DNA of 64,000 bases from an uncultured Bacteroidales bacterium. Its GTDB lineage: Bacteria > Bacteroidota > Bacteroidia > Bacteroidales > FEN-979. The translations under genes and the position numbers were made by a program. Positions 1-64,000 of this stretch are shown one piece after another (positions within the stretch are counted from its first letter, which is position 1; the number at the start of each line of letters is the position of its first letter). Under the pieces are notes generated by a model, which saw only the letters and a list, made by a program, of their open reading frames with translations, had not been told where the DNA came from and did no database searches. The stretch is from the NCBI GenBank assembly GCA_903875045.1, contig CAIQUS010000035.1, forward strand, positions 62,001 to 126,000. The letters are read 5' to 3'.

Positions 1-1419
1 ACAGGATTCAGTCTGTTTCCGGCATCGGAGAAACCCCAATTTCTCATTCGCATTGTTACCCCGCTTCAGTCGGGACTTGCTTACACTGATTCTGTTACCC
101 GGGATATTGAGAAGCAACTTGGGCGAATGCCCGATGTGAAGTATTTTGCTTCCAATATCGGTAAAGGAAATCCACAGGTATATTATAATGTCATCCAGGC
201 CAATCTCAGGACCGATTTTGCTGAAATATTTGTCCAGCTGGATCAGCACACGCCTGCAAAAAAGAAACTGGAGATCATAGAAGCCCTTCGGAAAAAATGG
301 ACCCCATATCCTGGTGCACGTGTGGAGGTAAAGAATTTTGAACAGGGCCCCCCGGTGCTGGCACCTGTCGAAATCAGGCTGTTCGGCGAAAACCTCGACA
401 CACTTCGCCACCTGGCCGGTCAGGTTGAACAATTGTTGAAAAACACACAGGGTACCATGTATGTCAATAATCCGGTGAGCAACCTGAAAACTGATCTGGT
501 GGTAACGGTGAACAAAGATAAAGCGCTTCAACTGGGTATTCCAACGGTGAACATCGGTCGGACAGTCAGGATGGCTGTTGCGGGTATTAAGGCCGGTAAG
601 TTTACGGATGACGCGGGTACAAGCTTTGATATCCTGGTGGGCACTCCGCGTGAAGGAAAGCCGCGGCTTGATGTTTTTGATAACCTCTATGTGAACAGCA
701 ATTCCGGAATCGCTGTTCCGCTGCAGCAACTGGCTTCCATCAAACTGCAAACATCCCCGCTAACCATCAACCATTATAATAAAGTCCGGACCGTTTCAGT
801 CACAGCCTTTGTTCAAAAGGGTTTTCTGAATGATCAGGTCAACACAGAGGTGATCAGTAAAATGGATAAATTTATCATGCCTTCAGGCTACACTTTTTCG
901 ATGGGTGGCGAGTTCGAGAGTCGTAATGAGTCCTTCGCCGGATTTGGAGGAATCATCATTGTTTCGTTCTTCCTTTTCATTGCTGTGCTGATTTTGCTTT
1001 TCAAATCATTCCGGAACACTCTGATCGTGCTTTCCGTGATCCCGCTGGGGCTGGTAGGCGCCATGATTGCTTTGTGGATAACTGGTAATTCGGTGTCGTT
1101 TGTGGCCATCGTAGGTTTGATTGCCCTGGCCGGGATCGAGGTGAAGAACACCATTCTGCTGGTTGATTTCACCAATCAGATGAGGAGAGAAGGAGCCCAA
1201 ATGGAACATGCCATCAGAAGCGCCTCGGAGATCCGGTTTCTGCCGATCATACTGACCTCGCTCACGGCGATTGGAGGGTTGATGCCGATTGCCATCTCTA
1301 CCAACCCGCTTATCTCACCACTTGCCATTGTGATTATTGGCGGTCTCATCAGTTCCACACTGTTGTCGCGCATAGTCACTCCGGTGATTTATAAACTCAT
1401 GCCTCCCAAATTGGGTTAA
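1..1419 (+). CDS. RND-family efflux transporter permease, C-terminal part (5' end cut by window edge)
   Basis: Inner-membrane proton-driven pump subunit of the AcrB/MexB type, which with a periplasmic adaptor and an outer-membrane channel exports drugs or other toxic compounds. The frame is open from base 1 without a start, so about 472 C-terminal residues are seen of a protein usually just over 1000 long. The visible part holds the second periplasmic porter loop and then the last membrane bundle: a hydrophobic helix after the GGEFESRNESFAGF segment, the conserved stretch GLIALAGIEVKNTILLVDF, and a final pair of helices ending in a short tail. Adaptor and channel genes are probably upstream, outside the window. 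The substrate cannot be told from this fragment. Family assignment is firm. Confidence 0.93.
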   Translation, partial: TGFSLFPASEKPQFLIRIVTPLQSGLAYTDSVTRDIEKQLGRMPDVKYFASNIGKGNPQVYYNVIQANLRTDFAEIFVQLDQHTPAKKKLEIIEALRKKWTPYPGARVEVKNFEQGPPVLAPVEIRLFGENLDTLRHLAGQVEQLLKNTQGTMYVNNPVSNLKTDLVVTVNKDKALQLGIPTVNIGRTVRMAVAGIKAGKFTDDAGTSFDILVGTPREGKPRLDVFDNLYVNSNSGIAVPLQQLASIKLQTSPLTINHYNKVRTVSVTAFVQKGFLNDQVNTEVISKMDKFIMPSGYTFSMGGEFESRNESFAGFGGIIIVSFFLFIAVLILLFKSFRNTLIVLSVIPLGLVGAMIALWITGNSVSFVAIVGLIALAGIEVKNTILLVDFTNQMRREGAQMEHAIRSASEIRFLPIILTSLTAIGGLMPIAISTNPLISPLAIVIIGGLISSTLLSRIVTPVIYKLMPPKLG

Positions 1420-1455
1420 ACTCCCATAGTTGTTGTTTCGGTGGTTATAGTTGAT

Positions 1456-1826
1456 GCCCTACGGGCTAAGAGATGACGGGTTTCTGCTTTTTTTATGGAC
1501 GTTAAAGCCCTACGGGCCAGGGGGTGACAGGTTTCTGCTTTTTTTATGGACGTTAAAGCCCTACGGGCTAGGGGGTGACAGGTTTCTGCTTTTTTTATGG
1601 ACGTTAAAGCCCTACGGGCTAGGGGGTGCAGGTTTTTGTCCTTCTTTTATTGGTATTAAAGCCCTACGGGCTAGGGGGTGACAGGATTTTGTCCTTCTTT
1701 TATTGGTATTAAAGCCCTACGGGCCAGGGGGTGCAGGTTTTTGTCCTGCTTTTATTGGTATTAAAGCCCTACGGGCTAGGGGATGCAGATTTTCGCTGTT
1801 TTTTTTGATATGAAAGCCCTGTGGGC
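1456..1826. repeat. Eight-copy tandem repeat with palindromic core GCCCTACGGGC, period 50-53 bp
   Basis: The 602-bp gap between the efflux gene and the next gene is largely filled by direct repeats. Cores start at 1456, 1507, 1558, 1609, 1661, 1714, 1766 and 1816; the last is GCCCTGTGGGC. Each core is an inverted repeat able to form a 4-bp stem around a TAC loop, and is preceded by AAA in most copies. Between cores the spacers are near-identical T-rich stretches: copies 2-4 share TTTCTGCTTTTTTTATGGACGTT-like spacers, copies 5-7 share TTGTCCT/CTTCTTTTATTGGTATT-like spacers, so at least two rounds of amplification occurred. Bases 1830-2021 hold nothing else I can support. Function unknown. Confidence 0.9.
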
Positions 1827-2021
1827 TATTTTGGTGAAATTGACATGGATAGGATAATTTGCATTATTCTTTGTTTGAGGTTTATGACGGTGGAAATTAA
1901 TAAGGTTTAACACAGTTTTTTTCATTGTTGTGAAAATTGTGATTACCTTCGGGCTGGTTTCCGGACGCAACCTCCATGGATCTGGTTTCATATTCAGAGA
2001 TGCCCGGCGAATTCTTCTCAG

Positions 2022-3185
2022 ATGAAAAAACTTGTAGCGATATTCCTCCTCCTGGTTTCTATCTCTGCGGTATGTCAGCCTCAAAGAAAGGTCAAACGTG
2101 TGATCCTGATCAGGAATAACATCACCTGTGCAATTAAACGGATTACCATTAACTCTGATGTGACAGTCACCCTCGCCTCCGGAAAGGAAATTTCCGGGAG
2201 GGTATCGGAAATAAAGGCCGATACAATATTTTTCAGGGATAACTTTATTCGGGTTGGCGATATTAAAAGGATGATATTTAACAACATGCCGTCCATGCCA
2301 TCCATGCCCGGACCATTTGCTCACCCAAATCGCGTGACAGAATTTGCCTACGTAGCCGGTTCATCTGCACAGCAGCTCATTTGCCCGCCCGACAGTGTGT
2401 ATCGTAACAGCTGGAGCTACCAGTTGTATGTCAAAGGCCTGATCTACGAGGCGAAAAAGGCACGAAACCAGGAGAGGAATCCGTTGATCGAAACCAGAAA
2501 TCCACTCATCGGTAACGCGGCCATTCAATATGATTCAGGTTACTCTGCCAGTGATACCGGCAACCTGCTCAGCAACGTAAAAGCTTTTACCGGGAAGACT
2601 CCTCAAGTCCGGCATTATAATAACTTCCTGAAATGGAACATTACCAAACTGGCCCACCTGGAGGTTGCATTTTCCTACGAACGATTGATTACCGAAACTT
2701 TGACATGGGAAACAGAACTCAGTGCGATCTTCGGGGTGCAGTCGGCAGATGCACACTATCAAATTCCTCAGCCCTTATATAATTACAATGGTTTTTCAGT
2801 CACCACCTATCCGAAACTCTTTCTCATCAATTCCACAACATATTTTGGAGCTGTTTTCATGTACCGATATCTTTGGGCCAACGATATACGTACAGGCTGG
2901 CCTGATCAGTATGAAAGCGGCCTACTCCAGGACCAATACCGGAATGACTTCGGAATCAGCCTCCGTATTGGGATCATGAGGCGTTACGGGTCATTTGTGG
3001 TCGATTATTATTTCGGAGGTGGTGTTAAATACATCACGCTGCACCAATTGGTGTATGGGTATTACCAATATCATGACAGTGGTAGCATGAGATGGTATCA
3101 CGAAGATCACTCACCGGATGTGTATGACAAGGCTCTTTTAGGGCTGGTGCTCAATCTGGGGATTAAGATCGGACTTGCGTTTTAA
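2022..3185 (+). CDS. Exported protein of unknown function, probable outer-membrane or periplasmic
   Basis: I do not recognise a named family. The 387-aa product starts with a clear signal peptide (Met-Lys-Lys, hydrophobic core, cleavage near residue 19 after AVCQ). Residues about 45-90 look like a small all-beta domain: alternating hydrophobic residues around GKEISGRVSEIKADTIFF, a pattern seen at the N-terminus of many Bacteroidota envelope proteins. A short NPLI-containing duplication lies near residues 155-165. The C-terminal 180 residues are rich in Tyr, Phe and Gly with alternating polar and hydrophobic runs, suggestive of outer-membrane beta strands. The ATG at 2022 fits the signal peptide. 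The next gene on the same strand starts 66 bp after its stop. Confidence 0.7.
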   Translation: MKKLVAIFLLLVSISAVCQPQRKVKRVILIRNNITCAIKRITINSDVTVTLASGKEISGRVSEIKADTIFFRDNFIRVGDIKRMIFNNMPSMPSMPGPFAHPNRVTEFAYVAGSSAQQLICPPDSVYRNSWSYQLYVKGLIYEAKKARNQERNPLIETRNPLIGNAAIQYDSGYSASDTGNLLSNVKAFTGKTPQVRHYNNFLKWNITKLAHLEVAFSYERLITETLTWETELSAIFGVQSADAHYQIPQPLYNYNGFSVTTYPKLFLINSTTYFGAVFMYRYLWANDIRTGWPDQYESGLLQDQYRNDFGISLRIGIMRRYGSFVVDYYFGGGVKYITLHQLVYGYYQYHDSGSMRWYHEDHSPDVYDKALLGLVLNLGIKIGLAF

Positions 3186-3251
3186 TTAAGTGCCACATTT
3201 GCGACATTTTCATTCCGGATACTGTTGCTTTTTTGTATTTTTAAAAAATTA

Positions 3252-6200
3252 ATGGGTACGAAAAAAATAACCTGGTTTCTCCTTACAATTGGTTTTCTGT
3301 TCTGCATGCCCCCTTTGCATGCTCAGGTGATGGTTTCCCCTACAGCGAAGCCGGCTTCACTTGTCATTTGCGGGGATGATGGTCTTTTTTCATTTCTTAT
3401 TGCGAATACCACAGGCGGTACCATGACCGGTGCCACACTTACCATTGATCTGCCGCCATCGGTCAGATACACCCCCGGATCAGTGACAGGTGCCACAGAA
3501 TCGAACATTACCAACCTGAACCAGCCTGTATTTAATTTGCCCTCTATTCTGAATAATACAGCCCATCCTGTTGAATATCACGCCAAACTGGTATGCGGAT
3601 ATACAAACACCATTGCATTCGAATACATCGTTAATTATAACAATACCAACTATTCAGGAACTGATCCTCCGCTGCAGAATTATTATTTCCCTTCCCCGGT
3701 CATCACCAATATCACCAATAACACCGCTGTAATCCCGGTAAATTCAACCATCACACGCAACATCACCATTGTTCAGCAGGGGTTAAATGCCAGCCTTGAT
3801 ACACTTTATCTGCTTGACCAGCATACATCGGATATTCAGGTTTTATCCTGTAGCATGGGTACATTCCATCCTTACGTAGGGCCGGGGCCTTTGCGGGTGG
3901 ATACCATCATCCTCACCGGGAATGATTTTCCCGGCGGCAACGGTAAATTTGATGCCGGTGAGTCGATCATCGTTGGCGAAACGGTAAAACTGACGGGATG
4001 TACCAACGGACAGTCAACCCTGAAAGCAGCCTGGGGTTGCTATGGCTCGATATGTAATTTTTATTCCGCATTTCCTTCCGTATCACCGGCATCAGGAAGT
4101 CCGGATATTTCGCTGGCCTTTACTGCAAACCGTCGAAGCTGGGGCTTTATTGATAATTCAGGGTTTGTTGAGTTCACAGTTACGAATACCGGGTCGGGGG
4201 CCGGCGGTACTGCTTTTGACCTGAATATCCTTTCTGGGTTTTCTTCCGGGGGGGCGACCTATTATCCAAATTCAAACTGGGTCAACAAAGTCGACTCGTT
4301 TTCAGTAAATGGCAATTATCTGCTCACCGGGTATAATTATGGGGTTGGGGCACTGAACGGGCAATACGCATTTTATACACAGCTCAAATACACTTTCGAC
4401 CCCGATGGTCCGGGTGTGGGGCTGGAAGATACAGATGGTGATGGCTTTTTTGATGACCTGCCGCCCGGGAAATCATTTACCATTAAAGCTCATACTTATT
4501 ACAGCTGGACGCAAGCCGTTAGTACGATACCCACCGGGAAGACATGTGGTCAGGGCTGGACAAACTCTGCCTGGCAGGGGTTCCGGTTTGGTTATGCTTT
4601 CAGAAACCAATGCAACACCGCATCTGGGGTTAACTGGGTCCCGAATACCAACGTGAACCAGTTTATGACCTACAGTACCTCCACCGTGCAGACAAACATT
4701 CCGCCCGACCTTTATGATCTGACACCTGTCTGGTTTGAACATACTGTAGCTACATCTACCGTATTCAACAGTGAAGGATGTCCTTTCGATTCAATTGTTT
4801 ATAAAGTGGTGCTTCCTCAGGGCATCATCATCGCCAACGGTTATACAGCCACTTTCAAAGGGATCAGCATGGGAAACCCTGTTATATCCGGTGATAGTGC
4901 CTTTTATTTTTTGGATAAGAGCAGAATCATGACCGGCGGACTTTTTCGTGTTCCCGTGGTTGTAAAGTGCGAACTGGCGCATCAACCCATTTCGACCATC
5001 CATGCCGAATTGAAATTCTGGTGCGATAACAGGAATTACCAGAACCGTTTTTTTACATACTGGTGCGGAGACTCACCGCTTTTTGGTATTCAGTGCCCCA
5101 TTGCGAATTGTCCCGATCCGTCGGTATCCTTATTTAACATTCAGCGAACTACCCTTGGATGGACAAACGACCGGTGCACAACCCGCGTTGCGTCTTCCAC
5201 TTCCGGGATCAGACTTGACCATGCCATGTCGAAGGATACGATCAGAATCAGGGCGGCAGGACGTTTGCATGGAGCTGTTGACAGCCTTTTTTTTAAGTTA
5301 AAACATAACGCCCCCGGCGGAACATGGGGAAACCAGCTGTTTTTTAATTACCTGACAGATACACTTCGCTTTTACAACGCTGAAACCACCACCTGGATTA
5401 CCTGTGCCAACCTTAATCCGCAAATAACGAATGGATCTTCTTCAGTGTTATCAACCTATTTCGGTGATCTTACCAATCCGGGAGGCTGCCTGTCAGGGGT
5501 CACTTTTACTGCAGGCGACTCTTTATCCTATGTCGTTTATGGAACAGTCAAAAACATCGCCCAGATGGAATGGCGGGTTGTACCCGGACTCAGAGCAAAT
5601 TTTCATTGGAAAAACCAGTCAGTTGAAACCTCATGCAACGATCTGGGTACCACTTTCAGTGTTCTTGGAAGCAATTTTCCGCTTCTTGCAGGTACCAATT
5701 ACCAGCAAATAGTTATTGAGGGATGTGATGTGTTTCAATATGAAGGGATGGTTTACAGAACCCTGGATGTTTGTGGCGGTGATATTGGCTTTCCGAATGA
5801 AGTCCGGCCGTTTTGTTTGATCGATACCATTACGTTTACACTTCCTGAAGGATTTTCGTACCAGGCCGGCAGCTCAATCCATTCCTATTATCTTGACAAT
5901 GGGGGTTATAAAAATGAAAATATTGCAGATCCGGTGATTACCATGGGAAGTGCAGGTACCAGTTTGATGTTTATCCGAAATTCAGCATGGGGATTTCCTG
6001 ATTACTACGATTGTTGGAATGTTCACGACAGGATTCGTTTCAATGCCTCCCCATCGTGTAAAGCTACCGGAAATTATAGTTACGGAATGGATGCAAGGGG
6101 CCGGTACCAGTTTTATGCAAACGGAATCGGGATATATAAAGCAAATGCAACGAGTGTTCCGGTTTCATACACACCACCTTTGATGAATTTGAACACCTTA

Positions 6201-9200
6201 ATCGGCACCGCTGAAGGACTACAGGATACCGTGGTTTGGAAGATCAGCGTTTGCAATGTCCGTACTTTCCCGGCCGGGAATAACTGGATCGGATTTGAAA
6301 ATTCCTCTGCGGGAATAAACATTGTCTCCGTCAAAGATGTCACCAACCCTGCCGTTCCGGTTTTCAGCGTGTTAAATACCTATGGCATTGGAAAAAAATG
6401 GATGCAGCTTGGCTCATTCAATGCAAGTCAATGCCGGACTTATGAGATCCGTGCTACCTATACAGTATGCAGTTTCGACAGTGTTTTGGTGCGTCATGGA
6501 GTTAATTGCTCCACTTATCCGGTAAATCCTGAACTTGGTTATCCACCTTCAGCCTATAGCTGTAGCGAGAATATTAAGTTCCTGTACCTTGATCCAAAAT
6601 CAATTCATCTGAATGTTTCAGTCACATCGCCAACAAACCCGGTAAATTTGTGTGATACACTTGATTATGAGGTGGAAGTCACCAATTCACAACTTGCATA
6701 CGGATACAATCTGTCTCTTGCTGTTGCCATACCTCCCGGGGTAGATATTTTGTCTGGTGTTTCGATGATAAAATTTCCCTATACCACCGGAACCTGGCTT
6801 ACACTCGCCAATCCTGTTAATTTACCTGCGGGAAGCAACAAATGGGTTTTCAATATTTCCGGTGATCCTAACGGTGTTGTGATCCTCAAAGGAACAGACA
6901 GCATTCCGAAAAACGGGTACAGGTTGAGGTTCAGGGTCCTGACCAACTGTAATTTTACTTCGGGAAAATCTTTACAAATTACCGCTTCTGCCCTGAATGC
7001 CTGTGGTGATGGCGAATCAAGGGTTTCGTACTCCATGCCTGTGGTGATCGATGGTTTGCCAACCAATGTCAGCCTCTATGTGATCAGTGCCCAGGTACCG
7101 GCATCGCTTCCAACCTGCAGCGACAGTTCCCTGATGAAGATCAAGGTGATCAATCTTGGCCCGAATGCCGTGTCGAGCATCGAAAAAATAGGTGTAAACC
7201 TGGATGACGCTTTTGATTATTCTGCAAATTCACTCACAGGAATCCACAATGGACCATCGGGCATTGCCTCCAACATCACAACAGGTGGCATCCGGTACAT
7301 CAATTTTGCCATCCAGCCTAACCTGGCCATCAATGATTCGATTGTGTTTTCTTTTAAACTGAATGATATTGACCCCGGAAGTCTCCATTGTGATACCCTC
7401 ACCGTTGAAACCACCACATTGCTTGTTGCCCAGGTGAATTGCAGTACCGCCCCCACCGGAAGTTGTCTCATTCAATCGATAACATCAGCAACCAGCAGCA
7501 ACGTGCCAGTGTCAAAAGATAATATTGCATTCGGCTCATATAATGCTCAAAGCACTCCCAACGGAACCACCGATGAAACGGTTACGATTCACTACCGGGT
7601 TAAAAATACAGGCGCTGTTAACCTGAACAGTGGCAATCTTTCGGTAGTCTTTGTACATGATTCAAATCAAAATGGGTTACCCGATGAAACAGGTGCCGAC
7701 TCTTTGTTCAGTCAGGTGATACCGGTTGTAACATTGATACCCGGAGATAGTGTTGCGATGACTGCTTCTTTTTCAGTGCCGGCAGATAAAGTTTGTAACA
7801 TGTTAGCTGCCTTGAAATTAAACAGTAATCCCTGCATTTGCAGTGAAGTGGTGCTGCCTGTAGCATTAATCAGAATAATTAATGCCGGAACTGATTTTTC
7901 AACATGCGCCAATAATCCAGTTCAGATGGGTATGACCGGAGTTTCACCATACACCTATCATTGGATTCCTTCGCTCTACCTCAACTCTTCTGTGATTGCC
8001 AACCCGGTCTTTAATTTTGGAGGCGTGGTTAGTGTCCCCACAAGTTTTAACTACATTTTACAAACAACACGCCCCGGTGACTGCCTGTCGCGGGATACCA
8101 CTGTTGTAACGGTATACCCGGCTGCATTTGCCTCTGCAGGAAATGATACCACAGTATGCCCCCTCAGCACGGTTACGATGGCCACCTCTTACGCGTCCTT
8201 TCATACTTCGATGCATTGGACCACCGGTGGCGATGGGGTTTTCGATCATCCGGACTCTTTACATGCAGGGTATACACCTGGTAGTACCGACATTCTCCTT
8301 GGTTCCGCGACACTCACTTTTACAGCCCAGGGCCCATGCGGATCCATGGGTGACCAGGTCCTGGTTTCCTTAAATGCGTTACCGGTTGTAACAAACTCGC
8401 CCCTTCGCGAAACTGTGTGTTCAGCTGCTTCACCGATGATAACCCTGACCGGTACTCCCACGGTGACAACATTCTCCTGGACAGCCTCCGGTAGTTCCGG
8501 AAATGTGACCGGATTTGGCCCCGGCAATGGACTCGTGATCAATCAGAACCTCTTTAATACGGGTTTTGACCACGAGATAGTCACTTATAGCATTACCCCG
8601 TCATCTCCAACATGCCAGGGATTTGCGACCAATTACCAGGTGATGGTCCTTCCGGTTTCTGATGTGTATTTCTCACCGGTATCTCAGGTGATATGTTCGC
8701 AACAAACCACCGGGATAAACCTGCTATCACACGTGGACAGTACCTCCTTCACCTGGACGGCAATAGCCGGATCCCCTGCTATTACGGGCTATTCCAATGG
8801 TTCCGGGGCCCTGATTTCACAAACGCTGTTGAATACCGGAACCGTCACCGACAGTGTGGTATATACGGTAACACCAGTCTCATTCGGATGTACACCAGGT
8901 GTACCTCAAACAGTTGTTGTAAAGGTGAAGCCAGCACCGCACATGACAAATACGATCACAGCCTTCACACAGTGTTCATCACAGGTAACAACTATCCTGC
9001 TTCAGTCAAATTTTTCTTCAAGTACCTTTGCCTGGACAGCAACCGGCAGTTCAGTGAATGTTTCAGGGTACTATCCAGGTGCCGGATCTTCTATCGTGCA
9101 ACCCCTTGTAAACACAGGATTTAGCAATGAATCTGTTACCTATTCCGTAACACCTTCCTTCAACGGTTGCACAGGATTGCCAACTGATTTTATTATTACA

Positions 9201-10319
9201 GTTTATCCGGTGCCCAATGCTTATTGCATTCCAACCACACAAACTGTGTGTTCAGCCAGAAATTGCACCATTGATCTCATGTCGGATGTGGCAGGGGCAA
9301 ATTTCACCTGGACCGGCAACAGCATTTCTCCGTTCATTACTGGCTATGCACCGGGAAATGGGAACCAGATCAACCAGGTGTTGATAAACACAGGATTAAC
9401 CGGGTCTGTTACATACCAGATAACACCTTTTGCCAATGGTTGCCAGGGAACAAACACGGTATCGCAGGTCACCGTTAACCCGGCTCCTTCTGTTACCCAG
9501 GTGGGGTGTTTCGATCTTATCACCACAGCAAATGCAAAACCTTTTTTATTGCGCGGCGGAAAGCCTGCAGGCGGTGTTTATGCCGGAACCGGGGTGAGCA
9601 ATGGTTATTTTAATCCAACGCTCGCCGGCTCGGGTCTACATCATTTAACCTATACTTATTCCAATATTTACTTGTGTGATGATTCAGCACACTTTACGAT
9701 CATTGTTCAAAACAATTCCTTTAGCTGCGGGGGTGACCTAACCGATGTACGTGACGGGAAAAAGTACAAAACGGCAGTGATCGGAGGGAGATGCTGGATG
9801 GCACAGAATCTTACCCATGGTTTCCAGATGGAACCACCCTCACAACCGCAAACCAATAATTGCCTCAGCGAAAAATATTGCCTGACCAATGATCCCGGAT
9901 GCTCCATATATGGCGGACTTTACCAGTGGGATGAGTTGATGGGCTACGGCATCTCTTCGGCCAATCAGGGACTTTGTCCTCCGGCCTGGCATGTGCCTTC
10001 GGAAAGTGAATGGCAATTACTGATAAACAGTGTTGCAGCAGGTTTTATATTCCCCGGAGATGGCGTTGCAGCCGGCTTTCTGAAGGATCCATTCCTAAGT
10101 CAGCCATTTGATGCTTTGACGAAAGGGATTTATTACCTGAACAATACCTGGCAATTCATGTCTGATCCTCTCACGGTAACCATGTTCTGGACCTCTGATG
10201 CAACTGGTGCCAATCGGTCTGTTGCCCGTGGAATGAATGTAATCAACACCAGCGTTTCACGATATGAAGGAAGCCGGGGCAATGCTTTTCCGGTACGCTG
10301 TGTGAAAGATGTACCCTGA
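3252..10319 (+). CDS. Giant secreted multi-domain surface protein with PKD-like repeats and C-terminal FISUMP domain
   Basis: A 2355-residue exported protein. The ATG at 3252 begins a good signal peptide (about 25 residues, cleavage after LHAQ); a TTG 27 bp upstream would add residues before it and is less likely. Residues about 30-1650 consist of all-beta segments resembling DUF11/conserved-repeat domains of bacterial surface proteins. Residues about 1710-2080 hold four PKD-like repeats. From about 2165 to the end is a Fibrobacter succinogenes major paralogous (FISUMP) domain, recognised by VIGGRCWMAQNL, GGLYQWDELMGY and CPPAWHVPSESEWQ. Many cysteines are spread along the chain. I see no type IX secretion C-terminal signal. 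Likely a cell-surface or released adhesion or structural protein. The stop is directly followed by the stop of the opposite-strand OsmC gene. Confidence 0.85.
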   Translation: MGTKKITWFLLTIGFLFCMPPLHAQVMVSPTAKPASLVICGDDGLFSFLIANTTGGTMTGATLTIDLPPSVRYTPGSVTGATESNITNLNQPVFNLPSILNNTAHPVEYHAKLVCGYTNTIAFEYIVNYNNTNYSGTDPPLQNYYFPSPVITNITNNTAVIPVNSTITRNITIVQQGLNASLDTLYLLDQHTSDIQVLSCSMGTFHPYVGPGPLRVDTIILTGNDFPGGNGKFDAGESIIVGETVKLTGCTNGQSTLKAAWGCYGSICNFYSAFPSVSPASGSPDISLAFTANRRSWGFIDNSGFVEFTVTNTGSGAGGTAFDLNILSGFSSGGATYYPNSNWVNKVDSFSVNGNYLLTGYNYGVGALNGQYAFYTQLKYTFDPDGPGVGLEDTDGDGFFDDLPPGKSFTIKAHTYYSWTQAVSTIPTGKTCGQGWTNSAWQGFRFGYAFRNQCNTASGVNWVPNTNVNQFMTYSTSTVQTNIPPDLYDLTPVWFEHTVATSTVFNSEGCPFDSIVYKVVLPQGIIIANGYTATFKGISMGNPVISGDSAFYFLDKSRIMTGGLFRVPVVVKCELAHQPISTIHAELKFWCDNRNYQNRFFTYWCGDSPLFGIQCPIANCPDPSVSLFNIQRTTLGWTNDRCTTRVASSTSGIRLDHAMSKDTIRIRAAGRLHGAVDSLFFKLKHNAPGGTWGNQLFFNYLTDTLRFYNAETTTWITCANLNPQITNGSSSVLSTYFGDLTNPGGCLSGVTFTAGDSLSYVVYGTVKNIAQMEWRVVPGLRANFHWKNQSVETSCNDLGTTFSVLGSNFPLLAGTNYQQIVIEGCDVFQYEGMVYRTLDVCGGDIGFPNEVRPFCLIDTITFTLPEGFSYQAGSSIHSYYLDNGGYKNENIADPVITMGSAGTSLMFIRNSAWGFPDYYDCWNVHDRIRFNASPSCKATGNYSYGMDARGRYQFYANGIGIYKANATSVPVSYTPPLMNLNTLIGTAEGLQDTVVWKISVCNVRTFPAGNNWIGFENSSAGINIVSVKDVTNPAVPVFSVLNTYGIGKKWMQLGSFNASQCRTYEIRATYTVCSFDSVLVRHGVNCSTYPVNPELGYPPSAYSCSENIKFLYLDPKSIHLNVSVTSPTNPVNLCDTLDYEVEVTNSQLAYGYNLSLAVAIPPGVDILSGVSMIKFPYTTGTWLTLANPVNLPAGSNKWVFNISGDPNGVVILKGTDSIPKNGYRLRFRVLTNCNFTSGKSLQITASALNACGDGESRVSYSMPVVIDGLPTNVSLYVISAQVPASLPTCSDSSLMKIKVINLGPNAVSSIEKIGVNLDDAFDYSANSLTGIHNGPSGIASNITTGGIRYINFAIQPNLAINDSIVFSFKLNDIDPGSLHCDTLTVETTTLLVAQVNCSTAPTGSCLIQSITSATSSNVPVSKDNIAFGSYNAQSTPNGTTDETVTIHYRVKNTGAVNLNSGNLSVVFVHDSNQNGLPDETGADSLFSQVIPVVTLIPGDSVAMTASFSVPADKVCNMLAALKLNSNPCICSEVVLPVALIRIINAGTDFSTCANNPVQMGMTGVSPYTYHWIPSLYLNSSVIANPVFNFGGVVSVPTSFNYILQTTRPGDCLSRDTTVVTVYPAAFASAGNDTTVCPLSTVTMATSYASFHTSMHWTTGGDGVFDHPDSLHAGYTPGSTDILLGSATLTFTAQGPCGSMGDQVLVSLNALPVVTNSPLRETVCSAASPMITLTGTPTVTTFSWTASGSSGNVTGFGPGNGLVINQNLFNTGFDHEIVTYSITPSSPTCQGFATNYQVMVLPVSDVYFSPVSQVICSQQTTGINLLSHVDSTSFTWTAIAGSPAITGYSNGSGALISQTLLNTGTVTDSVVYTVTPVSFGCTPGVPQTVVVKVKPAPHMTNTITAFTQCSSQVTTILLQSNFSSSTFAWTATGSSVNVSGYYPGAGSSIVQPLVNTGFSNESVTYSVTPSFNGCTGLPTDFIITVYPVPNAYCIPTTQTVCSARNCTIDLMSDVAGANFTWTGNSISPFITGYAPGNGNQINQVLINTGLTGSVTYQITPFANGCQGTNTVSQVTVNPAPSVTQVGCFDLITTANAKPFLLRGGKPAGGVYAGTGVSNGYFNPTLAGSGLHHLTYTYSNIYLCDDSAHFTIIVQNNSFSCGGDLTDVRDGKKYKTAVIGGRCWMAQNLTHGFQMEPPSQPQTNNCLSEKYCLTNDPGCSIYGGLYQWDELMGYGISSANQGLCPPAWHVPSESEWQLLINSVAAGFIFPGDGVAAGFLKDPFLSQPFDALTKGIYYLNNTWQFMSDPLTVTMFWTSDATGANRSVARGMNVINTSVSRYEGSRGNAFPVRCVKDVP
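8380..9490 (+). repeat. Four PKD-like domain repeats within the giant surface protein
   Basis: Four consecutive protein repeats of about 90 residues. Each has a Cys near its start (TVCS, VICS, TQCS, TVCS), a F-x-W-T strand in the middle (FSWTA, FTWTA, FAWTA, FTWTG), a VSGYYPGAG or ITGYAPGNG-like turn, an LxNTG segment, and VTYSITP with a following Cys near the end. They are diverged from each other at DNA level, so the amplification is old. Confidence 0.8.
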
Positions 10320-10730
10320 TCACTGATAATGAAGCGTAATAGTCTGCTTCACATCAGGGTGGAGGCTCAGTGCAACCGGACAATTCTTTACAGTAAATTC
10401 GAGGATTTTCTTCACTTTATCAGAATAGGCTTCCGGAGGGAAGGTCATCTCAATAACCACTTCCGCAATACGGCGGGGGGCTTCAGTGGTCATAATTTTC
10501 GTGATCACCAGTTTGGTGCCATCGATATTGAATTCGTGGGTCCTGGCTGCAATTCCCATCACCGTGACAATGCAACTCCCAAGCGCTGTTGCAACAAGGT
10601 CGGTAGGAGAGAAGTACTCGCCTCGGCCCTGGTTGTCGGGCGGTGCGTCAGTGATCAGTTTGTTGCCTGAGAGAAGATGGGTTGCTTCGGTGCGAAGTTC
10701 GCCCAGATAAACGGTTTCAACGGTAGCCAT
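10320..10730 (-). CDS. OsmC/Ohr family protein
   Basis: A 136-aa cytoplasmic protein of the OsmC family, whose members are thiol-dependent peroxidases reducing organic hydroperoxides, or are of the less defined YhfA-like branch. The two family cysteines are visible: one in the GSCIVTVMGIAAR helix near residue 54 and one in NCPVALSLHPDVK near residue 115. Length is typical for the family. It reads towards the giant surface gene and its TGA lies immediately beside that gene's TGA with no base between them. The lipoprotein gene follows upstream on the same strand 8 bp away, so the two may be cotranscribed. The true substrate cannot be decided from sequence. Confidence 0.9.
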   Translation of the reverse strand: MATVETVYLGELRTEATHLLSGNKLITDAPPDNQGRGEYFSPTDLVATALGSCIVTVMGIAARTHEFNIDGTKLVITKIMTTEAPRRIAEVVIEMTFPPEAYSDKVKKILEFTVKNCPVALSLHPDVKQTITLHYQ

Positions 10731-10738
10731 TTTAACAG

Positions 10739-11137
10739 TTATTTGATTACCGCAAGGGTGGCGTCAACCGCAAAGGCTGTTCCACCTGAACTGCTGCCTG
10801 TCAGGTTGAATTTCCAGGTGCCGGTTTTTTTCTCATAGGCTTCGTTGGTAGCCTGCATTGGAAATATTGCATTTTCAGCGTAAGATGCCCCCTTAAAAAC
10901 ATGAACGATGATCCCGGATGCGGGATTGGTGATAGTGACATTCGACATGGTTACTCCATTGTTGGTGCATTTTGCAAAAAACTGGAGACCTTTGCCACCA
11001 CCCTGAAGATTAACGGAATCAGCAGTAATGGTAAAAGTTGGAACCGGATCATCGGCTTTCTTTTTGCAACTGCCAATGATGATTAGCAATGCAACCAATA
11101 AAATTCCGAAGGGGGCAATACGACTTAATTTTTTCAT
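10739..11137 (-). CDS. Small lipoprotein of unknown function
   Basis: A 132-aa product with a lipoprotein signal: a basic start, a long hydrophobic stretch and a lipobox ending IIGSC at about residue 24, followed by Lys-Lys-Lys. The mature part, about 108 residues, is predicted mostly beta and resembles the small immunoglobulin-like lipoproteins common in Bacteroidota, but I recognise no named family. A perfect TAnnTTTG promoter element lies 57 bp upstream. The OsmC gene follows 8 bp downstream of its stop and is probably read from the same promoter. Confidence 0.75.
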   Translation of the reverse strand: MKKLSRIAPFGILLVALLIIIGSCKKKADDPVPTFTITADSVNLQGGGKGLQFFAKCTNNGVTMSNVTITNPASGIIVHVFKGASYAENAIFPMQATNEAYEKKTGTWKFNLTGSSSGGTAFAVDATLAVIK

Positions 11138-11194
11138 GGTAAAACGTTTTTAATGGATATAAATGGGTTTGCTGTTTATTCTGTTTTGGTCAGA

Positions 11195-11202
11195 CAAAAG
11201 TA
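11195..11202 (-). promoter_or_regulatory. Bacteroidota -7 promoter element upstream of lipoprotein-OsmC unit
   Basis: TACTTTTG on the minus strand, a perfect TAnnTTTG match, 57 bp before the ATG at 11137. Confidence 0.55.
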
Positions 11203-11262
11203 TAAAAAAAAGGTAAGAGACAACAGCGAGAAAACAATATATCGCAAGTGAGGTATTGCTTT

Positions 11263-13959
11263 TCAATTTACAACATGGAGTATCCCTCGCAGACGAATAT
11301 TTTCGGATGAACTACCCACCATGATCCTGAAATTTCCAGGTTCAACAATTCGTTTCATATTGATATCCAACATGGAAAGAGCATCTTTTGTCAGACAAAA
11401 CACGACCTCCTTTGTCTCTCCCGCTTCAAGATGAATCCGCCGGAATCCTTTCAACTCCGTTAAAGGACGGGAAACGGTTGACAATTCATCACGGATGTAC
11501 AATTGGCAAACCTCATCGCCTGAAATTTTTCCGGTGTTTTTGATTCTGATCCTTACCATCAAGGAATCACCGGCATGGATTGTATCCCGGTCGAAACGGA
11601 GGCTGTCGTATTCAAAAGTTGTATAACTGAGTCCGAAACCGAAGGGAAAAAGCGGCATACCGGAGAGGTCGTTGTAATCATCACCCCTTCCAGTCGGTTT
11701 ATGGTTGTACACCAGGGGCAATTGTCCTTCTGACTGTGGGAATGTGATGGGAAGTCTGCCCGCCGGGTTATACCGTCCGAACAAAACATCAGCAACGGCA
11801 AGGCCTCCTGCCTCACCCGGATACCAAACATCAGCAATGCCCTGTACCTTGTTCATCCAGTTACCCATGGTTACAGCACTTCCGCCTACCAGTAAGACGA
11901 TTACCGGATTACCGGTGGCGGTAATTGCCCTGATCAGTTCTTCCTGCCGCCCTGGTAATTTCAGGGAGGATCTGTCGCGAAATTCTCCCTCTTCGATTCC
12001 GGCTGCAACAACTGTTATATCAGAGCTTTTTGCCAATTCAACTGCCCTGCGGATGGCTTCTGTCAGCGTGTCGGCAATTCCGGCGTTCCATACCAGTTTC
12101 AGCCTGGAATGACCAGTGGTTTCGAAATATTCCAGCCGGATTTCATATTCCTTATCTTTTACAAATGAAAAGTCGGCCATGCGAGTACCGAAAGACTTTT
12201 TTATCCAGTTGTCAATGAGCAGTTTCCCATCGAGATACAGGCGATAACCGTCACTCCCTTCGATTCCGATCTTGAAGTTTCCGGTGAATTTTCCAATGAG
12301 TTTACCAGTCCATTGAGCAGAGTACCAGTCGAACGGAATAGCCGGATCAGGTCCAAACAACGTCCAGCCGAAATCTACCATCGCATCAGTTCGGGTTACT
12401 TTCGGAATTCCTTCAAGCGTAATGTTGTTGAAATACTGGGCAAGAAGTCCCGGCTTTTTCAATCCATTCTGGTAATGACAGAGATTTTCAGCCGGTATGA
12501 CCAAATGCGTTTGCGAAATTCTTCCACATCCCGGACTGTAAAATACTTTCACACCTTCGGGGGCAGATTGCTGCATCCCTTCAATGATTGAAATCTTATT
12601 GTTACCGGCTCCGCTGTAGCCGCCCAGCCTTGCTTCCATGGCGTCGGTACCAATGACAGCGATGGTTTTAACGTTTTTTGAGATCGGGAGGATGCCGCCC
12701 TCATTTTTCAGGAGTACGATAGTCGCTCTTGCAGCTTTTAATGCAAGTTCACGGTGAGTTTTTGCTCCGCTGATCCTTGTTGCTTTTGCCGTGTCAACAT
12801 AAGGGTTTTCAAACAGCCCCAATTCAAATTTGGCACGTAGCACCCTGCTTACAGCACTGTCGATGGCACCCTGACGCACCGTTCCATCCAAAAAAGGTTT
12901 GGAGAACAGGGCTGCATGGCCGATATCGGTCTGGAAAATTACATCAAGACCATTTTCAATGGCTTTTTTACCCGCATCAGCATACCCGGAGGCTGTAAAG
13001 TGAAGCACATTGGCACCTCCAACGGCGCAGGCATCAGAAATGACAAAGCCGGAGAATCCCCATTCCTGCTTCAGCTTTTTGTTCAAAAGCCAGTTGCTGG
13101 CAGAACACGGACTTCCATCGAAAGAGTTGTAGGCCGTCATAATTGAACGGGCGCTTCCCAGATGAATGGCTGTTTTAAATGCCGGGAAATATAACTCTTC
13201 CATCAGCCGCTCGCTGTAATGTATCGGATAGCTGTCGCGCCCTCCATCCCCTGAATTCACGGCAAAATGTTTCGGAGTTGCAATAATACCAGCCTTTTCC
13301 AGCTCTGAAATAAATGCCAGGCCCATCTGTGAAACCAGAAATGGATCTTCGCCGTACGTTTCTTCAGTCCGTCCCCACCGAACATCACGTGCAATATTGA
13401 TGACAGGTGACAGAATTTGCCTGATCCCCCTGCTCCTGGTTTCCGCTGCAATGGTTGCCGCAATTTCATGCATCAGGTCAGTGTCGAAAGATGCCGCCAG
13501 GCCAATCGACTGGGGGAAAGCGGTTGCACCTTCGCGGATCAATCCATGCAACGCCTCATCAAACGGGATGATTGGAATGCCAAGCCGGGTCTCTTCCATG
13601 AAAAACCGCTGCAGTTCATTGATTTTAAATGCTTGCCACGATGGTGAACCAGAAGGGTTATACGTTAACATCTGTTCTGAGGCATCAGTGCCTTTTCCCA
13701 TGGCTGATACCTGCAGGCCGAAAATTCCTGATTTAAGTTTGTCCTTTCCGATACTCAGATCTCCCGGAACCATAAATAATTGCATGAATTTTTCTTCAGC
13801 CGTCATTCTGCTCAGGAGGTCGGTCACACGAACATCAAACGGCAAATCTGCATTCTTATATGCGGGAACATTCTGAGCATAAATGGGATGGGCGAATGCA
13901 ACCATCCAAAAATAATACCATAGAAATACGAAAAGGTCTTTTCTGAAAATAGAAATCAT
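11263..13959 (-). CDS. Glycoside hydrolase family 3 beta-glycosidase with inserted PA14 domain
   Basis: An exported 898-aa enzyme of the GH3 family, which removes terminal beta-linked glucose or xylose from oligosaccharides. A signal peptide covers about residues 1-29 (ending IYAQ). The (beta/alpha)8 domain carries the KHFAVNSGDGGRDSYP signature, and the likely nucleophile Asp lies in GFVISDACAVGG. The second GH3 domain begins near residue 400 and is interrupted at about 505-640 by a PA14 domain (LAQYFNN to LKLVW), a glycan-binding insertion known in GH3 enzymes. A fibronectin-III-like domain closes the protein (about 790-890). It has its own promoter and no polysaccharide-utilisation (SusC/SusD) partner nearby. 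Substrate is inferred only at family level. Confidence 0.92.
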   Translation of the reverse strand: MISIFRKDLFVFLWYYFWMVAFAHPIYAQNVPAYKNADLPFDVRVTDLLSRMTAEEKFMQLFMVPGDLSIGKDKLKSGIFGLQVSAMGKGTDASEQMLTYNPSGSPSWQAFKINELQRFFMEETRLGIPIIPFDEALHGLIREGATAFPQSIGLAASFDTDLMHEIAATIAAETRSRGIRQILSPVINIARDVRWGRTEETYGEDPFLVSQMGLAFISELEKAGIIATPKHFAVNSGDGGRDSYPIHYSERLMEELYFPAFKTAIHLGSARSIMTAYNSFDGSPCSASNWLLNKKLKQEWGFSGFVISDACAVGGANVLHFTASGYADAGKKAIENGLDVIFQTDIGHAALFSKPFLDGTVRQGAIDSAVSRVLRAKFELGLFENPYVDTAKATRISGAKTHRELALKAARATIVLLKNEGGILPISKNVKTIAVIGTDAMEARLGGYSGAGNNKISIIEGMQQSAPEGVKVFYSPGCGRISQTHLVIPAENLCHYQNGLKKPGLLAQYFNNITLEGIPKVTRTDAMVDFGWTLFGPDPAIPFDWYSAQWTGKLIGKFTGNFKIGIEGSDGYRLYLDGKLLIDNWIKKSFGTRMADFSFVKDKEYEIRLEYFETTGHSRLKLVWNAGIADTLTEAIRRAVELAKSSDITVVAAGIEEGEFRDRSSLKLPGRQEELIRAITATGNPVIVLLVGGSAVTMGNWMNKVQGIADVWYPGEAGGLAVADVLFGRYNPAGRLPITFPQSEGQLPLVYNHKPTGRGDDYNDLSGMPLFPFGFGLSYTTFEYDSLRFDRDTIHAGDSLMVRIRIKNTGKISGDEVCQLYIRDELSTVSRPLTELKGFRRIHLEAGETKEVVFCLTKDALSMLDINMKRIVEPGNFRIMVGSSSENIRLRGILHVVN

Positions 13960-13987
13960 GGGCAGGGATGGACGAGTTGATTTGTTA

Positions 13988-13995
13988 CAAAGTTA
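13988..13995 (-). promoter_or_regulatory. Bacteroidota -7 promoter element upstream of GH3 gene
   Basis: TAACTTTG on the minus strand, a perfect TAnnTTTG match, 28 bp before the ATG at 13959. Confidence 0.6.
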
Positions 13996-14037
13996 TAAAT
14001 TCATCGGATGGTAATAGCTTGATCGGGTTAAAATAGA

Positions 14038-14045
14038 TACTTTTG
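14038..14045 (+). promoter_or_regulatory. Bacteroidota -7 promoter element upstream of tyrosine phosphatase
   Basis: TACTTTTG, a perfect TAnnTTTG match, 21 bp before the TTG start at 14067. It supports initiation at that TTG, because an in-frame stop lies between the two. Confidence 0.6.
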
Positions 14046-14066
14046 CAATCAATCTGAATATATCCC

Positions 14067-14804
14067 TTGAAGACAATTTTAAATAATCAGCTGAATTTCC
14101 GAGATCTGGGCGGAATTGTGACAACCGATGGGTGGAAGGTTAAACAGGGCCTGCTTTTCCGCAGTGGTGACTTTTTTTCACTTTCTCCTCAGGATATTCT
14201 GACCCTGGAGCAGATGAACCTCAGTACCATCATCGATTTGCGGGCACAACGTGAAATAGACAAACGTCCTGATAAGGTGCCATCAACCATCAAAGAGTTG
14301 ATCCATATCGATATTCATGATGCAGCACGCGACAAAGCAGAGCGATTTCTGGAAAACAACGATGCTGAAGGGCTTGAAACGGTACTTATCGGCGATTACA
14401 TCAGGATGACAGACACCTGTCAGGCGGAATTCAGCAGATTCCTGCAGATTCTTGCAACGACGGAAAATCTTCCGCTGGTATACCATTGTGCTGCAGGGAA
14501 AGACCGGACCGGGCTGGCAACAGTTTTTCTGCTGACTGCGCTTGGCGTGGATATTCAAAATATTTGGGATGATTACATGGCAACAAACGAATATGCTGCC
14601 TCCTATACTGAAAAAATTATCCGAAAAGTGACAGAATCCGGATTAAACGGCTCAATTCTGCGGCCACTTCTTGAGGTTCGCAAGGAATACCTCGGATCGG
14701 CCCTTACGCACATTGATGAGAAATACAATGGGTTGAAATGCTTTGTGGAGGTTGTTTTGAAGGCAGACACTGCAATGTTGAAAAAAAAATATTTGGGATT
14801 TTAG
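14067..14804 (+). CDS. Tyrosine-protein phosphatase, Y_phosphatase3 type
   Basis: A 245-aa cytoplasmic protein of the bacterial dual-specificity/tyrosine phosphatase group (PF13350 type; relatives act on phosphotyrosine and sometimes phosphoinositides). The N-terminal family signature NFRDLGG appears at residues 9-15, and the phosphatase loop HCAAGKDRTG contains the catalytic Cys and Arg in the order HCxxGKxR. The start is TTG: an in-frame stop 12 bp upstream rules out any earlier ATG, and the next ATG would cut off the signature. Length is normal. It is followed on the same strand by a membrane protein gene after a repeat-filled spacer of about 180 bp. A cognate tyrosine kinase is not visible. 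Confidence 0.87.
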   Translation: MKTILNNQLNFRDLGGIVTTDGWKVKQGLLFRSGDFFSLSPQDILTLEQMNLSTIIDLRAQREIDKRPDKVPSTIKELIHIDIHDAARDKAERFLENNDAEGLETVLIGDYIRMTDTCQAEFSRFLQILATTENLPLVYHCAAGKDRTGLATVFLLTALGVDIQNIWDDYMATNEYAASYTEKIIRKVTESGLNGSILRPLLEVRKEYLGSALTHIDEKYNGLKCFVEVVLKADTAMLKKKYLGF

Positions 14805-14884
14805 ATTTACGAATTATGATTTGGAGCGTAGCAGGTCGTTTCCGGTAAAAAATGAATAGAATAATAATGCCTGTGTTACTCAAA

Positions 14885-14933
14885 TCGTAATTCGTAATTC
14901 GTAATTCGTAAATCGTAATTCGTAATTCGTAAA
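14885..14933. repeat. Heptanucleotide tandem repeat (CGTAATT-like)
   Basis: About seven copies of a 7-bp unit CGTAATT, with occasional CGTAAAT, in the spacer between two co-directional genes. The TTTACGA repeats near 27.25 and 36.5 kb are the same kind of unit on the other strand. Confidence 0.85.
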
Positions 14934-14985
14934 TTCAAATCTCCATCTCCTCAAACCTCAAATCCCGCCAGTGTCGCTCCGCTCC

Positions 14986-16284
14986 ATGCATATATCCCGA
15001 CTCACTATTCCAGTTATCATGCTCATCATGGTTTTGGTTAGCTCGAACCTGAACTGGAGCAAAGATTTCTGGAAAGACATCATTGAGGCAGATGCAAAAG
15101 GAAACTACGCTTATCTTCCGGCCGTTTTTATTTACCATGATCTGAACTTTGGGTTTTTCGACAAAATTGAAAGGGAAAAATATTTCAATAAAAATTTATT
15201 CTACGACTACAGGTCTCAGGCGAATGGTAAGACCATCAACAAATATTATTGTGGCACGGCCTTGGCGCAGATGCCCTTTTTCCTGATTGCACATTTGCTA
15301 AGCCCGGCTATGGGATTTGAACCCGATGGATATTCTAAACCTTATCCGGTGCTGATCAGTCTGGCAGCCCTCTTCTATCTGTTTTTGGGATTGGTTTTTA
15401 TATCACGGTTGCTAAGGCTTTATGGGATTGATAACTGGAACAATGCGATTGTGCTGACGGCAATGGTTTTCGGGACAAACCTGTTTTATTACACGGTGGG
15501 AGAACCCGGGATGTCGCATATTTATTCTTTTGCCTTCATTGCGATGTTCCTTTATTATGGAAGGTGTTATTTCTTACAACCTGCAGCAAAATATATCTTT
15601 CTCTTGGCCGGACTTGCAGCAATTATCTGTTTGATAAGGCCGGTAAATGGATTAGTAGTTTTATCACTTCCGTTTTTATCAGCGAACCGGAAGGCATGGA
15701 AAGATGGGTTTTCCTGGCTTTTTGCACGAAAAACACTTTGTGTTTCCGTAGTCGTTTTTGCTGTGCTCATCCTGTCAATCCAACCGGTTATTTATAAAAT
15801 ATCCACCGGTGATTATTGGGTATATTCGTATGGGGCAGAGACGTTTGATTTTCTTCATCCGCATATCATCGACATCCTTTTCAGCTATAAGAAAGGTTTG
15901 TTTCTTTACTCTCCGCTTTTACTTCTGGCACTTTCCGGGGGATATGTGTTATGGAAGAAAAGCAGATTTGAATTTTTCACATTATTCTCATTCCTGTTTA
16001 TTCTCACATACTTTTTGTCATCATGGTGGAATTGGTGGTATGGCGGGAGTTTTTCGTCAAGGGTTTATCTCGAATATATTCCTTTTTTCGCCATACTTCT
16101 GGGGCTTTCGCTGAAAAGTATTCAAAACAAATTCCTGCTCACTGGTTTTAAAACCCTGATAGTGGTTTTCATTGTTGTTTGCCAGATACAAACCTTTCAA
16201 TACAGGTACTACCAGATTCACTGGGAAAACATGACCAGGGAGAAATACTGGAATGTTTTTTTGAGGGTGGATAAACTGTTATAA
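14986..16284 (+). CDS. Multi-pass membrane protein, GT-C glycosyltransferase-like
   Basis: A 432-aa integral membrane protein with about ten hydrophobic helices. After the first helix comes an acidic loop (SKDFWKDIIEADAKGNYAYLP) in the place where GT-C lipid-sugar-dependent glycosyltransferases carry their catalytic acidic residues, and near the C-terminus SWWNWWYGGSFSSRVYLEY, a segment I associate with Bacteroidota relatives of such enzymes. By family analogy it would transfer a sugar from a polyprenyl phosphate donor to an envelope glycan or protein; this is inference. ATG at 14986 is preferred over the GTG at 14971, as the N-terminus then runs straight into the first helix. It ends 6 bp inside the opposite-strand PEP-utiliser gene. 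Confidence 0.68.
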   Translation: MHISRLTIPVIMLIMVLVSSNLNWSKDFWKDIIEADAKGNYAYLPAVFIYHDLNFGFFDKIEREKYFNKNLFYDYRSQANGKTINKYYCGTALAQMPFFLIAHLLSPAMGFEPDGYSKPYPVLISLAALFYLFLGLVFISRLLRLYGIDNWNNAIVLTAMVFGTNLFYYTVGEPGMSHIYSFAFIAMFLYYGRCYFLQPAAKYIFLLAGLAAIICLIRPVNGLVVLSLPFLSANRKAWKDGFSWLFARKTLCVSVVVFAVLILSIQPVIYKISTGDYWVYSYGAETFDFLHPHIIDILFSYKKGLFLYSPLLLLALSGGYVLWKKSRFEFFTLFSFLFILTYFLSSWWNWWYGGSFSSRVYLEYIPFFAILLGLSLKSIQNKFLLTGFKTLIVVFIVVCQIQTFQYRYYQIHWENMTREKYWNVFLRVDKLL

Positions 16285-18669
16285 AATTTTCTCTACAATT
16301 CCCCGGTTTCCGTCAAGTCGCACCATATCGCCATTGGAAAGAAATTTCTTAGCTCCTTTCGCACCCACCACTGCCGGAATTCCATATTCACGGGCAACCA
16401 CCGCGCCATGTGACAAGGGGCTGCCAATTTCAGTAATCAATCCGGCGATAATGCTGAAATATGGTGTCCAGCCGATATCGGTAAACGACGCAACCATGAT
16501 TTCGCCTTCCACCAGTTTTTCGGCATCATCCAGCGAATGGATGATCCGTGCCCTGCCTTCTACCAAACCACTGCTGACAGGTATCCCTTTAAGTTGTCCT
16601 TCTGAAGTTTCGATTTCCTCCTCAAAGGCCAAAGGTTCAGGAATTCCGAAACTTATCTCATTGAACACAAGTTTGTCAAGTTCAGGCAGGATGTTGCGAC
16701 GTTTGTTTGCTTTGATTTTCCAGGCAGGATTGAGGTCTTTTAACAATTGCCCGATTTCATCTGATGTCAGGAAATAAATCTGGTCGGTATCATCCAGAAG
16801 TCTCGTTTCCAGCATCTTTTTTGCCAGCATACGGTAGCCTTTTCGAATGGTGCTGACCATCTTTATTGAAAGTGCCTTGGTGATTTCCCTTCGTGCAACG
16901 GCTTTCCTGGCTGTCGGGACCATGGCCCTCAGAATTCTGCGTTTAACGAAAGGGAGGTGATCAAGCGCTTTGCGAATCTCACCGGGTACATCGTGCGGGG
17001 TACGTTTCACAGCTCCCACCCGCACACAGGTTTGCAGTGTCTGGATGAGCAACTGAGGGTTTTCCTCCCACGTTTTTTCACGCAGTTCCGATTCACGGAC
17101 ACAACGGTGCCCGTGTCGTTCAAGGAAGATTTTAAAATGCTTCGAAATATCGTGTGGTGAATCGTGCTGCAGGATCCGCAGGGCTTCCACAGGATTGGCC
17201 GCTGTAAAGCGGTCGGCAAACCGTTTTTCACTTCGGATCAGGATTGCAAAACTTTCCAGGGATTTAACGGCATCTGCACTCTCGATTTCAGGGATGTCCA
17301 ACAGGAGCATGGTGGCAATATGGTGATCATCGGCGGCAGGAAATCGTTTATCGCCAGTCATGATGCGCATAAAAGCAGAATAGAGGGTACCCGATTGTGC
17401 AGAGGTGCCCAGATGATGCCCAAAGCCAATTCCCAAAGGTAAAATGGCACTTTGCAGATCGTTATAAAGTTGCTGCATCGAACCGGTTGTGTCGATCCTG
17501 AAACCGGCTTCAAGTTTTTTAAGTTCCGCCAGGTGCTTCGCAGCCTTGCCGGTGTTGATCATTTGCCTGAAAAAATTAACAACACGCCTGGGAAGTATCA
17601 CCTCCGGTTTCGCTTCAATACCGGGAAAAACCTTTCCGCTCAGGGCGAACTGAACATCCGAGGCTTTGTTGAGCCATATATTTTTCGGATAATCCATCAT
17701 ATTGCTCATATTGATGAATAACCGGTTGTAGAACATTTGTATATAACGGGGTGAAGTGCGGTTTTCAAGTTTGAAGGCACCGTTACGATCTGCCAGTGCC
17801 GTCATGCCATAGTCGATAGCCTCAGCGCTTACCGAATAGGTTAAAGGAGTTGCCACACCGGGCATCATCTCTCCGATATTTCCAAGGGTCCAGATGTCAC
17901 TACTTGCACCTTTAACGGTATCAAGTTCATTGTAATGAACCTCATCCAGTGTTGTTATGGGTCTTACCTGCAGCCATTGCAACACTCCGCTATGGTCGAT
18001 AGCCCATTCGAGGTCGACAGGTTTATTTAAATGACTTTCTGCCAGCAAAGTGCCTTCCAGGATTTCCCTGAGAAGTTTTTCATTGAGCAGTGCTCCGTTT
18101 TTGGCAGCCTCGGATCCATTGTTCGATCCGCTCCGAAAGACTTCATAGTGGTGGGCATCCGTAAGTCCGCTAACCAATTCTTCGCCTTTTCCGGCAATAG
18201 CATTGATAATGATTTTATCCCGGCGGTTTGTAACCGGATTTGCTGAAAATACAACGCCGGCTACCCGTGCATCCACCATGTTTTGCAGGATGACCGAGAT
18301 GCGCAGGTCAGCCTCCGATTGTAATTTCCCTGAATATGACCTCACACGGTCAGCATCGGCTGCGGCAATGCATTTTACAATTGCCCCTTTTATCTCTTCA
18401 AAAGTATGAAGGTCGAGGTAGGTTTCAAACTGACCGGCAAAGGAGGCTGCATTGCCATCTTCACTTACCGCTGATGAGCGCACCGCTTTGGGACCATCAC
18501 CCAGCGCTGTAAGATGTTTCCTGATTAATTTGTCATCGATTTTTTCAATTTCAGGATGGATCAGCACAAAAGCGTCTGGTACCTTCAGACCAATGTCCTT
18601 CAGTATCTTCAGGCCACGGGCCTTGCCGCCTACTTCTTCTTTTGTAATCTCATTCAGAAAACGCACCAA
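16279..18669 (-). CDS. PEP-utilising / rifampicin phosphotransferase-like enzyme
   Basis: A 796-aa protein with the domain order of rifampicin phosphotransferases and PEP-synthase relatives. An ATP-grasp PPDK N-terminal domain comes first (GGKARGLKIL near residue 15, VRSSAVSEDGNAASFAGQ near 65, EWAIDHSG near 222), then a long helical middle section, then the swivelling phosphohistidine domain with LSHGAVVAREYGIPAVVG, whose His is residue 754. The C-terminal PEP/pyruvate-binding barrel of true PEP synthase is absent, so it probably phosphorylates another small molecule. An AGGAGG-type ribosome site at about 18678-18685 places the start at TTG 18669 or GTG 18666; both are non-ATG. It lies downstream of the lipocalin-like gene in the same direction. 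Confidence 0.82.
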   Translation of the reverse strand: MVRFLNEITKEEVGGKARGLKILKDIGLKVPDAFVLIHPEIEKIDDKLIRKHLTALGDGPKAVRSSAVSEDGNAASFAGQFETYLDLHTFEEIKGAIVKCIAAADADRVRSYSGKLQSEADLRISVILQNMVDARVAGVVFSANPVTNRRDKIIINAIAGKGEELVSGLTDAHHYEVFRSGSNNGSEAAKNGALLNEKLLREILEGTLLAESHLNKPVDLEWAIDHSGVLQWLQVRPITTLDEVHYNELDTVKGASSDIWTLGNIGEMMPGVATPLTYSVSAEAIDYGMTALADRNGAFKLENRTSPRYIQMFYNRLFINMSNMMDYPKNIWLNKASDVQFALSGKVFPGIEAKPEVILPRRVVNFFRQMINTGKAAKHLAELKKLEAGFRIDTTGSMQQLYNDLQSAILPLGIGFGHHLGTSAQSGTLYSAFMRIMTGDKRFPAADDHHIATMLLLDIPEIESADAVKSLESFAILIRSEKRFADRFTAANPVEALRILQHDSPHDISKHFKIFLERHGHRCVRESELREKTWEENPQLLIQTLQTCVRVGAVKRTPHDVPGEIRKALDHLPFVKRRILRAMVPTARKAVARREITKALSIKMVSTIRKGYRMLAKKMLETRLLDDTDQIYFLTSDEIGQLLKDLNPAWKIKANKRRNILPELDKLVFNEISFGIPEPLAFEEEIETSEGQLKGIPVSSGLVEGRARIIHSLDDAEKLVEGEIMVASFTDIGWTPYFSIIAGLITEIGSPLSHGAVVAREYGIPAVVGAKGAKKFLSNGDMVRLDGNRGIVEKIL

Positions 18670-18717
18670 AACAAAACCCTCCTCTTATCAATCCTAAAAT
18701 CTTCAAATCTTCCAATT

Positions 18718-18773
18718 ATCACATCATCACATCATCAAATTATCACATCATCACATCATCAAATTTTCAAATC
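18718..18773. repeat. Octanucleotide tandem repeat (ATCACATC/ATCAAATT)
   Basis: Seven 8-bp units in the order ATCACATC, ATCACATC, ATCAAATT, then the same three again, then TTCAAATC. The block forms a 24-bp higher-order duplication. It fills the spacer between the lipocalin-like gene and the PEP-utiliser gene and runs across the lipocalin-like stop codon. Confidence 0.85.
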
Positions 18774-19780
18774 CCTTTATACCTATCCGCATGAAACCCG
18801 AATTCCACCATACCAACACCATCTGATCCGTCGAATTTATAGGTGCCTATCCCTTCCCGCATCATATATTTCCCATCATGCAGGTAGGGGAATTCACCGT
18901 GGCGCCAGAACTCCATCCGGTGAGTTTTACCGCTGCGGGTTTTAATTTCAACAAGGCCGTGATTGGGCAGTAGCTGCTCTTTCGAAACAGTTTCCAGGTC
19001 GGTACATGCAACAATGGCATCCGTTGTACCATCCGGGGCAGTAATAAAGCCGGCAGTCAAACGTCCGAGAAATTGCCACTTGATGGTGGTAACCGTCCAG
19101 TGAACCCCTGCATCGGAAACGCCGGTGATCCAGTAATGCCGGTCCCAGGTGAGCCAGTTTCGCGAACCGAAAGAGTGGTCGCGTGAACCCATCATATCCA
19201 GGGTATATGTTTTACCGTCGAGGATAATCGTACCCTTAAATTGTCCGGTTTGCTCATAGTGGACCTGGTGTGTATCTTTCATGGCATGAAAAAATGCCTT
19301 GGTCCATTTCTCGGCGGCAATTGCCCTTGCAATAACAGACTGATCTGAACTTTTTGCAAAATCGTATACCGGGTGGTTTCCTGTGAAAACCATATTGGCT
19401 ATGCACCGGTGCGGTTTTCCTGACTTGTCATGAACTGTACCTTCAAAGGTTACCCGCCAGATTTTACCAATTTCGATGGGTTCCCATTTCAGGGTGCCTT
19501 GCTGGAAACCTTTTCCCTCCGGGCCCGGGGATGAGGTCAGCCCGAAATACCCCTGATCCTTCAGGAAAAAATCAAACCAGTATTCATTGGGCCGCTTTGG
19601 TTCCCGGAAAGCCATCCTGGTGATAAAGGCATTGCCGGATTTGTCGCCTCCGTAAAAATATGAACTGTCGTTGGGGTAAGGCTGAGTTTGGTCAACATGT
19701 TTCTGTTCGAGGTAATCAACAGGGTACTGCCGGCTTTTGGTCCGTTTTACCATTTGCCGGGCGATGAGTTGTTTGAGCAT
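18767..19780 (-). CDS. Lipocalin-like AttH/hydroxyneurosporene-hydratase-type protein
   Basis: A 337-aa protein without signal peptide, rich in beta strands and tryptophan. The MGSRDHSFGSRNW motif near residue 200 matches the GxRDHSxGxRxW signature of AttH/CrtC-like calycin domains (DUF7064/7065 group). An earlier stretch with the pattern YWFDFFLKDQGYFG fits the first half of the double-lipocalin fold. Relatives bind or hydrate hydrophobic molecules such as carotenoids, but no activity can be read from this sequence. It has its own promoter and is followed on the same strand by the PEP-utiliser gene, suggesting they act together. Start ATG at 19780 lies 19 bp after a perfect -7 element. Confidence 0.65.
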   Translation of the reverse strand: MLKQLIARQMVKRTKSRQYPVDYLEQKHVDQTQPYPNDSSYFYGGDKSGNAFITRMAFREPKRPNEYWFDFFLKDQGYFGLTSSPGPEGKGFQQGTLKWEPIEIGKIWRVTFEGTVHDKSGKPHRCIANMVFTGNHPVYDFAKSSDQSVIARAIAAEKWTKAFFHAMKDTHQVHYEQTGQFKGTIILDGKTYTLDMMGSRDHSFGSRNWLTWDRHYWITGVSDAGVHWTVTTIKWQFLGRLTAGFITAPDGTTDAIVACTDLETVSKEQLLPNHGLVEIKTRSGKTHRMEFWRHGEFPYLHDGKYMMREGIGTYKFDGSDGVGMVEFGFHADRYKGI

Positions 19781-19799
19781 GTAACTTAGTTTTGGGGTG

Positions 19800-19807
19800 C
19801 AAACTTA
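19800..19807 (-). promoter_or_regulatory. Bacteroidota -7 promoter element for lipocalin-like/PEP-utiliser unit
   Basis: TAAGTTTG on the minus strand, a perfect TAnnTTTG match, 19 bp before the ATG at 19780. It lies in the 31-bp gap after the helicase stop. Confidence 0.6.
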
Positions 19808-19811
19808 GGGA

Positions 19812-21743
19812 TTATTTCTTTTTCTTCTTCTTCTTTCCAGCCCATTCTTCACTCCCCGAAAAGGGATTGTCGCCTTTCGATTTTATCCATGACTTGATTT
19901 CCTGGTCTTTGTTTTCAGGAAATTCCTTCCCCTTTTTTAAGTCAGCACCGCTCTTTCCCTTTTTGAAATCAGCAGCACCTTTTCCCTTTTTGAAATCAGC
20001 ACCATCTTTGAATTTTCCCTTTTCTTTGAATGAACGACGTTCAGGTGCATTTACCACAGATTCGCCTTTTGCTATTCCTACCGAAAGGTTTGCCCCTTTG
20101 AATTCGGCTTCACTCAAGGCCTGGGCAAGGAATTTCGCATATTCTGTATCGACTTCAAAAACACCATCATTTTTCCCAAGGGTGATGTCACCGATACGGA
20201 TTCTTTTTCCCGGGCTGTTGGCATTGATAAGTTCAATCAGATTGTTCGGATAAAGTCCGTCGCCTTTGCCCGCATTGATGACAAGTCGTGTGAATTCGGT
20301 CACCTCTTTGCGGGATTCACCACGGCTGCCTCTGTCGCGGAATGATTCCTTCGCGCCCTTATCGCGGAATGATTCTTTCCCGCCCTTTTCACGGAATGAT
20401 TCACGTCCTTTTTCTTCATACACGTTGATATCTTTCGAATTCCGGTAATATTCGAGGAAACGGTTGAATTCAAGTGCCACAAAGCGTTTGATCACATCCT
20501 CCTTCTCAAGCCACTCAAGCTTTTTGTAAATGGCCGGCAGGAAGGGGTCAATTTCTGAATGTTCAATCTCCACATTCTCCATCTTGTTGATGAGGTTGAA
20601 AAGCTGCTTTTCGCATATTTCACGCCCTCCCGGGACTTTCGCGGCTATGAATGATTTATTGATCAGTTTCTCAATCTGCCTGATCAAATGTTTTTCTTTG
20701 AGGTTGATGATGGCAATAGATACTCCTGCTTTCCCTGCACGGCCAGTTCTTCCGCTGCGATGGGTGTAGGCAGAGAGGTCATCCGGAAGGGCGTAATTGA
20801 TAATATGTGTCAGGTCATTCACATCCAGTCCGCGTGCCGCAACATCTGTGGCAACCAATAACTGAACATGGCGAATCCTGAATTTCTGCATCACGCTGTC
20901 GCGTTGCATCTGCGATAAATCACCATGCAGGGCTTCTGCATTATAGCCATCTGCAATGAGTTTGTCGGCAATTTCCTGGGTGTCAATACGCGTGCGGCAG
21001 AACACGATACCATAAATGGCCGGATAAAAATCGACAATACGCTTCAGCGCAGTATATTTATCTTTGGCATGAACAGTATAATAAAGATGTTTGATATTCT
21101 CTGCGCCGGAATTGCGGTTGCCAATCGTGATCTCAATGGGGTTCTTCATGTAATTTTTGGCAATCACCGCGACTTCTCTTGGCATGGTGGCGGAAAACAG
21201 AAGTGTACTCCTGTTTTCAGGTACTTCGGCAAGGATGTCGTTGATACTGTCGAGAAAACCCATGTTAAGCATTTCATCGGCTTCATCAAGAACCACAGAA
21301 TGAACATCACGCAATTTGATCGCTTTTCTGTGCATCAGGTCGATCAATCGTCCAGGAGTGGCAACCACGATCTGAACCCCTCTTTTCAGGGCTTTGATCT
21401 GAACATCATAACTGCTGCCGCCATATACCGGCAGAACATGCAGGTCGTCGACATATTTGGCAAAGTCGTTCAGGTCGCCCGCAATCTGAACACAAAGTTC
21501 GCGGGTCGGACAAAGGATCAATGCCTGCGGAAGCGCATTGTCCGTGTCGATTTGCTGGATCAGGGGCAGTCCGTAAGCGGCCGTTTTTCCTGTCCCGGTT
21601 TGAGCAAGTGCAACAATATCAGTCTTTTCACCCAGGAGGAGGGGGATAACCTTTTCCTGTACAGGCATTGGGACTTCAAAACCAAGGTCGACGAGGGCCA
21701 GCACAATCTCTTTGCTGATACCCAATTCTTCAAATGTAATCAT
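19812..21743 (-). CDS. deaD: DEAD-box ATP-dependent RNA helicase with DbpA-type RNA-binding domain
   Basis: A 643-aa cytoplasmic RNA helicase of the DeaD/CsdA group, which remodels RNA in ribosome assembly and at low temperature. The core shows Q-motif and Walker A (AQTGTGKTAAYGLP), the DEAD box in VVLDEADEMLNMGF, SAT, and the HRSGRTGRAGK motif VI. After the core comes a linker with repeated (K/R)ESFR(D/E)(K/R)G units, then a DbpA-like RNA-binding domain (about residues 485-560: RLVINAGKGDGLYPNNL to LSVGIAKGE). A strongly basic tail follows with repeated FKKGK blocks, ending in seven lysines. The long basic tail is common in Bacteroidota homologues. The symbol is assigned by architecture; the exact orthology is not certain. 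Confidence 0.93.
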   Translation of the reverse strand: MITFEELGISKEIVLALVDLGFEVPMPVQEKVIPLLLGEKTDIVALAQTGTGKTAAYGLPLIQQIDTDNALPQALILCPTRELCVQIAGDLNDFAKYVDDLHVLPVYGGSSYDVQIKALKRGVQIVVATPGRLIDLMHRKAIKLRDVHSVVLDEADEMLNMGFLDSINDILAEVPENRSTLLFSATMPREVAVIAKNYMKNPIEITIGNRNSGAENIKHLYYTVHAKDKYTALKRIVDFYPAIYGIVFCRTRIDTQEIADKLIADGYNAEALHGDLSQMQRDSVMQKFRIRHVQLLVATDVAARGLDVNDLTHIINYALPDDLSAYTHRSGRTGRAGKAGVSIAIINLKEKHLIRQIEKLINKSFIAAKVPGGREICEKQLFNLINKMENVEIEHSEIDPFLPAIYKKLEWLEKEDVIKRFVALEFNRFLEYYRNSKDINVYEEKGRESFREKGGKESFRDKGAKESFRDRGSRGESRKEVTEFTRLVINAGKGDGLYPNNLIELINANSPGKRIRIGDITLGKNDGVFEVDTEYAKFLAQALSEAEFKGANLSVGIAKGESVVNAPERRSFKEKGKFKDGADFKKGKGAADFKKGKSGADLKKGKEFPENKDQEIKSWIKSKGDNPFSGSEEWAGKKKKKKK

Positions 21744-21838
21744 GTAATTGTTTTATTGTGTGCTTTCGGGATTTCCGGGGAGGGAGTATACCAGGTGAAA
21801 CCTGAACTATTTGACCTCAAACACTGATTATTAGGCTG

Positions 21839-21846
21839 CAAAGATA
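21839..21846 (-). promoter_or_regulatory. Bacteroidota -7 promoter element upstream of the DEAD-box helicase
   Basis: TATCTTTG on the minus strand, a perfect TAnnTTTG match, 95 bp before the ATG at 21743. The resulting leader is long, as is usual for cold-regulated helicases, but no structured element was recognised in it. Confidence 0.5.
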
Positions 21847-21853
21847 CATCTTT

Positions 21854-21875
21854 ATTTTGGATTTTGGATTTTGGA
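21854..21875. repeat. Short ATTTTGG heptamer repeat
   Basis: About three copies of ATTTTGG in the divergent spacer between the helicase and the heptad-repeat membrane protein. Confidence 0.7.
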
Positions 21876-21928
21876 TATTCAATTTAGGATTGGGCAAAAA
21901 AGTTGTTAACTTTTCCCGTTTTCTGTAT

Positions 21929-21936
21929 TACCTTTG
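21929..21936 (+). promoter_or_regulatory. Bacteroidota -7 promoter element upstream of heptad-repeat membrane protein
   Basis: TACCTTTG, a perfect TAnnTTTG match, 44 bp before the ATG at 21981. A TTG at 21903-21905 could serve as the upstream element. Confidence 0.6.
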
Positions 21937-21980
21937 CATCTTAACCGGATTAAGCAATATAACTTTAATCCGAAACCAAA

Positions 21981-22439
21981 ATGAAAGCATTTCAGAAGAT
22001 TACTTTGTTTTTCCTGCTGGCAATTCCATTTACCGGAACTGCCGAAACAAAAGCGATTCCATTTACTTTGGATGACCGCGACCGGATCATCCGGACAGAA
22101 CAAAAGGTTGAGGCCATTGACAAAAGATTCGAAGCAGTGGATCAACAATTCAAATCAGTTGATCAAAGATTCGAAGCGGTTGATCAACGGTTCAAAGCGA
22201 TTGATCAGCGGTTTGATGCCATCGACAAACGGTTCGATCAATTGTTCAACTTCCTTTGGGCCATTGTCGGTATTTTTACCACGATGATGATCAGTGTATT
22301 TGGCTTTGCATTTTGGGACCGGACACTTTCACTCTCCCCTTTGAAAAGGGAAAATGCCAGAATGTTGAATGTTCTTCGCGATTTTGCAGAACATCAGCCA
22401 AAATTGCATGAAATTTTGAAAAACGCAGGATTGCTCTGA
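21981..22439 (+). CDS. Small membrane protein with a perfect heptad coiled-coil repeat
   Basis: A 152-aa protein. The N-terminus resembles a signal peptide (cleavage near residue 21 after FTGTA). Residues 44-85 are six consecutive heptads of the form (E/K/D)(A/S)(V/I)D(K/Q)(R/Q)F, a textbook coiled coil; the DNA is a 21-bp tandem repeat at 22110-22235. A transmembrane helix (FLWAIVGIFTTMMISVFGFAF) follows directly, and a short charged C-terminal tail of about 40 residues completes it. The plan recalls Bdr-type and XhlA-like membrane-anchored coiled coils, but I cannot name a family. It probably oligomerises. Neighbouring genes give no hint. It ends 4 bp from the convergent membrane glycosyltransferase gene. 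Confidence 0.75.
   Translation: MKAFQKITLFFLLAIPFTGTAETKAIPFTLDDRDRIIRTEQKVEAIDKRFEAVDQQFKSVDQRFEAVDQRFKAIDQRFDAIDKRFDQLFNFLWAIVGIFTTMMISVFGFAFWDRTLSLSPLKRENARMLNVLRDFAEHQPKLHEILKNAGLL
22110..22235 (+). repeat. 21-bp tandem repeat encoding six heptads
   Basis: Six in-frame 21-bp units encoding DQRFEAV/DKRFDAI-type heptads inside the small membrane protein. Copy number change would lengthen or shorten the coiled coil without a frameshift. Confidence 0.85.
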
Positions 22440-22443
22440 TTGT

Positions 22444-23868
22444 CTATTCTTTCCGGAAAATCACAAACCTGACTTCCCGCCCGTCCGTTTTCGAGGTGAA
22501 ATCGATTTCCCTTACCAGGCCGGGAGTTTTAGCCAGCATTTCAAGGGTAACGTGAGCCTCGGCCAGGGCAAACCAGTTATCCCAGATGATTCTGTCATCC
22601 GGATAAAGGTCACTAAGACCTTTAATGGATAAGTCAACGCGGCGAAGACTGTCGAAATGATCAACTTTCAGGGTTTCGCTGAGATAGGGGTAAAAGTAAA
22701 GCAGTCTTGATCCCGGAGCTCCCGGATTTTCTTTGATAAAAGCAGCAACCCCTTTTGCAAGTTTTTGCTCACCGGTGAGACTCATATCTTTTTTCCAGTT
22801 GATTGCAGCCGGGTTCCTTGTAAAGGGGAAAATAATTACATATAAAATCAACAGGCTTCCGGCAATGATCCTCACGTGTTTATGGCCTGCCGGAAGTTCC
22901 TCGGTCAGGAGATTAAACCCTCTCAATGCCATCAGGCAAATCAGCGGTAAAACGCCAAGAAGTACCCGCTTTAATCCCATGGAATTGAAAACTCCAAAAT
23001 ACCAGAAAATTGAATGAGCAAAAATGAATGCAAAAAATCCGCCAACAACCAGAAAATACTCTTCAGGGAGCAATGTGGCTTTTCTCTTTATTAATCTCCA
23101 AGGATAACTCCAAAATCCTGCCAGCAACAATAAATAGAGCGGAACCCCGATCACATAATTAAGTTGGTAAACGAAATGTAAAAGCGGTCCGCTTCCATAT
23201 TTTTGTGTGAGGCTGGCATACGGTATTTTATTGAAAACCCATAAAAAATCGTGATAAACGAAAAATCCGGCAACAGCAAAAACAATATGGCCCAATATCA
23301 GCCATGGCAGGTATTTCCATTGTTTTATTACAATAAAATACAAGCCGAACACAAGGATGATGATCAATCCCTCGGAACGTACAAATGGCATGAATGAAAC
23401 GAGTATTGCCGCTGGTAACATGGCCTTTTGTGTTGCCAGGTAAATTGAACCAATTAGAAACAGTGCAAAAAGTGGTTCAGTAAGTCCCGAAAAAGTCAGC
23501 ACATAATACAATGGGGTGAAGATCAGAAAAACAACCACCGCCAATGGGTTTCTAATACCTATTAGCCTGGCTGTGAGGAAGGTAATATAAAATGTCAGGA
23601 TCGAAACGCAGAGGTTAAATACCTTCATGCCGATGAATCCGAATTGGGCAAAAGGGGAACTGATCACGACAAACAAAGGTTTCGCCCAATGGTTCAGGTA
23701 AAGTTGCGGATGTGCAGGCGCATACCGTGCGAAAAAATAATGCGCAATGCTGTCGCCATCATCCCCGGTGCCATCAAACAAAATAATCGTCAGTAAACCA
23801 GCCAGGCTATATGCTGCCAATAAAATATAGACAGCATTTTGCTTAATACATAATAAGATTTTTCCCAT
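22444..23868 (-). CDS. Membrane glycosyltransferase, GT-C (ArnT/PMT-like) fold
   Basis: A 474-aa integral membrane protein with about ten helices. The first loop carries acidic residues (GTGDDGDSIAHYFF), the typical position of the catalytic Asp/Glu in GT-C enzymes that use polyprenyl-phosphate sugars. The following LNHWAKPLFVVISSPFAQFG segment is well conserved in Bacteroidota homologues as I remember them. A soluble C-terminal domain of about 90 residues faces the periplasm. ATG 23868 is chosen over a TTG 18 bp upstream. The gene follows serine dehydratase on the same strand after a repeat-filled spacer. The acceptor (protein, lipid or glycan) is unknown. Confidence 0.75.
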   Translation of the reverse strand: MGKILLCIKQNAVYILLAAYSLAGLLTIILFDGTGDDGDSIAHYFFARYAPAHPQLYLNHWAKPLFVVISSPFAQFGFIGMKVFNLCVSILTFYITFLTARLIGIRNPLAVVVFLIFTPLYYVLTFSGLTEPLFALFLIGSIYLATQKAMLPAAILVSFMPFVRSEGLIIILVFGLYFIVIKQWKYLPWLILGHIVFAVAGFFVYHDFLWVFNKIPYASLTQKYGSGPLLHFVYQLNYVIGVPLYLLLLAGFWSYPWRLIKRKATLLPEEYFLVVGGFFAFIFAHSIFWYFGVFNSMGLKRVLLGVLPLICLMALRGFNLLTEELPAGHKHVRIIAGSLLILYVIIFPFTRNPAAINWKKDMSLTGEQKLAKGVAAFIKENPGAPGSRLLYFYPYLSETLKVDHFDSLRRVDLSIKGLSDLYPDDRIIWDNWFALAEAHVTLEMLAKTPGLVREIDFTSKTDGREVRFVIFRKE

Positions 23869-23922
23869 TAGCAACTCTAAATACAAAATGCAAATTCAAA
23901 TCTCAAAATTCTTTTTTTACGA

Positions 23923-23962
23923 GTCCAACTGTCCACCTGCCCACTTGCCCACTTGCCCACCT
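23923..23962. repeat. Octanucleotide tandem repeat (GCCCACTT-like)
   Basis: Five 8-bp units in a row: GTCCAACT, GTCCACCT, GCCCACTT, GCCCACTT, GCCCACCT. The block ends 2 bp before the stop codon of the serine dehydratase gene. Confidence 0.85.
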
Positions 23963-23964
23963 TT

Positions 23965-25164
23965 TCACCCCCTAATCCCCAGCGCCGCCAATCCCCCCTC
24001 AGCTGTTTCCTTGTAAATCCGTGGAAGATCATGTCCGGTTTGTTTCATTGCCTGAATAACGCGGTCAAAGCTGACAATGTGATGGCCATCAGAAAGCAGG
24101 GCATACATGTTCGCATCCAGGGCACGGGCTGCGCCGAAAGCGTTGCGCTCAATACATGGTATCTGCACCAGTCCTAACAATGGGTCGCACGTAAGCCCTA
24201 AAAAATGTTCCATGGCAATGGAGGCTGCATATTCTACCTGGCCTGGTGTGCCGCCAAACATCTGTTCGGCTGCAGCTGCAGCCATTGAGCTCGCACTGCC
24301 TACTTCCCCCTGGCAACCAACCTCTGCGCCTGAAATGGAGGCGTTTGTCTTAATGAGGTTTCCAATCAAACCTGCCGTTGCGAGGCCCCGCAGAATCTTC
24401 TTTTCGCTGAAATCATATTGTGTTTTCAATAGATAAAGCACTGCCGGAATAACTCCACAGGAACCGCAGGTAGGGGCTGTGACGATTTTTCCGCCTGCGG
24501 CATTCTCTTCAGAAACGGCCAGGGCAAAGGCAAAGGTAAACGCACGTCGGGCTAAAGTTCCTTTGAAACTTCGTGCTTTCGTATAAAAGGATGATGCTTT
24601 CCGCGGAAGGTTTAACCGTCCGGGCAAAACACCTTCCGCCTCAATCCCGCGTTCGATCGCCTCCTGCATTACCTTCCAGACTTCGGTGAGATGGTCCCAT
24701 AAGGCAGGTGTTTCATGCATCTCCACAAACTCCCACATTGACCGGCCATTTTCCTCGCACCATTTGAGAATTTCTGCCATGGTATTCAGCTTGTAAATAT
24801 GAGCCGATGCATCTCTTTGGCCTGAATCGCTGATATCGCCACCGCCGATACTGTATGTGATCCATTCATCGCGCACATTATCAGCTTTATCCAATGCTTC
24901 AAACTTTATTCCATTGGGATGAGCCGGTAAAAACAGATCGGGTTCCCAAACGATTTCCGATGAATATGGTGAGAGTGCATCCTGGACAGCCCGGTCGGTC
25001 AGATGACCTTTGCCTGTTGCGGCAAGGCTTCCGTACAGGGTGACTCTGAACTTTTTAATGCCCGGGTTACGACCAAGGAAGATGGCGGCTGCTTTCGCAG
25101 GGCCCATGGTATGGCTGCTGGAAGGACCATAACCGATCTTGAAAATTTCTTTGATTGATTCCAT
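23965..25164 (-). CDS. sdaA: L-serine ammonia-lyase (single-chain, iron-sulfur)
   Basis: Cytoplasmic enzyme converting L-serine to pyruvate and ammonia with a [4Fe-4S] cluster. The 399-aa chain contains both the beta part (YGPSSSHTMGPAKAA at the N-terminus, then YSIGGGDI) and the alpha part (TAPTCGSCGVIPA, SGAEVGCQGEVGSASSMAAAA, LTCDPLLGLVQIPCIERN), i.e. the fused type. The Cys residues of the last two motifs are the usual cluster ligands. ATG 25164 is taken as the start; an upstream TTG coincides with the -7 promoter element and cannot be translated from that transcript. The gene stands alone with its own promoter; gapA is upstream in the same direction, separated by a terminator. Confidence 0.95.
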   Translation of the reverse strand: MESIKEIFKIGYGPSSSHTMGPAKAAAIFLGRNPGIKKFRVTLYGSLAATGKGHLTDRAVQDALSPYSSEIVWEPDLFLPAHPNGIKFEALDKADNVRDEWITYSIGGGDISDSGQRDASAHIYKLNTMAEILKWCEENGRSMWEFVEMHETPALWDHLTEVWKVMQEAIERGIEAEGVLPGRLNLPRKASSFYTKARSFKGTLARRAFTFAFALAVSEENAAGGKIVTAPTCGSCGVIPAVLYLLKTQYDFSEKKILRGLATAGLIGNLIKTNASISGAEVGCQGEVGSASSMAAAAAEQMFGGTPGQVEYAASIAMEHFLGLTCDPLLGLVQIPCIERNAFGAARALDANMYALLSDGHHIVSFDRVIQAMKQTGHDLPRIYKETAEGGLAALGIRG

Positions 25165-25182
25165 GGAAATGAGCTGATAAAG

Positions 25183-25190
25183 CAAAGATA
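25183..25190 (-). promoter_or_regulatory. Bacteroidota -7 promoter element upstream of sdaA
   Basis: TATCTTTG on the minus strand, a perfect TAnnTTTG match, 18 bp before the ATG at 25164. Confidence 0.6.
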
Positions 25191-25220
25191 CTGAATGAAA
25201 ATTTGCAAAAATCCCTGAAA

Positions 25221-25256
25221 AAAATAAAAAAAAGCCGTCAAATGAACGACGGCTTT
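25221..25256 (-). terminator. Rho-independent terminator of gapA
   Basis: A perfect 9-bp stem, AAAGCCGTC (25231-25239) with GACGGCTTT (25248-25256), around an 8-nt loop. Read on the minus strand it runs into a T-rich tract. It begins 24 bp after the gapA stop and is the clearest intrinsic terminator in the window. Confidence 0.9.
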
Positions 25257-25280
25257 ATGATGAAAATTGAACTAACAAAT

Positions 25281-26384
<1,104 letters not shown>

Positions 26385-26425
26385 TCAATAAAAACCATAG
26401 TTTTACGATCATTAATTCTATAGTG

Positions 26426-27229
26426 ATGTATAAAATTTACGCTGTATCCGATGGAACCGGACGCACTGCCAGGCAAGCTTTGCAGGCAGTTTTAACACAG
26501 TTTATGAACAGGGAGGTTGAAATCATCCTCAAAGCAGAAGTGAGAACAGTATCTCAAATTGAAGAAATTGTGCTTGAGGTCGAGCAGCAAAAAGGTTTCA
26601 TTGTTCATACCCTTGTTTCTGAAGCACTCAGGGGGGATATTGTGCGGATTTGCAGAATTCACAACGTGGAGGCCATCGACCTCATCGGGCCTCTGCTGAT
26701 GCGGATGACCAATTTCCTGGATGAATCGCCTCAGGGGGAACCGGGTTTGTTTTTCACCATCAACAAAGAGTATTTCAAACGGATTGACTCCATGCAATTT
26801 GCTTTTAACCATGACGACGGCCTCAGAGACAATGAGTATGACAAAGCAGAAATTGTACTTGTCGGGGTGTCGCGAACCTTCAAAACGCCGTTGAGCATTT
26901 TTCTCGCCTACAAAGGATGGTTTGTAGCAAATTACCCAGTTGTGATGGGTGCAGAGTTACCCGAATCGCTTTCAAAGTTGCCGTATGGAAGTGTTTTTGG
27001 CCTCACAACCCAGGCCCATGATCTTTCCGGGTTACGGAAAGCACGGCAGGAGTACCTGGGAGGTAATACCAGGGATTATGCTTCAGTCGATTTCGTCCGC
27101 AAGGAATTGTATTATGCCCAACGTATTTTCGATCGCTATGAGTGGCCGGTGATTACGGTTACCAATAAACCTATCGAGGAAATTGCTTCCGAAATTCTTG
27201 CTGTCAAACGCAGAATCGATCGGGGATAA
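26426..27229 (+). CDS. ppsR: Pyruvate,phosphate dikinase / PEP synthase regulatory protein (DUF299)
   Basis: A 267-aa bifunctional regulator that inactivates PPDK or PEP synthase by ADP-dependent phosphorylation of a Thr and reactivates it by Pi-dependent removal of that phosphate. Family landmarks are the N-terminal VSDGTGRTARQALQAV and the P-loop-like GVSRTFKTPLSIFLAYKG near residue 155. ATG 26426 is chosen: translation from the TTG at 26375 would add 17 residues ahead of the conserved N-terminus. It is divergent from gapA, which fits a role at the PEP/pyruvate node. No PPDK or canonical PEP synthase is visible in the window; the PEP-utiliser at 16-18 kb lacks the PEP-binding barrel and is an unlikely target. 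Confidence 0.9.
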   Translation: MYKIYAVSDGTGRTARQALQAVLTQFMNREVEIILKAEVRTVSQIEEIVLEVEQQKGFIVHTLVSEALRGDIVRICRIHNVEAIDLIGPLLMRMTNFLDESPQGEPGLFFTINKEYFKRIDSMQFAFNHDDGLRDNEYDKAEIVLVGVSRTFKTPLSIFLAYKGWFVANYPVVMGAELPESLSKLPYGSVFGLTTQAHDLSGLRKARQEYLGGNTRDYASVDFVRKELYYAQRIFDRYEWPVITVTNKPIEEIASEILAVKRRIDRG

Positions 27230-27246
27230 TCGGTTATGATTTGCAA

Positions 27247-27275
27247 TTTACGATTTACGATTTACGATTTACGAT
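27247..27275. repeat. Heptanucleotide tandem repeat TTTACGA
   Basis: Four consecutive TTTACGA units just after the stop of the PPDK regulator and just before the pyrG promoter element. Confidence 0.85.
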
Positions 27276-27284
27276 TATTTAGCG

Positions 27285-27292
27285 TAATTTTG
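27285..27292 (+). promoter_or_regulatory. Bacteroidota -7 promoter element upstream of pyrG
   Basis: TAATTTTG, a perfect TAnnTTTG match, 30 bp before the ATG at 27323. Confidence 0.6.
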
Positions 27293-27322
27293 CCGGGGTT
27301 CTGACCATCAATTAAAATTTTA

Positions 27323-28933
27323 ATGTCAAATACAAAATACATATTCGTCACAGGCGGAGTAACTTCCTCTTTGGGTAAGGGAATAATCTCATCTTCAATT
27401 GCTAAACTACTTGTTGCGCGCGGATTTTCCGTCACAATTCAAAAACTTGACCCGTATATCAATATTGATCCGGGAACACTCAATCCTTACGAACACGGCG
27501 AATGTTTTGTTACCGAAGATGGTGCTGAAACGGACCTCGACCTTGGTCATTACGAGCGATTCTCCAATGTGCCTACCTCCCAGGCAAACAATGTTACGAC
27601 TGGTGTGATTTATCAATCGGTCATTACCAAGGAGCGCCAGGGCCAGTATCTTGGTGAAACAGTTCAGGTGATCCCGCATATCACCGATGAAATCAAATAC
27701 AGGATTAAACTGCTGGCCAACAGGGGTGACTACGATTTTATCATTACCGAAATTGGCGGTACAGTTGGCGACATAGAGTCGCTACCCTTTATTGAAGCGG
27801 TTCGTCAGCTTCGCTGGGAACTTGGTTGCAATTGCGTCGTAGTTCATCTTACCCTCGTTCCTTATCTTGCGGCTGCAGGCGAATTGAAAACCAAACCAAC
27901 GCAACATTCCGTAAAAACCCTGCTTGAGTCAGGCGTTCAGCCCGATATAATTGTTTGCAGAACCGAAAAACACCTTTCAGAAGGCATCCGTAATAAAATT
28001 GCCTTGTTTTGCAATGTGAGTCCAACTTCGGTGATTGAATCGATTGATGCCGAATCAATTTATGATGTTCCCATTTTGATGCGTGAGGAGAATCTGGACC
28101 TTGAAATCCTCAAGAAAACCAACATGCCTTATGACCAGGAACCAGATCTGACCGATTGGGAACAGTTTTTATATGCCCTGAAGCACCCATCCGGCGAAGT
28201 CAATATTGGCCTGGTTGGTAAGTATGTGGAATTGAAGGATGCCTACAAATCCATCAATGAGTCGTTCATCCATGCAGGTACATCAAACGGCGTGCGTGTG
28301 AAGGTTCAAACTTTTCATTCCGAATTTATTGATGATTCCAATGTAGCTGAAAAATTGGGTAAACTGGATGGCATTCTGGTGGCTCCGGGTTTTGGCGAAC
28401 GGGGTATTGAAGGAAAAATCGCAGCCATCCGTTTTGCCAGGGAAAATAAAATTCCGTTTTTCGGAATCTGCCTGGGAATGCAATGTGCGGTCATTGAATT
28501 CGGACGTAATGTTTTAGGCTATGTTGGCGCCCATTCGACTGAATTTAACAAGCTTACACCATACCCGGTGATCGATATGATGGAGGTGCAAAAAAAGATT
28601 TCAGGCTTGGGTGGAACCATGCGGCTGGGATCATACCCTTGTAAATTAACGCCCGGTTCGATGGTTCAAACGGTGTATCATCAGGATAATGTCAGCGAAC
28701 GCCACCGTCACCGGTTCGAATTTAACAATGAATACATGGATGTATACAGAAAAGCTGGCATGAAGGCTGTTGGCATGAACCTGAAAGACAACCTGGTTGA
28801 GATCATTGAACTTGAAAATCATCCATGGTTTGTTGGAGTTCAGTTCCATCCTGAATATAAAAGTACCGTTGCCCGTCCTCACCCTCTTTTCGTTAGTTTT
28901 GTTAAAGCAGCAAAGGACTACGCTGACAGATAA
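27323..28933 (+). CDS. pyrG: CTP synthase
   Basis: Makes CTP from UTP, ATP and glutamine, the last step of pyrimidine nucleotide synthesis. The 536-aa chain has the normal two-part build. The synthetase domain starts with KYIFVTGGVTSSLGKG, the ATP-binding loop. The class I glutamine amidotransferase domain (from about residue 290) has the nucleophile Cys in FGICLGMQCAVIEF and the HPE element in QFHPEYKS. The start at 27323 fits the family N-terminus exactly. The yidC gene follows after 42 bp with its own promoter element, an arrangement seen in other Bacteroidota. Confidence 0.97.
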   Translation: MSNTKYIFVTGGVTSSLGKGIISSSIAKLLVARGFSVTIQKLDPYINIDPGTLNPYEHGECFVTEDGAETDLDLGHYERFSNVPTSQANNVTTGVIYQSVITKERQGQYLGETVQVIPHITDEIKYRIKLLANRGDYDFIITEIGGTVGDIESLPFIEAVRQLRWELGCNCVVVHLTLVPYLAAAGELKTKPTQHSVKTLLESGVQPDIIVCRTEKHLSEGIRNKIALFCNVSPTSVIESIDAESIYDVPILMREENLDLEILKKTNMPYDQEPDLTDWEQFLYALKHPSGEVNIGLVGKYVELKDAYKSINESFIHAGTSNGVRVKVQTFHSEFIDDSNVAEKLGKLDGILVAPGFGERGIEGKIAAIRFARENKIPFFGICLGMQCAVIEFGRNVLGYVGAHSTEFNKLTPYPVIDMMEVQKKISGLGGTMRLGSYPCKLTPGSMVQTVYHQDNVSERHRHRFEFNNEYMDVYRKAGMKAVGMNLKDNLVEIIELENHPWFVGVQFHPEYKSTVARPHPLFVSFVKAAKDYADR

Positions 28934-28944
28934 GAACATTTTTG

Positions 28945-28952
28945 TACCTTTG
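28945..28952 (+). promoter_or_regulatory. Bacteroidota -7 promoter element upstream of yidC
   Basis: TACCTTTG, a perfect TAnnTTTG match, 23 bp before the ATG at 28976 and 11 bp after the pyrG stop. Confidence 0.55.
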
Positions 28953-28975
28953 CACCCATTTTTTCACTATCCACT

Positions 28976-30925
28976 ATGAACAATAACACCGTCATTGGCC
29001 TGGTCCTGATCTTCGGGCTTTTTATTGCCTCCTTCTATTTGAATAAGCCTTCCGAGGCGCAGCTGATGCAACAAAAACGAAGGGCCGACTCAATTTATCT
29101 GGTCAATCAGGCCAAACGTGAAGCTGAAATCAAAGCCGTGGCCCGTGACCGTGCCATCTCGGTTGCAAAAGAAAAGGAGAAGGTGGTCTCATCAGGGAAA
29201 AGGCTTGATTCAGTTACCATTCTTCGCCTTACCATGAAGGATGAACTTGGTGCTTTTGCCATGGCTGCCGTAGGGAAAGACACTTCGTATTCTATTGAAA
29301 ATGATGTTTTTAAACTTCAGATATCCTCGTTAGGCGGTAAAATATCGCGTGTTGAACTGAATGATTACCGTACCTGGGATCAACACCCGCTTGCACTGAT
29401 GAGCAAAGACTCCCTTCAATTCGGACTGTCCTTCTTTTCCAACAACAGGATCATCAATACCAACAAACTCTATTTCCAACCTTTCTGGCCTGATCCCAAA
29501 AATGCCGGCCAACCAGTGATCAAAGTTACGGGGAATGATTCGGTGTCATTCGGGATGCGTCTTTTCATGGCTGCTTCCGATACAACCATTGATCCGGGTA
29601 AATACATTGAGTACATATATACCGTTAAGGGTAATGAGTATATGTTGAGATACAGCGTGAAATTTGTCAATATGGCCGATTTCGTTGATCCTGCCACCAA
29701 ATACCTTGTACTTAACTGGAACAACAATCTCAACCGCCAGGAGAAGAGTCTCAACATGGAACGGATGAGTACGGGTTTATACTTTAAGTATTCGGAAGAT
29801 AATGTTGATAACCTTTCTGAGACGAGTGATGAAGAGAAAAACCTGAAAAATGAACGGCTCAAATGGATCTCCTATAAACAACAATTCTTTACCAGTACCC
29901 TTATTGCGGACGATTTTTTCAGCGATCCCAAATTAAAGGTGGCTACACTGCCGGGAGGCAATCACTACCTGAAAACCATGTCGACCGAAGTTGGGATTCC
30001 ATTTATCCCAAAAGACAATAAAACTGTCTCCATGTCGATGTATTTTGGCCCCAATAAATATTACGGGTTAAAAAAATATCACCAGGACCTTGAAAAACAG
30101 ATTCCGCTTGGTTGGGGCTTTTTCCTGATGGCCTGGATCAATATTTACGCTGTAATCCCCGTCTTTACCTTTTTTGGGAACTTTGGCTGGAATTATGGGG
30201 TCATCATTTTGATACTGACCATTCTTCTGAAAATCATTCTATTTCCGATTGCCTATAAAACCTACAAATCATCGGCTAAAATGCGGGTGCTGAAACCGGA
30301 AATTGATGAGCTGACCAAGAAGTTTTCGAAGAAAGAGGATGCCATGAAAAAACAATCGGCTACCATGGATCTGTATAAAAAAGCAGGTGTGAACCCAATG
30401 GCAGGCTGTATCCCCTTGTTGCTTCAAATGCCTATCCTCATTGCCATGTTCCGTTTCTTTCCTTCTTCCATTGAACTTCGCCAGCAAGCCTTTCTCTGGG
30501 CAACGGACCTTTCATCCTATGATTCCATTTATACTTTCCCGGGAGGTTTTACCATTCCTTATTATGGTGACCATATCAGCCTTTTTGCCCTTCTGATGAC
30601 TATTTCAAGTATCTTTTATACAAAATTGAACGATCAGATGATGGGCTCCCAGCAAACCCAAATGCCGGGAATGAAAACAATGATGTACCTCATGCCGGTG
30701 ATGTTCCTGTTCTGGTTCAACGATTATTCTTCAGGGCTGAGTTACTATTACCTTCTCGCAAACCTTCTCACCTTTGCACAGATATATATCATAAGGGCGA
30801 CCATTGATGAGAAAAAACTTCACCTTCAGATCGAAGCAAACAGAAAAAAGACGGTTAAAAAGTCTGGTTTTCAGAAGCGGCTGGAGGATATGGCCAAGAA
30901 ACGTGGCTACCCTGTGAAAAAATAA
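28976..30925 (+). CDS. yidC: Membrane protein insertase YidC
   Basis: Inner-membrane insertase that places proteins into the lipid bilayer alone or with SecYEG. The 649-aa chain shows the Gram-negative layout: an N-terminal anchor helix (residues about 4-24), a large periplasmic beta domain (about 50-370), and the conserved five-helix Oxa1 core (about 375-620). The core includes the cytoplasmic hairpin rich in Lys and Met, the MAGCIPLLLQMPILIAMFRFFP segment, and two late helices. The C-terminal tail is basic, as needed for ribosome contact. The last 71 bp overlap the end of the opposite-strand mqnA gene. Confidence 0.96.
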   Translation: MNNNTVIGLVLIFGLFIASFYLNKPSEAQLMQQKRRADSIYLVNQAKREAEIKAVARDRAISVAKEKEKVVSSGKRLDSVTILRLTMKDELGAFAMAAVGKDTSYSIENDVFKLQISSLGGKISRVELNDYRTWDQHPLALMSKDSLQFGLSFFSNNRIINTNKLYFQPFWPDPKNAGQPVIKVTGNDSVSFGMRLFMAASDTTIDPGKYIEYIYTVKGNEYMLRYSVKFVNMADFVDPATKYLVLNWNNNLNRQEKSLNMERMSTGLYFKYSEDNVDNLSETSDEEKNLKNERLKWISYKQQFFTSTLIADDFFSDPKLKVATLPGGNHYLKTMSTEVGIPFIPKDNKTVSMSMYFGPNKYYGLKKYHQDLEKQIPLGWGFFLMAWINIYAVIPVFTFFGNFGWNYGVIILILTILLKIILFPIAYKTYKSSAKMRVLKPEIDELTKKFSKKEDAMKKQSATMDLYKKAGVNPMAGCIPLLLQMPILIAMFRFFPSSIELRQQAFLWATDLSSYDSIYTFPGGFTIPYYGDHISLFALLMTISSIFYTKLNDQMMGSQQTQMPGMKTMMYLMPVMFLFWFNDYSSGLSYYYLLANLLTFAQIYIIRATIDEKKLHLQIEANRKKTVKKSGFQKRLEDMAKKRGYPVKK

Positions 30926-31658
30926 AATTCAGAAAAGCATTCAGCCCTTCCTTCTTCTTTTGATCAAATCCGAAGGAGATGTTGTGTTCCAGGTAGGAGA
31001 GACAATCATCACACGCGGGCAGCCTGTCATGGAAATATTCGATGCATTCACGTTTATGGCTGATGCCGTATGCCAGGGCCTGGTTAAATGAAAGCAGCAC
31101 TTCATCTGCCAATTTTTTTCGCGAAACCCACACTGCAAAAACAAATGGCATTCCGGTGAAACTGACCCATGCCTCGGCAAGGTCATACACATAAGGGAAG
31201 TAAGCACGGAGTTCAAAGGTCTTATCCCCAATGGCAACCAGCGATTCGAACTTTTCCGCTTCCCGGGATTGTCCCGGTTTCAGATTTTCCCATTGGGGGT
31301 TGATATGCCAGTAATGTCTGGCAAGCACCTTCACCAGTTCAACCGAAGTTCGTGAATCAAAATCCAGGTAAACGCAACTGATCTGTTCCAGCGGAACCCT
31401 CGACAGGAGTAACACGGTTTTAACCGGGCCAACTGCACCTATGCAAAAGTCGGAAATGTAATGAAACTGACTTATTTCAGGTAAAGCCCCAACCGGGACA
31501 AGGGCAACGTCAACCGTACCATTTTTAAGCTTTGTTGCACAAAGTGAGGGAACATCAAGTTCGAGGCTGAAATTTTGCAGTAGCCCCGATTTCCTAAGCC
31601 CAAACACAAAGGGGAAGGTATTGAGGTATGAGACAGCAGATATTTTGAGAAAATCCAT
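30855..31658 (-). CDS. mqnA: Chorismate dehydratase MqnA (futalosine menaquinone pathway)
   Basis: Catalyses the first step of the futalosine route to menaquinone, dehydrating chorismate to 3-enolpyruvylbenzoate. The 267-aa chain belongs to the periplasmic-binding-protein-like MqnA/MqnD fold. It opens with KISAVSYLNTFPFVFGL, then has LKNGTVDVALVPVGAL and VYLDFDSRTSVELVKVL, all close to MqnA. No signal peptide is present, as expected for the cytoplasmic enzyme. It has its own promoter element 17 bp upstream, and its 3' end lies 71 bp inside yidC. The other futalosine genes (mqnB-mqnE) are not in the window. It implies a menaquinone-based respiratory chain, relevant to the cytochrome locus at 53-62 kb. 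Confidence 0.88.
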   Translation of the reverse strand: MDFLKISAVSYLNTFPFVFGLRKSGLLQNFSLELDVPSLCATKLKNGTVDVALVPVGALPEISQFHYISDFCIGAVGPVKTVLLLSRVPLEQISCVYLDFDSRTSVELVKVLARHYWHINPQWENLKPGQSREAEKFESLVAIGDKTFELRAYFPYVYDLAEAWVSFTGMPFVFAVWVSRKKLADEVLLSFNQALAYGISHKRECIEYFHDRLPACDDCLSYLEHNISFGFDQKKKEGLNAFLNFIFSQGSHVSWPYPPAASENQTF

Positions 31659-31675
31659 TACTAGAGTTTGTGAGG

Positions 31676-31683
31676 CAAAATTA
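31676..31683 (-). promoter_or_regulatory. Bacteroidota -7 promoter element upstream of mqnA
   Basis: TAATTTTG on the minus strand, a perfect TAnnTTTG match, 17 bp before the ATG at 31658. Confidence 0.6.
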
Positions 31684-31725
31684 GGTGTTTTGGTGTTTAC
31701 TCTGCCGACAGATGTAAATTTCGCG

Positions 31726-31733
31726 TAAATTTG
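31726..31733 (+). promoter_or_regulatory. Bacteroidota -7 promoter element upstream of the small TonB-receptor-linked protein
   Basis: TAAATTTG, a perfect TAnnTTTG match. It overlaps a possible TTG start at 31731, so translation must begin further downstream, most simply at TTG 31755. Confidence 0.5.
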
Positions 31734-31754
31734 TATCGAAATCTGTTTGCTCCT

Positions 31755-32249
31755 TTGAGAAAAGCGCTGATATATTCAATCCTGACGATATTCCTTTTTA
31801 ATTCAATGGGGTACTATATCCTCTTTGAATTGAATAAACAAATTGTCAGAAAAGAGATGCAATCGGTGATCCTGCAAAAGTCTGAAAAATTAATAACCCT
31901 CACAATTGCTGATGCAGCCCATGATCCTGATTTTCAACGTATTCACAAAAAGGAATTCAGATACAAGGGGTCCATGTATGATATTGTCTGTGAAATTAAA
32001 TCAGGATCTAAAACTGTTTTTATCTGTGTTCATGATGCAAAGGAGTCGAAATTATTTGCTGGTTTGAAACGTGTAAATCAAAATAAACATCATTTTGCCT
32101 TATGGGACCATCTGAACCTGGTCTTTTTTTCAGAACATTCCATTGATTTGAATCCTTCCTTTTCAGGAAGTTTAATCTTTCCCAGAATAAATATCACATT
32201 GAAATCATCCACCCTCCAAACCTGGAGCCCGCCCCCTGAATTTTCCTGA
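31755..32249 (+). CDS. Small membrane-anchored protein of unknown function upstream of a TonB receptor
   Basis: About 164 residues, no family recognised. An N-terminal hydrophobic helix (LIYSILTIFLFNSMGYYILF) anchors it or is a signal sequence. The rest is a soluble domain of about 130 residues with several His residues (HDPDFQRIHKK, HHFALWDHLNL, SEHS) and a proline-rich end (SPPPEFS). The His content and the position directly upstream of a TonB receptor suggest an envelope metal or haem link, but this is inference. The start is uncertain: TTG 31755 is preferred because TTG 31731 lies inside the promoter element; ATG 31806 would lose the anchor helix. The next gene's start is 266 bp away. Confidence 0.6.
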   Translation: MRKALIYSILTIFLFNSMGYYILFELNKQIVRKEMQSVILQKSEKLITLTIADAAHDPDFQRIHKKEFRYKGSMYDIVCEIKSGSKTVFICVHDAKESKLFAGLKRVNQNKHHFALWDHLNLVFFSEHSIDLNPSFSGSLIFPRINITLKSSTLQTWSPPPEFS

Positions 32250-32433
32250 TCTTCCTGGCTTTAACCCAATGCAGATTTAATCGCAAATTGCAACAGAAGA
32301 GTTACTATTGGTGGTAATTCCGATTGTATTTGCTTTCATTTCGGTATCCGTTATTTGTGACATCAGCAATGACCAGCATAAGCGAAACCCGCTCATCAGG
32401 TTATTTCAGAGTCAGGGTATTCAATCGCCCCGG

Positions 32434-32502
<69 letters not shown>

Positions 32503-32515
32503 AATATTTATAGAA

Positions 32516-34957
32516 ATGAAAATACCTTTAGCTATCACTTTTTTCCTGGTTCTTTTTGCAGGTGCCCTGCAGGGTCAGCAGGTGAAAGTACTCGACAAAT
32601 CAGACCTGCAGCCGATCATTCAGGTCAGTATTTCTAATCCCGGAAAAACCAAAATGGTCATTACCAATGCAGATGGTATCGCCGATCTAACTGTTTTTGC
32701 TGCAAATGACTCTCTCTATTTTACCCATGTTGCATTTCAGCCATTGAGGATGCTGAAATCTGCAATTCCCGCAAAGGGTATGGTCTATCTCACCGAAAAT
32801 GTGATCAAACTCGACGAATTTGTCATTACAGGCAACAGAACCGAAGAGAAAAGATCTGATCTCCCTTATAAAATTGAAGTGATACAGGCAAAGGATGTTG
32901 CTTTTAAAAACCCACAGAATGCTGCCATTATGCTGGAACAAACGGGACAAGTTTTTGTTCAATCGAGTCAAATGGGGGGTGGGAGTGCGGTTCTTCGCGG
33001 TTTTGAGGCCAATAAGGTTTTGATGGTGGTTGATGGCATCCGTATGAACAATGCAATCTATCGTGCCGGTCACCTGCAGAGTGCCATAACGGTTGATCCA
33101 TTCGGTTTGGGATCCACTGAAATTCTTTACGGTCCTGGTTCCACCATTTATGGCAGTGATGCATTAGGTGGTGTAATCAATTTCATTACCAAAAATCCTA
33201 CATTGTCTGCAACCGGAAGAACTGAAGTTCATGGCAATATATTAGGCCGGTTTTCATCGGGAAATATTGAAAAGACTGGTGGTGTCAATCTGAACATTGG
33301 ATGGAAGAAACTGGCGGTTCTCCTGAACTTTTCCTACAGCGATTTTGGCGACCTTCGTGAGGGAAAAGTCAGCAATCCTGCTTATGGAAGTTTTGGACAG
33401 CGCCTTTTCTACGCTGAACGCATCAATGGAAAAGACTCAACAGTTGCCAACGACAAACCATGGATACAAAGGCAATCTGCTTATTCCCAATATAATTTTC
33501 TTGGTAAAGTTCTGTTTCAGCCCAGTGCCCAAAGTCGGTACATGTTAAATGTCCAGTATTCAAATTCCAGCAATATTCCCCGATACGACCGTCTCACCGA
33601 AATGGCAAATGACAGCATAATGAAGTATGCAGAATGGTATTATGGACCTCAGTCTCGCTTGCTGGCATCATTGAAAGCCGAATATACTCTGAATGGCGTG
33701 ATATTCGATCACGCATCCTTCATTCTTGGTTACCAGAAAGTCAATGAAGATCGCATCAATCGCCGATTTGGCAAAAGCACAAAAGCATTTAACCTCGAAT
33801 CTGTCGCTGTGTACTCTGTGAATGCCGATTTCGATAAAAAGATCGCTTCACGCGATAACCTGCATTACGGGATTGAACTTCAATATAACAATGTTGACTC
33901 CCGGGCACATAATGAAAATATCAAAACGGGTGTTTCAACAGATAATCTGGCAACACGGTACCCCGACCAGAAAGGAACAATGATGTACCTGTCTGCATAC
34001 CTGTCAAACACCTGGAAAATCAGCGATGCATTTGTGTTTTCCCAGGGACTTCGTTTTAACTACGTTACCCTGAATGCAGCCTATTCTGATACCATGGTTA
34101 AGATTATGAAAATTCCCTTCGACCCGAACATCTCGCAGAAGAATACAGCGTTAAACGGATATCTCAGCCTTGTTGCCACTCCGGGCAGCGACTGGAAGTT
34201 TTCATTGATAGGTTCGTCCGGATTCAGAGCCCCCAACATTGACGACCTGACAAAACTGAATGTGATGGCGGGGCAAACCATCGTCGTTCCAAATCCCGGG
34301 TTGAAACCTGAATATTCCTATAACCTCGAACTTTCAGTGGCTAAAACAATTCTTGGGAAAGTCCGGATTGAGGGAACAGGCTTTTACAATTGGTTGCGGA
34401 ATGCAAACGTAATCAGGCCGTTTGCATACAATGGCTTGGACTCGATGACAATAAACGGCGACAAATACCAAACCCTTGCCCCGGTAAATGCGGGAAGTGC
34501 TTACATCTGCGGGTTCCAGGGCAGTGTTCTGGCACAAGTGACACGTTCCTTCTCTATTTTGAGTAACCTTACTTATACGTACGGGTATATTGAAACGGAT
34601 GGACTTCCACTTGATCATATCCCGCCGGTGTTTGGTATGACTTCTTTCCGTTTGGAGATTAAAAAGTTCAAAGGCGATTTTTATGTGATGTACAATGGCT
34701 GGAAGCGAAACAGTCAGTACAATCCGGGTAGTGAAGACAACAAAGTTTATTCACTTCCTGATCCCTATAGTCCTGGCAATTATCTGGGTATGCCTTCCTG
34801 GTATACACTGAACCTGAAATTAAGTTACCAGATAGTGAAATACCTTAATATTGAACTTGGAATGGAAAATATCCTGGATGAAAATTACCGAAAATTCGCA
34901 TCAGGCATCAGCAGTCCCGGGCGCAATATCATCATGGCGATCCGAGCCAATCTTTAA
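32516..34957 (+). CDS. TonB-dependent outer-membrane receptor, haem/haemoglobin- or metal-receptor-like
   Basis: An 813-aa outer-membrane importer powered by TonB. The signal peptide is about 21 residues (ending ALQGQQ). Then come a carboxypeptidase-regulatory-like beta domain (about 25-100), the plug domain with SAVLRGFEANKVLMVVDGIRMNN and the GPGSTIYGSDALGGVINF signature, and a 22-strand barrel ending in an aromatic-rich region. The plug wording resembles haemoglobin/transferrin and cobalamin-type receptors rather than SusC, and no SusD partner is present, so a haem, metal or vitamin ligand is more likely than a glycan. ATG 32516 is set by the signal peptide; the frame stays open upstream through the microsatellite. 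Its last 57 bp overlap coaE on the other strand. Confidence 0.9.
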   Translation: MKIPLAITFFLVLFAGALQGQQVKVLDKSDLQPIIQVSISNPGKTKMVITNADGIADLTVFAANDSLYFTHVAFQPLRMLKSAIPAKGMVYLTENVIKLDEFVITGNRTEEKRSDLPYKIEVIQAKDVAFKNPQNAAIMLEQTGQVFVQSSQMGGGSAVLRGFEANKVLMVVDGIRMNNAIYRAGHLQSAITVDPFGLGSTEILYGPGSTIYGSDALGGVINFITKNPTLSATGRTEVHGNILGRFSSGNIEKTGGVNLNIGWKKLAVLLNFSYSDFGDLREGKVSNPAYGSFGQRLFYAERINGKDSTVANDKPWIQRQSAYSQYNFLGKVLFQPSAQSRYMLNVQYSNSSNIPRYDRLTEMANDSIMKYAEWYYGPQSRLLASLKAEYTLNGVIFDHASFILGYQKVNEDRINRRFGKSTKAFNLESVAVYSVNADFDKKIASRDNLHYGIELQYNNVDSRAHNENIKTGVSTDNLATRYPDQKGTMMYLSAYLSNTWKISDAFVFSQGLRFNYVTLNAAYSDTMVKIMKIPFDPNISQKNTALNGYLSLVATPGSDWKFSLIGSSGFRAPNIDDLTKLNVMAGQTIVVPNPGLKPEYSYNLELSVAKTILGKVRIEGTGFYNWLRNANVIRPFAYNGLDSMTINGDKYQTLAPVNAGSAYICGFQGSVLAQVTRSFSILSNLTYTYGYIETDGLPLDHIPPVFGMTSFRLEIKKFKGDFYVMYNGWKRNSQYNPGSEDNKVYSLPDPYSPGNYLGMPSWYTLNLKLSYQIVKYLNIELGMENILDENYRKFASGISSPGRNIIMAIRANL

Positions 34958-35530
34958 CAATTGCTGATGAATGGAAAGAACCTGGGGGATAACCATTTCC
35001 GATCCGTCATTCCGGATCACGAAATCGGATAATCTCAATTTTTCCGCATCCTCCAGTTGAAACTGCATTCGCCGTAACACTGAATTGCCATCGATTTTGT
35101 CTCTTTTTATGACACGGTCGATGGCTGTTTCTTTGGGGCATGAAACATGAATGATATAGTCAAACTCACTACGCAATCCGCTTTCGAAAATGATGGCAGC
35201 CTCCTGCATTACATACGGTTTATCGGCATGCAGCAATGCCCAGGTACGGAAATCACGCATAAGTCTCGGATGGAGGATAGAATTGAGTAGTTTTAACGCA
35301 CGCTCATCGGTAAAAACAATGGAGGCGAGTGACCTTCTGTTTATTTCATAGTTATTTGTAAGGATACCATATCCGAAATGTTTCATGATCTCCTTCTTCA
35401 CCATCGGATCATCCAGGAATTTTTTGGATTCCTCATCTGCATGAAAAACAGGGATACCCAGCGTGGAAAATACACCAGATACGACTGTTTTTCCGCTACC
35501 GATATTTCCTGTCAGTCCGATTTTTAACAT
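34901..35530 (-). CDS. coaE: Dephospho-CoA kinase
   Basis: Last step of coenzyme A synthesis: phosphorylates the 3'-hydroxyl of dephospho-CoA with ATP. The 209-aa chain opens with the P-loop GLTGNIGSGKTVVSG, contains the HADEESKKF segment, and has the lid region with CPKETAIDRVIKRDK. Length is normal with a slightly extended C-terminus that lies inside the end of the TonB-receptor gene. It is the last gene of the minus-strand run that also has DUF1573, yajC and the YbbR-like gene; the YbbR-like stop is 4 bp upstream of its ATG. Confidence 0.94.
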   Translation of the reverse strand: MLKIGLTGNIGSGKTVVSGVFSTLGIPVFHADEESKKFLDDPMVKKEIMKHFGYGILTNNYEINRRSLASIVFTDERALKLLNSILHPRLMRDFRTWALLHADKPYVMQEAAIIFESGLRSEFDYIIHVSCPKETAIDRVIKRDKIDGNSVLRRMQFQLEDAEKLRLSDFVIRNDGSEMVIPQVLSIHQQLLKIGSDRHDDIAPGTADA

Positions 35531-35534
35531 CCCG

Positions 35535-36128
35535 TCACTTTTTTTTGTAATTGTCCTTCGCCGGATTAAAATGCTTCACCACACTGTCAGTGCGATGAAA
35601 AATGGTATCCTTACCAGATACTTCCATTCGGATGGCATCAGGTTCGTTTGTTGCCGGTGATTTTCGTGTCACTTTTTTTTCAAATTCGAAGAACAGGGTA
35701 TCCGGTGAAACGAAATATACCTCGCTTGGAAAGTTTGTCTGCGAGATAATCTCTTTGCCAATTCTGTTGGTTAATAAATACCCGAGCGTGTGTTCTCCAA
35801 GGTTACGTAACCTGACATTGCGCAAGCTAACCTCATACTCATGGTATTGTTTGATGATGAATTGTTCCGAGAAAAATTCAAATCCCTGGATTTTTATCCT
35901 CAGGTTGAGGGTTGAATCCTGAGAACTTACCAAACGTAAGTTGGCCGGAACCTGTGAATAGGTGAGATGGTACTCAATCGAATAATAATAGTCCTTTGAA
36001 AGACGCACCAATGCCCAGATAAAGACAGAAAGCACCAGACATATCAGAAATACTGAAAACTGGTTCCTGAATTTTTCACTCCGGCGTTGCCTGGCATTAC
36101 CGATGAATTCAAGAAAATCAGATTTCAT
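35535..36128 (-). CDS. YbbR-like domain protein
   Basis: A 197-aa protein with one N-terminal membrane helix (FSVFLICLVLSVFIWALV at about residues 25-42) followed by extracytoplasmic YbbR-like beta structure (IEYHLTYSQVPANLRLVSSQ). In Firmicutes the related CdaR controls a diadenylate cyclase, but the Bacteroidota version has only a short YbbR part and no cyclase partner here, so a c-di-AMP role should not be assumed. It sits between yajC and coaE, the usual Bacteroidota order, and is probably cotranscribed with both. Confidence 0.8.
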   Translation of the reverse strand: MKSDFLEFIGNARQRRSEKFRNQFSVFLICLVLSVFIWALVRLSKDYYYSIEYHLTYSQVPANLRLVSSQDSTLNLRIKIQGFEFFSEQFIIKQYHEYEVSLRNVRLRNLGEHTLGYLLTNRIGKEIISQTNFPSEVYFVSPDTLFFEFEKKVTRKSPATNEPDAIRMEVSGKDTIFHRTDSVVKHFNPAKDNYKKK

Positions 36129-36148
36129 CGGATATCGATTGTAACAGG

Positions 36149-36478
36149 TTACTTTGCTTCGATGGTTTCACTGGTGTCCATTGCTACAGCTGTTTTCTCA
36201 ATGCGAAGTCTCACATTGTTTTCAACTTCTATGGTAACTGTGGTTTCCTGGATTTCTACAATCCGGCCATGGATACCCCCAATGGTAATGATTTTCTGAC
36301 CTCTTTGAAGGTTTTCCTTGAATTTTTTCTGCTCTTTTGACCGCTTCATGTTAGGCCGGATGAAAAAAAAGTAAAACACGACAATGATCAGTACGAAAGG
36401 TAAAAATTGCATCCAGCCATTTTGCTGAGCGCCCTGGCCCTGGGGAGCCATTAAGAGGATATTTAACAGGTTGGTCAT
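36149..36478 (-). CDS. yajC: Preprotein translocase subunit YajC
   Basis: A 109-aa inner-membrane accessory of the Sec translocon, acting with SecDF. After a short periplasmic start comes one hydrophobic helix (FLPFVLIIVVFYFFFIRP). The family signature follows: RPNMKRSKEQKKF, then GQKIITIGGIHGRIVEI. Length matches the family. The ATG lies 94 bp after the DUF1573 gene, across a repeat block, and the YbbR-like gene follows 20 bp downstream. Confidence 0.95.
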   Translation of the reverse strand: MTNLLNILLMAPQGQGAQQNGWMQFLPFVLIIVVFYFFFIRPNMKRSKEQKKFKENLQRGQKIITIGGIHGRIVEIQETTVTIEVENNVRLRIEKTAVAMDTSETIEAK

Positions 36479-36485
36479 ATGAAAT

Positions 36486-36550
36486 TATGATTTACGATTT
36501 ATGATTTACGATTTATGATTTACGATTTATGATTTATGATTTACGATTTA
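36486..36550. repeat. Heptanucleotide tandem repeat TTTA(C/T)GA
   Basis: About nine consecutive 7-bp units alternating TTTACGA and TTTATGA between the DUF1573 gene and yajC. The same unit as at 27247-27275. Confidence 0.9.
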
Positions 36551-36572
36551 CAGGGATAAGGTTAAACGGGTT

Positions 36573-37055
36573 TTATTTTTCTGTTCCGGGATTTACTACC
36601 TGGGCTTTAATAGTGATTACAGTGGTGTTGGGTTGTGTATTAGAAGCAACGACAATATTTTTAGATTGGTAACCTCTTTTGCCATTGCTGTTAAAAGCAA
36701 CTTTCACAATGCCGCCTTCGCCCGGACGAATGGGGGTTTTAGGGTAGGAGGGAACGGTACAGCCACACGATGAACTTACCTCACCAATGATCAGGTCTGA
36801 TTTACCCGAATTTGTAAACTTGAACGCATAAGAAACGGTTTCACCTTCGATTATCCGGCCGAAATCGTGTTCAACCTCTTCAAACTGAATAACAGGCAGT
36901 GACCCTTTATCGGAGGTTCCACTGGCAGAATTAGGGTTGTTTACCAGGTCGGCAGGAATAGTTTCCTGTCCGTTTTTTCCTCCTGATCGACATCCGAAGA
37001 TGAAAAGCACTGCGATAAGCGAAATAAAAATGGCAAGCTTCCTTGTATTCATCAT
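36573..37055 (-). CDS. DUF1573 lipoprotein
   Basis: A 160-aa lipoprotein with a lipobox ending IFGC near residue 22. The mature part holds the DUF1573 immunoglobulin-like fold: FEEVEHDFGRIIEGETVSYAFKF, then the near-invariant SSCGCTVPSYPKTPIRPGE with paired cysteines, and GYQSKNIVVASN. Related ASH/MSP-type folds bind other proteins; function in Bacteroidota is not established. ATG 37055 is chosen (a second ATG follows at once); a TTG 21 bp upstream overlaps the promoter element. It heads the run with yajC, the YbbR-like gene and coaE. Confidence 0.88.
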   Translation of the reverse strand: MMNTRKLAIFISLIAVLFIFGCRSGGKNGQETIPADLVNNPNSASGTSDKGSLPVIQFEEVEHDFGRIIEGETVSYAFKFTNSGKSDLIIGEVSSSCGCTVPSYPKTPIRPGEGGIVKVAFNSNGKRGYQSKNIVVASNTQPNTTVITIKAQVVNPGTEK

Positions 37056-37073
37056 GTCATCTTTTTGTCGGGG

Positions 37074-37081
37074 CAAAGGTA
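37074..37081 (-). promoter_or_regulatory. Bacteroidota -7 promoter element for the DUF1573-yajC-coaE run
   Basis: TACCTTTG on the minus strand, a perfect TAnnTTTG match, 18 bp before the ATG at 37055. Confidence 0.6.
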
Positions 37082-37108
37082 CTAAAATATTTCATACTTT
37101 TACGGCTT

Positions 37109-37624
37109 ATGCGCATCTACCTTATAGGTTACATGGCCTCAGGAAAATCAAACATCGGCAGGCATCTGGCTGAAAAGCTCTGCTATGAGTTTATTGACCT
37201 GGATTACCTGTTTGAAGAGCGGTTCAAAATAAGCATCCTTGATTTTTTTGAGAAGTATGATGAACAGGTTTTTAGAAAAATTGAACATACTCTGCTTCAC
37301 GAAACAATGAAGATGGATAATGTTGTGATTTCCACAGGTGGAGGCACCCCTTGCTTTTTTAACAATATGGAGTTGATCAGACAGGCCGGGATTTCAATTT
37401 ATCTTTGCTGGACGATACCCGCCCTGGTAAGTCGTTTAAAAAAAGTAAAGCGGAAACGTCCGTTGCTGAAAGATGTTCCGGCAACTGAATTGGAGGGCAG
37501 GGTTACCATACAATTGACTCAACGGGAGTTTTATTACAACCAGGCCGATTTGATTGTGAAAGGAGAAGAATTCAACATGGAATCTCTTCATTCGATATTA
37601 CGGCACCGTTTGTCGCCAGACTAA
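37109..37624 (+). CDS. aroK: Shikimate kinase
   Basis: Phosphorylates shikimate at the 3-hydroxyl in aromatic amino-acid synthesis. The 171-aa chain starts with MRIYLIGYMASGKSNIG, the P-loop. FIDLDYLFEERF supplies the DxD-type magnesium/shikimate motif, and VVISTGGGTPCF is the glycine-rich substrate motif. ATG 37109 puts the P-loop at its usual distance from the N-terminus; longer starts add 22 unrelated residues. It is divergent from the DUF1573 gene with about 53 bp between starts. Its TAA overlaps the TAG of the convergent rlmD gene (bases 37621-37624). Confidence 0.95.
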   Translation: MRIYLIGYMASGKSNIGRHLAEKLCYEFIDLDYLFEERFKISILDFFEKYDEQVFRKIEHTLLHETMKMDNVVISTGGGTPCFFNNMELIRQAGISIYLCWTIPALVSRLKKVKRKRPLLKDVPATELEGRVTIQLTQREFYYNQADLIVKGEEFNMESLHSILRHRLSPD

Positions 37625-39027
37625 TTTCTGCGTTTGAGCAATGCAATATTCTCAACATGCTGCGTGTGCGGAAACATGTCAACAGGCTGACAGTTGTCCA
37701 TAAAATACAGCTCATTCAGCAATGCGATATCCCTTGCCTGGGTGGCCGGGTTGCAACTGACATATACGACCTTTTCCGCGGCCACCTCCATGATTGTCCG
37801 TACTACTTTCTCATGCATGCCATTTCTGGGCGGGTCGGTGATGATGATATCCGGTTTCCCCTGGGCGGTGATAAACTCAGGCAGCATTATTTTTTCAGTT
37901 TCTCCGGCAAAAAAGATTGTATTTGAAATATGATTGATCCGTGAATTGGTTTCTGCATCGGCAATTGCAGCAGCAACAGATTCGATTCCAACCACTTTTT
38001 TAACGTACGGGGCAATGTAGTTTGCTATTGTTCCTGTGCCTGTATACAGGTCATAAACCAGTTCGTCACCCTTGAACATCGCATATTCGGCAGCGATCCG
38101 GTAAAGATTGATAGCCTGGAGGGAATTTGTCTGGAAAAATGATGCAGGACCAATACGAAATTCGATTTCCTGACCACCTGCTCTGAAGGGGGGCATTTTT
38201 TCCGTTATAAACGCATCACCTTTAAAGAGGTTGAATTCCAGGTCGTAAATGGTGTCATTTTGCTTCGGATTGATAACATAAAAGAGGCTGGTGATTTCTG
38301 GAAACTGAATGGCCAGATGCTCCAGCATGCGCATCAGGTGTTCTTCCTTGTGGCGTACAACGAGAATGACCATCAATCCACCTGCTTCGGTATTCCGGAT
38401 AATAAGGTTACGCAAAAAACCCTGCCAGATGCGAACATCGTAAAAAGTCAAATCATGATCCAATGCATATTTTCTGGCAGCGGTCCGTATAGCGTTCGCC
38501 GGATCCTTCATGTGAAAACATTCTTGTATGTCAACAACTTTGTCGAAGAATTGCGGAACATGGAATCCGAGGGCATTGGTGTTGTTGCTTTTTTCCTCCG
38601 CATTGCGGTCTTCGTCTGTCAGCCATCGGTGATTCGAAAAAGTAAAATCCAGTTTATTCCGGTAATATCTTGTTCTGGCAGAAGGCAGAATGGGTGATAT
38701 GACAGGATTTTCCAATTTGCCGATCCTGGTGAGGCTTTCGAAAACCTGTTTTTGTTTGTAATACAATTGCTCATCATATTTCATGCTTTGCCAGCGGCAG
38801 CCGCCACAAAGGCCGAAGTGGGAACAATGTGGTTCAACTCTTTTTGATGAATATTGATGGAAATGAACCGCTTTACCTTCCAGAAATTTCTTCTTTTTTC
38901 GGGTAATCTGTACATCTACCACATCGCCCGGGACCACAAAGGGGACAAAAATGACCTTTTCATTGATTTTGCCTACAGCCATGCCTTCGGCACCAGCATC
39001 GATTATTTCTACATTTTCATATATCAT
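37621..39027 (-). CDS. rlmD: 23S rRNA (uracil-5-)-methyltransferase, RlmD/TrmA family
   Basis: SAM-dependent enzyme that methylates a uridine of 23S rRNA. The 468-aa chain has an N-terminal TRAM domain (about 1-55: DAGAEGMAVGKINEKVIFVP), an iron-sulfur site with Cys spacing as in CSHFGLCGGC plus a later Cys, the SAM fold around VYDLYTGTGTIANYIA, the DPPRNG motif, and the catalytic Cys in VYVSCNPATQARD. RlmD, RlmCD and TrmA share this plan, so the target uridine is not certain. ATG 39027 starts the TRAM domain properly and is separated by a single base from the stop of the upstream hybrid kinase, so the two are probably translated from one message. Confidence 0.9.
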   Translation of the reverse strand: MIYENVEIIDAGAEGMAVGKINEKVIFVPFVVPGDVVDVQITRKKKKFLEGKAVHFHQYSSKRVEPHCSHFGLCGGCRWQSMKYDEQLYYKQKQVFESLTRIGKLENPVISPILPSARTRYYRNKLDFTFSNHRWLTDEDRNAEEKSNNTNALGFHVPQFFDKVVDIQECFHMKDPANAIRTAARKYALDHDLTFYDVRIWQGFLRNLIIRNTEAGGLMVILVVRHKEEHLMRMLEHLAIQFPEITSLFYVINPKQNDTIYDLEFNLFKGDAFITEKMPPFRAGGQEIEFRIGPASFFQTNSLQAINLYRIAAEYAMFKGDELVYDLYTGTGTIANYIAPYVKKVVGIESVAAAIADAETNSRINHISNTIFFAGETEKIMLPEFITAQGKPDIIITDPPRNGMHEKVVRTIMEVAAEKVVYVSCNPATQARDIALLNELYFMDNCQPVDMFPHTQHVENIALLKRRN

Positions 39028-39028
39028 G

Positions 39029-42000
39029 TCAGGCGTTTTCCTGGTTTTCGGACACCAGATATTTTTTGATGACCGCATAGAGATCATCCTTTCGAAAGGG
39101 TTTTGACAAATAATCATCCATACCGGCCTCAATACATTTTTCTCGGTCGCCGGGCATTGCGATGGCCGTTAAGGCGATGATGGGAATCCTTTTTCCCGGT
39201 TCTTCCATTTTCCGGATATCTGAAGTTGCCTGTAAACCATCTCTTTCGGGCATGTGAACATCCATGAAAATAAGATCAATCCTGTTATTCTTAAATTGTA
39301 CAATTGCTTCGTCACCATTGTTGGCGGTAATCACACGGACACCTGTTTTCGACAACATGACACTCAATAATTTCATATTGATGCTATTGTCTTCGGCAAT
39401 TAAAATAGTCTTACCTGACTCAATTTTTATAATTTCCTCCATGGCTAAAGATAATTGACGTGGTTGTTCGTGGGCTAGGGGTTTTTGGTTATGCAGCAGA
39501 TCAAAAAAATCTTTCATCTTGACAGGTTTTGTAAGATACTGTTGGATGTCAAGATTATTAGACCTGTCAACTACGTTATTTCTTTCAATGGATGAGTACA
39601 TGAAAATAACCGGTTTTTGGTGCAGGCTCTGGTTATCACGAATTTTTTCAGCCACGGCAATTCCATCCATCTCAGGCATGCACATATCTACGATCACCAG
39701 ATCAAAAACCAATTTTGCTTCATTGGCGTTTTGTAAAACTCCGAGTGCCTCCTTCCCGCTGGTGCATATCGTAGAATCAATACCCCAGTAGGTCAGCATG
39801 TCTTTCATAATTTTGAGATTGGTGAGGTTGTCATCCACGACCAAAACCCGCTTGATTTTCGGTTTGGGGGAATTATCGCCCAATTGCGGTTCTGAAGCTA
39901 TTTGCAGAGGCAGTTCGAAACTGAAGGTACTGCCAACCCCGAGCTCACTTTCAACAATCAGTACCCCGTTCATAATTTCGGTCAGCATTTTCGAAATAGA
40001 CAAGCCCAATCCGGTACCGCCATATTTCCTGGTTGTTGAATTATCAGCCTGCGTGAATTGATTGAAAATATTTTGCTGTGCACTTTCCTCAATTCCGATT
40101 CCGGTATCCTTCACACTGAACAAAATCCTGACCTCCCCATCATTATCAGAATTTCCGGGTTGTTTTTTTGCTGAGATGTATATTTCGCCTTTTTCGGTGA
40201 ATTTTATGGCGTTACTGATAAAATTAACCAGGATTTGTCGAATTCGGAGAGGATCACCGTAATAAAAATCGGGTAGCCCTGGTTCGATTTCACACAACAA
40301 TTCCAGATTTTTTTCAAAAGCCTTCACTGTGAGGATGTCAACACTTTTCTCCAGAACATCATGAATGTTGAACCTTACGTGCTCGATTTCCAGTTTCCCG
40401 GCTTCAATTTTGGAAAAATCGAGAATATCGTTGATGGTATCGAGCAGCAGGTATGCTGATGTTTGGATTGTTTCCAGGTAATCCCGCTGGCTGCCTGTAA
40501 GTTGGGTTGTCAGGGCAAGTTCAGTCATTCCGATCACGCCATTCATCGGAGTCCGGATTTCGTGACTCATGGTGGCAAGGAACTCTGATTTTGCTTTACT
40601 GGCCCGTTCGGCTTCCTCCTTTGCCTTTTGCAAGGCAATTTCAATCTGTTTTCTTTCGGTGATATCTATTAGAATTGCAATGACGGCAGGTTCATTGTCA
40701 AAAATGATATTGTCACTCCGGATGATGGTATCTTTGATTTCCCCTCTTTTAGTGATGGCTTTTATCTCATAATCTCTAACCTGATCAATACCGGCCATTC
40801 TTCTTTGCATGTTTTCGATCACCGTGGGTTTCGACTCTTCTGCAATAAAATCCATAATATTGGTACCCAGGAGTTCCTCAAGGGTAGCGCCCATCACCGA
40901 AAGGGCAGCTTCATTGGCAAAAAGAACAATGCCCATGCGATGAATGATGATGAGATCGGGTAGTTTATGAACCAGGGTTGAATAACGCTGATTACTGTCA
41001 AACAATGCTTTCTCAACTTTTTTCCGTTCTGTGATGTCTTCAAAACTTTCGATCCCGCCGATGATATTTCCCATTGGATCCCTGAGGGTGTCAACATTTT
41101 TTGACACGAGAATGATTTGCCCTGATTTATTTCGCATGGTGCATTCACGTCCGTGAATCGGCTTCACTACGTTTTTGTTAAAAAGGCCGCAATTTGCATC
41201 GCAGGGTGTTTCGGCAAACTTATGACAGGTATTACCGATCATCTCCTGTTTTGAATAACCGGTAATTTCCTCGGCCTGTTTATTCCAACTGGTAATCCTC
41301 TGTTCACAATCAACGGTAAACAATGCGCTTGGGATAACCTTGTATATAAGTTCGGCAAATTCTTTGGCTTCAGTGAGGGCCTTTTCGGTTTCTTTTCGTG
41401 CGGTGATGTCCTCTTTGACAGCAATATAACTAATCATTTTGCCATCCTGGTTCTTGATCGGGGCGATGCTGGTGGATTCCCAGAACAAAGCACCATTTTT
41501 CTTTTTGTTGTAAATCTCCCCGTTCCACTCGTTGCCGGATGAAATGGTTTCCCACAGGTTTTGATAAAACGCATCTTTCTGAAAACCTGATTTTAATATG
41601 CTGGGATTTTGTCCAATGGCTTCAGATTGTGAATAGCCTGTCAGTTCAACAAACCGTTGGTTGACATATTCAATTCTGCCTTCCAGATCAGTAATCATGA
41701 TGGTGTTGGCACTTTGCTCAACAGCGGTGGATAACTTTTTAATCTGTTCATCAGCGGCATCTTTTTCGCCAATCTTTTTAATCAGGTCGGATTGCTGTGC
41801 ATTGAATTTCCGGATAAGCCTTGCAATACTCCCAAATTCATTTTGCTGCTCAAGAATATCTTTAACAGATCCGATGTTGCCGTTTGATAAGCATTTGGTT
41901 ATCTGTTTGAGAGGTATTGAAATCCAAAGGTTGATGCAATAAAAAAACACAAGACATATTACAATGAGAATGATTGAACCGGCAAAGGCGAAATATCCCA

Positions 42001-42730
42001 ATGTATTCAATTCGACGGCCATGTGGTTCGTCCGATGAAATTTCAATAAACCCGGTGCATGGTTTTTTGTTTTTCGGAGGTCATAATAAATCACTTCTAT
42101 TTCCGGTTGTGGCAGAACGGATTCCATTGAATCAGCCTCATGTATTTCGAGTTTAAAGCCGGTGGCTTTTCCGATTTCGGTACAGTAAACCGAATCCCAG
42201 GTTTTGGCAGCAACCAGATAACCGTTTGCTTTGGTTTGATGGGCAATATCAAAAGTAGGGACAATGGTTGCGCCAAAAATTTCATAAAGCCGTCCATCCT
42301 GGAAAATAAAACTGCTCCATGAACTGTTGTTTGAGAAAAGTTCTTTCAGTTGTTGCGGAGATAATGAAAAATTAAGGGTGGCTGAGTCATTGACAGCAGA
42401 AGCAAGTGTTCCGTCCAGGTCATAAATTCCCAGAAAGCTCATGTTAAAGGTAGTAAGGATCGGACTGAGATTGTTTTTAGCCCAACTCTCGTTTTTGGTT
42501 TTGGAGAATGCAACCATTTCGTCCCAGGCAGAATTATCTTTCACCGGCTTTAAAAATCCTTCCATCTTGAATTCAAGAACAGTCTGGATGATTTGCAGAT
42601 CGCTACTTTGCTTGGATTCACCATATAATTTTTGCTCTTGGGCCCTGATATAAAAATATCCGAGTGCAAACAGGACCAGAAACCCCGACAGGCTGACAAA
42701 AAGCAAGGTTATTTTAGTATTGGTTTTCAT
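39029..42730 (-). CDS. Hybrid sensor histidine kinase: CHASE4-like sensor, three PAS, HisKA, HATPase, two receivers
   Basis: A 1233-aa inner-membrane signalling protein. A first helix (about residues 8-28) and a second (about 245-265) bracket a periplasmic CHASE4-like sensor (WDEMVAFSKTKN, FLGIYDLDGTL). In the cytoplasm come three PAS segments (about 330-445, 455-570, 580-700), a HisKA dimerisation domain with phospho-accepting His723 in MSHEIRTPMNG, and an ATPase domain (NFISNAIKFTEKG, VKDTGIGI, YGGTGLGLSI). Two receivers follow with Asp in LVIVDMCMPEMDG and LIFMDVHMPERDG. The kinase has no HPt domain of its own. The divergent neighbour is a free HPt protein, the natural phosphorelay partner. 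One base separates its stop from rlmD. Confidence 0.95.
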   Translation of the reverse strand: MKTNTKITLLFVSLSGFLVLFALGYFYIRAQEQKLYGESKQSSDLQIIQTVLEFKMEGFLKPVKDNSAWDEMVAFSKTKNESWAKNNLSPILTTFNMSFLGIYDLDGTLASAVNDSATLNFSLSPQQLKELFSNNSSWSSFIFQDGRLYEIFGATIVPTFDIAHQTKANGYLVAAKTWDSVYCTEIGKATGFKLEIHEADSMESVLPQPEIEVIYYDLRKTKNHAPGLLKFHRTNHMAVELNTLGYFAFAGSIILIVICLVFFYCINLWISIPLKQITKCLSNGNIGSVKDILEQQNEFGSIARLIRKFNAQQSDLIKKIGEKDAADEQIKKLSTAVEQSANTIMITDLEGRIEYVNQRFVELTGYSQSEAIGQNPSILKSGFQKDAFYQNLWETISSGNEWNGEIYNKKKNGALFWESTSIAPIKNQDGKMISYIAVKEDITARKETEKALTEAKEFAELIYKVIPSALFTVDCEQRITSWNKQAEEITGYSKQEMIGNTCHKFAETPCDANCGLFNKNVVKPIHGRECTMRNKSGQIILVSKNVDTLRDPMGNIIGGIESFEDITERKKVEKALFDSNQRYSTLVHKLPDLIIIHRMGIVLFANEAALSVMGATLEELLGTNIMDFIAEESKPTVIENMQRRMAGIDQVRDYEIKAITKRGEIKDTIIRSDNIIFDNEPAVIAILIDITERKQIEIALQKAKEEAERASKAKSEFLATMSHEIRTPMNGVIGMTELALTTQLTGSQRDYLETIQTSAYLLLDTINDILDFSKIEAGKLEIEHVRFNIHDVLEKSVDILTVKAFEKNLELLCEIEPGLPDFYYGDPLRIRQILVNFISNAIKFTEKGEIYISAKKQPGNSDNDGEVRILFSVKDTGIGIEESAQQNIFNQFTQADNSTTRKYGGTGLGLSISKMLTEIMNGVLIVESELGVGSTFSFELPLQIASEPQLGDNSPKPKIKRVLVVDDNLTNLKIMKDMLTYWGIDSTICTSGKEALGVLQNANEAKLVFDLVIVDMCMPEMDGIAVAEKIRDNQSLHQKPVIFMYSSIERNNVVDRSNNLDIQQYLTKPVKMKDFFDLLHNQKPLAHEQPRQLSLAMEEIIKIESGKTILIAEDNSINMKLLSVMLSKTGVRVITANNGDEAIVQFKNNRIDLIFMDVHMPERDGLQATSDIRKMEEPGKRIPIIALTAIAMPGDREKCIEAGMDDYLSKPFRKDDLYAVIKKYLVSENQENA

Positions 42731-42852
42731 ATTGAACCGGTTTGGTGAACAATATTAGTAAAAATTCCAATCATTTCATGTGAAATATTCTCTTTTTCAA
42801 GTTTTGCTCATAAGAACGTGCGTTTTTATTTTAATAGAAGGATAACAATAAT

Positions 42853-42860
42853 TATATTTG
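42853..42860 (+). promoter_or_regulatory. Bacteroidota -7 promoter element upstream of the HPt and GH130-receiver unit
   Basis: TATATTTG, a perfect TAnnTTTG match, 65 bp before the HPt ATG at 42926, inside the 195-bp divergent spacer. I saw no perfect match facing the hybrid kinase. Confidence 0.55.
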
Positions 42861-42925
42861 TTGAAAAATAATCAACGAAGGTTTTCGCTGCTTTTCGATG
42901 AGTACCAACCAATAATTATTTTTAT

Positions 42926-43468
42926 ATGATTGACATAGAGAAGTTTAATAATATTTATCAGGATTTTGACAACGAAACGACTATTTTAATCATTGATATG
43001 TTCGCGGAACAGCAACCTGAAATAATCCGGGATATTGCCCAAAATATCGAGGATTATGACATCGTTCAGGTAAAGTCGAATTCACACAAGTTGAAAGGAA
43101 CCTGCGGACAGCTTTTCGATCCTGAATCTCATTTACATGCAAAGGTTATGGAGGATGCTGCTCTAGAGAAAATCATCGAAATCGTCGAAGTTTTATTAAA
43201 GGAGCATCCGGATACACTAAAGGGGCTCAAAGAGAAATTTGATGGTACGACTGCCCTCTATCTTGAAATTGTCAAAAAATCCACAATAAAAAATTTCCTT
43301 ACAGAAATTCTGGGTTCGTTTTCTGCAGAGCAGGCTTTGGAACTTGAACGACTGGAGAAGGATTTCATGGTCGAAGTGATCGCTCCGATGTTCTTAAATC
43401 TGGAAACATCTTCAGCAGCACTTCTGTCGGAGCTATTATCAATAAAAAAGGAACTTCTTAAAAATTAA
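42926..43468 (+). CDS. Free histidine phosphotransfer (HPt) domain protein
   Basis: A 180-aa, all-helical cytoplasmic protein without membrane segments. Residues about 15-105 fit the HPt four-helix bundle. The phosphorylatable residue is His54 in SHKLKGTCGQL, which matches the HxLKGS-type HPt signature. The remaining 75 residues form further helices with no motif I know. In a phosphorelay it would take phosphate from the receiver of a hybrid kinase and pass it to a final receiver. Its stop TAA is followed at once by the ATG of the GH130-receiver gene, so the two proteins should be made together in similar amounts. It is divergent from the 1233-aa hybrid kinase. Confidence 0.85.
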   Translation: MIDIEKFNNIYQDFDNETTILIIDMFAEQQPEIIRDIAQNIEDYDIVQVKSNSHKLKGTCGQLFDPESHLHAKVMEDAALEKIIEIVEVLLKEHPDTLKGLKEKFDGTTALYLEIVKKSTIKNFLTEILGSFSAEQALELERLEKDFMVEVIAPMFLNLETSSAALLSELLSIKKELLKN

Positions 43469-45337
43469 ATGCAGATGGCCATAACCGTAAATCGCAAACC
43501 TGTACATTTTGATCCGGATCCAAGGAGAGTAATTGCCCGTTTTTTTCTTCCGGGGGGCCCTGAGCGGGGTAAAAAAATCATCGCCCGGATTATGGGGCTC
43601 AATGAGGAGGATGCCCTTCAAACATTAAATCAAACGCTGAGGGATTTTTCTGACAGGCATCGCAACATCACCAGGATCTTTATGAAGCATTTTGGCCATG
43701 TTCATCACCTGGTCAAAGCTGCCGGCTTTGATCCCGATACTTTATCACGGGAGCTGAAACTGCTCATCGGGTCATATTTCACCCATGAATATTCCATTGA
43801 GTCGGCTGCATTTTTCAACCCGTCGATGGTAGAAGATCCCGACCAGGCAAACTTGCAGGAAGGGCAAACAAGAGTCATTGTCAGTTTCAGGGCCACCGGT
43901 GAAGGACATATTTCTTCTTTGGTTTTTCGGGGCGGTATTATTGACAAACACAACCACCTTGAATTCAAGCCTGCAGGAAAACTGGTCGATGAAGCTGAAA
44001 CAATTCAGGATCATATTTATACAAAGGACTCTTTTATAAAGAAACTGGAAGAGATGAAGTTACATGATCATGATGTAGTTGATCAGATCATGGGGAAGTT
44101 GGGCGACCAGTTTTTATTCAGGGAATTGCAATATGTGGTGGAGGATTTTATTCAAAAAACAGAAATCAACTTTTCAATTGAAAAAGTTATTCAGGCATTA
44201 ACGTGGTTGGCAAACTCACATTATGAGATTACATTTTCGCTGGATACCGCTATTTCAGAACGTGTTATTTTTCCAATTGCCGATACAGAGAGCAACGGCA
44301 TTGAGGATGCCCGGTTCGTGCGGTTTACAGAGGAAAATGGCAGTGTTAAATATTACGCGACCTACACAGCCTATAACGGTGTGGCCATTCTTCCCAAATT
44401 AATTGAAACGACTGATTTTTACCATTTCAGGGTGAGGCCGATCTTTGGAAAAAATGCAAAAAATAAGGGAATGGCTTTGTTTCCCCGCAAGGTAAATGGC
44501 AGATATGCCATGCTTTCGCGACAGGATGGTGAAAATAATTTTATCATGTTTTCCGATGTCATCAACCTGTGGGATGAACCGGCTCAGCTATTTCAGGAAC
44601 CACGCTTCCCATGGGAATTTGTGCAATTGGGAAATTCCGGGTCTCCCATTGAAACTGATCGCGGATGGTTGCTCATTACGCATGGTGTTGGTGCCATGAG
44701 AAGGTATTGTCTGGGCGCGGTAATGCTTGATCTGAATGATCCAACGCGTGTCATCGGGCAATTTTCAGAACCAATTCTGATGGCCAACGATAAAGAACGT
44801 GAAGGATATGTTCCCAATGTCGTATACTCATGCGGATCCATTATACATCACAATGAACTGATTATTCCTTATGCGATGTCGGATTACAGCTCCGGGTTTG
44901 CATCCATTCCCCTTGATGAACTCTTTGAGAAAATGTTCCCGGGTGAACCCAGGAAATCAAAGGTGATCAAAAAGGACAGTGCGATAAGGATCTTACTTGT
45001 TGATGATGATCCCATCGAACAAAAGGTACTAACCACCATTCTCGAAAAAGAGGGCTATGAAATCGTAGTAGCCTCAGATGGCCTTCATGCTTTGGTTCAA
45101 CTTGGTAAATACCATATTGATTTGGTATTATCTGATATTGAAATGCCGAATCTCACCGGATACCAGTTGCTTGAATTTCTGAAGTCGAAAAATGTAGACA
45201 TTCCTGTCGTATTTCTTACAGGACATACAAGCCCCGAAGAAGAACTCAAAGGGTTAAAAATGGGGGCCATTGAATATTTGAAAAAACCTGTCCAACCTGA
45301 TTTGTTAAAAATCAAACTGAAACATCTGTTACACTGA
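43469..45337 (+). CDS. GH130-family glycoside phosphorylase/hydrolase fused to a C-terminal receiver domain
   Basis: A 622-aa cytoplasmic fusion in one uninterrupted frame. Residues 1 to about 500 are a full-length GH130-type protein: a helical N-terminal part (FFLPGGPERGKKIIARI, IGSYFTHEYSIESAAFFNP, VSFRATGEGHISSLVFR), then the five-bladed propeller with GIEDARF, where Asp280 is at the place of the family's catalytic acid, GMALFPRKVNGRYAMLSRQD, GNSGSPIETDRGWLLITHGV and VIGQFSEPIL. GH130 enzymes phosphorolyse or hydrolyse beta-mannosides. Residues about 508-620 are a complete receiver: LLVDDDP, Asp556 in LVLSDIEMPNLTG, VVFLTGHT and EYLKKPV. It is coupled to the HPt gene and lies among sensor kinases, so catalysis may be controlled by phosphorylation. 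The stop is 1 bp from the next convergent gene's stop. Confidence 0.88.
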   Translation: MQMAITVNRKPVHFDPDPRRVIARFFLPGGPERGKKIIARIMGLNEEDALQTLNQTLRDFSDRHRNITRIFMKHFGHVHHLVKAAGFDPDTLSRELKLLIGSYFTHEYSIESAAFFNPSMVEDPDQANLQEGQTRVIVSFRATGEGHISSLVFRGGIIDKHNHLEFKPAGKLVDEAETIQDHIYTKDSFIKKLEEMKLHDHDVVDQIMGKLGDQFLFRELQYVVEDFIQKTEINFSIEKVIQALTWLANSHYEITFSLDTAISERVIFPIADTESNGIEDARFVRFTEENGSVKYYATYTAYNGVAILPKLIETTDFYHFRVRPIFGKNAKNKGMALFPRKVNGRYAMLSRQDGENNFIMFSDVINLWDEPAQLFQEPRFPWEFVQLGNSGSPIETDRGWLLITHGVGAMRRYCLGAVMLDLNDPTRVIGQFSEPILMANDKEREGYVPNVVYSCGSIIHHNELIIPYAMSDYSSGFASIPLDELFEKMFPGEPRKSKVIKKDSAIRILLVDDDPIEQKVLTTILEKEGYEIVVASDGLHALVQLGKYHIDLVLSDIEMPNLTGYQLLEFLKSKNVDIPVVFLTGHTSPEEELKGLKMGAIEYLKKPVQPDLLKIKLKHLLH

Positions 45338-45338
45338 G

Positions 45339-47855
45339 TTATTTTGGTAAGCTGAAATAGAAGGTGGCTCCCTGGTCAATGTCACCTTCTGCCCGGCAAG
45401 TGCCGCCATGTCGCGAAATAATACGGTTTACATTGGCCAGTCCAATTCCAACTCCTTCAAAATCACGTGTTTTATGCAACCGTTGAAATACACCGAATAA
45501 TTTGTCGGCATATTTCATGTTAAAGCCTGCACCGTTATCTTTAACAAAAAATGTCGTTTCAGTGCCAGTGGATAAAGCGCCGATCTCAATGACCGCCAAT
45601 TCCTTTTTGCTTGTGTATTTAATGGCATTTGATATCAGGTTTATCCAGACCTGCCGGATTAGTTCGGCATCTCCTCTGACAGGAGGTAGTGTTTCCACAT
45701 TGAATTTGATTTTCCTGTTGGCTATTTCTGATCCGAAAAATTCAATGATCTGTTGAACCATGTCATAAGATTTGATCGTAGTTTTTCGCAATTCGAAACT
45801 TTTTAATCTGGAAAAAGAGAGAATGGCATCAATCAGTTTCTCCATTTCAAGGGCAGAATAGGAAATAAGCGTGAGATATTCCTTATCCTCTTTGGTGAAA
45901 TGTGATGTTTTTCCTTCGAGGAACAGATTAATGAAACCTTTGATGCGTCGTAACGGGGCAAGCAGATCATGTGAAATTGAATAGGAAAATGTTTCAAGTT
46001 CTTTGTTTACCTCTTCAAGTTCGGCAGTACGCTGTCTGACACGCATATCCAACTCTTTATTTAATTGAAGAATTTCATTTTCAAACTGTTTTCGTTTGGT
46101 AACATCTTCATGCATCATTACAAACCTTTCCGGTTTCCCATTGCTCTCCTGCAAAGGGAAAATGGTTGCTTTTATCCAAACCGGGCTGTCCGGAAAATCC
46201 GGAAATATATCATGAACATTGTAGGGAATATCAGGCAAATGAACCACTTTGCCACTTTTAACAAGGGAGATCATTTTTTCAAACCCTTTCATTTTTGTTT
46301 TCAGGTCATCAAAAATAGAAAAACCGGGAGGGGGCACGGCATTGAAAAGCAAAGTGTGGGCAGGATTCACCTTAATGGTTAAACCATCTGCATCAAGAAT
46401 TTGAATCGAAATTGGATTTTGCTCAATAATATTCTGTAACATGTTCTCTGCCTGCTTACGCTTATTATTGAGTAATGCCTGCGCTACCAAGGATGCAATG
46501 GTACTTGCGAACGATTCCTCATCGGCAAACCATGTTCTTTTTTCGCCGGTATGCTCGAAACATACAACCCCCATCAATTTACCATCCATATAAATGCCGG
46601 CATCAAGCATGGAGGTAATGCCAAGCGGAATGAGATACTGTTCAGTAAACTCGCAGGTTCTCGGATCATTTTGTGCATCATTGGCATTCACCCTGCTCTC
46701 TTTTTGAATGGCTTCAAAATAACGGGGGAAGTCAGTACAATTCAGTAATGACCCGGGAATGTGATTTTTCGTTTTCAGATCGAAAAGTGAATTACAGTGC
46801 AATGATTTCTGGTCATCGGAAAATAACCAGATTCCTGCACGTTCAACCACCATGGCCACCGCTATTTCTTCTGTAAGGCGGTGAAATGATTTGGCCAGGT
46901 CACCTTGTGAAATAACCTCATCCACCGCCAGCCTGGAAATTGAATTACGTTGCATACTGGCACGCTCCCGGCTTTTCATCATTTCCGACTCAACCTGCTT
47001 CCGGTCGGTGATATCATTGATGAAAGACAATATCCGGTCGTTTTCGGATAGCTGATACAGAACGCTGACTTCGACATCGAAAATGCTCCCATCTTTCCTG
47101 CGGTGTTTTGACTCGAAACGGTCTTTACCTGTGGCAACGACTTTATGAATGTGGGCTTTTGTGGTTTCGAATGTTTCGGTGGCATACAGGTCAGTGATGG
47201 ACATACTCAGTAACTCTCCTGTTGTATAGCCAGTCATCCTGCAATAGGTCTCATTCACTTCAATCAATCGTCCTTTCAAATCAGTTAGCATAAAACCGTC
47301 CATAGCGGTGTGTAATATGGAGCCTTGCCTGATCTGGCTTTCTGATAGTTTCTGCTCTGTTTGTTTGCGCTCTTCTATTTCCTGTTCGAGCTTTTTATTG
47401 GCAAGAAGAAGTTCAGTAGTTCTGGCCTGAACAATTTGTTCAATGCTTATTTTTTCATTCCGCAACTGATCTTCCGAGTGTTTGATTCTCAGCATGACCT
47501 TTAATTGGGCCATTAATTCTGCGGGATCAATGGGTTTGACAACAAAAGCATCCGCCCCTGTTTCAAGTGCTTTAATGCGGCTTTCCGTATCAGTTATACT
47601 AGCCGAGATCATAATTACCGGGATATGTTTGGTTAGTACGTCCGATTTTAATCGCCGGCAAACTTCAAAACCATCCATTTCAGGCATGATAATGTCAATG
47701 AAAATGGTTGCCGGCTGTTGCTCCCTGGCCATTTTAATTCCTTCAGAACCTGTTGTTGAAGTAATTACCTGAAATTCGGATAAATACGAATGAATGATTG
47801 CCTTGATGGTGATCAGGTTATCAGCTTGGTCGTCAATGGCTAAGATGGTTTTCAT
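45339..47855 (-). CDS. Soluble sensor histidine kinase: receiver, PAS, GAF, PAS, HisKA, HATPase
   Basis: An 838-aa protein with no membrane helix. The order is an N-terminal receiver (phosphorylatable Asp54 in IFIDIIMPEMDG), a coiled coil, a PAS domain (about 180-290), a GAF domain (about 305-475, with ERAGIWLFSDD and GVVCFEHTG), a second PAS-like domain, then a phytochrome-type kinase core with His629 in SYSISHDLLAPLRRI and ATPase motifs NLISNAIKYTSK, FVKDNGAGF and GVGIGLANV. The N-terminal receiver means its activity can be set by another kinase; the upstream 1375-aa hybrid kinase, 54 bp away on the same strand, is the obvious candidate. No ligand is identifiable for the GAF domain. Confidence 0.93.
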   Translation of the reverse strand: MKTILAIDDQADNLITIKAIIHSYLSEFQVITSTTGSEGIKMAREQQPATIFIDIIMPEMDGFEVCRRLKSDVLTKHIPVIMISASITDTESRIKALETGADAFVVKPIDPAELMAQLKVMLRIKHSEDQLRNEKISIEQIVQARTTELLLANKKLEQEIEERKQTEQKLSESQIRQGSILHTAMDGFMLTDLKGRLIEVNETYCRMTGYTTGELLSMSITDLYATETFETTKAHIHKVVATGKDRFESKHRRKDGSIFDVEVSVLYQLSENDRILSFINDITDRKQVESEMMKSRERASMQRNSISRLAVDEVISQGDLAKSFHRLTEEIAVAMVVERAGIWLFSDDQKSLHCNSLFDLKTKNHIPGSLLNCTDFPRYFEAIQKESRVNANDAQNDPRTCEFTEQYLIPLGITSMLDAGIYMDGKLMGVVCFEHTGEKRTWFADEESFASTIASLVAQALLNNKRKQAENMLQNIIEQNPISIQILDADGLTIKVNPAHTLLFNAVPPPGFSIFDDLKTKMKGFEKMISLVKSGKVVHLPDIPYNVHDIFPDFPDSPVWIKATIFPLQESNGKPERFVMMHEDVTKRKQFENEILQLNKELDMRVRQRTAELEEVNKELETFSYSISHDLLAPLRRIKGFINLFLEGKTSHFTKEDKEYLTLISYSALEMEKLIDAILSFSRLKSFELRKTTIKSYDMVQQIIEFFGSEIANRKIKFNVETLPPVRGDAELIRQVWINLISNAIKYTSKKELAVIEIGALSTGTETTFFVKDNGAGFNMKYADKLFGVFQRLHKTRDFEGVGIGLANVNRIISRHGGTCRAEGDIDQGATFYFSLPK

Positions 47856-47909
47856 TGTGGTCGTACTTTTGAATTTGCTTGAAAAGAATTGTTACCCTGT
47901 GCCGTGTTA

Positions 47910-50900
47910 TCAAGATTGATGTTTTTGAAGCAGATGTTCAATTTTTAATAACAATTCATCCCGGTCAACGGGTTTTGCGACATATTCATCACAGCCCGCT
48001 GCCAGAATTTCTTCACGGTCGTTTTTCATAGCCCTGGCAGTTAAAGCAATTACCGGAATCCGTTTTGTTTTTTCATCTTTTTTTAACAACGCAACTACTT
48101 CGAAACCATTCATTTTTGGCAGGGAAATATCAAGCAAAACCAGGTCGGGCAGTTCCGAAAATATTTTTTGCAATCCATCTTCGCCATCAGTGGCTTCGAC
48201 AAGTAGATAGGATTCCCCTATAATAGCCCGCAGGGTCAATCGGTTATCTGCATTATCCTCAATAACGAGAATTTTAAACCGGTCGGTCAAAGGGGATGTT
48301 CTTTTCAATGGATCATAAGATACATCCTGGTAAACTGCGATTTTTTCAATAGCAATATCCGGTAAAGGATTCAGGTGCAACATACTCCTGACTTTGTCAA
48401 GCAATTCATGCGGGTTGATATCCCCCTTCTGGATAAGTTGCTGAATGTTGTTTGATGAGAGCCGCGACAAATCATTTTTAGTCAGATTCTTGGCCGTCAG
48501 GACAATCACAGGGATTTTTCGTGTTTCCTCCGTACCCCTGATTGTTTCGAGCACCTCAAATCCATCAATGCCGGGCATCATCAAATCGAGAATAACCCCA
48601 TCGGGTATCGTATGTTTCATGTATTCAAGGGCATGGTTTCCATCAGTGGCCACATCAACGGTGATTGGTTCCCGCTCGAGAATTTTTTTTATCTGGATCA
48701 CAGCAATGCGGTTATCCTCAACGATCAGGATCCGCTTAACCGACACAGGACCATCCGGTTTCCTGTTTGCAGTTGGATTCATTTTTATCTGATCGAGGAT
48801 CCGCTTTATTTCCGCAAAAATCCGGGCCGGAACATCCGTATTTTTTTTCAATACCGTGGCTACTTTTCCTGTAAGCTGTGCTTTGTCGTATGGTGTCAGG
48901 TCTTTTGCTGTGACCACAATCACAGGCAGATCCCGTGTTTCCGGTCTTTTTCTGATCTCATCCAAAACCTGGAAGCCATTCATTCCGGGCATCATCAGAT
49001 CGAGTACAAGTATATCAGGTTGATTGAGACTGAGCATCTCCAGACACTTCATGCCACTTTCAGCTTCAATGTTATGAAGGTTTTCCTGCTGAAGGATTTG
49101 CTTAATCTGATTGCGATCGACCGGATTGTCGTCAACAATCATAATGGTGGCAGGATTCGGATTCAGCTTTCTGACTTCCCGGATAAGCGCTTGCCGGTCA
49201 ACAGGTTTGGAGATATATCCCACAGCGCCAAGCGCAAAACTGGTTTGTTGGTCATCGGAAACGGAAATGATGATAACAGGAATATCAGAAGTTTCAGGAT
49301 TGTTTTTGATTTTTTGCAAAACCTCAAAACCATCCATTTCAGGCATCACAATGTCGAGGGTAATGGCAAAAGGTTTATATTTTACTGCCAGTTCAAGGGC
49401 TTCCTGCCCAGAGGTGGTACCCAGTGTGTGATATCCGCCATCATGAAGGCTTTGTGAAATTTCCCGTACCGTTTCTGGGTCGTCGTCAACAACCAGAATT
49501 GTTTTTATTGATTGGTCAGTTGTCAGATTTTGATTGATCGCAAAGGCTTCACTTTCCAATCGTCCTTCCCATTTAACGGGCAGTGAAACGGTAAATACCG
49601 AGCCCTCCCCCAAGGTGCTTTCCACGCTGATTTTTCCATGAAGGGCTTTAACAAGTTTTTTCGCAATGGCAAGGCCCAGCCCTGTTCCTTCGTAAGCACG
49701 CGAGGTAGATCCGTCAGCTTGTCTGAATTCATCAAAAATATAAGGGATTGCCTCCCTGGAAATACCAATTCCGGAATCTTTCACATGAAAATGAACCACT
49801 GTTTTTTCAGGAATTACTGATATTTCAACACCGCCCTTGTTGGTGAATTTCACAGCATTGCCGATAATATTGGACATGATCTGATACAAACGTGTTTCAT
49901 CGGTGTCAATTTTTATATCTTCATCAGCCATTGTAAAGGCAAGTGTAATGTTTTTCTGCCGGGCCAATGGTTGGATATTGTCTGTAATCTGACGAAGGAA
50001 ATCCTTTAATGATAAGGGTTTTGGCTGAAGTTCCATTTTTCCGGCTTCGATTTTGGAAAGGTCCAGGATATCGTTGATCAGCGACAATAGTCGTTTCCCA
50101 TTGCGTTCAATCACTTCCATGTATTCATTTTCTTCCGGCGACAGTTTGTGCTTCGCCTGTCTGATCAGAACATGTGACAATGCATTGATGGAATTAAGCG
50201 GTGTGCGCAATTCATGGCTCATATTTGAAAGAAATTCACTTTTCAGCCGTGTGGCCTCTTCAACCTGAATCCGTTGCATTTCAAGTTCCTGGTTCTGCAG
50301 TTGCAACACATCAGAACCTTTTTGAAGTTCATTGGCCTGATGTTGTAACTCTTCTGCCTGTTCCCGTAATTCTTCTGTCTGAGCTTCTAATTTTTGGTTC
50401 GAAAATAAAAGGTTATCTGCAAGAAATGCGGTGCGCTCATTGGCAAGGAGGTTACCGTAGGATGTATTTAAAACATTCCATGATTGATTGATAGATTCAA
50501 TCGCTTCATCGGTGAAACTGTCTATTTTTGCGAGTGAAACAATTGCAATGACAGTGTCTTTGTTGTTTTTCACCGGAATTGTAACAACTTCACTGGGGAT
50601 AATTTCTCCGATACTGGTTTTGTACATGAATTTCGTATTGCCCGGGATGTTTTTTAAATGTTGGATTTTCTGCATCGCAAGCGCATTACTGATTTCGCCT
50701 TCGGGGTTTTTTGCCATAAAGGGTTGCATCAGGTTTTTGTGGACTCCAATCGAATCGAAGTGTTCATACTCAGTTCCCGACTCATTCAGCGTATAAAAAA
50801 CAGCCATGTTGGCATTGGTTACAGTTAACATTTTCCTGAGGAAGGTTTCAACATATTGCCTTCGTGTTGTATGTCCGATTACTGCTTCAGAGATGATGGC

Positions 50901-52037
50901 ACTGCCTTTTTGAACGATGGCTTTCGATTCAATACTATTGACCATTGTATTGATGGCCTTGCCAAGCTGTCCCAATTCATTGTGTGACCGGACTGAATTC
51001 CGGATGGAATAATTTCCATCGGCAATATTTTGACTATCGGTAACCAAGTCAACAATGGGCGACGAAATTGATTTACTTACAAAATACACGATAAACATGA
51101 TGACCAGTCCCGAAACCACAAACAATAATACAAGCAACTGGCCCATTGCATTTGTCGGGCCGCTCAGCTCCGACCAGTCTTGCTTGCAAACAAAACCCCA
51201 ACCCGTTTCATGGATGAAAGTATAAGCCACCAACACTTTTTCACCACGATAGTCTTCGGTGATCGAGATACCTGTTTTTCCCTGTACGGCGTTCATGGCT
51301 GCTTCTGTATTTAAACGGAACTCCAGAGGCGCATTCTGGTACCAGCGTAAATCACTGATTGCGAATAGGTTTTTATTGACAATCAGTGTTTCTCCGGTTT
51401 TACCCAACCCGGTCCGGTTTAGTAGCAGATTGTAAAGTGAACTTTTTAAATCGACTCTTGCCACAATAATTCCTTTAATTTCACTGTCCTTCTGTGAGGA
51501 TATATGCAATGGTATAGAAAATGTCATCGAATTCTCCCCAACAGTGGGTGAGTAATAAATATCCTTTATGAATATTTTGTTGGTTATTAAAGGCTCGTGA
51601 AAGTAACTGTCTCCTGTCTTATCCTGCCCTTCATATATTGGATTTGTTGAAATTTCAACGATACCTGTTTTCGCGTTTATGATAAAAATCTCACTATATA
51701 CCGAATGGCTTTTCTGATAATTTTCCAGAATCGCTCTGATGTTTTTCTTTTTCTGGTTACCAGGATCGTTTTTGTCATTCAACCATGTGCTAAAGGTCAA
51801 TAATTCACTATCTCTCGACATTGTATTCATATCCCAAACACGTTCTGCAATCCATGTTTCCAGTTGCATTACTTTAAGGTCGCGGATTGCCGATAGCTTT
51901 TCAAAAGTAGTTTCTCTGAATTCTTTGGAACTTTGTGTGTAGGTTATTACCATTCCGATCAATAGTGGTGATAGCGCCAGAAAAAGGAACCAGAAAGTGA
52001 GGTTTGAGCGAATGCTCGCAAATGCAATTTTTTTCAT
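47910..52037 (-). CDS. Giant hybrid histidine kinase: Cache sensor, HAMP, GAF, HisKA, HATPase, four receivers
   Basis: A 1375-aa membrane protein. Two helices (about 12-32 and 290-312) enclose a double-Cache-like periplasmic sensor (SEIFIINAKTGIVEIST, ILVNKNLFAISDLRWY pattern). HAMP (about 312-365), a GAF-like domain (about 375-540) and a long glutamine/glutamate-rich coiled coil follow. The kinase core has His608 in SNMSHELRTPLNS and complete ATPase boxes. Four receivers are in tandem at about 844-960, 964-1080, 1100-1215 and 1256-1372, each with an Asp in DIVMPEMDG, DLMMPGMNG, DLMMPGIDG or DISLPKMNG. No HPt or DNA-binding output is attached. Its ATG overlaps the TGA of cheR (ATGA). Confidence 0.93.
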   Translation of the reverse strand: MKKIAFASIRSNLTFWFLFLALSPLLIGMVITYTQSSKEFRETTFEKLSAIRDLKVMQLETWIAERVWDMNTMSRDSELLTFSTWLNDKNDPGNQKKKNIRAILENYQKSHSVYSEIFIINAKTGIVEISTNPIYEGQDKTGDSYFHEPLITNKIFIKDIYYSPTVGENSMTFSIPLHISSQKDSEIKGIIVARVDLKSSLYNLLLNRTGLGKTGETLIVNKNLFAISDLRWYQNAPLEFRLNTEAAMNAVQGKTGISITEDYRGEKVLVAYTFIHETGWGFVCKQDWSELSGPTNAMGQLLVLLFVVSGLVIMFIVYFVSKSISSPIVDLVTDSQNIADGNYSIRNSVRSHNELGQLGKAINTMVNSIESKAIVQKGSAIISEAVIGHTTRRQYVETFLRKMLTVTNANMAVFYTLNESGTEYEHFDSIGVHKNLMQPFMAKNPEGEISNALAMQKIQHLKNIPGNTKFMYKTSIGEIIPSEVVTIPVKNNKDTVIAIVSLAKIDSFTDEAIESINQSWNVLNTSYGNLLANERTAFLADNLLFSNQKLEAQTEELREQAEELQHQANELQKGSDVLQLQNQELEMQRIQVEEATRLKSEFLSNMSHELRTPLNSINALSHVLIRQAKHKLSPEENEYMEVIERNGKRLLSLINDILDLSKIEAGKMELQPKPLSLKDFLRQITDNIQPLARQKNITLAFTMADEDIKIDTDETRLYQIMSNIIGNAVKFTNKGGVEISVIPEKTVVHFHVKDSGIGISREAIPYIFDEFRQADGSTSRAYEGTGLGLAIAKKLVKALHGKISVESTLGEGSVFTVSLPVKWEGRLESEAFAINQNLTTDQSIKTILVVDDDPETVREISQSLHDGGYHTLGTTSGQEALELAVKYKPFAITLDIVMPEMDGFEVLQKIKNNPETSDIPVIIISVSDDQQTSFALGAVGYISKPVDRQALIREVRKLNPNPATIMIVDDNPVDRNQIKQILQQENLHNIEAESGMKCLEMLSLNQPDILVLDLMMPGMNGFQVLDEIRKRPETRDLPVIVVTAKDLTPYDKAQLTGKVATVLKKNTDVPARIFAEIKRILDQIKMNPTANRKPDGPVSVKRILIVEDNRIAVIQIKKILEREPITVDVATDGNHALEYMKHTIPDGVILDLMMPGIDGFEVLETIRGTEETRKIPVIVLTAKNLTKNDLSRLSSNNIQQLIQKGDINPHELLDKVRSMLHLNPLPDIAIEKIAVYQDVSYDPLKRTSPLTDRFKILVIEDNADNRLTLRAIIGESYLLVEATDGEDGLQKIFSELPDLVLLDISLPKMNGFEVVALLKKDEKTKRIPVIALTARAMKNDREEILAAGCDEYVAKPVDRDELLLKIEHLLQKHQS

Positions 52038-52888
52038 ATCGAAAGATCAAATTCTGAAGTTGTTTTTCTATAAATCTTACAATGTCTGGTTAATGGACTG
52101 AACTTCTCTTTGTATAGCAAAACAGGAACTTCGCTTTCACCAAGCATTAACACGCCTTTTGCTGCAAGTGATTTGTGTAGTTTGCTAAGAATAAATTCCT
52201 GAAACTCCTGATTGAAATATATTAACACATTTCGGCACAATATCAGGTCGAAATTACCAAAAATACTTTCACTTGGAGCATAACTACGTTTATCGAGTAA
52301 ATCGTACACTGAAAACTTAACCATCGATTTGAGCTCAGGTGTGACAGCGAAGCTGCCTTTCATTTCAACAAAGTATTTTTTTATAAGCCCGAGTTTTATT
52401 TCTTTCAGGCTCTCTGCCGTGTAGATTCCGGAATTGGCAAGATGTATGGCCCCCGGATCATAGTCGGTGGCAAACAAATCGACATGGAGGTTTATTTTTG
52501 CATGTTCAAGGTATTCGTTTATGAGGATTGCCACAGAATATGCCTCCTCACCGCGCGAGCAACCTGCGGACCAGATTCTTATTGAATCATTACCCAGTTT
52601 TATTTTTGACGAAATCAGATCCGGGATAATTAATTTTGAAAGCATCTCAAAACACAAGGGGTCCCTGAAAAAGTGGGTAACATTGATCATGAAATATTCT
52701 ACCAGACGGGTCGCTTCATCTGCGTCAGAAATCAATAATCTGTAATAGTTCTTGATGTTTTTTGACTCCGTGTTAATAATTCTGTTGTTTATCCGCCTTT
52801 CAAGCATTTCAACATGGTATGCACGATATTTGAAACCTTTTGCTTCATGCAGAAATTCAAGGATATCGGTGATATTATTTCCCATCAT
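52034..52888 (-). CDS. cheR: CheR-type protein-glutamate methyltransferase
   Basis: A 284-aa SAM-dependent methyltransferase of the CheR family, which methylates glutamates on chemoreceptors or, in non-motility systems, on other signalling proteins. It has the N-terminal helical domain (YHVEMLERRINNRI, FMINVTHFFRDP) and the SAM domain (IRIWSAGCSRGEEAYS, LFATDYDPGAI, FDLILCRNVLIYF). ATG 52888 (ATGATG) is chosen because it starts just before the helical domain; an upstream GTG at 52966 adds 26 residues without family support. The TGA overlaps the ATG of the giant hybrid kinase by the ATGA arrangement. No cheA, cheB, cheW or chemoreceptor gene is present. Confidence 0.92.
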   Translation of the reverse strand: MMGNNITDILEFLHEAKGFKYRAYHVEMLERRINNRIINTESKNIKNYYRLLISDADEATRLVEYFMINVTHFFRDPLCFEMLSKLIIPDLISSKIKLGNDSIRIWSAGCSRGEEAYSVAILINEYLEHAKINLHVDLFATDYDPGAIHLANSGIYTAESLKEIKLGLIKKYFVEMKGSFAVTPELKSMVKFSVYDLLDKRSYAPSESIFGNFDLILCRNVLIYFNQEFQEFILSKLHKSLAAKGVLMLGESEVPVLLYKEKFSPLTRHCKIYRKTTSEFDLSI

Positions 52889-53056
52889 TGTAAAGAGGAT
52901 AACCAAATAACCTGACGAAGTTAATCCGAATTCTTTAAAATCATAAAATTTGCGAAAAAAAACCACTTTAAGTGTAGGAAATCATCATTTTGACCTGATG
53001 ATTTTTACAACAATAAAGTGGTATTGACGTTTTTATAGAAGTCAAAAAAAACAGCT

Positions 53057-53332
53057 ATGGACAATCTAAAGGAGGAATTCCGTGTAAGGGGTGAGGAGTT
53101 GGTCGACAAGGTGAAGCAACTCATTCATGAAGGAAATGTGCGAAGACTGATCATCAAAGACGAGGATGGCAAGGTATACCTTGAAATTCCGGTTACATTC
53201 GGCCTGATCGGTGCTATTTTTGCACCCATGCTGGCCGCGGTTGGGGCCGTGGCAGCAATGGTTGCAAATCTGAAAGTAGAAGTGGTGCGGGATGAAGATC
53301 CGACAACTCCTGAAAAGAAGGATGCTATTTAA
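53057..53332 (+). CDS. DUF4342 protein
   Basis: A 91-aa protein matching DUF4342. A short charged helix comes first (EEFRVRGEELVDKVKQLIHEGN), then a beta hairpin (RRLIIKDEDGKVYLEIPVTF), then a Gly/Ala-rich membrane-type helix (GLIGAIFAPMLAAVGAVAAMVA) and a charged tail. Function unknown; members are often small envelope or membrane-associated proteins. A perfect promoter was not seen; the 168-bp spacer to the divergent cheR holds only A/T-rich sequence. It ends 8 bp inside the convergent NrfJ-like gene. Confidence 0.85.
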   Translation: MDNLKEEFRVRGEELVDKVKQLIHEGNVRRLIIKDEDGKVYLEIPVTFGLIGAIFAPMLAAVGAVAAMVANLKVEVVRDEDPTTPEKKDAI

Positions 53333-54053
53333 TGTCGGATGCCGTGGCTTCTTCCATGATTACATCATAGAAATAACCTGAGCCGAAATCTTTGTTCAGG
53401 GCGATGATTCCCTGAAAGGTTGCATAAGTGCCAACAGTCAGGCTGTCGGTGGTGGTTACGGTGAGGTCAAATTTGCCTGCATCGTTGGTGCCATCCTGAA
53501 TGTGGACCCAGTTTTTATTCATGATTTGCGCATTGAATTTAACCACTACGCCACGGATAATAACTTTCTTTCCTCCATAATTTCCCGGGTTTTTATACAG
53601 TTCGGCGATGGAAATCCCCCCTTTGGGAGTTACCACTGAAACTTCACTCCATTGCTTGATTTCAGCTTTTTTGCCTGCGGGCGACTGTGGTCTCGGAGGT
53701 TCGGCAACTGCCAGTGTATTGGTAGGATCCTGTACAAAGAAAACAGATGGGAAGGTGCGCCCCAACTCTTTGCTTACAAATCCTTTCATTTCATAAGCCT
53801 GGCTGTAATATACAGAATCGCCTGGCTTTGCTTCACGTCTGACAACCGCGATCCAGAATTTGTTTTTATTTTCTTCAACCTGCAGATAGGTGTAGTTGGA
53901 AGTTTGAACGGCTTCAATAACGCTTACACCATGAGTGCCCGGAGGTAATTCCCTTGCTTTGCTTTTATCCCCGCTTCTGTAGCAGGTAGTAAATACGAAA
54001 AAGATGGCCAATATTACCAGTACAACGGCGACAACGATTTTGTTTTTATTCAT
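53325..54053 (-). CDS. NrfJ-like exported or lipid-anchored protein
   Basis: A 242-aa envelope protein. A hydrophobic N-terminus ends in a possible lipobox (VFTTC near residue 24). The first half, SVIEAVQTSNYTYLQVEENKNKFWIAV, has the pattern of NrfJ and similar OB-like domains found beside multihaem cytochromes. The second half, KVIIRGVVVKFNAQIMNKNWVHIQDGT, is a second OB-like domain. I cannot assign a substrate. ATG 54053 fits the signal sequence; an upstream start would add 22 residues before it. It has its own promoter and lies about 200 bp downstream of the outer-membrane protein gene on the same strand, so it may be an accessory of the cytochrome locus. Confidence 0.7.
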   Translation of the reverse strand: MNKNKIVVAVVLVILAIFFVFTTCYRSGDKSKARELPPGTHGVSVIEAVQTSNYTYLQVEENKNKFWIAVVRREAKPGDSVYYSQAYEMKGFVSKELGRTFPSVFFVQDPTNTLAVAEPPRPQSPAGKKAEIKQWSEVSVVTPKGGISIAELYKNPGNYGGKKVIIRGVVVKFNAQIMNKNWVHIQDGTNDAGKFDLTVTTTDSLTVGTYATFQGIIALNKDFGSGYFYDVIMEEATASDIK

Positions 54054-54093
54054 ATAGGATGCTGTTACTTGATTTAGGTGATGATTTAAGGCG

Positions 54094-54101
54094 CAAAGAT
54101 A
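54094..54101 (-). promoter_or_regulatory. Bacteroidota -7 promoter element upstream of the NrfJ-like gene
   Basis: TATCTTTG on the minus strand, a perfect TAnnTTTG match, 40 bp before the ATG at 54053. Confidence 0.55.
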
Positions 54102-54252
54102 AATAATATTCAGGAACAAATCTGACTAAAATGCTAAAATGACCTCCCCTGAATCTCTCTGTAAACCGAGTTGCACACGCTCCTTTGGCCTATTCAGGCG
54201 AAGAGAACCGGTGTAGAAACCAGGTAATTTGATATGGGAAGTGATTATGAAA

Positions 54253-55884
54253 TTAAAACCTTTGGGTAATATTGATATACACCCTGTTGTAAATGGATGC
54301 CTTATCAAAGGTACCTTCATAATAGAGACCACATGAAAGTTTCTTCATGATTCGCCATGTCAGATCGACTTCTCCCATATTTTGGACTAATTTCGTTTCA
54401 CCGCTGAAAAACTTGTAACTGACATAGCGGTAACTCAGGCCACCTGAAAGCTTACCTGGTACGAGGTCGCGGGAAATTCCCAGGCTGTAGATTCTGCCCG
54501 ACATATAACTTGTTTCCAGTATGGTGGCTGAGAGAGTGGCTGCCACATTGATGCCGGGAATGTTGCTGTATGAAAGATAACCATACAGGTTCTTTGTGGG
54601 CCGGGGATCCTGTTTGCTGTTTCTGTAACCTGCATTTACACCAATTGAAAATAATTTGAATGGCTGATAATTGATCTGTAAGGTAAATCCCTGAACGGTT
54701 GCGGCTTCCAGAAGTCTGTCTACAAGTGATTTGTAGGTTTCGTAATAAATAACATTTTGCCGGTTACTATATGAAATACTCAGGGATAATTGCCTGACAG
54801 GTTTGTACCTCAGGGACAGATACAGATTCGACAATACCGGCGAACTGCTTTGCGTATAGGTTGTATCCTTCAACACTGAATCAACAGGGTTCATCGTTTT
54901 TTTATAGAGGTCAACTTCAACCGATCCGAAAAAGAACATATTACGGATGAGTGAGTTGGTGTGTTGAAAATAGGCAAATCTGCGGTCGGTCATTCCGCTG
55001 TTATTTTGCTGTATAAACGAAACGGTCGTTTGCATACTTCCATTTTTCCCGGCATAATCGTGTCCGAAGTAACCACCAAACTGAACAAGATTCAGGTTGA
55101 AACTATAATTTTTGTAGTCGGGTCTGGTGCCACCAATCAGTCCGATGGTGAATGAGCCGGCTTTTAATTCATACTGAAGCCCGTCAATTGCTCCGACATT
55201 GGAAATTCTGGGGTTGATTTTTCTTCCCAGCCAGATTGTATTGTGTTTGTTGATCGCGTAATTCAAAGCCAGACTGTATATTTTTAACCCATTGAAAATA
55301 TCGTCCTGAACAGTGCTCCATTCACCAAGTTTGTGTGCGAATGATATGTATGTTTCAGCTGATACTTTGGAATTTCCGATGTTATCAATTGTCATCGCAA
55401 AGGTGTATTTCATTCTTTCTGAATTGGGACCGACATTAGAAAATCCCAGGTAAGAAGCGACAGATAAATTTCCGGTAAGAATCTGAGTTCGTTTGGCTGA
55501 TGGCAAAGTTTTAACGGTGGAAGTATCTGATTTTGCTGTAATGGGGGCAACCTTTACACTCTCGGCTGTTTCGGGAATTGAAGGTTTCACTCTTTTTAGG
55601 CGCGAAATCAGCTGGTCTCCAACCGATAATTTTTGTTCGGCGATTGGGATACAAACACATGAAATGGATGAAATATCCTTTACGGTAACCATAGGGATAA
55701 GGGCTCCATCCTTGCGCATAAACAAAGTATCACCTGATGCAATGTTTTCAGTATCCTGGAATTTCACGTATACATTTTGTGAAGTCACATAAGATACCTT
55801 CCCTTCTAAACTCTCATTGAGGTCTTGCCCCATCAGGCCTGACCAGCAGAGCATCAGCAGTATTGCCGGAAGTGTTTTTTTCAT
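54253..55884 (-). CDS. Outer-membrane beta-barrel protein of the cytochrome locus
   Basis: A 543-aa exported protein. The signal peptide is about 19 residues (ending GLMGQ). Residues about 25-105 form a small beta domain (GKVSYVTSQNVYVKFQDTEN, ALIPMVTVKDIS). After a Ser/Thr/Lys-rich linker, residues about 150-543 show the alternating pattern of a barrel with many Tyr, Phe and Asn, and the chain ends in ITQRF, a terminal Phe typical of outer-membrane proteins. It starts 10 bp after the stop of the 30-haem cytochrome, so it belongs to that operon and could form the sheath or anchor of an electron conduit. This role is inferred from context; the sequence is not recognisably MtrB. Confidence 0.72.
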   Translation of the reverse strand: MKKTLPAILLMLCWSGLMGQDLNESLEGKVSYVTSQNVYVKFQDTENIASGDTLFMRKDGALIPMVTVKDISSISCVCIPIAEQKLSVGDQLISRLKRVKPSIPETAESVKVAPITAKSDTSTVKTLPSAKRTQILTGNLSVASYLGFSNVGPNSERMKYTFAMTIDNIGNSKVSAETYISFAHKLGEWSTVQDDIFNGLKIYSLALNYAINKHNTIWLGRKINPRISNVGAIDGLQYELKAGSFTIGLIGGTRPDYKNYSFNLNLVQFGGYFGHDYAGKNGSMQTTVSFIQQNNSGMTDRRFAYFQHTNSLIRNMFFFGSVEVDLYKKTMNPVDSVLKDTTYTQSSSPVLSNLYLSLRYKPVRQLSLSISYSNRQNVIYYETYKSLVDRLLEAATVQGFTLQINYQPFKLFSIGVNAGYRNSKQDPRPTKNLYGYLSYSNIPGINVAATLSATILETSYMSGRIYSLGISRDLVPGKLSGGLSYRYVSYKFFSGETKLVQNMGEVDLTWRIMKKLSCGLYYEGTFDKASIYNRVYINITQRF

Positions 55885-55894
55885 GGTTGTGTCT

Positions 55895-58285
55895 TTATTC
55901 TTTACGATCAATTCTTTCAAACATTTTTCCGCCATTTCCGGTCGGATGGCAATTATAACAAGCGGAGCTCACATAAGAGTATCCGACAACACCCTGATGT
56001 TCATTATTCATGGACGATTGCGGATGGCATGAGGTTGTACAGGTGAACACCGCATAATTGGAAGAATTTGGGTGGCAATCAGAACATGAATTCCATTTGT
56101 TTTTATGCTTCCCGGAATATATCGGGAAGTATTGACCATCGTGGTTCCAGTTAGCGGGCGACCATGCCGTTTGAGTATGGCAGTCGGTACATGTTGTGGG
56201 AAATTGGGCTGCCGCATGGGGTGGATTGTTCGTTTGATTGTAATTGGCCTGATGGCAGCCAACACAGGTATTCGGGGTTGAGTTATAGTTGCCGTTATGA
56301 CAATCAGCGCAATTATTTGTTATAGCAATATGTGCTCCGGCTATCACATAATAATTGTTGTGGATCGGGAAGGTTGCGGGTGCCCAGTTGGGGTTTGTTG
56401 TATGACAGGTGGCACAGGTGGTCGGAATGTTGATGGCAGCATGATTGGGATTGACAGAAGCATTAAAATTGGGCATGTGGCAACCGGCACAGGTATTGGG
56501 TGTGTTTACATAATTTCCCTGATGACATGCAAAACAATTGTTGGCAATGGTTGCGTGTGCACCAGTGAGCGGGTATACGGTGGTATGGTTAAAGGTTGAC
56601 GGCGACCATGCAACATTCGAATGACACGTTTGACAGGTTGTCGGGAAGTTTGCCGTGACATGATTTGGATTGGTTGTGGCATTATAATTCGGCATGTGAC
56701 AACCGTTGCATGTATTAGGTGTGTTTACATAGCTTCCCTTATGGCAGGCAACACAATTGGTTGCAATGGCAGCATGGGCTCCTGTGAGTGGATAAACGTT
56801 GTCATGGTTAAAGTTTGAAGGAGACCAGGCTACTTGCGAATGACAAGTTTCGCATGTAGTCGGGAAATTGGCCGTGATATGGTTCGGATTGGTTGATTGA
56901 TTGTATTTAACTGAGTGACATCCAAAACAGGTATTTGGTGAATTGGTGTAATTTCCCTGGTGGCAGGTTGCGCAATCATTTGCTATTGGTATATGCGCAC
57001 CGGCAATCACGTAATAATTATCATGGATAGGGAAAGTGGCTGGTTTCCAGGTTGCCTGCGTTGTGTGACAGGTGCCGCAATCTGTTGGAATATTGCCAGT
57101 AACATGGTTTGGATTAATAGATTGCGTGTAATTTTGTGTATGGCAGTTATAACAAACGGTTGTTGTTCCTGCATAACCTTGTGCATGACATTTTATGCAA
57201 TCGGTTTCCATGTGCGCCCCTGTTAAAGGAAATTGCGAGTTATTGTGGTTAAACGACCCTTCTTTACTGCCAGTCGGGTGACATGCAAAACATGCAGGAC
57301 TGTTATATTCATAGCCCTGAACTTCTCCATGTTCGTCGTTCATTTTCGTTTGGTCGTGTTCGTGGCAATCGATGCAGGTGAACAGTGAATAACTTGCCGG
57401 ATTGGTATGGCAATCGGTGCATTTGCTCCATTCCCCATTATGTTTTCCCGAATAAATAGGAAATCTGGCATCATGGTTTCCGTATTTTGCCGGTTTCCAT
57501 CCCGGGTCGGTGGTATGACAATCTTTACAGTTTGTTGAAATGCCACTAGTAGCGTGGTTGGGATTTGTCGTGGCATTGTAGTTTGACAAGTGACAGGAAA
57601 TACACTCGGGGGAGGTTTCAGAATAGTTGGATGTTTTGTGACAATCCCCGCAATTGCTGATGTCGTGCCCGCCGGTGAGCGGAAAGAAATTGTGATTGAT
57701 TCCGGCACCTGCCCAAGCATTGGCAGTCATGTTGTGGCATTCAATACAATTTGTTGAATAGCCACCGGCAGCATGATTCGGCCTGGTTGTCGCAGCGTAA
57801 TCTTTTTGATGACAATCAATGCAATTGACACCCAGTGGTCCAAAATTGAGACTTGAGGCGGATGCATTTGTATGGCAGGCGAAACAATCGGCAGCAACAT
57901 GTTTTCCGACAAGGGGGAAGCGGCTTCGCTGATGAATCTCTGTAATATTGTTAACGACCCAGGTGTTAGGCGTGTGACATCTTGCACAGTCATCTCCCAC
58001 AGTTTGGTTATGCATATCGGTGTGACATGAAACACATTCTTTTCCGACTTTGCCAAATTCCAGGGAGGTGTGGCACAATTTGCAATTAACGGCCTGATGC
58101 TGCCCGACCAAAGGGAATTTAGTGGTGCTATGGTTGAATGACAAAGCCTTTATGTCAATTTTCCACCCGGTGGTGTTATGGCAATCCATGCAGTTTACCT
58201 TAAAATCATCTCCGTGGGGTGATGATTGTGAAAACAGACTTACTGAAAATACCAGCGACAGAATTAATGATGACAGTTTTCGCAT
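55895..58285 (-). CDS. Multihaem c-type cytochrome, 30 CxxCH plus one CxxxCH
   Basis: A 796-aa exported cytochrome. The signal peptide spans about residues 1-19 (ending SLFSQ). I count 30 CxxCH haem-binding motifs and one CTTSCH (CxxxCH) near the C-terminus, 31 possible haems in all, or about one per 25 residues. The central region consists of 73-residue modules with three haems each, recognised by TNPNH-T-NFPTTC and YPLTGAH-IA-NC landmarks; free His residues between motifs can act as distal ligands. The density suggests a long electron wire in the periplasm or at the surface. It overlaps the 20-haem gene by 22 bp at its start and is 10 bp from the barrel gene at its end. Confidence 0.93.
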   Translation of the reverse strand: MRKLSSLILSLVFSVSLFSQSSPHGDDFKVNCMDCHNTTGWKIDIKALSFNHSTTKFPLVGQHQAVNCKLCHTSLEFGKVGKECVSCHTDMHNQTVGDDCARCHTPNTWVVNNITEIHQRSRFPLVGKHVAADCFACHTNASASSLNFGPLGVNCIDCHQKDYAATTRPNHAAGGYSTNCIECHNMTANAWAGAGINHNFFPLTGGHDISNCGDCHKTSNYSETSPECISCHLSNYNATTNPNHATSGISTNCKDCHTTDPGWKPAKYGNHDARFPIYSGKHNGEWSKCTDCHTNPASYSLFTCIDCHEHDQTKMNDEHGEVQGYEYNSPACFACHPTGSKEGSFNHNNSQFPLTGAHMETDCIKCHAQGYAGTTTVCYNCHTQNYTQSINPNHVTGNIPTDCGTCHTTQATWKPATFPIHDNYYVIAGAHIPIANDCATCHQGNYTNSPNTCFGCHSVKYNQSTNPNHITANFPTTCETCHSQVAWSPSNFNHDNVYPLTGAHAAIATNCVACHKGSYVNTPNTCNGCHMPNYNATTNPNHVTANFPTTCQTCHSNVAWSPSTFNHTTVYPLTGAHATIANNCFACHQGNYVNTPNTCAGCHMPNFNASVNPNHAAINIPTTCATCHTTNPNWAPATFPIHNNYYVIAGAHIAITNNCADCHNGNYNSTPNTCVGCHQANYNQTNNPPHAAAQFPTTCTDCHTQTAWSPANWNHDGQYFPIYSGKHKNKWNSCSDCHPNSSNYAVFTCTTSCHPQSSMNNEHQGVVGYSYVSSACYNCHPTGNGGKMFERIDRKE
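56440..57120 (-). repeat. 219-bp tandem repeats encoding three-haem modules
   Basis: Within the large cytochrome gene, matching landmarks recur every 219 bp (for example GGCATGTG-CAACCG near 56472 and 56691, and a diverged copy near 56913). This equals 73 residues and three CxxCH motifs per unit. The neighbouring copies are still clearly similar as DNA, so duplication is relatively recent or homogenised by recombination. Confidence 0.75.
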
Positions 58286-59883
58286 TTGAATTCTTTTATT
58301 TTATAATTGACAAAAGAAATTTCTTTATCCTTTTTGATCTTGTGGCATTTGATGCATGCAACATTTTTGTGTTTTCCATCCAACGGGAAGAGTGTTTTAT
58401 TATGGTCAAATTTTGGTGCAGGTTTGAAAGCAACGACATCATGGCATCTATTGCAATCGGTTGTTCCGTTGATTTCAAATTGTCTGGCATGCTTATCTTC
58501 ATGGCAATTTTCGCAATCGGTGGGCAACCCGCTGAATTTTTGATGAGCATAACCTTCTTTTTCCTTGTTGAAATGGCAATCGCGGCATGTTTTTTTTGCA
58601 TGTGCCCCGGTAAGTTCGAAGTTTGTCTTTTTATGATCAAAAGTTATTGAACTCCACTTGCTTTCATTGTGGCAGTTTTCGCAACTTGAGTCAGGATAAA
58701 ATTTATCACTGATAAAAGTCTGATGAATGTTTTTATGGCAATCGATGCAACGTTTTCCGATGTCTTTGAAATGCCAGGTTGTATCAGTTTTGCTGGTCTC
58801 TTTTTTGTGGCAAGCGAAACATGGTGTGGCAAGATGGGCTCCCTTTAGCTGGAATACACCGGCATTATGTTGTTCAATCGTAAAAGAAAACTCATTGAAC
58901 CCATTTACGGTATGACATTTTGAACAATCGGGCGATACTCCCTGTTTTGCGAACTGGTTTTTATGATAATCGGTATGGCAATCACTACAATGCGCGTATT
59001 TAATTGCGTTGGTGAGTTTTGTTTTGTGACATTTTTTACAATCAACCCGCTGATGCTTCCCTTCCAGTTTAAAGTTAGTTTTGTTATGATCGAACCCCTG
59101 AACCCCTTTGATGATGACACTGAATGACTCCCCTGTGTGGCATTGCGTGCAATTCTGTCCGAATTTATTGTTGTGTATGTCTTTGTGGCACGGGGTGCAA
59201 TTATCGAACTTTAACCCTTTAAATTCCTGGAATTTTTTTGTCTCCTTTATTCCAGTTTTATGACATTCAATACATGCAACTTCTTTATGTTTTCCGGTTA
59301 ATTGAAATTTTGCTTTGGCATGATCGAATTTTTTCGCCGGTTTGAATTTTTCATAATCATGACAATCTGTGCAATTGGTTGAAAGTGTCTGCTGATGGTA
59401 GTCTTCATGGCAGGTCAAACATGCAGGGCTCAATCCAAGGTATGTGAACTTTTTCTTTTTAATTTTCGGATCGGTAATATGATCCGCTTTATGGCAGTCG
59501 ACACATTGTTTTTTGACATGTGCTCCCGTTAATGGAAATCCGGTTAAATTGTGATTAAATTTTTCTTTTACAAACCGAACAATTTGAAAGTTCAGTCCGT
59601 GATGGTCGCTGTGGCATGTAAAACACTCTTTGCCTTTGATTTCAGATGATGCGTGATATCCCTTTTTGAGATCAATACGCGCTTTCAATTCTGTATGGCA
59701 GTCCAGGCATTTCTGATTGGAAACATTTTTCCCAAGGATATGACATTTGGTGCAATTGGAAATTCCCTCAAGATGCGAATGAAATTTCGATAATTCTCCG
59801 GGGGAAATTTGAGAAAAAACGGGCGTAGCTGCAAAGCAGGCAAACAAAACTGAAAATGCAAACAATTTAATCTGATAATTCAT
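58264..59883 (-). CDS. Multihaem c-type cytochrome with 20 CxxCH motifs
   Basis: A 539-aa exported cytochrome. The signal peptide ends near residue 25 (TPVFSQ). I count 20 CxxCH motifs. The sequence is rich in Lys, Phe and His, with repeated units FDHNKT-F-L-GKH--V-C--CHK in which a His and two haem motifs alternate, as in cytochrome c3/NrfH-like and other multihaem families. No catalytic domain is attached. It lies between the Fe-S/FAD oxidoreductase (54 bp upstream) and the larger cytochrome (22-bp overlap) and probably forms the periplasmic stage of the electron path. Different composition from its neighbour (Lys-rich against Asn/Thr-rich) suggests the two are not recent duplicates. Confidence 0.94.
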   Translation of the reverse strand: MNYQIKLFAFSVLFACFAATPVFSQISPGELSKFHSHLEGISNCTKCHILGKNVSNQKCLDCHTELKARIDLKKGYHASSEIKGKECFTCHSDHHGLNFQIVRFVKEKFNHNLTGFPLTGAHVKKQCVDCHKADHITDPKIKKKKFTYLGLSPACLTCHEDYHQQTLSTNCTDCHDYEKFKPAKKFDHAKAKFQLTGKHKEVACIECHKTGIKETKKFQEFKGLKFDNCTPCHKDIHNNKFGQNCTQCHTGESFSVIIKGVQGFDHNKTNFKLEGKHQRVDCKKCHKTKLTNAIKYAHCSDCHTDYHKNQFAKQGVSPDCSKCHTVNGFNEFSFTIEQHNAGVFQLKGAHLATPCFACHKKETSKTDTTWHFKDIGKRCIDCHKNIHQTFISDKFYPDSSCENCHNESKWSSITFDHKKTNFELTGAHAKKTCRDCHFNKEKEGYAHQKFSGLPTDCENCHEDKHARQFEINGTTDCNRCHDVVAFKPAPKFDHNKTLFPLDGKHKNVACIKCHKIKKDKEISFVNYKIKEFKCENCHH

Positions 59884-59937
59884 ATCCGGCTATTAATCAA
59901 TTTACACCTGAATACATACAATAATGAATGGTTCAGG

Positions 59938-61272
59938 TTAATTGTGTTTTAAAATCGCTTCTCCAAATTTTTTGGTGATTTGAATGCCAATTTTTTGTAA
60001 AAATTGTGTTGGCAATTCACCACCGGCAAAAATGTAGATCAGGTCATTTTTAATGGTTAACTCTTTTTTGTCAGCACCGGAAGAAACGATGACAGAATCC
60101 TTTTCAATGCTGACAGTATTTGTGTTAAACATCATGTTGATCCGTCCGTCGGCGATGGCTTCCTTTATTTTGGTGTTGTTTTTTGGTTTGATACGACTGA
60201 AGGCATCGCTGCGGTAAGTGAGGGTAACCTTGTTTTGATCGGCCAGCAGTAAAGCTGATTCTATGGCAGAGTCGCCACCACCAACAACCATAATGTCTTT
60301 GCCATTGATTTCTTCAGCTTCAAGAAGCCGGTAGGCTACTTTTTCGAGGGTTTCTCCCGGGACGCCCAATTTTCGTGGTGAGCCCCTGCGGCCAATTGCA
60401 AGCAAAACAGTACTGGCGGTATATTGATCGCATTTGGATGTTTCAATTTTGAAAATTCCGTTTTCAGGGGTAATAGATTCAACTTTCGTGTTTTGTGTAA
60501 CATCGATGGCGTGTTTTTTAAGCACCGTCATCCAAAAATCAAGCAATTCAGTTTTGCTTGTTTCTGATAGTTTTATTTTCCCGTGCAGGGGGACATCCAT
60601 GGCCGAAGTCATCACAATTTTAGATCGTGGGAAAGTGAAAACAGTTCCTCCAAGTGAATCCTGTTCGAGGGTAAGGAATTTGAGCTGATGCTTTTTAGCG
60701 TTCAGAGAGGCAGAGATTCCTGCCGGTCCGGCACCGATAATAATCAGGTCGTAGGTGGCCTGGTGGTTTTTTTTAATTGTTTTTGCGATGTTGTCAACTG
60801 CTTGTCTGCCCTGTTCTACTGCATTTTTTATCAAACCCATGCCTCCGAGTTCGCCGGCAATATAAATACCAGGAACGTTGGTCTCAAATGTTTGGTTCAC
60901 ATGGGGCAATTCTACGCCTCGTTTTTCTGTGCCGATGCATAAGGTAATGGCCTGCGTAGGGCAGGCATGAAAGCAGGCTCCATGGCCAACACAATGCGAC
61001 GCATTGATGGTGGTAGCTTTGCCATTTCTGATGCCGAGGATGTCATGTTCGGGGCATGCTGCAATGCAGGCGCCGGTTCTGATACAACTCCCTTCATCAA
61101 CAACCGGGTGGAGTGAAACGGGTTCGTACATTCCGTCGAGTTTCGCCTGGACTATTTTCTCTTCAACCCTTTTCGATTCCCGTTTTTGTTTGCGCAGATA
61201 GATAATGACAACTATCAGACAGAACAAAATAGCTACAGAATAGGCGCCGATTTTTTCAAGAAGTAATTCCAT
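59938..61272 (-). CDS. Membrane-anchored FAD/NAD(P) oxidoreductase with N-terminal ferredoxin-like domain
   Basis: A 444-aa protein. An N-terminal helix (about residues 8-28) anchors it. Residues about 55-115 form a ferredoxin-like domain with two motifs, CIRTGACIAACP and CVGHGACFHACP, each lacking the second Cys of the usual CxxCxxCxxxCP. From about residue 155 on is a thioredoxin-reductase-like two-dinucleotide fold: FAD motif DLIIIGAGPAGISA, NAD(P) motif DIMVVGGGDSAIESA, and a late FAGGELPT. It probably moves electrons between NAD(P)H, flavin, Fe-S and the b-type cytochrome encoded 2 bp upstream. ATG 61272 is chosen; a TTG 15 bp earlier lies inside the upstream gene. The redox direction is not known. 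Confidence 0.87.
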   Translation of the reverse strand: MELLLEKIGAYSVAILFCLIVVIIYLRKQKRESKRVEEKIVQAKLDGMYEPVSLHPVVDEGSCIRTGACIAACPEHDILGIRNGKATTINASHCVGHGACFHACPTQAITLCIGTEKRGVELPHVNQTFETNVPGIYIAGELGGMGLIKNAVEQGRQAVDNIAKTIKKNHQATYDLIIIGAGPAGISASLNAKKHQLKFLTLEQDSLGGTVFTFPRSKIVMTSAMDVPLHGKIKLSETSKTELLDFWMTVLKKHAIDVTQNTKVESITPENGIFKIETSKCDQYTASTVLLAIGRRGSPRKLGVPGETLEKVAYRLLEAEEINGKDIMVVGGGDSAIESALLLADQNKVTLTYRSDAFSRIKPKNNTKIKEAIADGRINMMFNTNTVSIEKDSVIVSSGADKKELTIKNDLIYIFAGGELPTQFLQKIGIQITKKFGEAILKHN

Positions 61273-61274
61273 AT

Positions 61275-62144
61275 TTAAAAGATCCAATGATAACCAAAAA
61301 CAATCGTTACAGCAACGTGAATGATCATAATGATCAGCATGACAAGTGCGAAAGGCAAATGAGCGACATGCCAGTATTTAAACAGCTCCTGCATGATCAC
61401 AAGACTCTCAATCCTGCGGTTAAGTGAGATGTCACTTTTCACCAGGGAGAGGACTTGTTTCTTTTGTTCTTTGGTAATTTTGTTTCGCTTGAGAACTTTT
61501 TTTACGTTGCGGACAGTTTTCAGGTCATCATTGTATTTTCTGAAATAGCGGATAAGAAAATTCGGATGATAGAGTTCGACCTTTTTTTTTGTTGAATCGA
61601 CAATTGTATTGTAGCTTTCTTCATCTAAGGTGACCAGTTTATGGATTGTTTCACCGATATCACTCTTTAATTCCCTTACTTCATTTAAACTCAATTCCCG
61701 GCCTTCTATTGTTCTGGGGATTTGAATATATATAAATCTGCCTATGATCCCGCTCAGGAAAACCGCGACCATGCTCCAGAAACTAATGGCGACAACCCCT
61801 CCAAACTTGAATGATGTGTGGAAAAGGACCAGGATCGGGCCTAATGAGCAAAGAAAAATATGAAATTCGAGCCAGTGTTTCAGGATGCCAACCTTCAGAA
61901 ATACCCTGAAACGCTTTCGTACCATGTAAAACGAAACGCCAATTAGCATAAAAAAGGATCCGATAATACCAAATCCATGGCCTAAAATTCCACTGGGTCT
62001 CAAACTAAAATCATTGGCGTGAAATGGTCTGTCTTCAATTCCCAGCCTGTAATAGGAAAATCCATAGTAGGTAAGTACAATCAAGGCTGTTAAGACTATT
62101 GCGGATAAAATGAAAATGTAGATGAAATGAGCGACTTTTGACAT
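61275..62144 (-). CDS. Membrane b-type cytochrome-like protein
   Basis: A 289-aa inner-membrane protein with five or six helices. His residues occur inside or at the ends of helices in the way of haem b ligands: GHGFGIIGSFF, KHWLEFHIFLCSLGPILVLFH, YWHVAHLPFALVML and MIIHVAVTIVFGYHW. A charged loop of about 95 residues (about 150-245) faces the cytoplasm. It would exchange electrons with the quinone pool. It is the first gene of the cytochrome operon, followed after 2 bp by the FAD/Fe-S protein. I assign the b-type from the His pattern and context rather than from a named family. Confidence 0.78.
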   Translation of the reverse strand: MSKVAHFIYIFILSAIVLTALIVLTYYGFSYYRLGIEDRPFHANDFSLRPSGILGHGFGIIGSFFMLIGVSFYMVRKRFRVFLKVGILKHWLEFHIFLCSLGPILVLFHTSFKFGGVVAISFWSMVAVFLSGIIGRFIYIQIPRTIEGRELSLNEVRELKSDIGETIHKLVTLDEESYNTIVDSTKKKVELYHPNFLIRYFRKYNDDLKTVRNVKKVLKRNKITKEQKKQVLSLVKSDISLNRRIESLVIMQELFKYWHVAHLPFALVMLIIMIIHVAVTIVFGYHWIF

Positions 62145-62200
62145 TGCCTTATGATCTCAAAGATTAATAGAATAAATGGAGATAATATGTATTTCTAATA

Positions 62201-62208
62201 CAAAAATA
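62201..62208 (-). promoter_or_regulatory. Bacteroidota promoter of the cytochrome operon
   Basis: TATTTTTG on the minus strand, a perfect TAnnTTTG match, 56 bp before the ATG at 62144. A TTTG at 62231-62234, 22 bp further upstream, could be the -33 element. Confidence 0.55.
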
Positions 62209-62270
62209 AGCAAAAGAGGACTTAATTCTGCAAACAGGTATAATTGATAATGTTTCTAAATATGGGAAAT

Positions 62271-63062
62271 TCAATCAGAATCCGGTGAAGAAAATGGAAA
62301 TTCCAAGGTAAAAACCCGATAGGATAGCTCTGCCTGATTGATCAGCATTTGTTTGCCATTCATGGTTTTTGTGTTCATTGCTTTGCCCAGTTTGATGAAT
62401 TCGGTCTCTTCAGGATTATAAATCAGGTCATATAAAAAATGGTTTCCTGATAAATGATGATAAGGGATTGGAGGGTATTTATCGATGTCGGGGTACATGC
62501 CCAGGGGTGTTGCATTGATGATCAGCAGATGGCTGGTAATCACGTCAATTGATATGTCGTTGTAAGTAATTACGCCTTTTCCTCTGTGTTTGCGCGATAC
62601 AAAACTGAACGGGATATTTTTTTCTCTTAAAGCTTGTGCGACTGCTTTGGCCGCACCGCCTGTTCCGAGAATCAGGGCAGGGCCAGGCAGTTCGTGATCT
62701 TCGAGTGTCTGGAAAAATCCCTTTGAATCGGTGTTATACCCTATTGTAAGGGTTATTCCAAATTTCCTCATGATCCGGATGGTGTTAACAGCACCGACCA
62801 GGCGAGCGGATTCATCCAGTTTATTCAGATAGGGGATGATTTTTTCCTTATAAGGGATGGTGACGTTCAACCCCTTTAATTCAGGATACTTCTCAAGCAG
62901 GTCAGGGAATTCATCCGGGTTTTTCAATGGAAAAAGGCGATACTCCTTATTTGCATCGCCTTCTGACCTGAATTTTTCGTTAAAATATATTGCCGACCAT
63001 GAATGACCTAAAGGAAACCCGATTAACCCATACAATTCCTTTGTTTTGCAATATTCACCCAT
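62271..63062 (-). CDS. aroE: Shikimate dehydrogenase
   Basis: Reduces 3-dehydroshikimate to shikimate with NADPH. The 263-aa chain has the substrate domain with LIGFPLGHSWSAIYFN (here SWS in place of the usual SxS serines), the catalytic Lys in LNVTIPYKEKIIPYL, and VGAVNTI. The cofactor domain has the glycine-rich ILGTGGAAKAV and NATPLGMYPD. Length is slightly short but complete. It is followed upstream on the same strand by phosphosulfolactate synthase after a repeat-filled 60-bp spacer. The pairing of these two genes is one I have met in Bacteroidota. Confidence 0.95.
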   Translation of the reverse strand: MGEYCKTKELYGLIGFPLGHSWSAIYFNEKFRSEGDANKEYRLFPLKNPDEFPDLLEKYPELKGLNVTIPYKEKIIPYLNKLDESARLVGAVNTIRIMRKFGITLTIGYNTDSKGFFQTLEDHELPGPALILGTGGAAKAVAQALREKNIPFSFVSRKHRGKGVITYNDISIDVITSHLLIINATPLGMYPDIDKYPPIPYHHLSGNHFLYDLIYNPEETEFIKLGKAMNTKTMNGKQMLINQAELSYRVFTLEFPFSSPDSD

Positions 63063-63067
63063 TCACC

Positions 63068-63123
63068 CATTTCCCCATTTCACTATTTCGCTATTTCACC
63101 ATTTCGCCATTTCGCCATTTCAC
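63068..63123. repeat. Octanucleotide tandem repeat (CATTTC(A/G)C-like)
   Basis: Seven 8-bp units, CATTTCCC, CATTTCAC, TATTTCGC, TATTTCAC, CATTTCGC, CATTTCGC, CATTTCAC, filling the spacer between phosphosulfolactate synthase and aroE and touching the synthase stop codon. Confidence 0.88.
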
Positions 63124-63911
63124 TACTTTGGCTGAAACTTCTTATATCTGGCAGGAAGAAAGCTGAAGAAAGTGTCGCCGCGCAATCCCAGGCGTAAGGT
63201 TTCAAGTGCAATGAGTTCAGACGGGGCAATATTTCCAAGATTTACATTTGCACCAAAATTTTTGATGAACCAAACCTGTTGTGCTTTCAGCGGGGCTTCC
63301 CAAAGCAGGTTATCGGCCTGAACTTTCGCCAGAATTTTATTGATAAGGGCCACATGAGCTTTTCCTGATGCACGGTAAATTCCCACATTTCCGCTTTCAC
63401 GGGCTTCCCCGATCACTTTGAATGCGCCGGCCTGTAACTCTTTTTGCAACATTTCAATCCATCGCCCGGGGGCAATGATGACGCCTGATTCTTTGGAACC
63501 AACCTCAGACAGGACCGTATATGTTTTGGAAAGTTTATGAATATATTCACACTTCACATCGTGGTCCATCATCATTGAACCATCGGAAACCTCGACGGTG
63601 TCAAGTCCAAGCTGGTCAATGTACCGGAGGTAATCATCAAAAAGGTTTCGAATGACGAAGGCTTCGAACAAGGTTCCGCCAGCATAAACCCTTATATCAG
63701 CGTTACGATAGACCTTTACTTTTTCTTTCACCTTATTCCCGGCTACGGAAGTTCCAAAGCCAAGTTTGACAAAATCGGCCAGATGCCCGGCCGTTTCCAC
63801 AAAGTCTTCTGCTTCGCGGACGCTGAGACCTTTGTCCATGACCATGGCAATTCCATTTTGCCTGGGTTTGGCGGGCCGGTCGGGTAAAAAGGTTAAGTTG
63901 GTTGCAGTCAT
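63123..63911 (-). CDS. comA: Phosphosulfolactate synthase
   Basis: Adds sulfite to phosphoenolpyruvate to give phosphosulfolactate. The 262-aa chain is a TIM barrel of the ComA family: VMDKGLS at the first strand, DFVKLGFGTS, YAGGTLFEAF, VEVSDGS, SEVGSKESG and IGEARESGN. In methanogens this begins coenzyme M synthesis; in bacteria it has been linked to sulfolactate and, as a possibility in Bacteroidota, to sulfonate building blocks such as cysteate. No other sulfonate gene is in the window. Start ATG 63911 fits the family. The upstream gene ends 13 bp earlier on the same strand. Confidence 0.93.
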   Translation of the reverse strand: MTATNLTFLPDRPAKPRQNGIAMVMDKGLSVREAEDFVETAGHLADFVKLGFGTSVAGNKVKEKVKVYRNADIRVYAGGTLFEAFVIRNLFDDYLRYIDQLGLDTVEVSDGSMMMDHDVKCEYIHKLSKTYTVLSEVGSKESGVIIAPGRWIEMLQKELQAGAFKVIGEARESGNVGIYRASGKAHVALINKILAKVQADNLLWEAPLKAQQVWFIKNFGANVNLGNIAPSELIALETLRLGLRGDTFFSFLPARYKKFQPK

Positions 63912-63924
63912 ATTGATATCAGGG

Positions 63925-64000
63925 TCAACTCGATTTAAAAGATTGAATTATTTCAACTATGTCGGGGTGTTTGGAGGCTTCGGGAAATGTTGAAAAGAGC
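63925..64000 (-). CDS. C-terminal end of an unidentified gene cut by the window edge
   Basis: On the minus strand, the last 24 codons of a frame that runs in from the edge and ends at TGA 63925-63927. The visible tail reads LFSTFPEASKHPDIVEIIQS and a few more residues, with normal codon choice. It ends 13 bp before the phosphosulfolactate synthase start, which fits a shared operon. Too short to name. Confidence 0.5.
   Translation of the reverse strand, partial: LFSTFPEASKHPDIVEIIQSFKSS

Follow-up and report, generated by a model that had tools for sequence, protein, structure and literature searches.

Two-component control of enzymes acting on sugar polymers is usually transcriptional or exerted through c-di-GMP, and His-Asp-His-Asp relays of the RcsC/RcsD/RcsB type consist of a hybrid kinase, a histidine phosphotransfer (HPt) protein and a final receiver. 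The protein described here would likewise follow a kinase and an HPt, although the output of its final receiver would be an enzyme and not a DNA-binding domain. The enzyme shares its propeller, the G-I/V-E-D motif, the lysine in the NK column, an arginine and a histidine with the GH130 enzymes of beta-1,2-mannosides (Teth514_1788, Teth514_1789, Lin0857 and Uhgb_MS), and differs from them by about 100 extra N-terminal residues, a helical insertion, Gln386 and the receiver. It belongs to the same subfamily as long unfused GH130 proteins (about 490 aa), which have the same active-site residues and glycosyltransferase (GT) partner and are about 39-60% identical to the window protein, but lack the receiver. 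Receivers fused to metabolic enzymes form a known class, which includes receiver-glycosyltransferases of the MTH_548 type, and such fusions have been described as narrowly distributed (excerpt of PMC5847659). Those named in the excerpt of PMC5847659 include none with a glycoside hydrolase or phosphorylase, whereas the GH130-receiver fusion occurs in several families. Our search of the open-licence literature turned up no glycoside hydrolase or phosphorylase reported to carry a receiver, in line with a preliminary description of this locus, whose author knew of no described case. What is new here is the output family, the wider distribution and the link to an HPt in two lineages, while response regulators with enzymatic output were already known. 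We propose, with a probability of about 0.7, that phosphate passes from a hybrid kinase through an HPt to the GH130-receiver protein, and that this relay directly gates mannoside-chain metabolism.

The DNA analysed was a stretch of 64,000 nucleotides, here called the window, with positions counted from its first letter. A single open frame of 622 codons on the plus strand encodes both domains, with the following parts:

43469..45337, plus strand: GH130-receiver fusion protein, 622 aa (open frame and Pfam; conserved start probably at 43475)
43475..43780, plus strand: residues 3-104, the N-terminal extension that marks the long GH130 subfamily; two strands, then mostly helix (alignment with fused and unfused relatives; secondary structure of the model)
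43781..44932, plus strand: residues 105-488, the propeller domain of the GH130 enzyme, interrupted by a helical insertion at about 183-250 (Pfam, alignments and model)
44306-44308, plus strand: catalytic Asp280 of the GH130 domain (GIEDARF)
44933..44986, plus strand: variable linker, residues 489-506 (low pLDDT, little conservation, weak constraint)
44987..45334, plus strand: receiver domain, residues 507-622, with Thr584 and Lys606 (Pfam, alignment and model)
45134-45136, plus strand: receiver phospho-acceptor Asp556

Alignment with relatives showed that the start they have in common is the second ATG (43475, MAITVNRK). The Pfam model PF04041 (Glyco_hydro_130) matched residues 262-487 of the fusion with 93.1 bits against a cut-off of 26, and PF00072 (Response_reg) matched residues 508-616 with 96.2 bits against 30.2. 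No Pfam model matched residues 3-261; these align with full-length relatives, both fused and unfused, and include the conserved N117 and R141 of the first blade, so that the enzyme part was taken as about residues 3-490. The frame and the domain scores bear out the preliminary description, which had read a GH130 protein of about residues 1-500 followed by a complete receiver and had located Asp280, Asp556 and the conserved threonine and lysine correctly. Inspection by eye of the N-terminus (MAITVNRKPVHFDPDPRR) revealed no export signal, which suggests that the protein is probably cytosolic and within reach of a relay.

Across the 101 distinct GH130 parts aligned, N117, R141, H147, E279, D280, R282, K333, R351, Q386, H405, R411, N450 and D472 were identical in all 101, and these include the catalytic Asp and the residues of the -1 subsite (N117, R141, D280 and D472). 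Judged by motif, N117, R141 and D472 would correspond to N74, R89 and D363 of BT3780, which are -1 subsite residues (excerpt of PMC4599007), and K333, R351 and H405 line up with conserved site residues of solved GH130 enzymes. Membership of the family was also seen in Foldseek matches to GH130 structures (best E 2e-21), the GH130 body being most similar to the 1,2-beta-oligomannan phosphorylase Teth514_1788 (TM 0.75 by target), while the scores against the NCBIfam GH130 equivalog models were far below their cut-offs (146 vs 550 and 141 vs 450 bits). The preliminary description had named a missing GH130 match or lost catalytic residues as grounds for abandoning its reading, and neither was found.

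GH130 phosphorylases hold phosphate with three basic residues, in place of which the beta-mannosidases of the family have a pair of glutamates (excerpt of PMC4599007). In the long subfamily two of the three basic residues, K333 and R351, were kept and the third position was Gln386 in 101 of 101 parts, in a column occupied by Lys or Arg in the alignment with Teth514_1788, Teth514_1789, Lin0857, Uhgb_MS, TM1225 and RaMP2. These columns were located from UhgbMP residue numbers that we take to be those of its phosphate ligands, and the spacing fits the alignments. Set against the glutamate pair of the hydrolases (BT3780 being compared by description and not by alignment), K333 and R351 are basic and Q386 is neither basic nor acidic. 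As read from these columns, neither the phosphorylase nor the beta-mannosidase residue set is complete in the long subfamily, and a phosphorylase reaction, as opposed to that of a hydrolase or synthase, is uncertain because Gln386 replaces the third basic ligand throughout. The K333 column contained Lys in all 101 parts and in the beta-1,2 structures aligned, and Arg in TM1225 and RaMP2; K333 may be equivalent to Lys199 of BT3780, the lysine for beta-1,2-mannoside specificity. Since sequence and fold searches rank beta-1,2-mannoside enzymes first and K333 follows their pattern, this chemistry is our best guess for the fusion enzyme. The earlier assignment to phosphorylases or hydrolases of beta-mannosides thus stood at family level, with beta-1,2 enzymes as closest relatives, and became uncertain as to reaction type. 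The phosphate site altered throughout the subfamily, together with the hybrid kinases that crowd round the fusion gene, would suit a GH130 part acting as a sensor or sugar-binding module, with information flowing from the glycan to the kinase network; this seems to us highly improbable, given that the catalytic Asp and the inspected sugar-site residues were retained in 101 of 101 parts, receiver-less relatives included. The same retention of catalytic and sugar-site residues gave no support to a dead binding module.

The receiver was equally well preserved. D513, D556, Y603 and K606 were kept in 29 of 29 fused receivers, positions 512 and 514 were D or E and position 584 was T or S, so that the acidic pair, phospho-Asp, Thr/Ser and Lys of response regulators were found in every fused row and a degenerate receiver was ruled out. 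Foldseek placed the C-terminal tail among CheY-like receivers (RR468, TM 0.91-0.95). Codon comparisons of six pairs, with dS near saturation and some values infinite, gave dN/dS of 0.019-0.067 for the receiver (5/6 pairs computable), 0.037-0.059 for the GH130 part (4/6) and 0.53-1.07 for the linker (3/6). Receiver and enzyme are therefore both under strong purifying selection and the linker much less. The identities of the two halves also tracked each other (r = 0.86 over 406 pairs, with 0 of 5000 permutations as high). The linker was 16-20 residues long and little conserved in the 29 fused rows. An AlphaFold2 model of the fusion built from 59 sequences (pLDDT 91.9, pTM 0.75) had an ordered receiver and values below 50 at residues 497-502; it comes without an inter-domain error estimate, which puts domain placement and multimers beyond its scope. 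The preliminary description had suggested a structure prediction to look for packing of the receiver against the active site. The prediction lent such packing no support, the tether being of low confidence and fast-evolving, and the simplest reading of the model is a receiver that is tethered rather than rigidly docked.

The profile search for GH130 and receiver in one protein, also suggested there, yielded 29 distinct fused homologues in one clade. A scan of named genomes, which favours fused loci because its search words were drawn from fused sequences, returned 27 loci. In 24 of them, from Bacteroidales-type MAGs, Limnovirga, Chitinophaga, Maribacter, Flavivirga and others, a single frame carried the fusion, which rules out chance or an assembly artefact. 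The exceptions were L087, a broken locus whose second piece carries the receiver, and L066 and L084, which are without one. Fused homologues kept both domains down to about 50% identity. The full-length fusion was present in 6 of the 43 genomes of the window's family, the other five proteins being 58-91% identical. In the phylum sample, a long GH130 was found in 56 of 395 genomes (E up to 1e-60), 2 fused and 54 unfused. A first family sample, taken as Chitinophagaceae because the GH part of L034 is the same as that of the Limnovirga locus L067, had a long GH130 in 30 of 195 genomes (4 fused; contig ends truncate two of the 30), and a second, taken as Flavobacteriaceae because two loci share their GH part with L071 and L088, in 19 of 299 (3 fused). 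In these samples, fetched loci were classed as fused or unfused by HMM and the remaining ones by the length of the frame; G554 and G460 run into contig ends. The fusion is thus shared by several bacterial groups, namely Bacteroidales-type MAGs, Chitinophagaceae and Flavobacteriaceae. A plasmid search returned long unfused GH130 proteins annotated 'glycoside hydrolase family 130 protein'; among the 5000 matches retained, no record covered 80% of the query and there was no fusion. One relative, 55% identical over residues 1-492, was located on a viral-collection contig (L162, IMGVR_UViG_3300006183_000096).

In a quick maximum-likelihood tree of the 101 GH130 parts, which left out parts with less than 400 bits or 400 profile positions (truncated contigs, L087 and the short paralogue L001), 29 fused and two unfused rows formed one clade (SH-aLRT 99) and the fused/unfused label required three changes. 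Inside this clade, the unfused rows were L084, from a Spirochaetales MAG, and L066, from a MAG contig labelled Akkermansiaceae that is probably a misbinned Bacteroidota contig; L066 is 80% identical to the window's GH130 and its contig carries no receiver. One ancestral fusion and two losses fit this pattern, in a tree that cannot tell gain from loss. A neutral origin would have two functional domains joined by chance and the receiver doing unrelated work, for example as a phosphate sink for neighbouring kinases. It agrees with the minority state of the fusion in the samples (2/56, 4/30 and 3/19) and with the absence of a receiver in one close relative, the MAG contig L066. We give it hardly any credence, since there is one fused clade across orders whose halves co-vary and are strongly constrained, and since various lineages put different two-component genes beside the fusion.

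In the window, the fusion gene is surrounded by the following signalling genes:

39029..42730, minus strand: hybrid histidine kinase with CHASE4, three PAS, HisKA, HATPase and two receivers (Pfam, E up to 0.01)
42926..43468, plus strand: HPt protein, 180 aa, whose stop codon abuts the ATG of the fusion (Pfam Hpt)
45339..47855, minus strand: hybrid kinase with receiver, PAS, GAF, HisKA and HATPase, convergent with the fusion; alternative partner (Pfam)
47910..52037, minus strand: hybrid kinase with Cache, HAMP, HisKA, HATPase and four receivers; alternative partner (Pfam)
52034..52966, minus strand: CheR-type methyltransferase adjoining the kinase cluster (Pfam)

The window HPt scored 28.3 bits against the Pfam Hpt cut-off of 24.6 in a partial match (residues 22-63, profile positions 2-43 of 84), and His54 is, judged by the motif SHKLKG, its likely phospho-acceptor. 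None of the three hybrid kinases flanking the fusion had a Pfam HPt match; kinases with receivers of their own and without an HPt are what a four-step relay needs. The kinase divergent from the HPt gene is the candidate for the start of the relay, and a similar kinase N-terminus occurred at the equivalent place in L004/L064. A PDB sequence search with the fusion ranked the receiver of RcsC first among receivers. Of the six HPt matches in the window genome, only the one adjacent to the fusion occupies a short frame, of 188 codons, against 713-878 for the others. An HPt also adjoined the fusion in L065 and in two Chitinophaga loci. The HPt gene of Chitinophaga dinghuensis, like that of a related MAG, is convergent with the fusion gene, shares 23 bases with its end and is likewise the sole short-frame match among the 5 of the genome (G903 and G904). 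Kinase, HPt and terminal receiver were together in the window, with its three kinases, and in L086, with an HPt and a hybrid kinase. In L085/L154 the hybrid kinase was about 13 kb away from the fusion and its HPt, whereas L065 had the HPt and no kinase in the stretch examined, its HPt being one of three in short frames in that genome. In a third lineage, that of L089, a PAS-GAF histidine kinase lies 104 bases upstream of the fusion on the same strand.

Within 300 bases, a two-component gene was found at 7 of 26 fused and 4 of 69 unfused loci (Fisher 0.008, kinship ignored), a count that left out three loci of each kind because their flanks were short; the enrichment is modest, and 19 of the 26 fused loci had no such gene at this distance. 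The kinase and receiver profiles were made from few window or locus sequences and may miss other types, and the custom HPt profile, made from the four adjacent HPts, is biased towards them. A repeat with Pfam covered 9 further fused and 20 unfused genomes, and in none of them did an HPt adjoin the gene. HPt adjacency, seen in two lineages, was thus ruled out as a general rule. Even close to the window it varied: L064 (90% identical) kept the divergent kinase and showed no trace of an HPt between the two genes, and L063/G027 (89% identical) had no HPt nearby.

From the computed features, that is the fusion, the conservation of both active sites, selection, neighbours and co-occurrence, we infer a phosphate path, a starting kinase, an effect of phosphorylation and a glycan. 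The fusion would be a response regulator with an enzyme as output. Its functional receiver would be attached through a flexible linker to a GH130 beta-mannoside enzyme of the long form, most likely engaged in beta-1,2-mannoside metabolism. A hybrid histidine kinase would pass phosphate via its own receiver to His54 of the neighbouring HPt, and His54 would hand it on to Asp556. Phosphorylation of Asp556 would then alter the assembly, activity or partner contacts of the enzyme, and the altered enzyme would gate a glycan pathway common to the GH130-receiver protein and a GT4-type glycosyltransferase. Against this relay stand the two lineages on which the HPt link rests and the fused loci, most of the total, that have no adjacent two-component gene; the HPt of the window matches part of the profile and exceeds the cut-off by only 4 bits, and the unfused majority manages without a receiver. 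Two-component control of the enzyme, as put forward in the preliminary description, gained from anatomy and context (receiver intact in 29/29, HPt adjacent in two lineages, kinase in a third), which suggest it at the level of sequence. If the relay input is real, the cell may switch the enzyme itself and not its gene. With a conserved fusion that has an HPt beside it in two lineages, a single purified protein allows a direct test of whether a phosphorelay controls glycan metabolism post-translationally. We entertain more tentatively, at a little under even odds, a wider reading in which a glycoside-active enzyme as terminus of a His-Asp-His-Asp relay would let environmental signals switch the synthesis or recycling of mannoside chains without transcription, several glycan enzymes of the C. 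dinghuensis locus perhaps being served by one relay. Besides the fusion, that locus carries a flippase, GT4 and GH5 genes, a hybrid kinase and a receiver-GT2 glycosyltransferase of 437 aa (L154:6119-7432 = L085:11761-13074, minus strand; Response_reg 103 bits, Glycos_transf_2 83.7 bits); in the related MAG, the place of the last is taken by a 106-aa frame of the same cluster with no Pfam match.

The glycosyltransferase partner belongs to a single GT4-type cluster, with proteins mostly of about 750 residues, and was present in 18 of the 24 named fused loci. In the window's family, 5 of the 6 fused genomes had a high-scoring GT (>1,100 bits, a limit chosen after a gap from 1,168 to 655 bits had been seen) and none of the other 37 did; in the window genome it lies on another contig and is 82% identical to the GT of L064, and L063/G027 had no high-scoring GT. 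The phylum sample gave a GT in 47 of 56 genomes with GH130 against 27 of 339 without (kinship ignored). The two genes were less than 3 kb apart in 25 of the 28 genomes in which both were seen on one contig. The structures closest to the GT model were those of PimB' and PimA, each determined with GDP-mannose, and of MshA. The C-terminal half of the GT is helical and resembles Glyco_hydro_88 weakly (matches at E up to 1 in 7 of 10 members, the best at 5.6e-06). Because GT4 enzymes are retaining and GH130 enzymes inverting, the two probably act on different linkages of one mannose-containing glycan, and the fusion may give a handle on the glycan that this widespread GH130-GT4 gene pair makes or recycles. 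A GT that co-occurs so strongly and is often adjacent, together with a long, variable tether of low model confidence, could also mean that the receiver serves for phosphorylation-dependent docking or targeting of an enzyme of fixed activity to a partner (the GT4, a kinase array or the membrane), with catalysis unaltered. We think this unlikely, as the GT accompanies unfused enzymes too (among the 56 phylum genomes with GH130, 54 lack the fusion and 47 carry the GT), so that the receiver is unnecessary for the GH130-GT partnership as such.

Some further observations were made in the window and its genome. At window positions 55895-59883, beside an oxidoreductase-like frame, two proteins of 796 and 539 aa contain many CxxCH motifs and, by eye, appear to be multihaem cytochromes. 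The genome also has a second, short GH130 of 347 aa near a contig end (L001, G000:C129:15586-16527) and a paralogue of the GT near the start of another contig (L159, G000:C145:208-2385). A GT of the L159 type adjoins a weak GH130 match on contig C109 of G020, which suggests a second GH130-GT pair.
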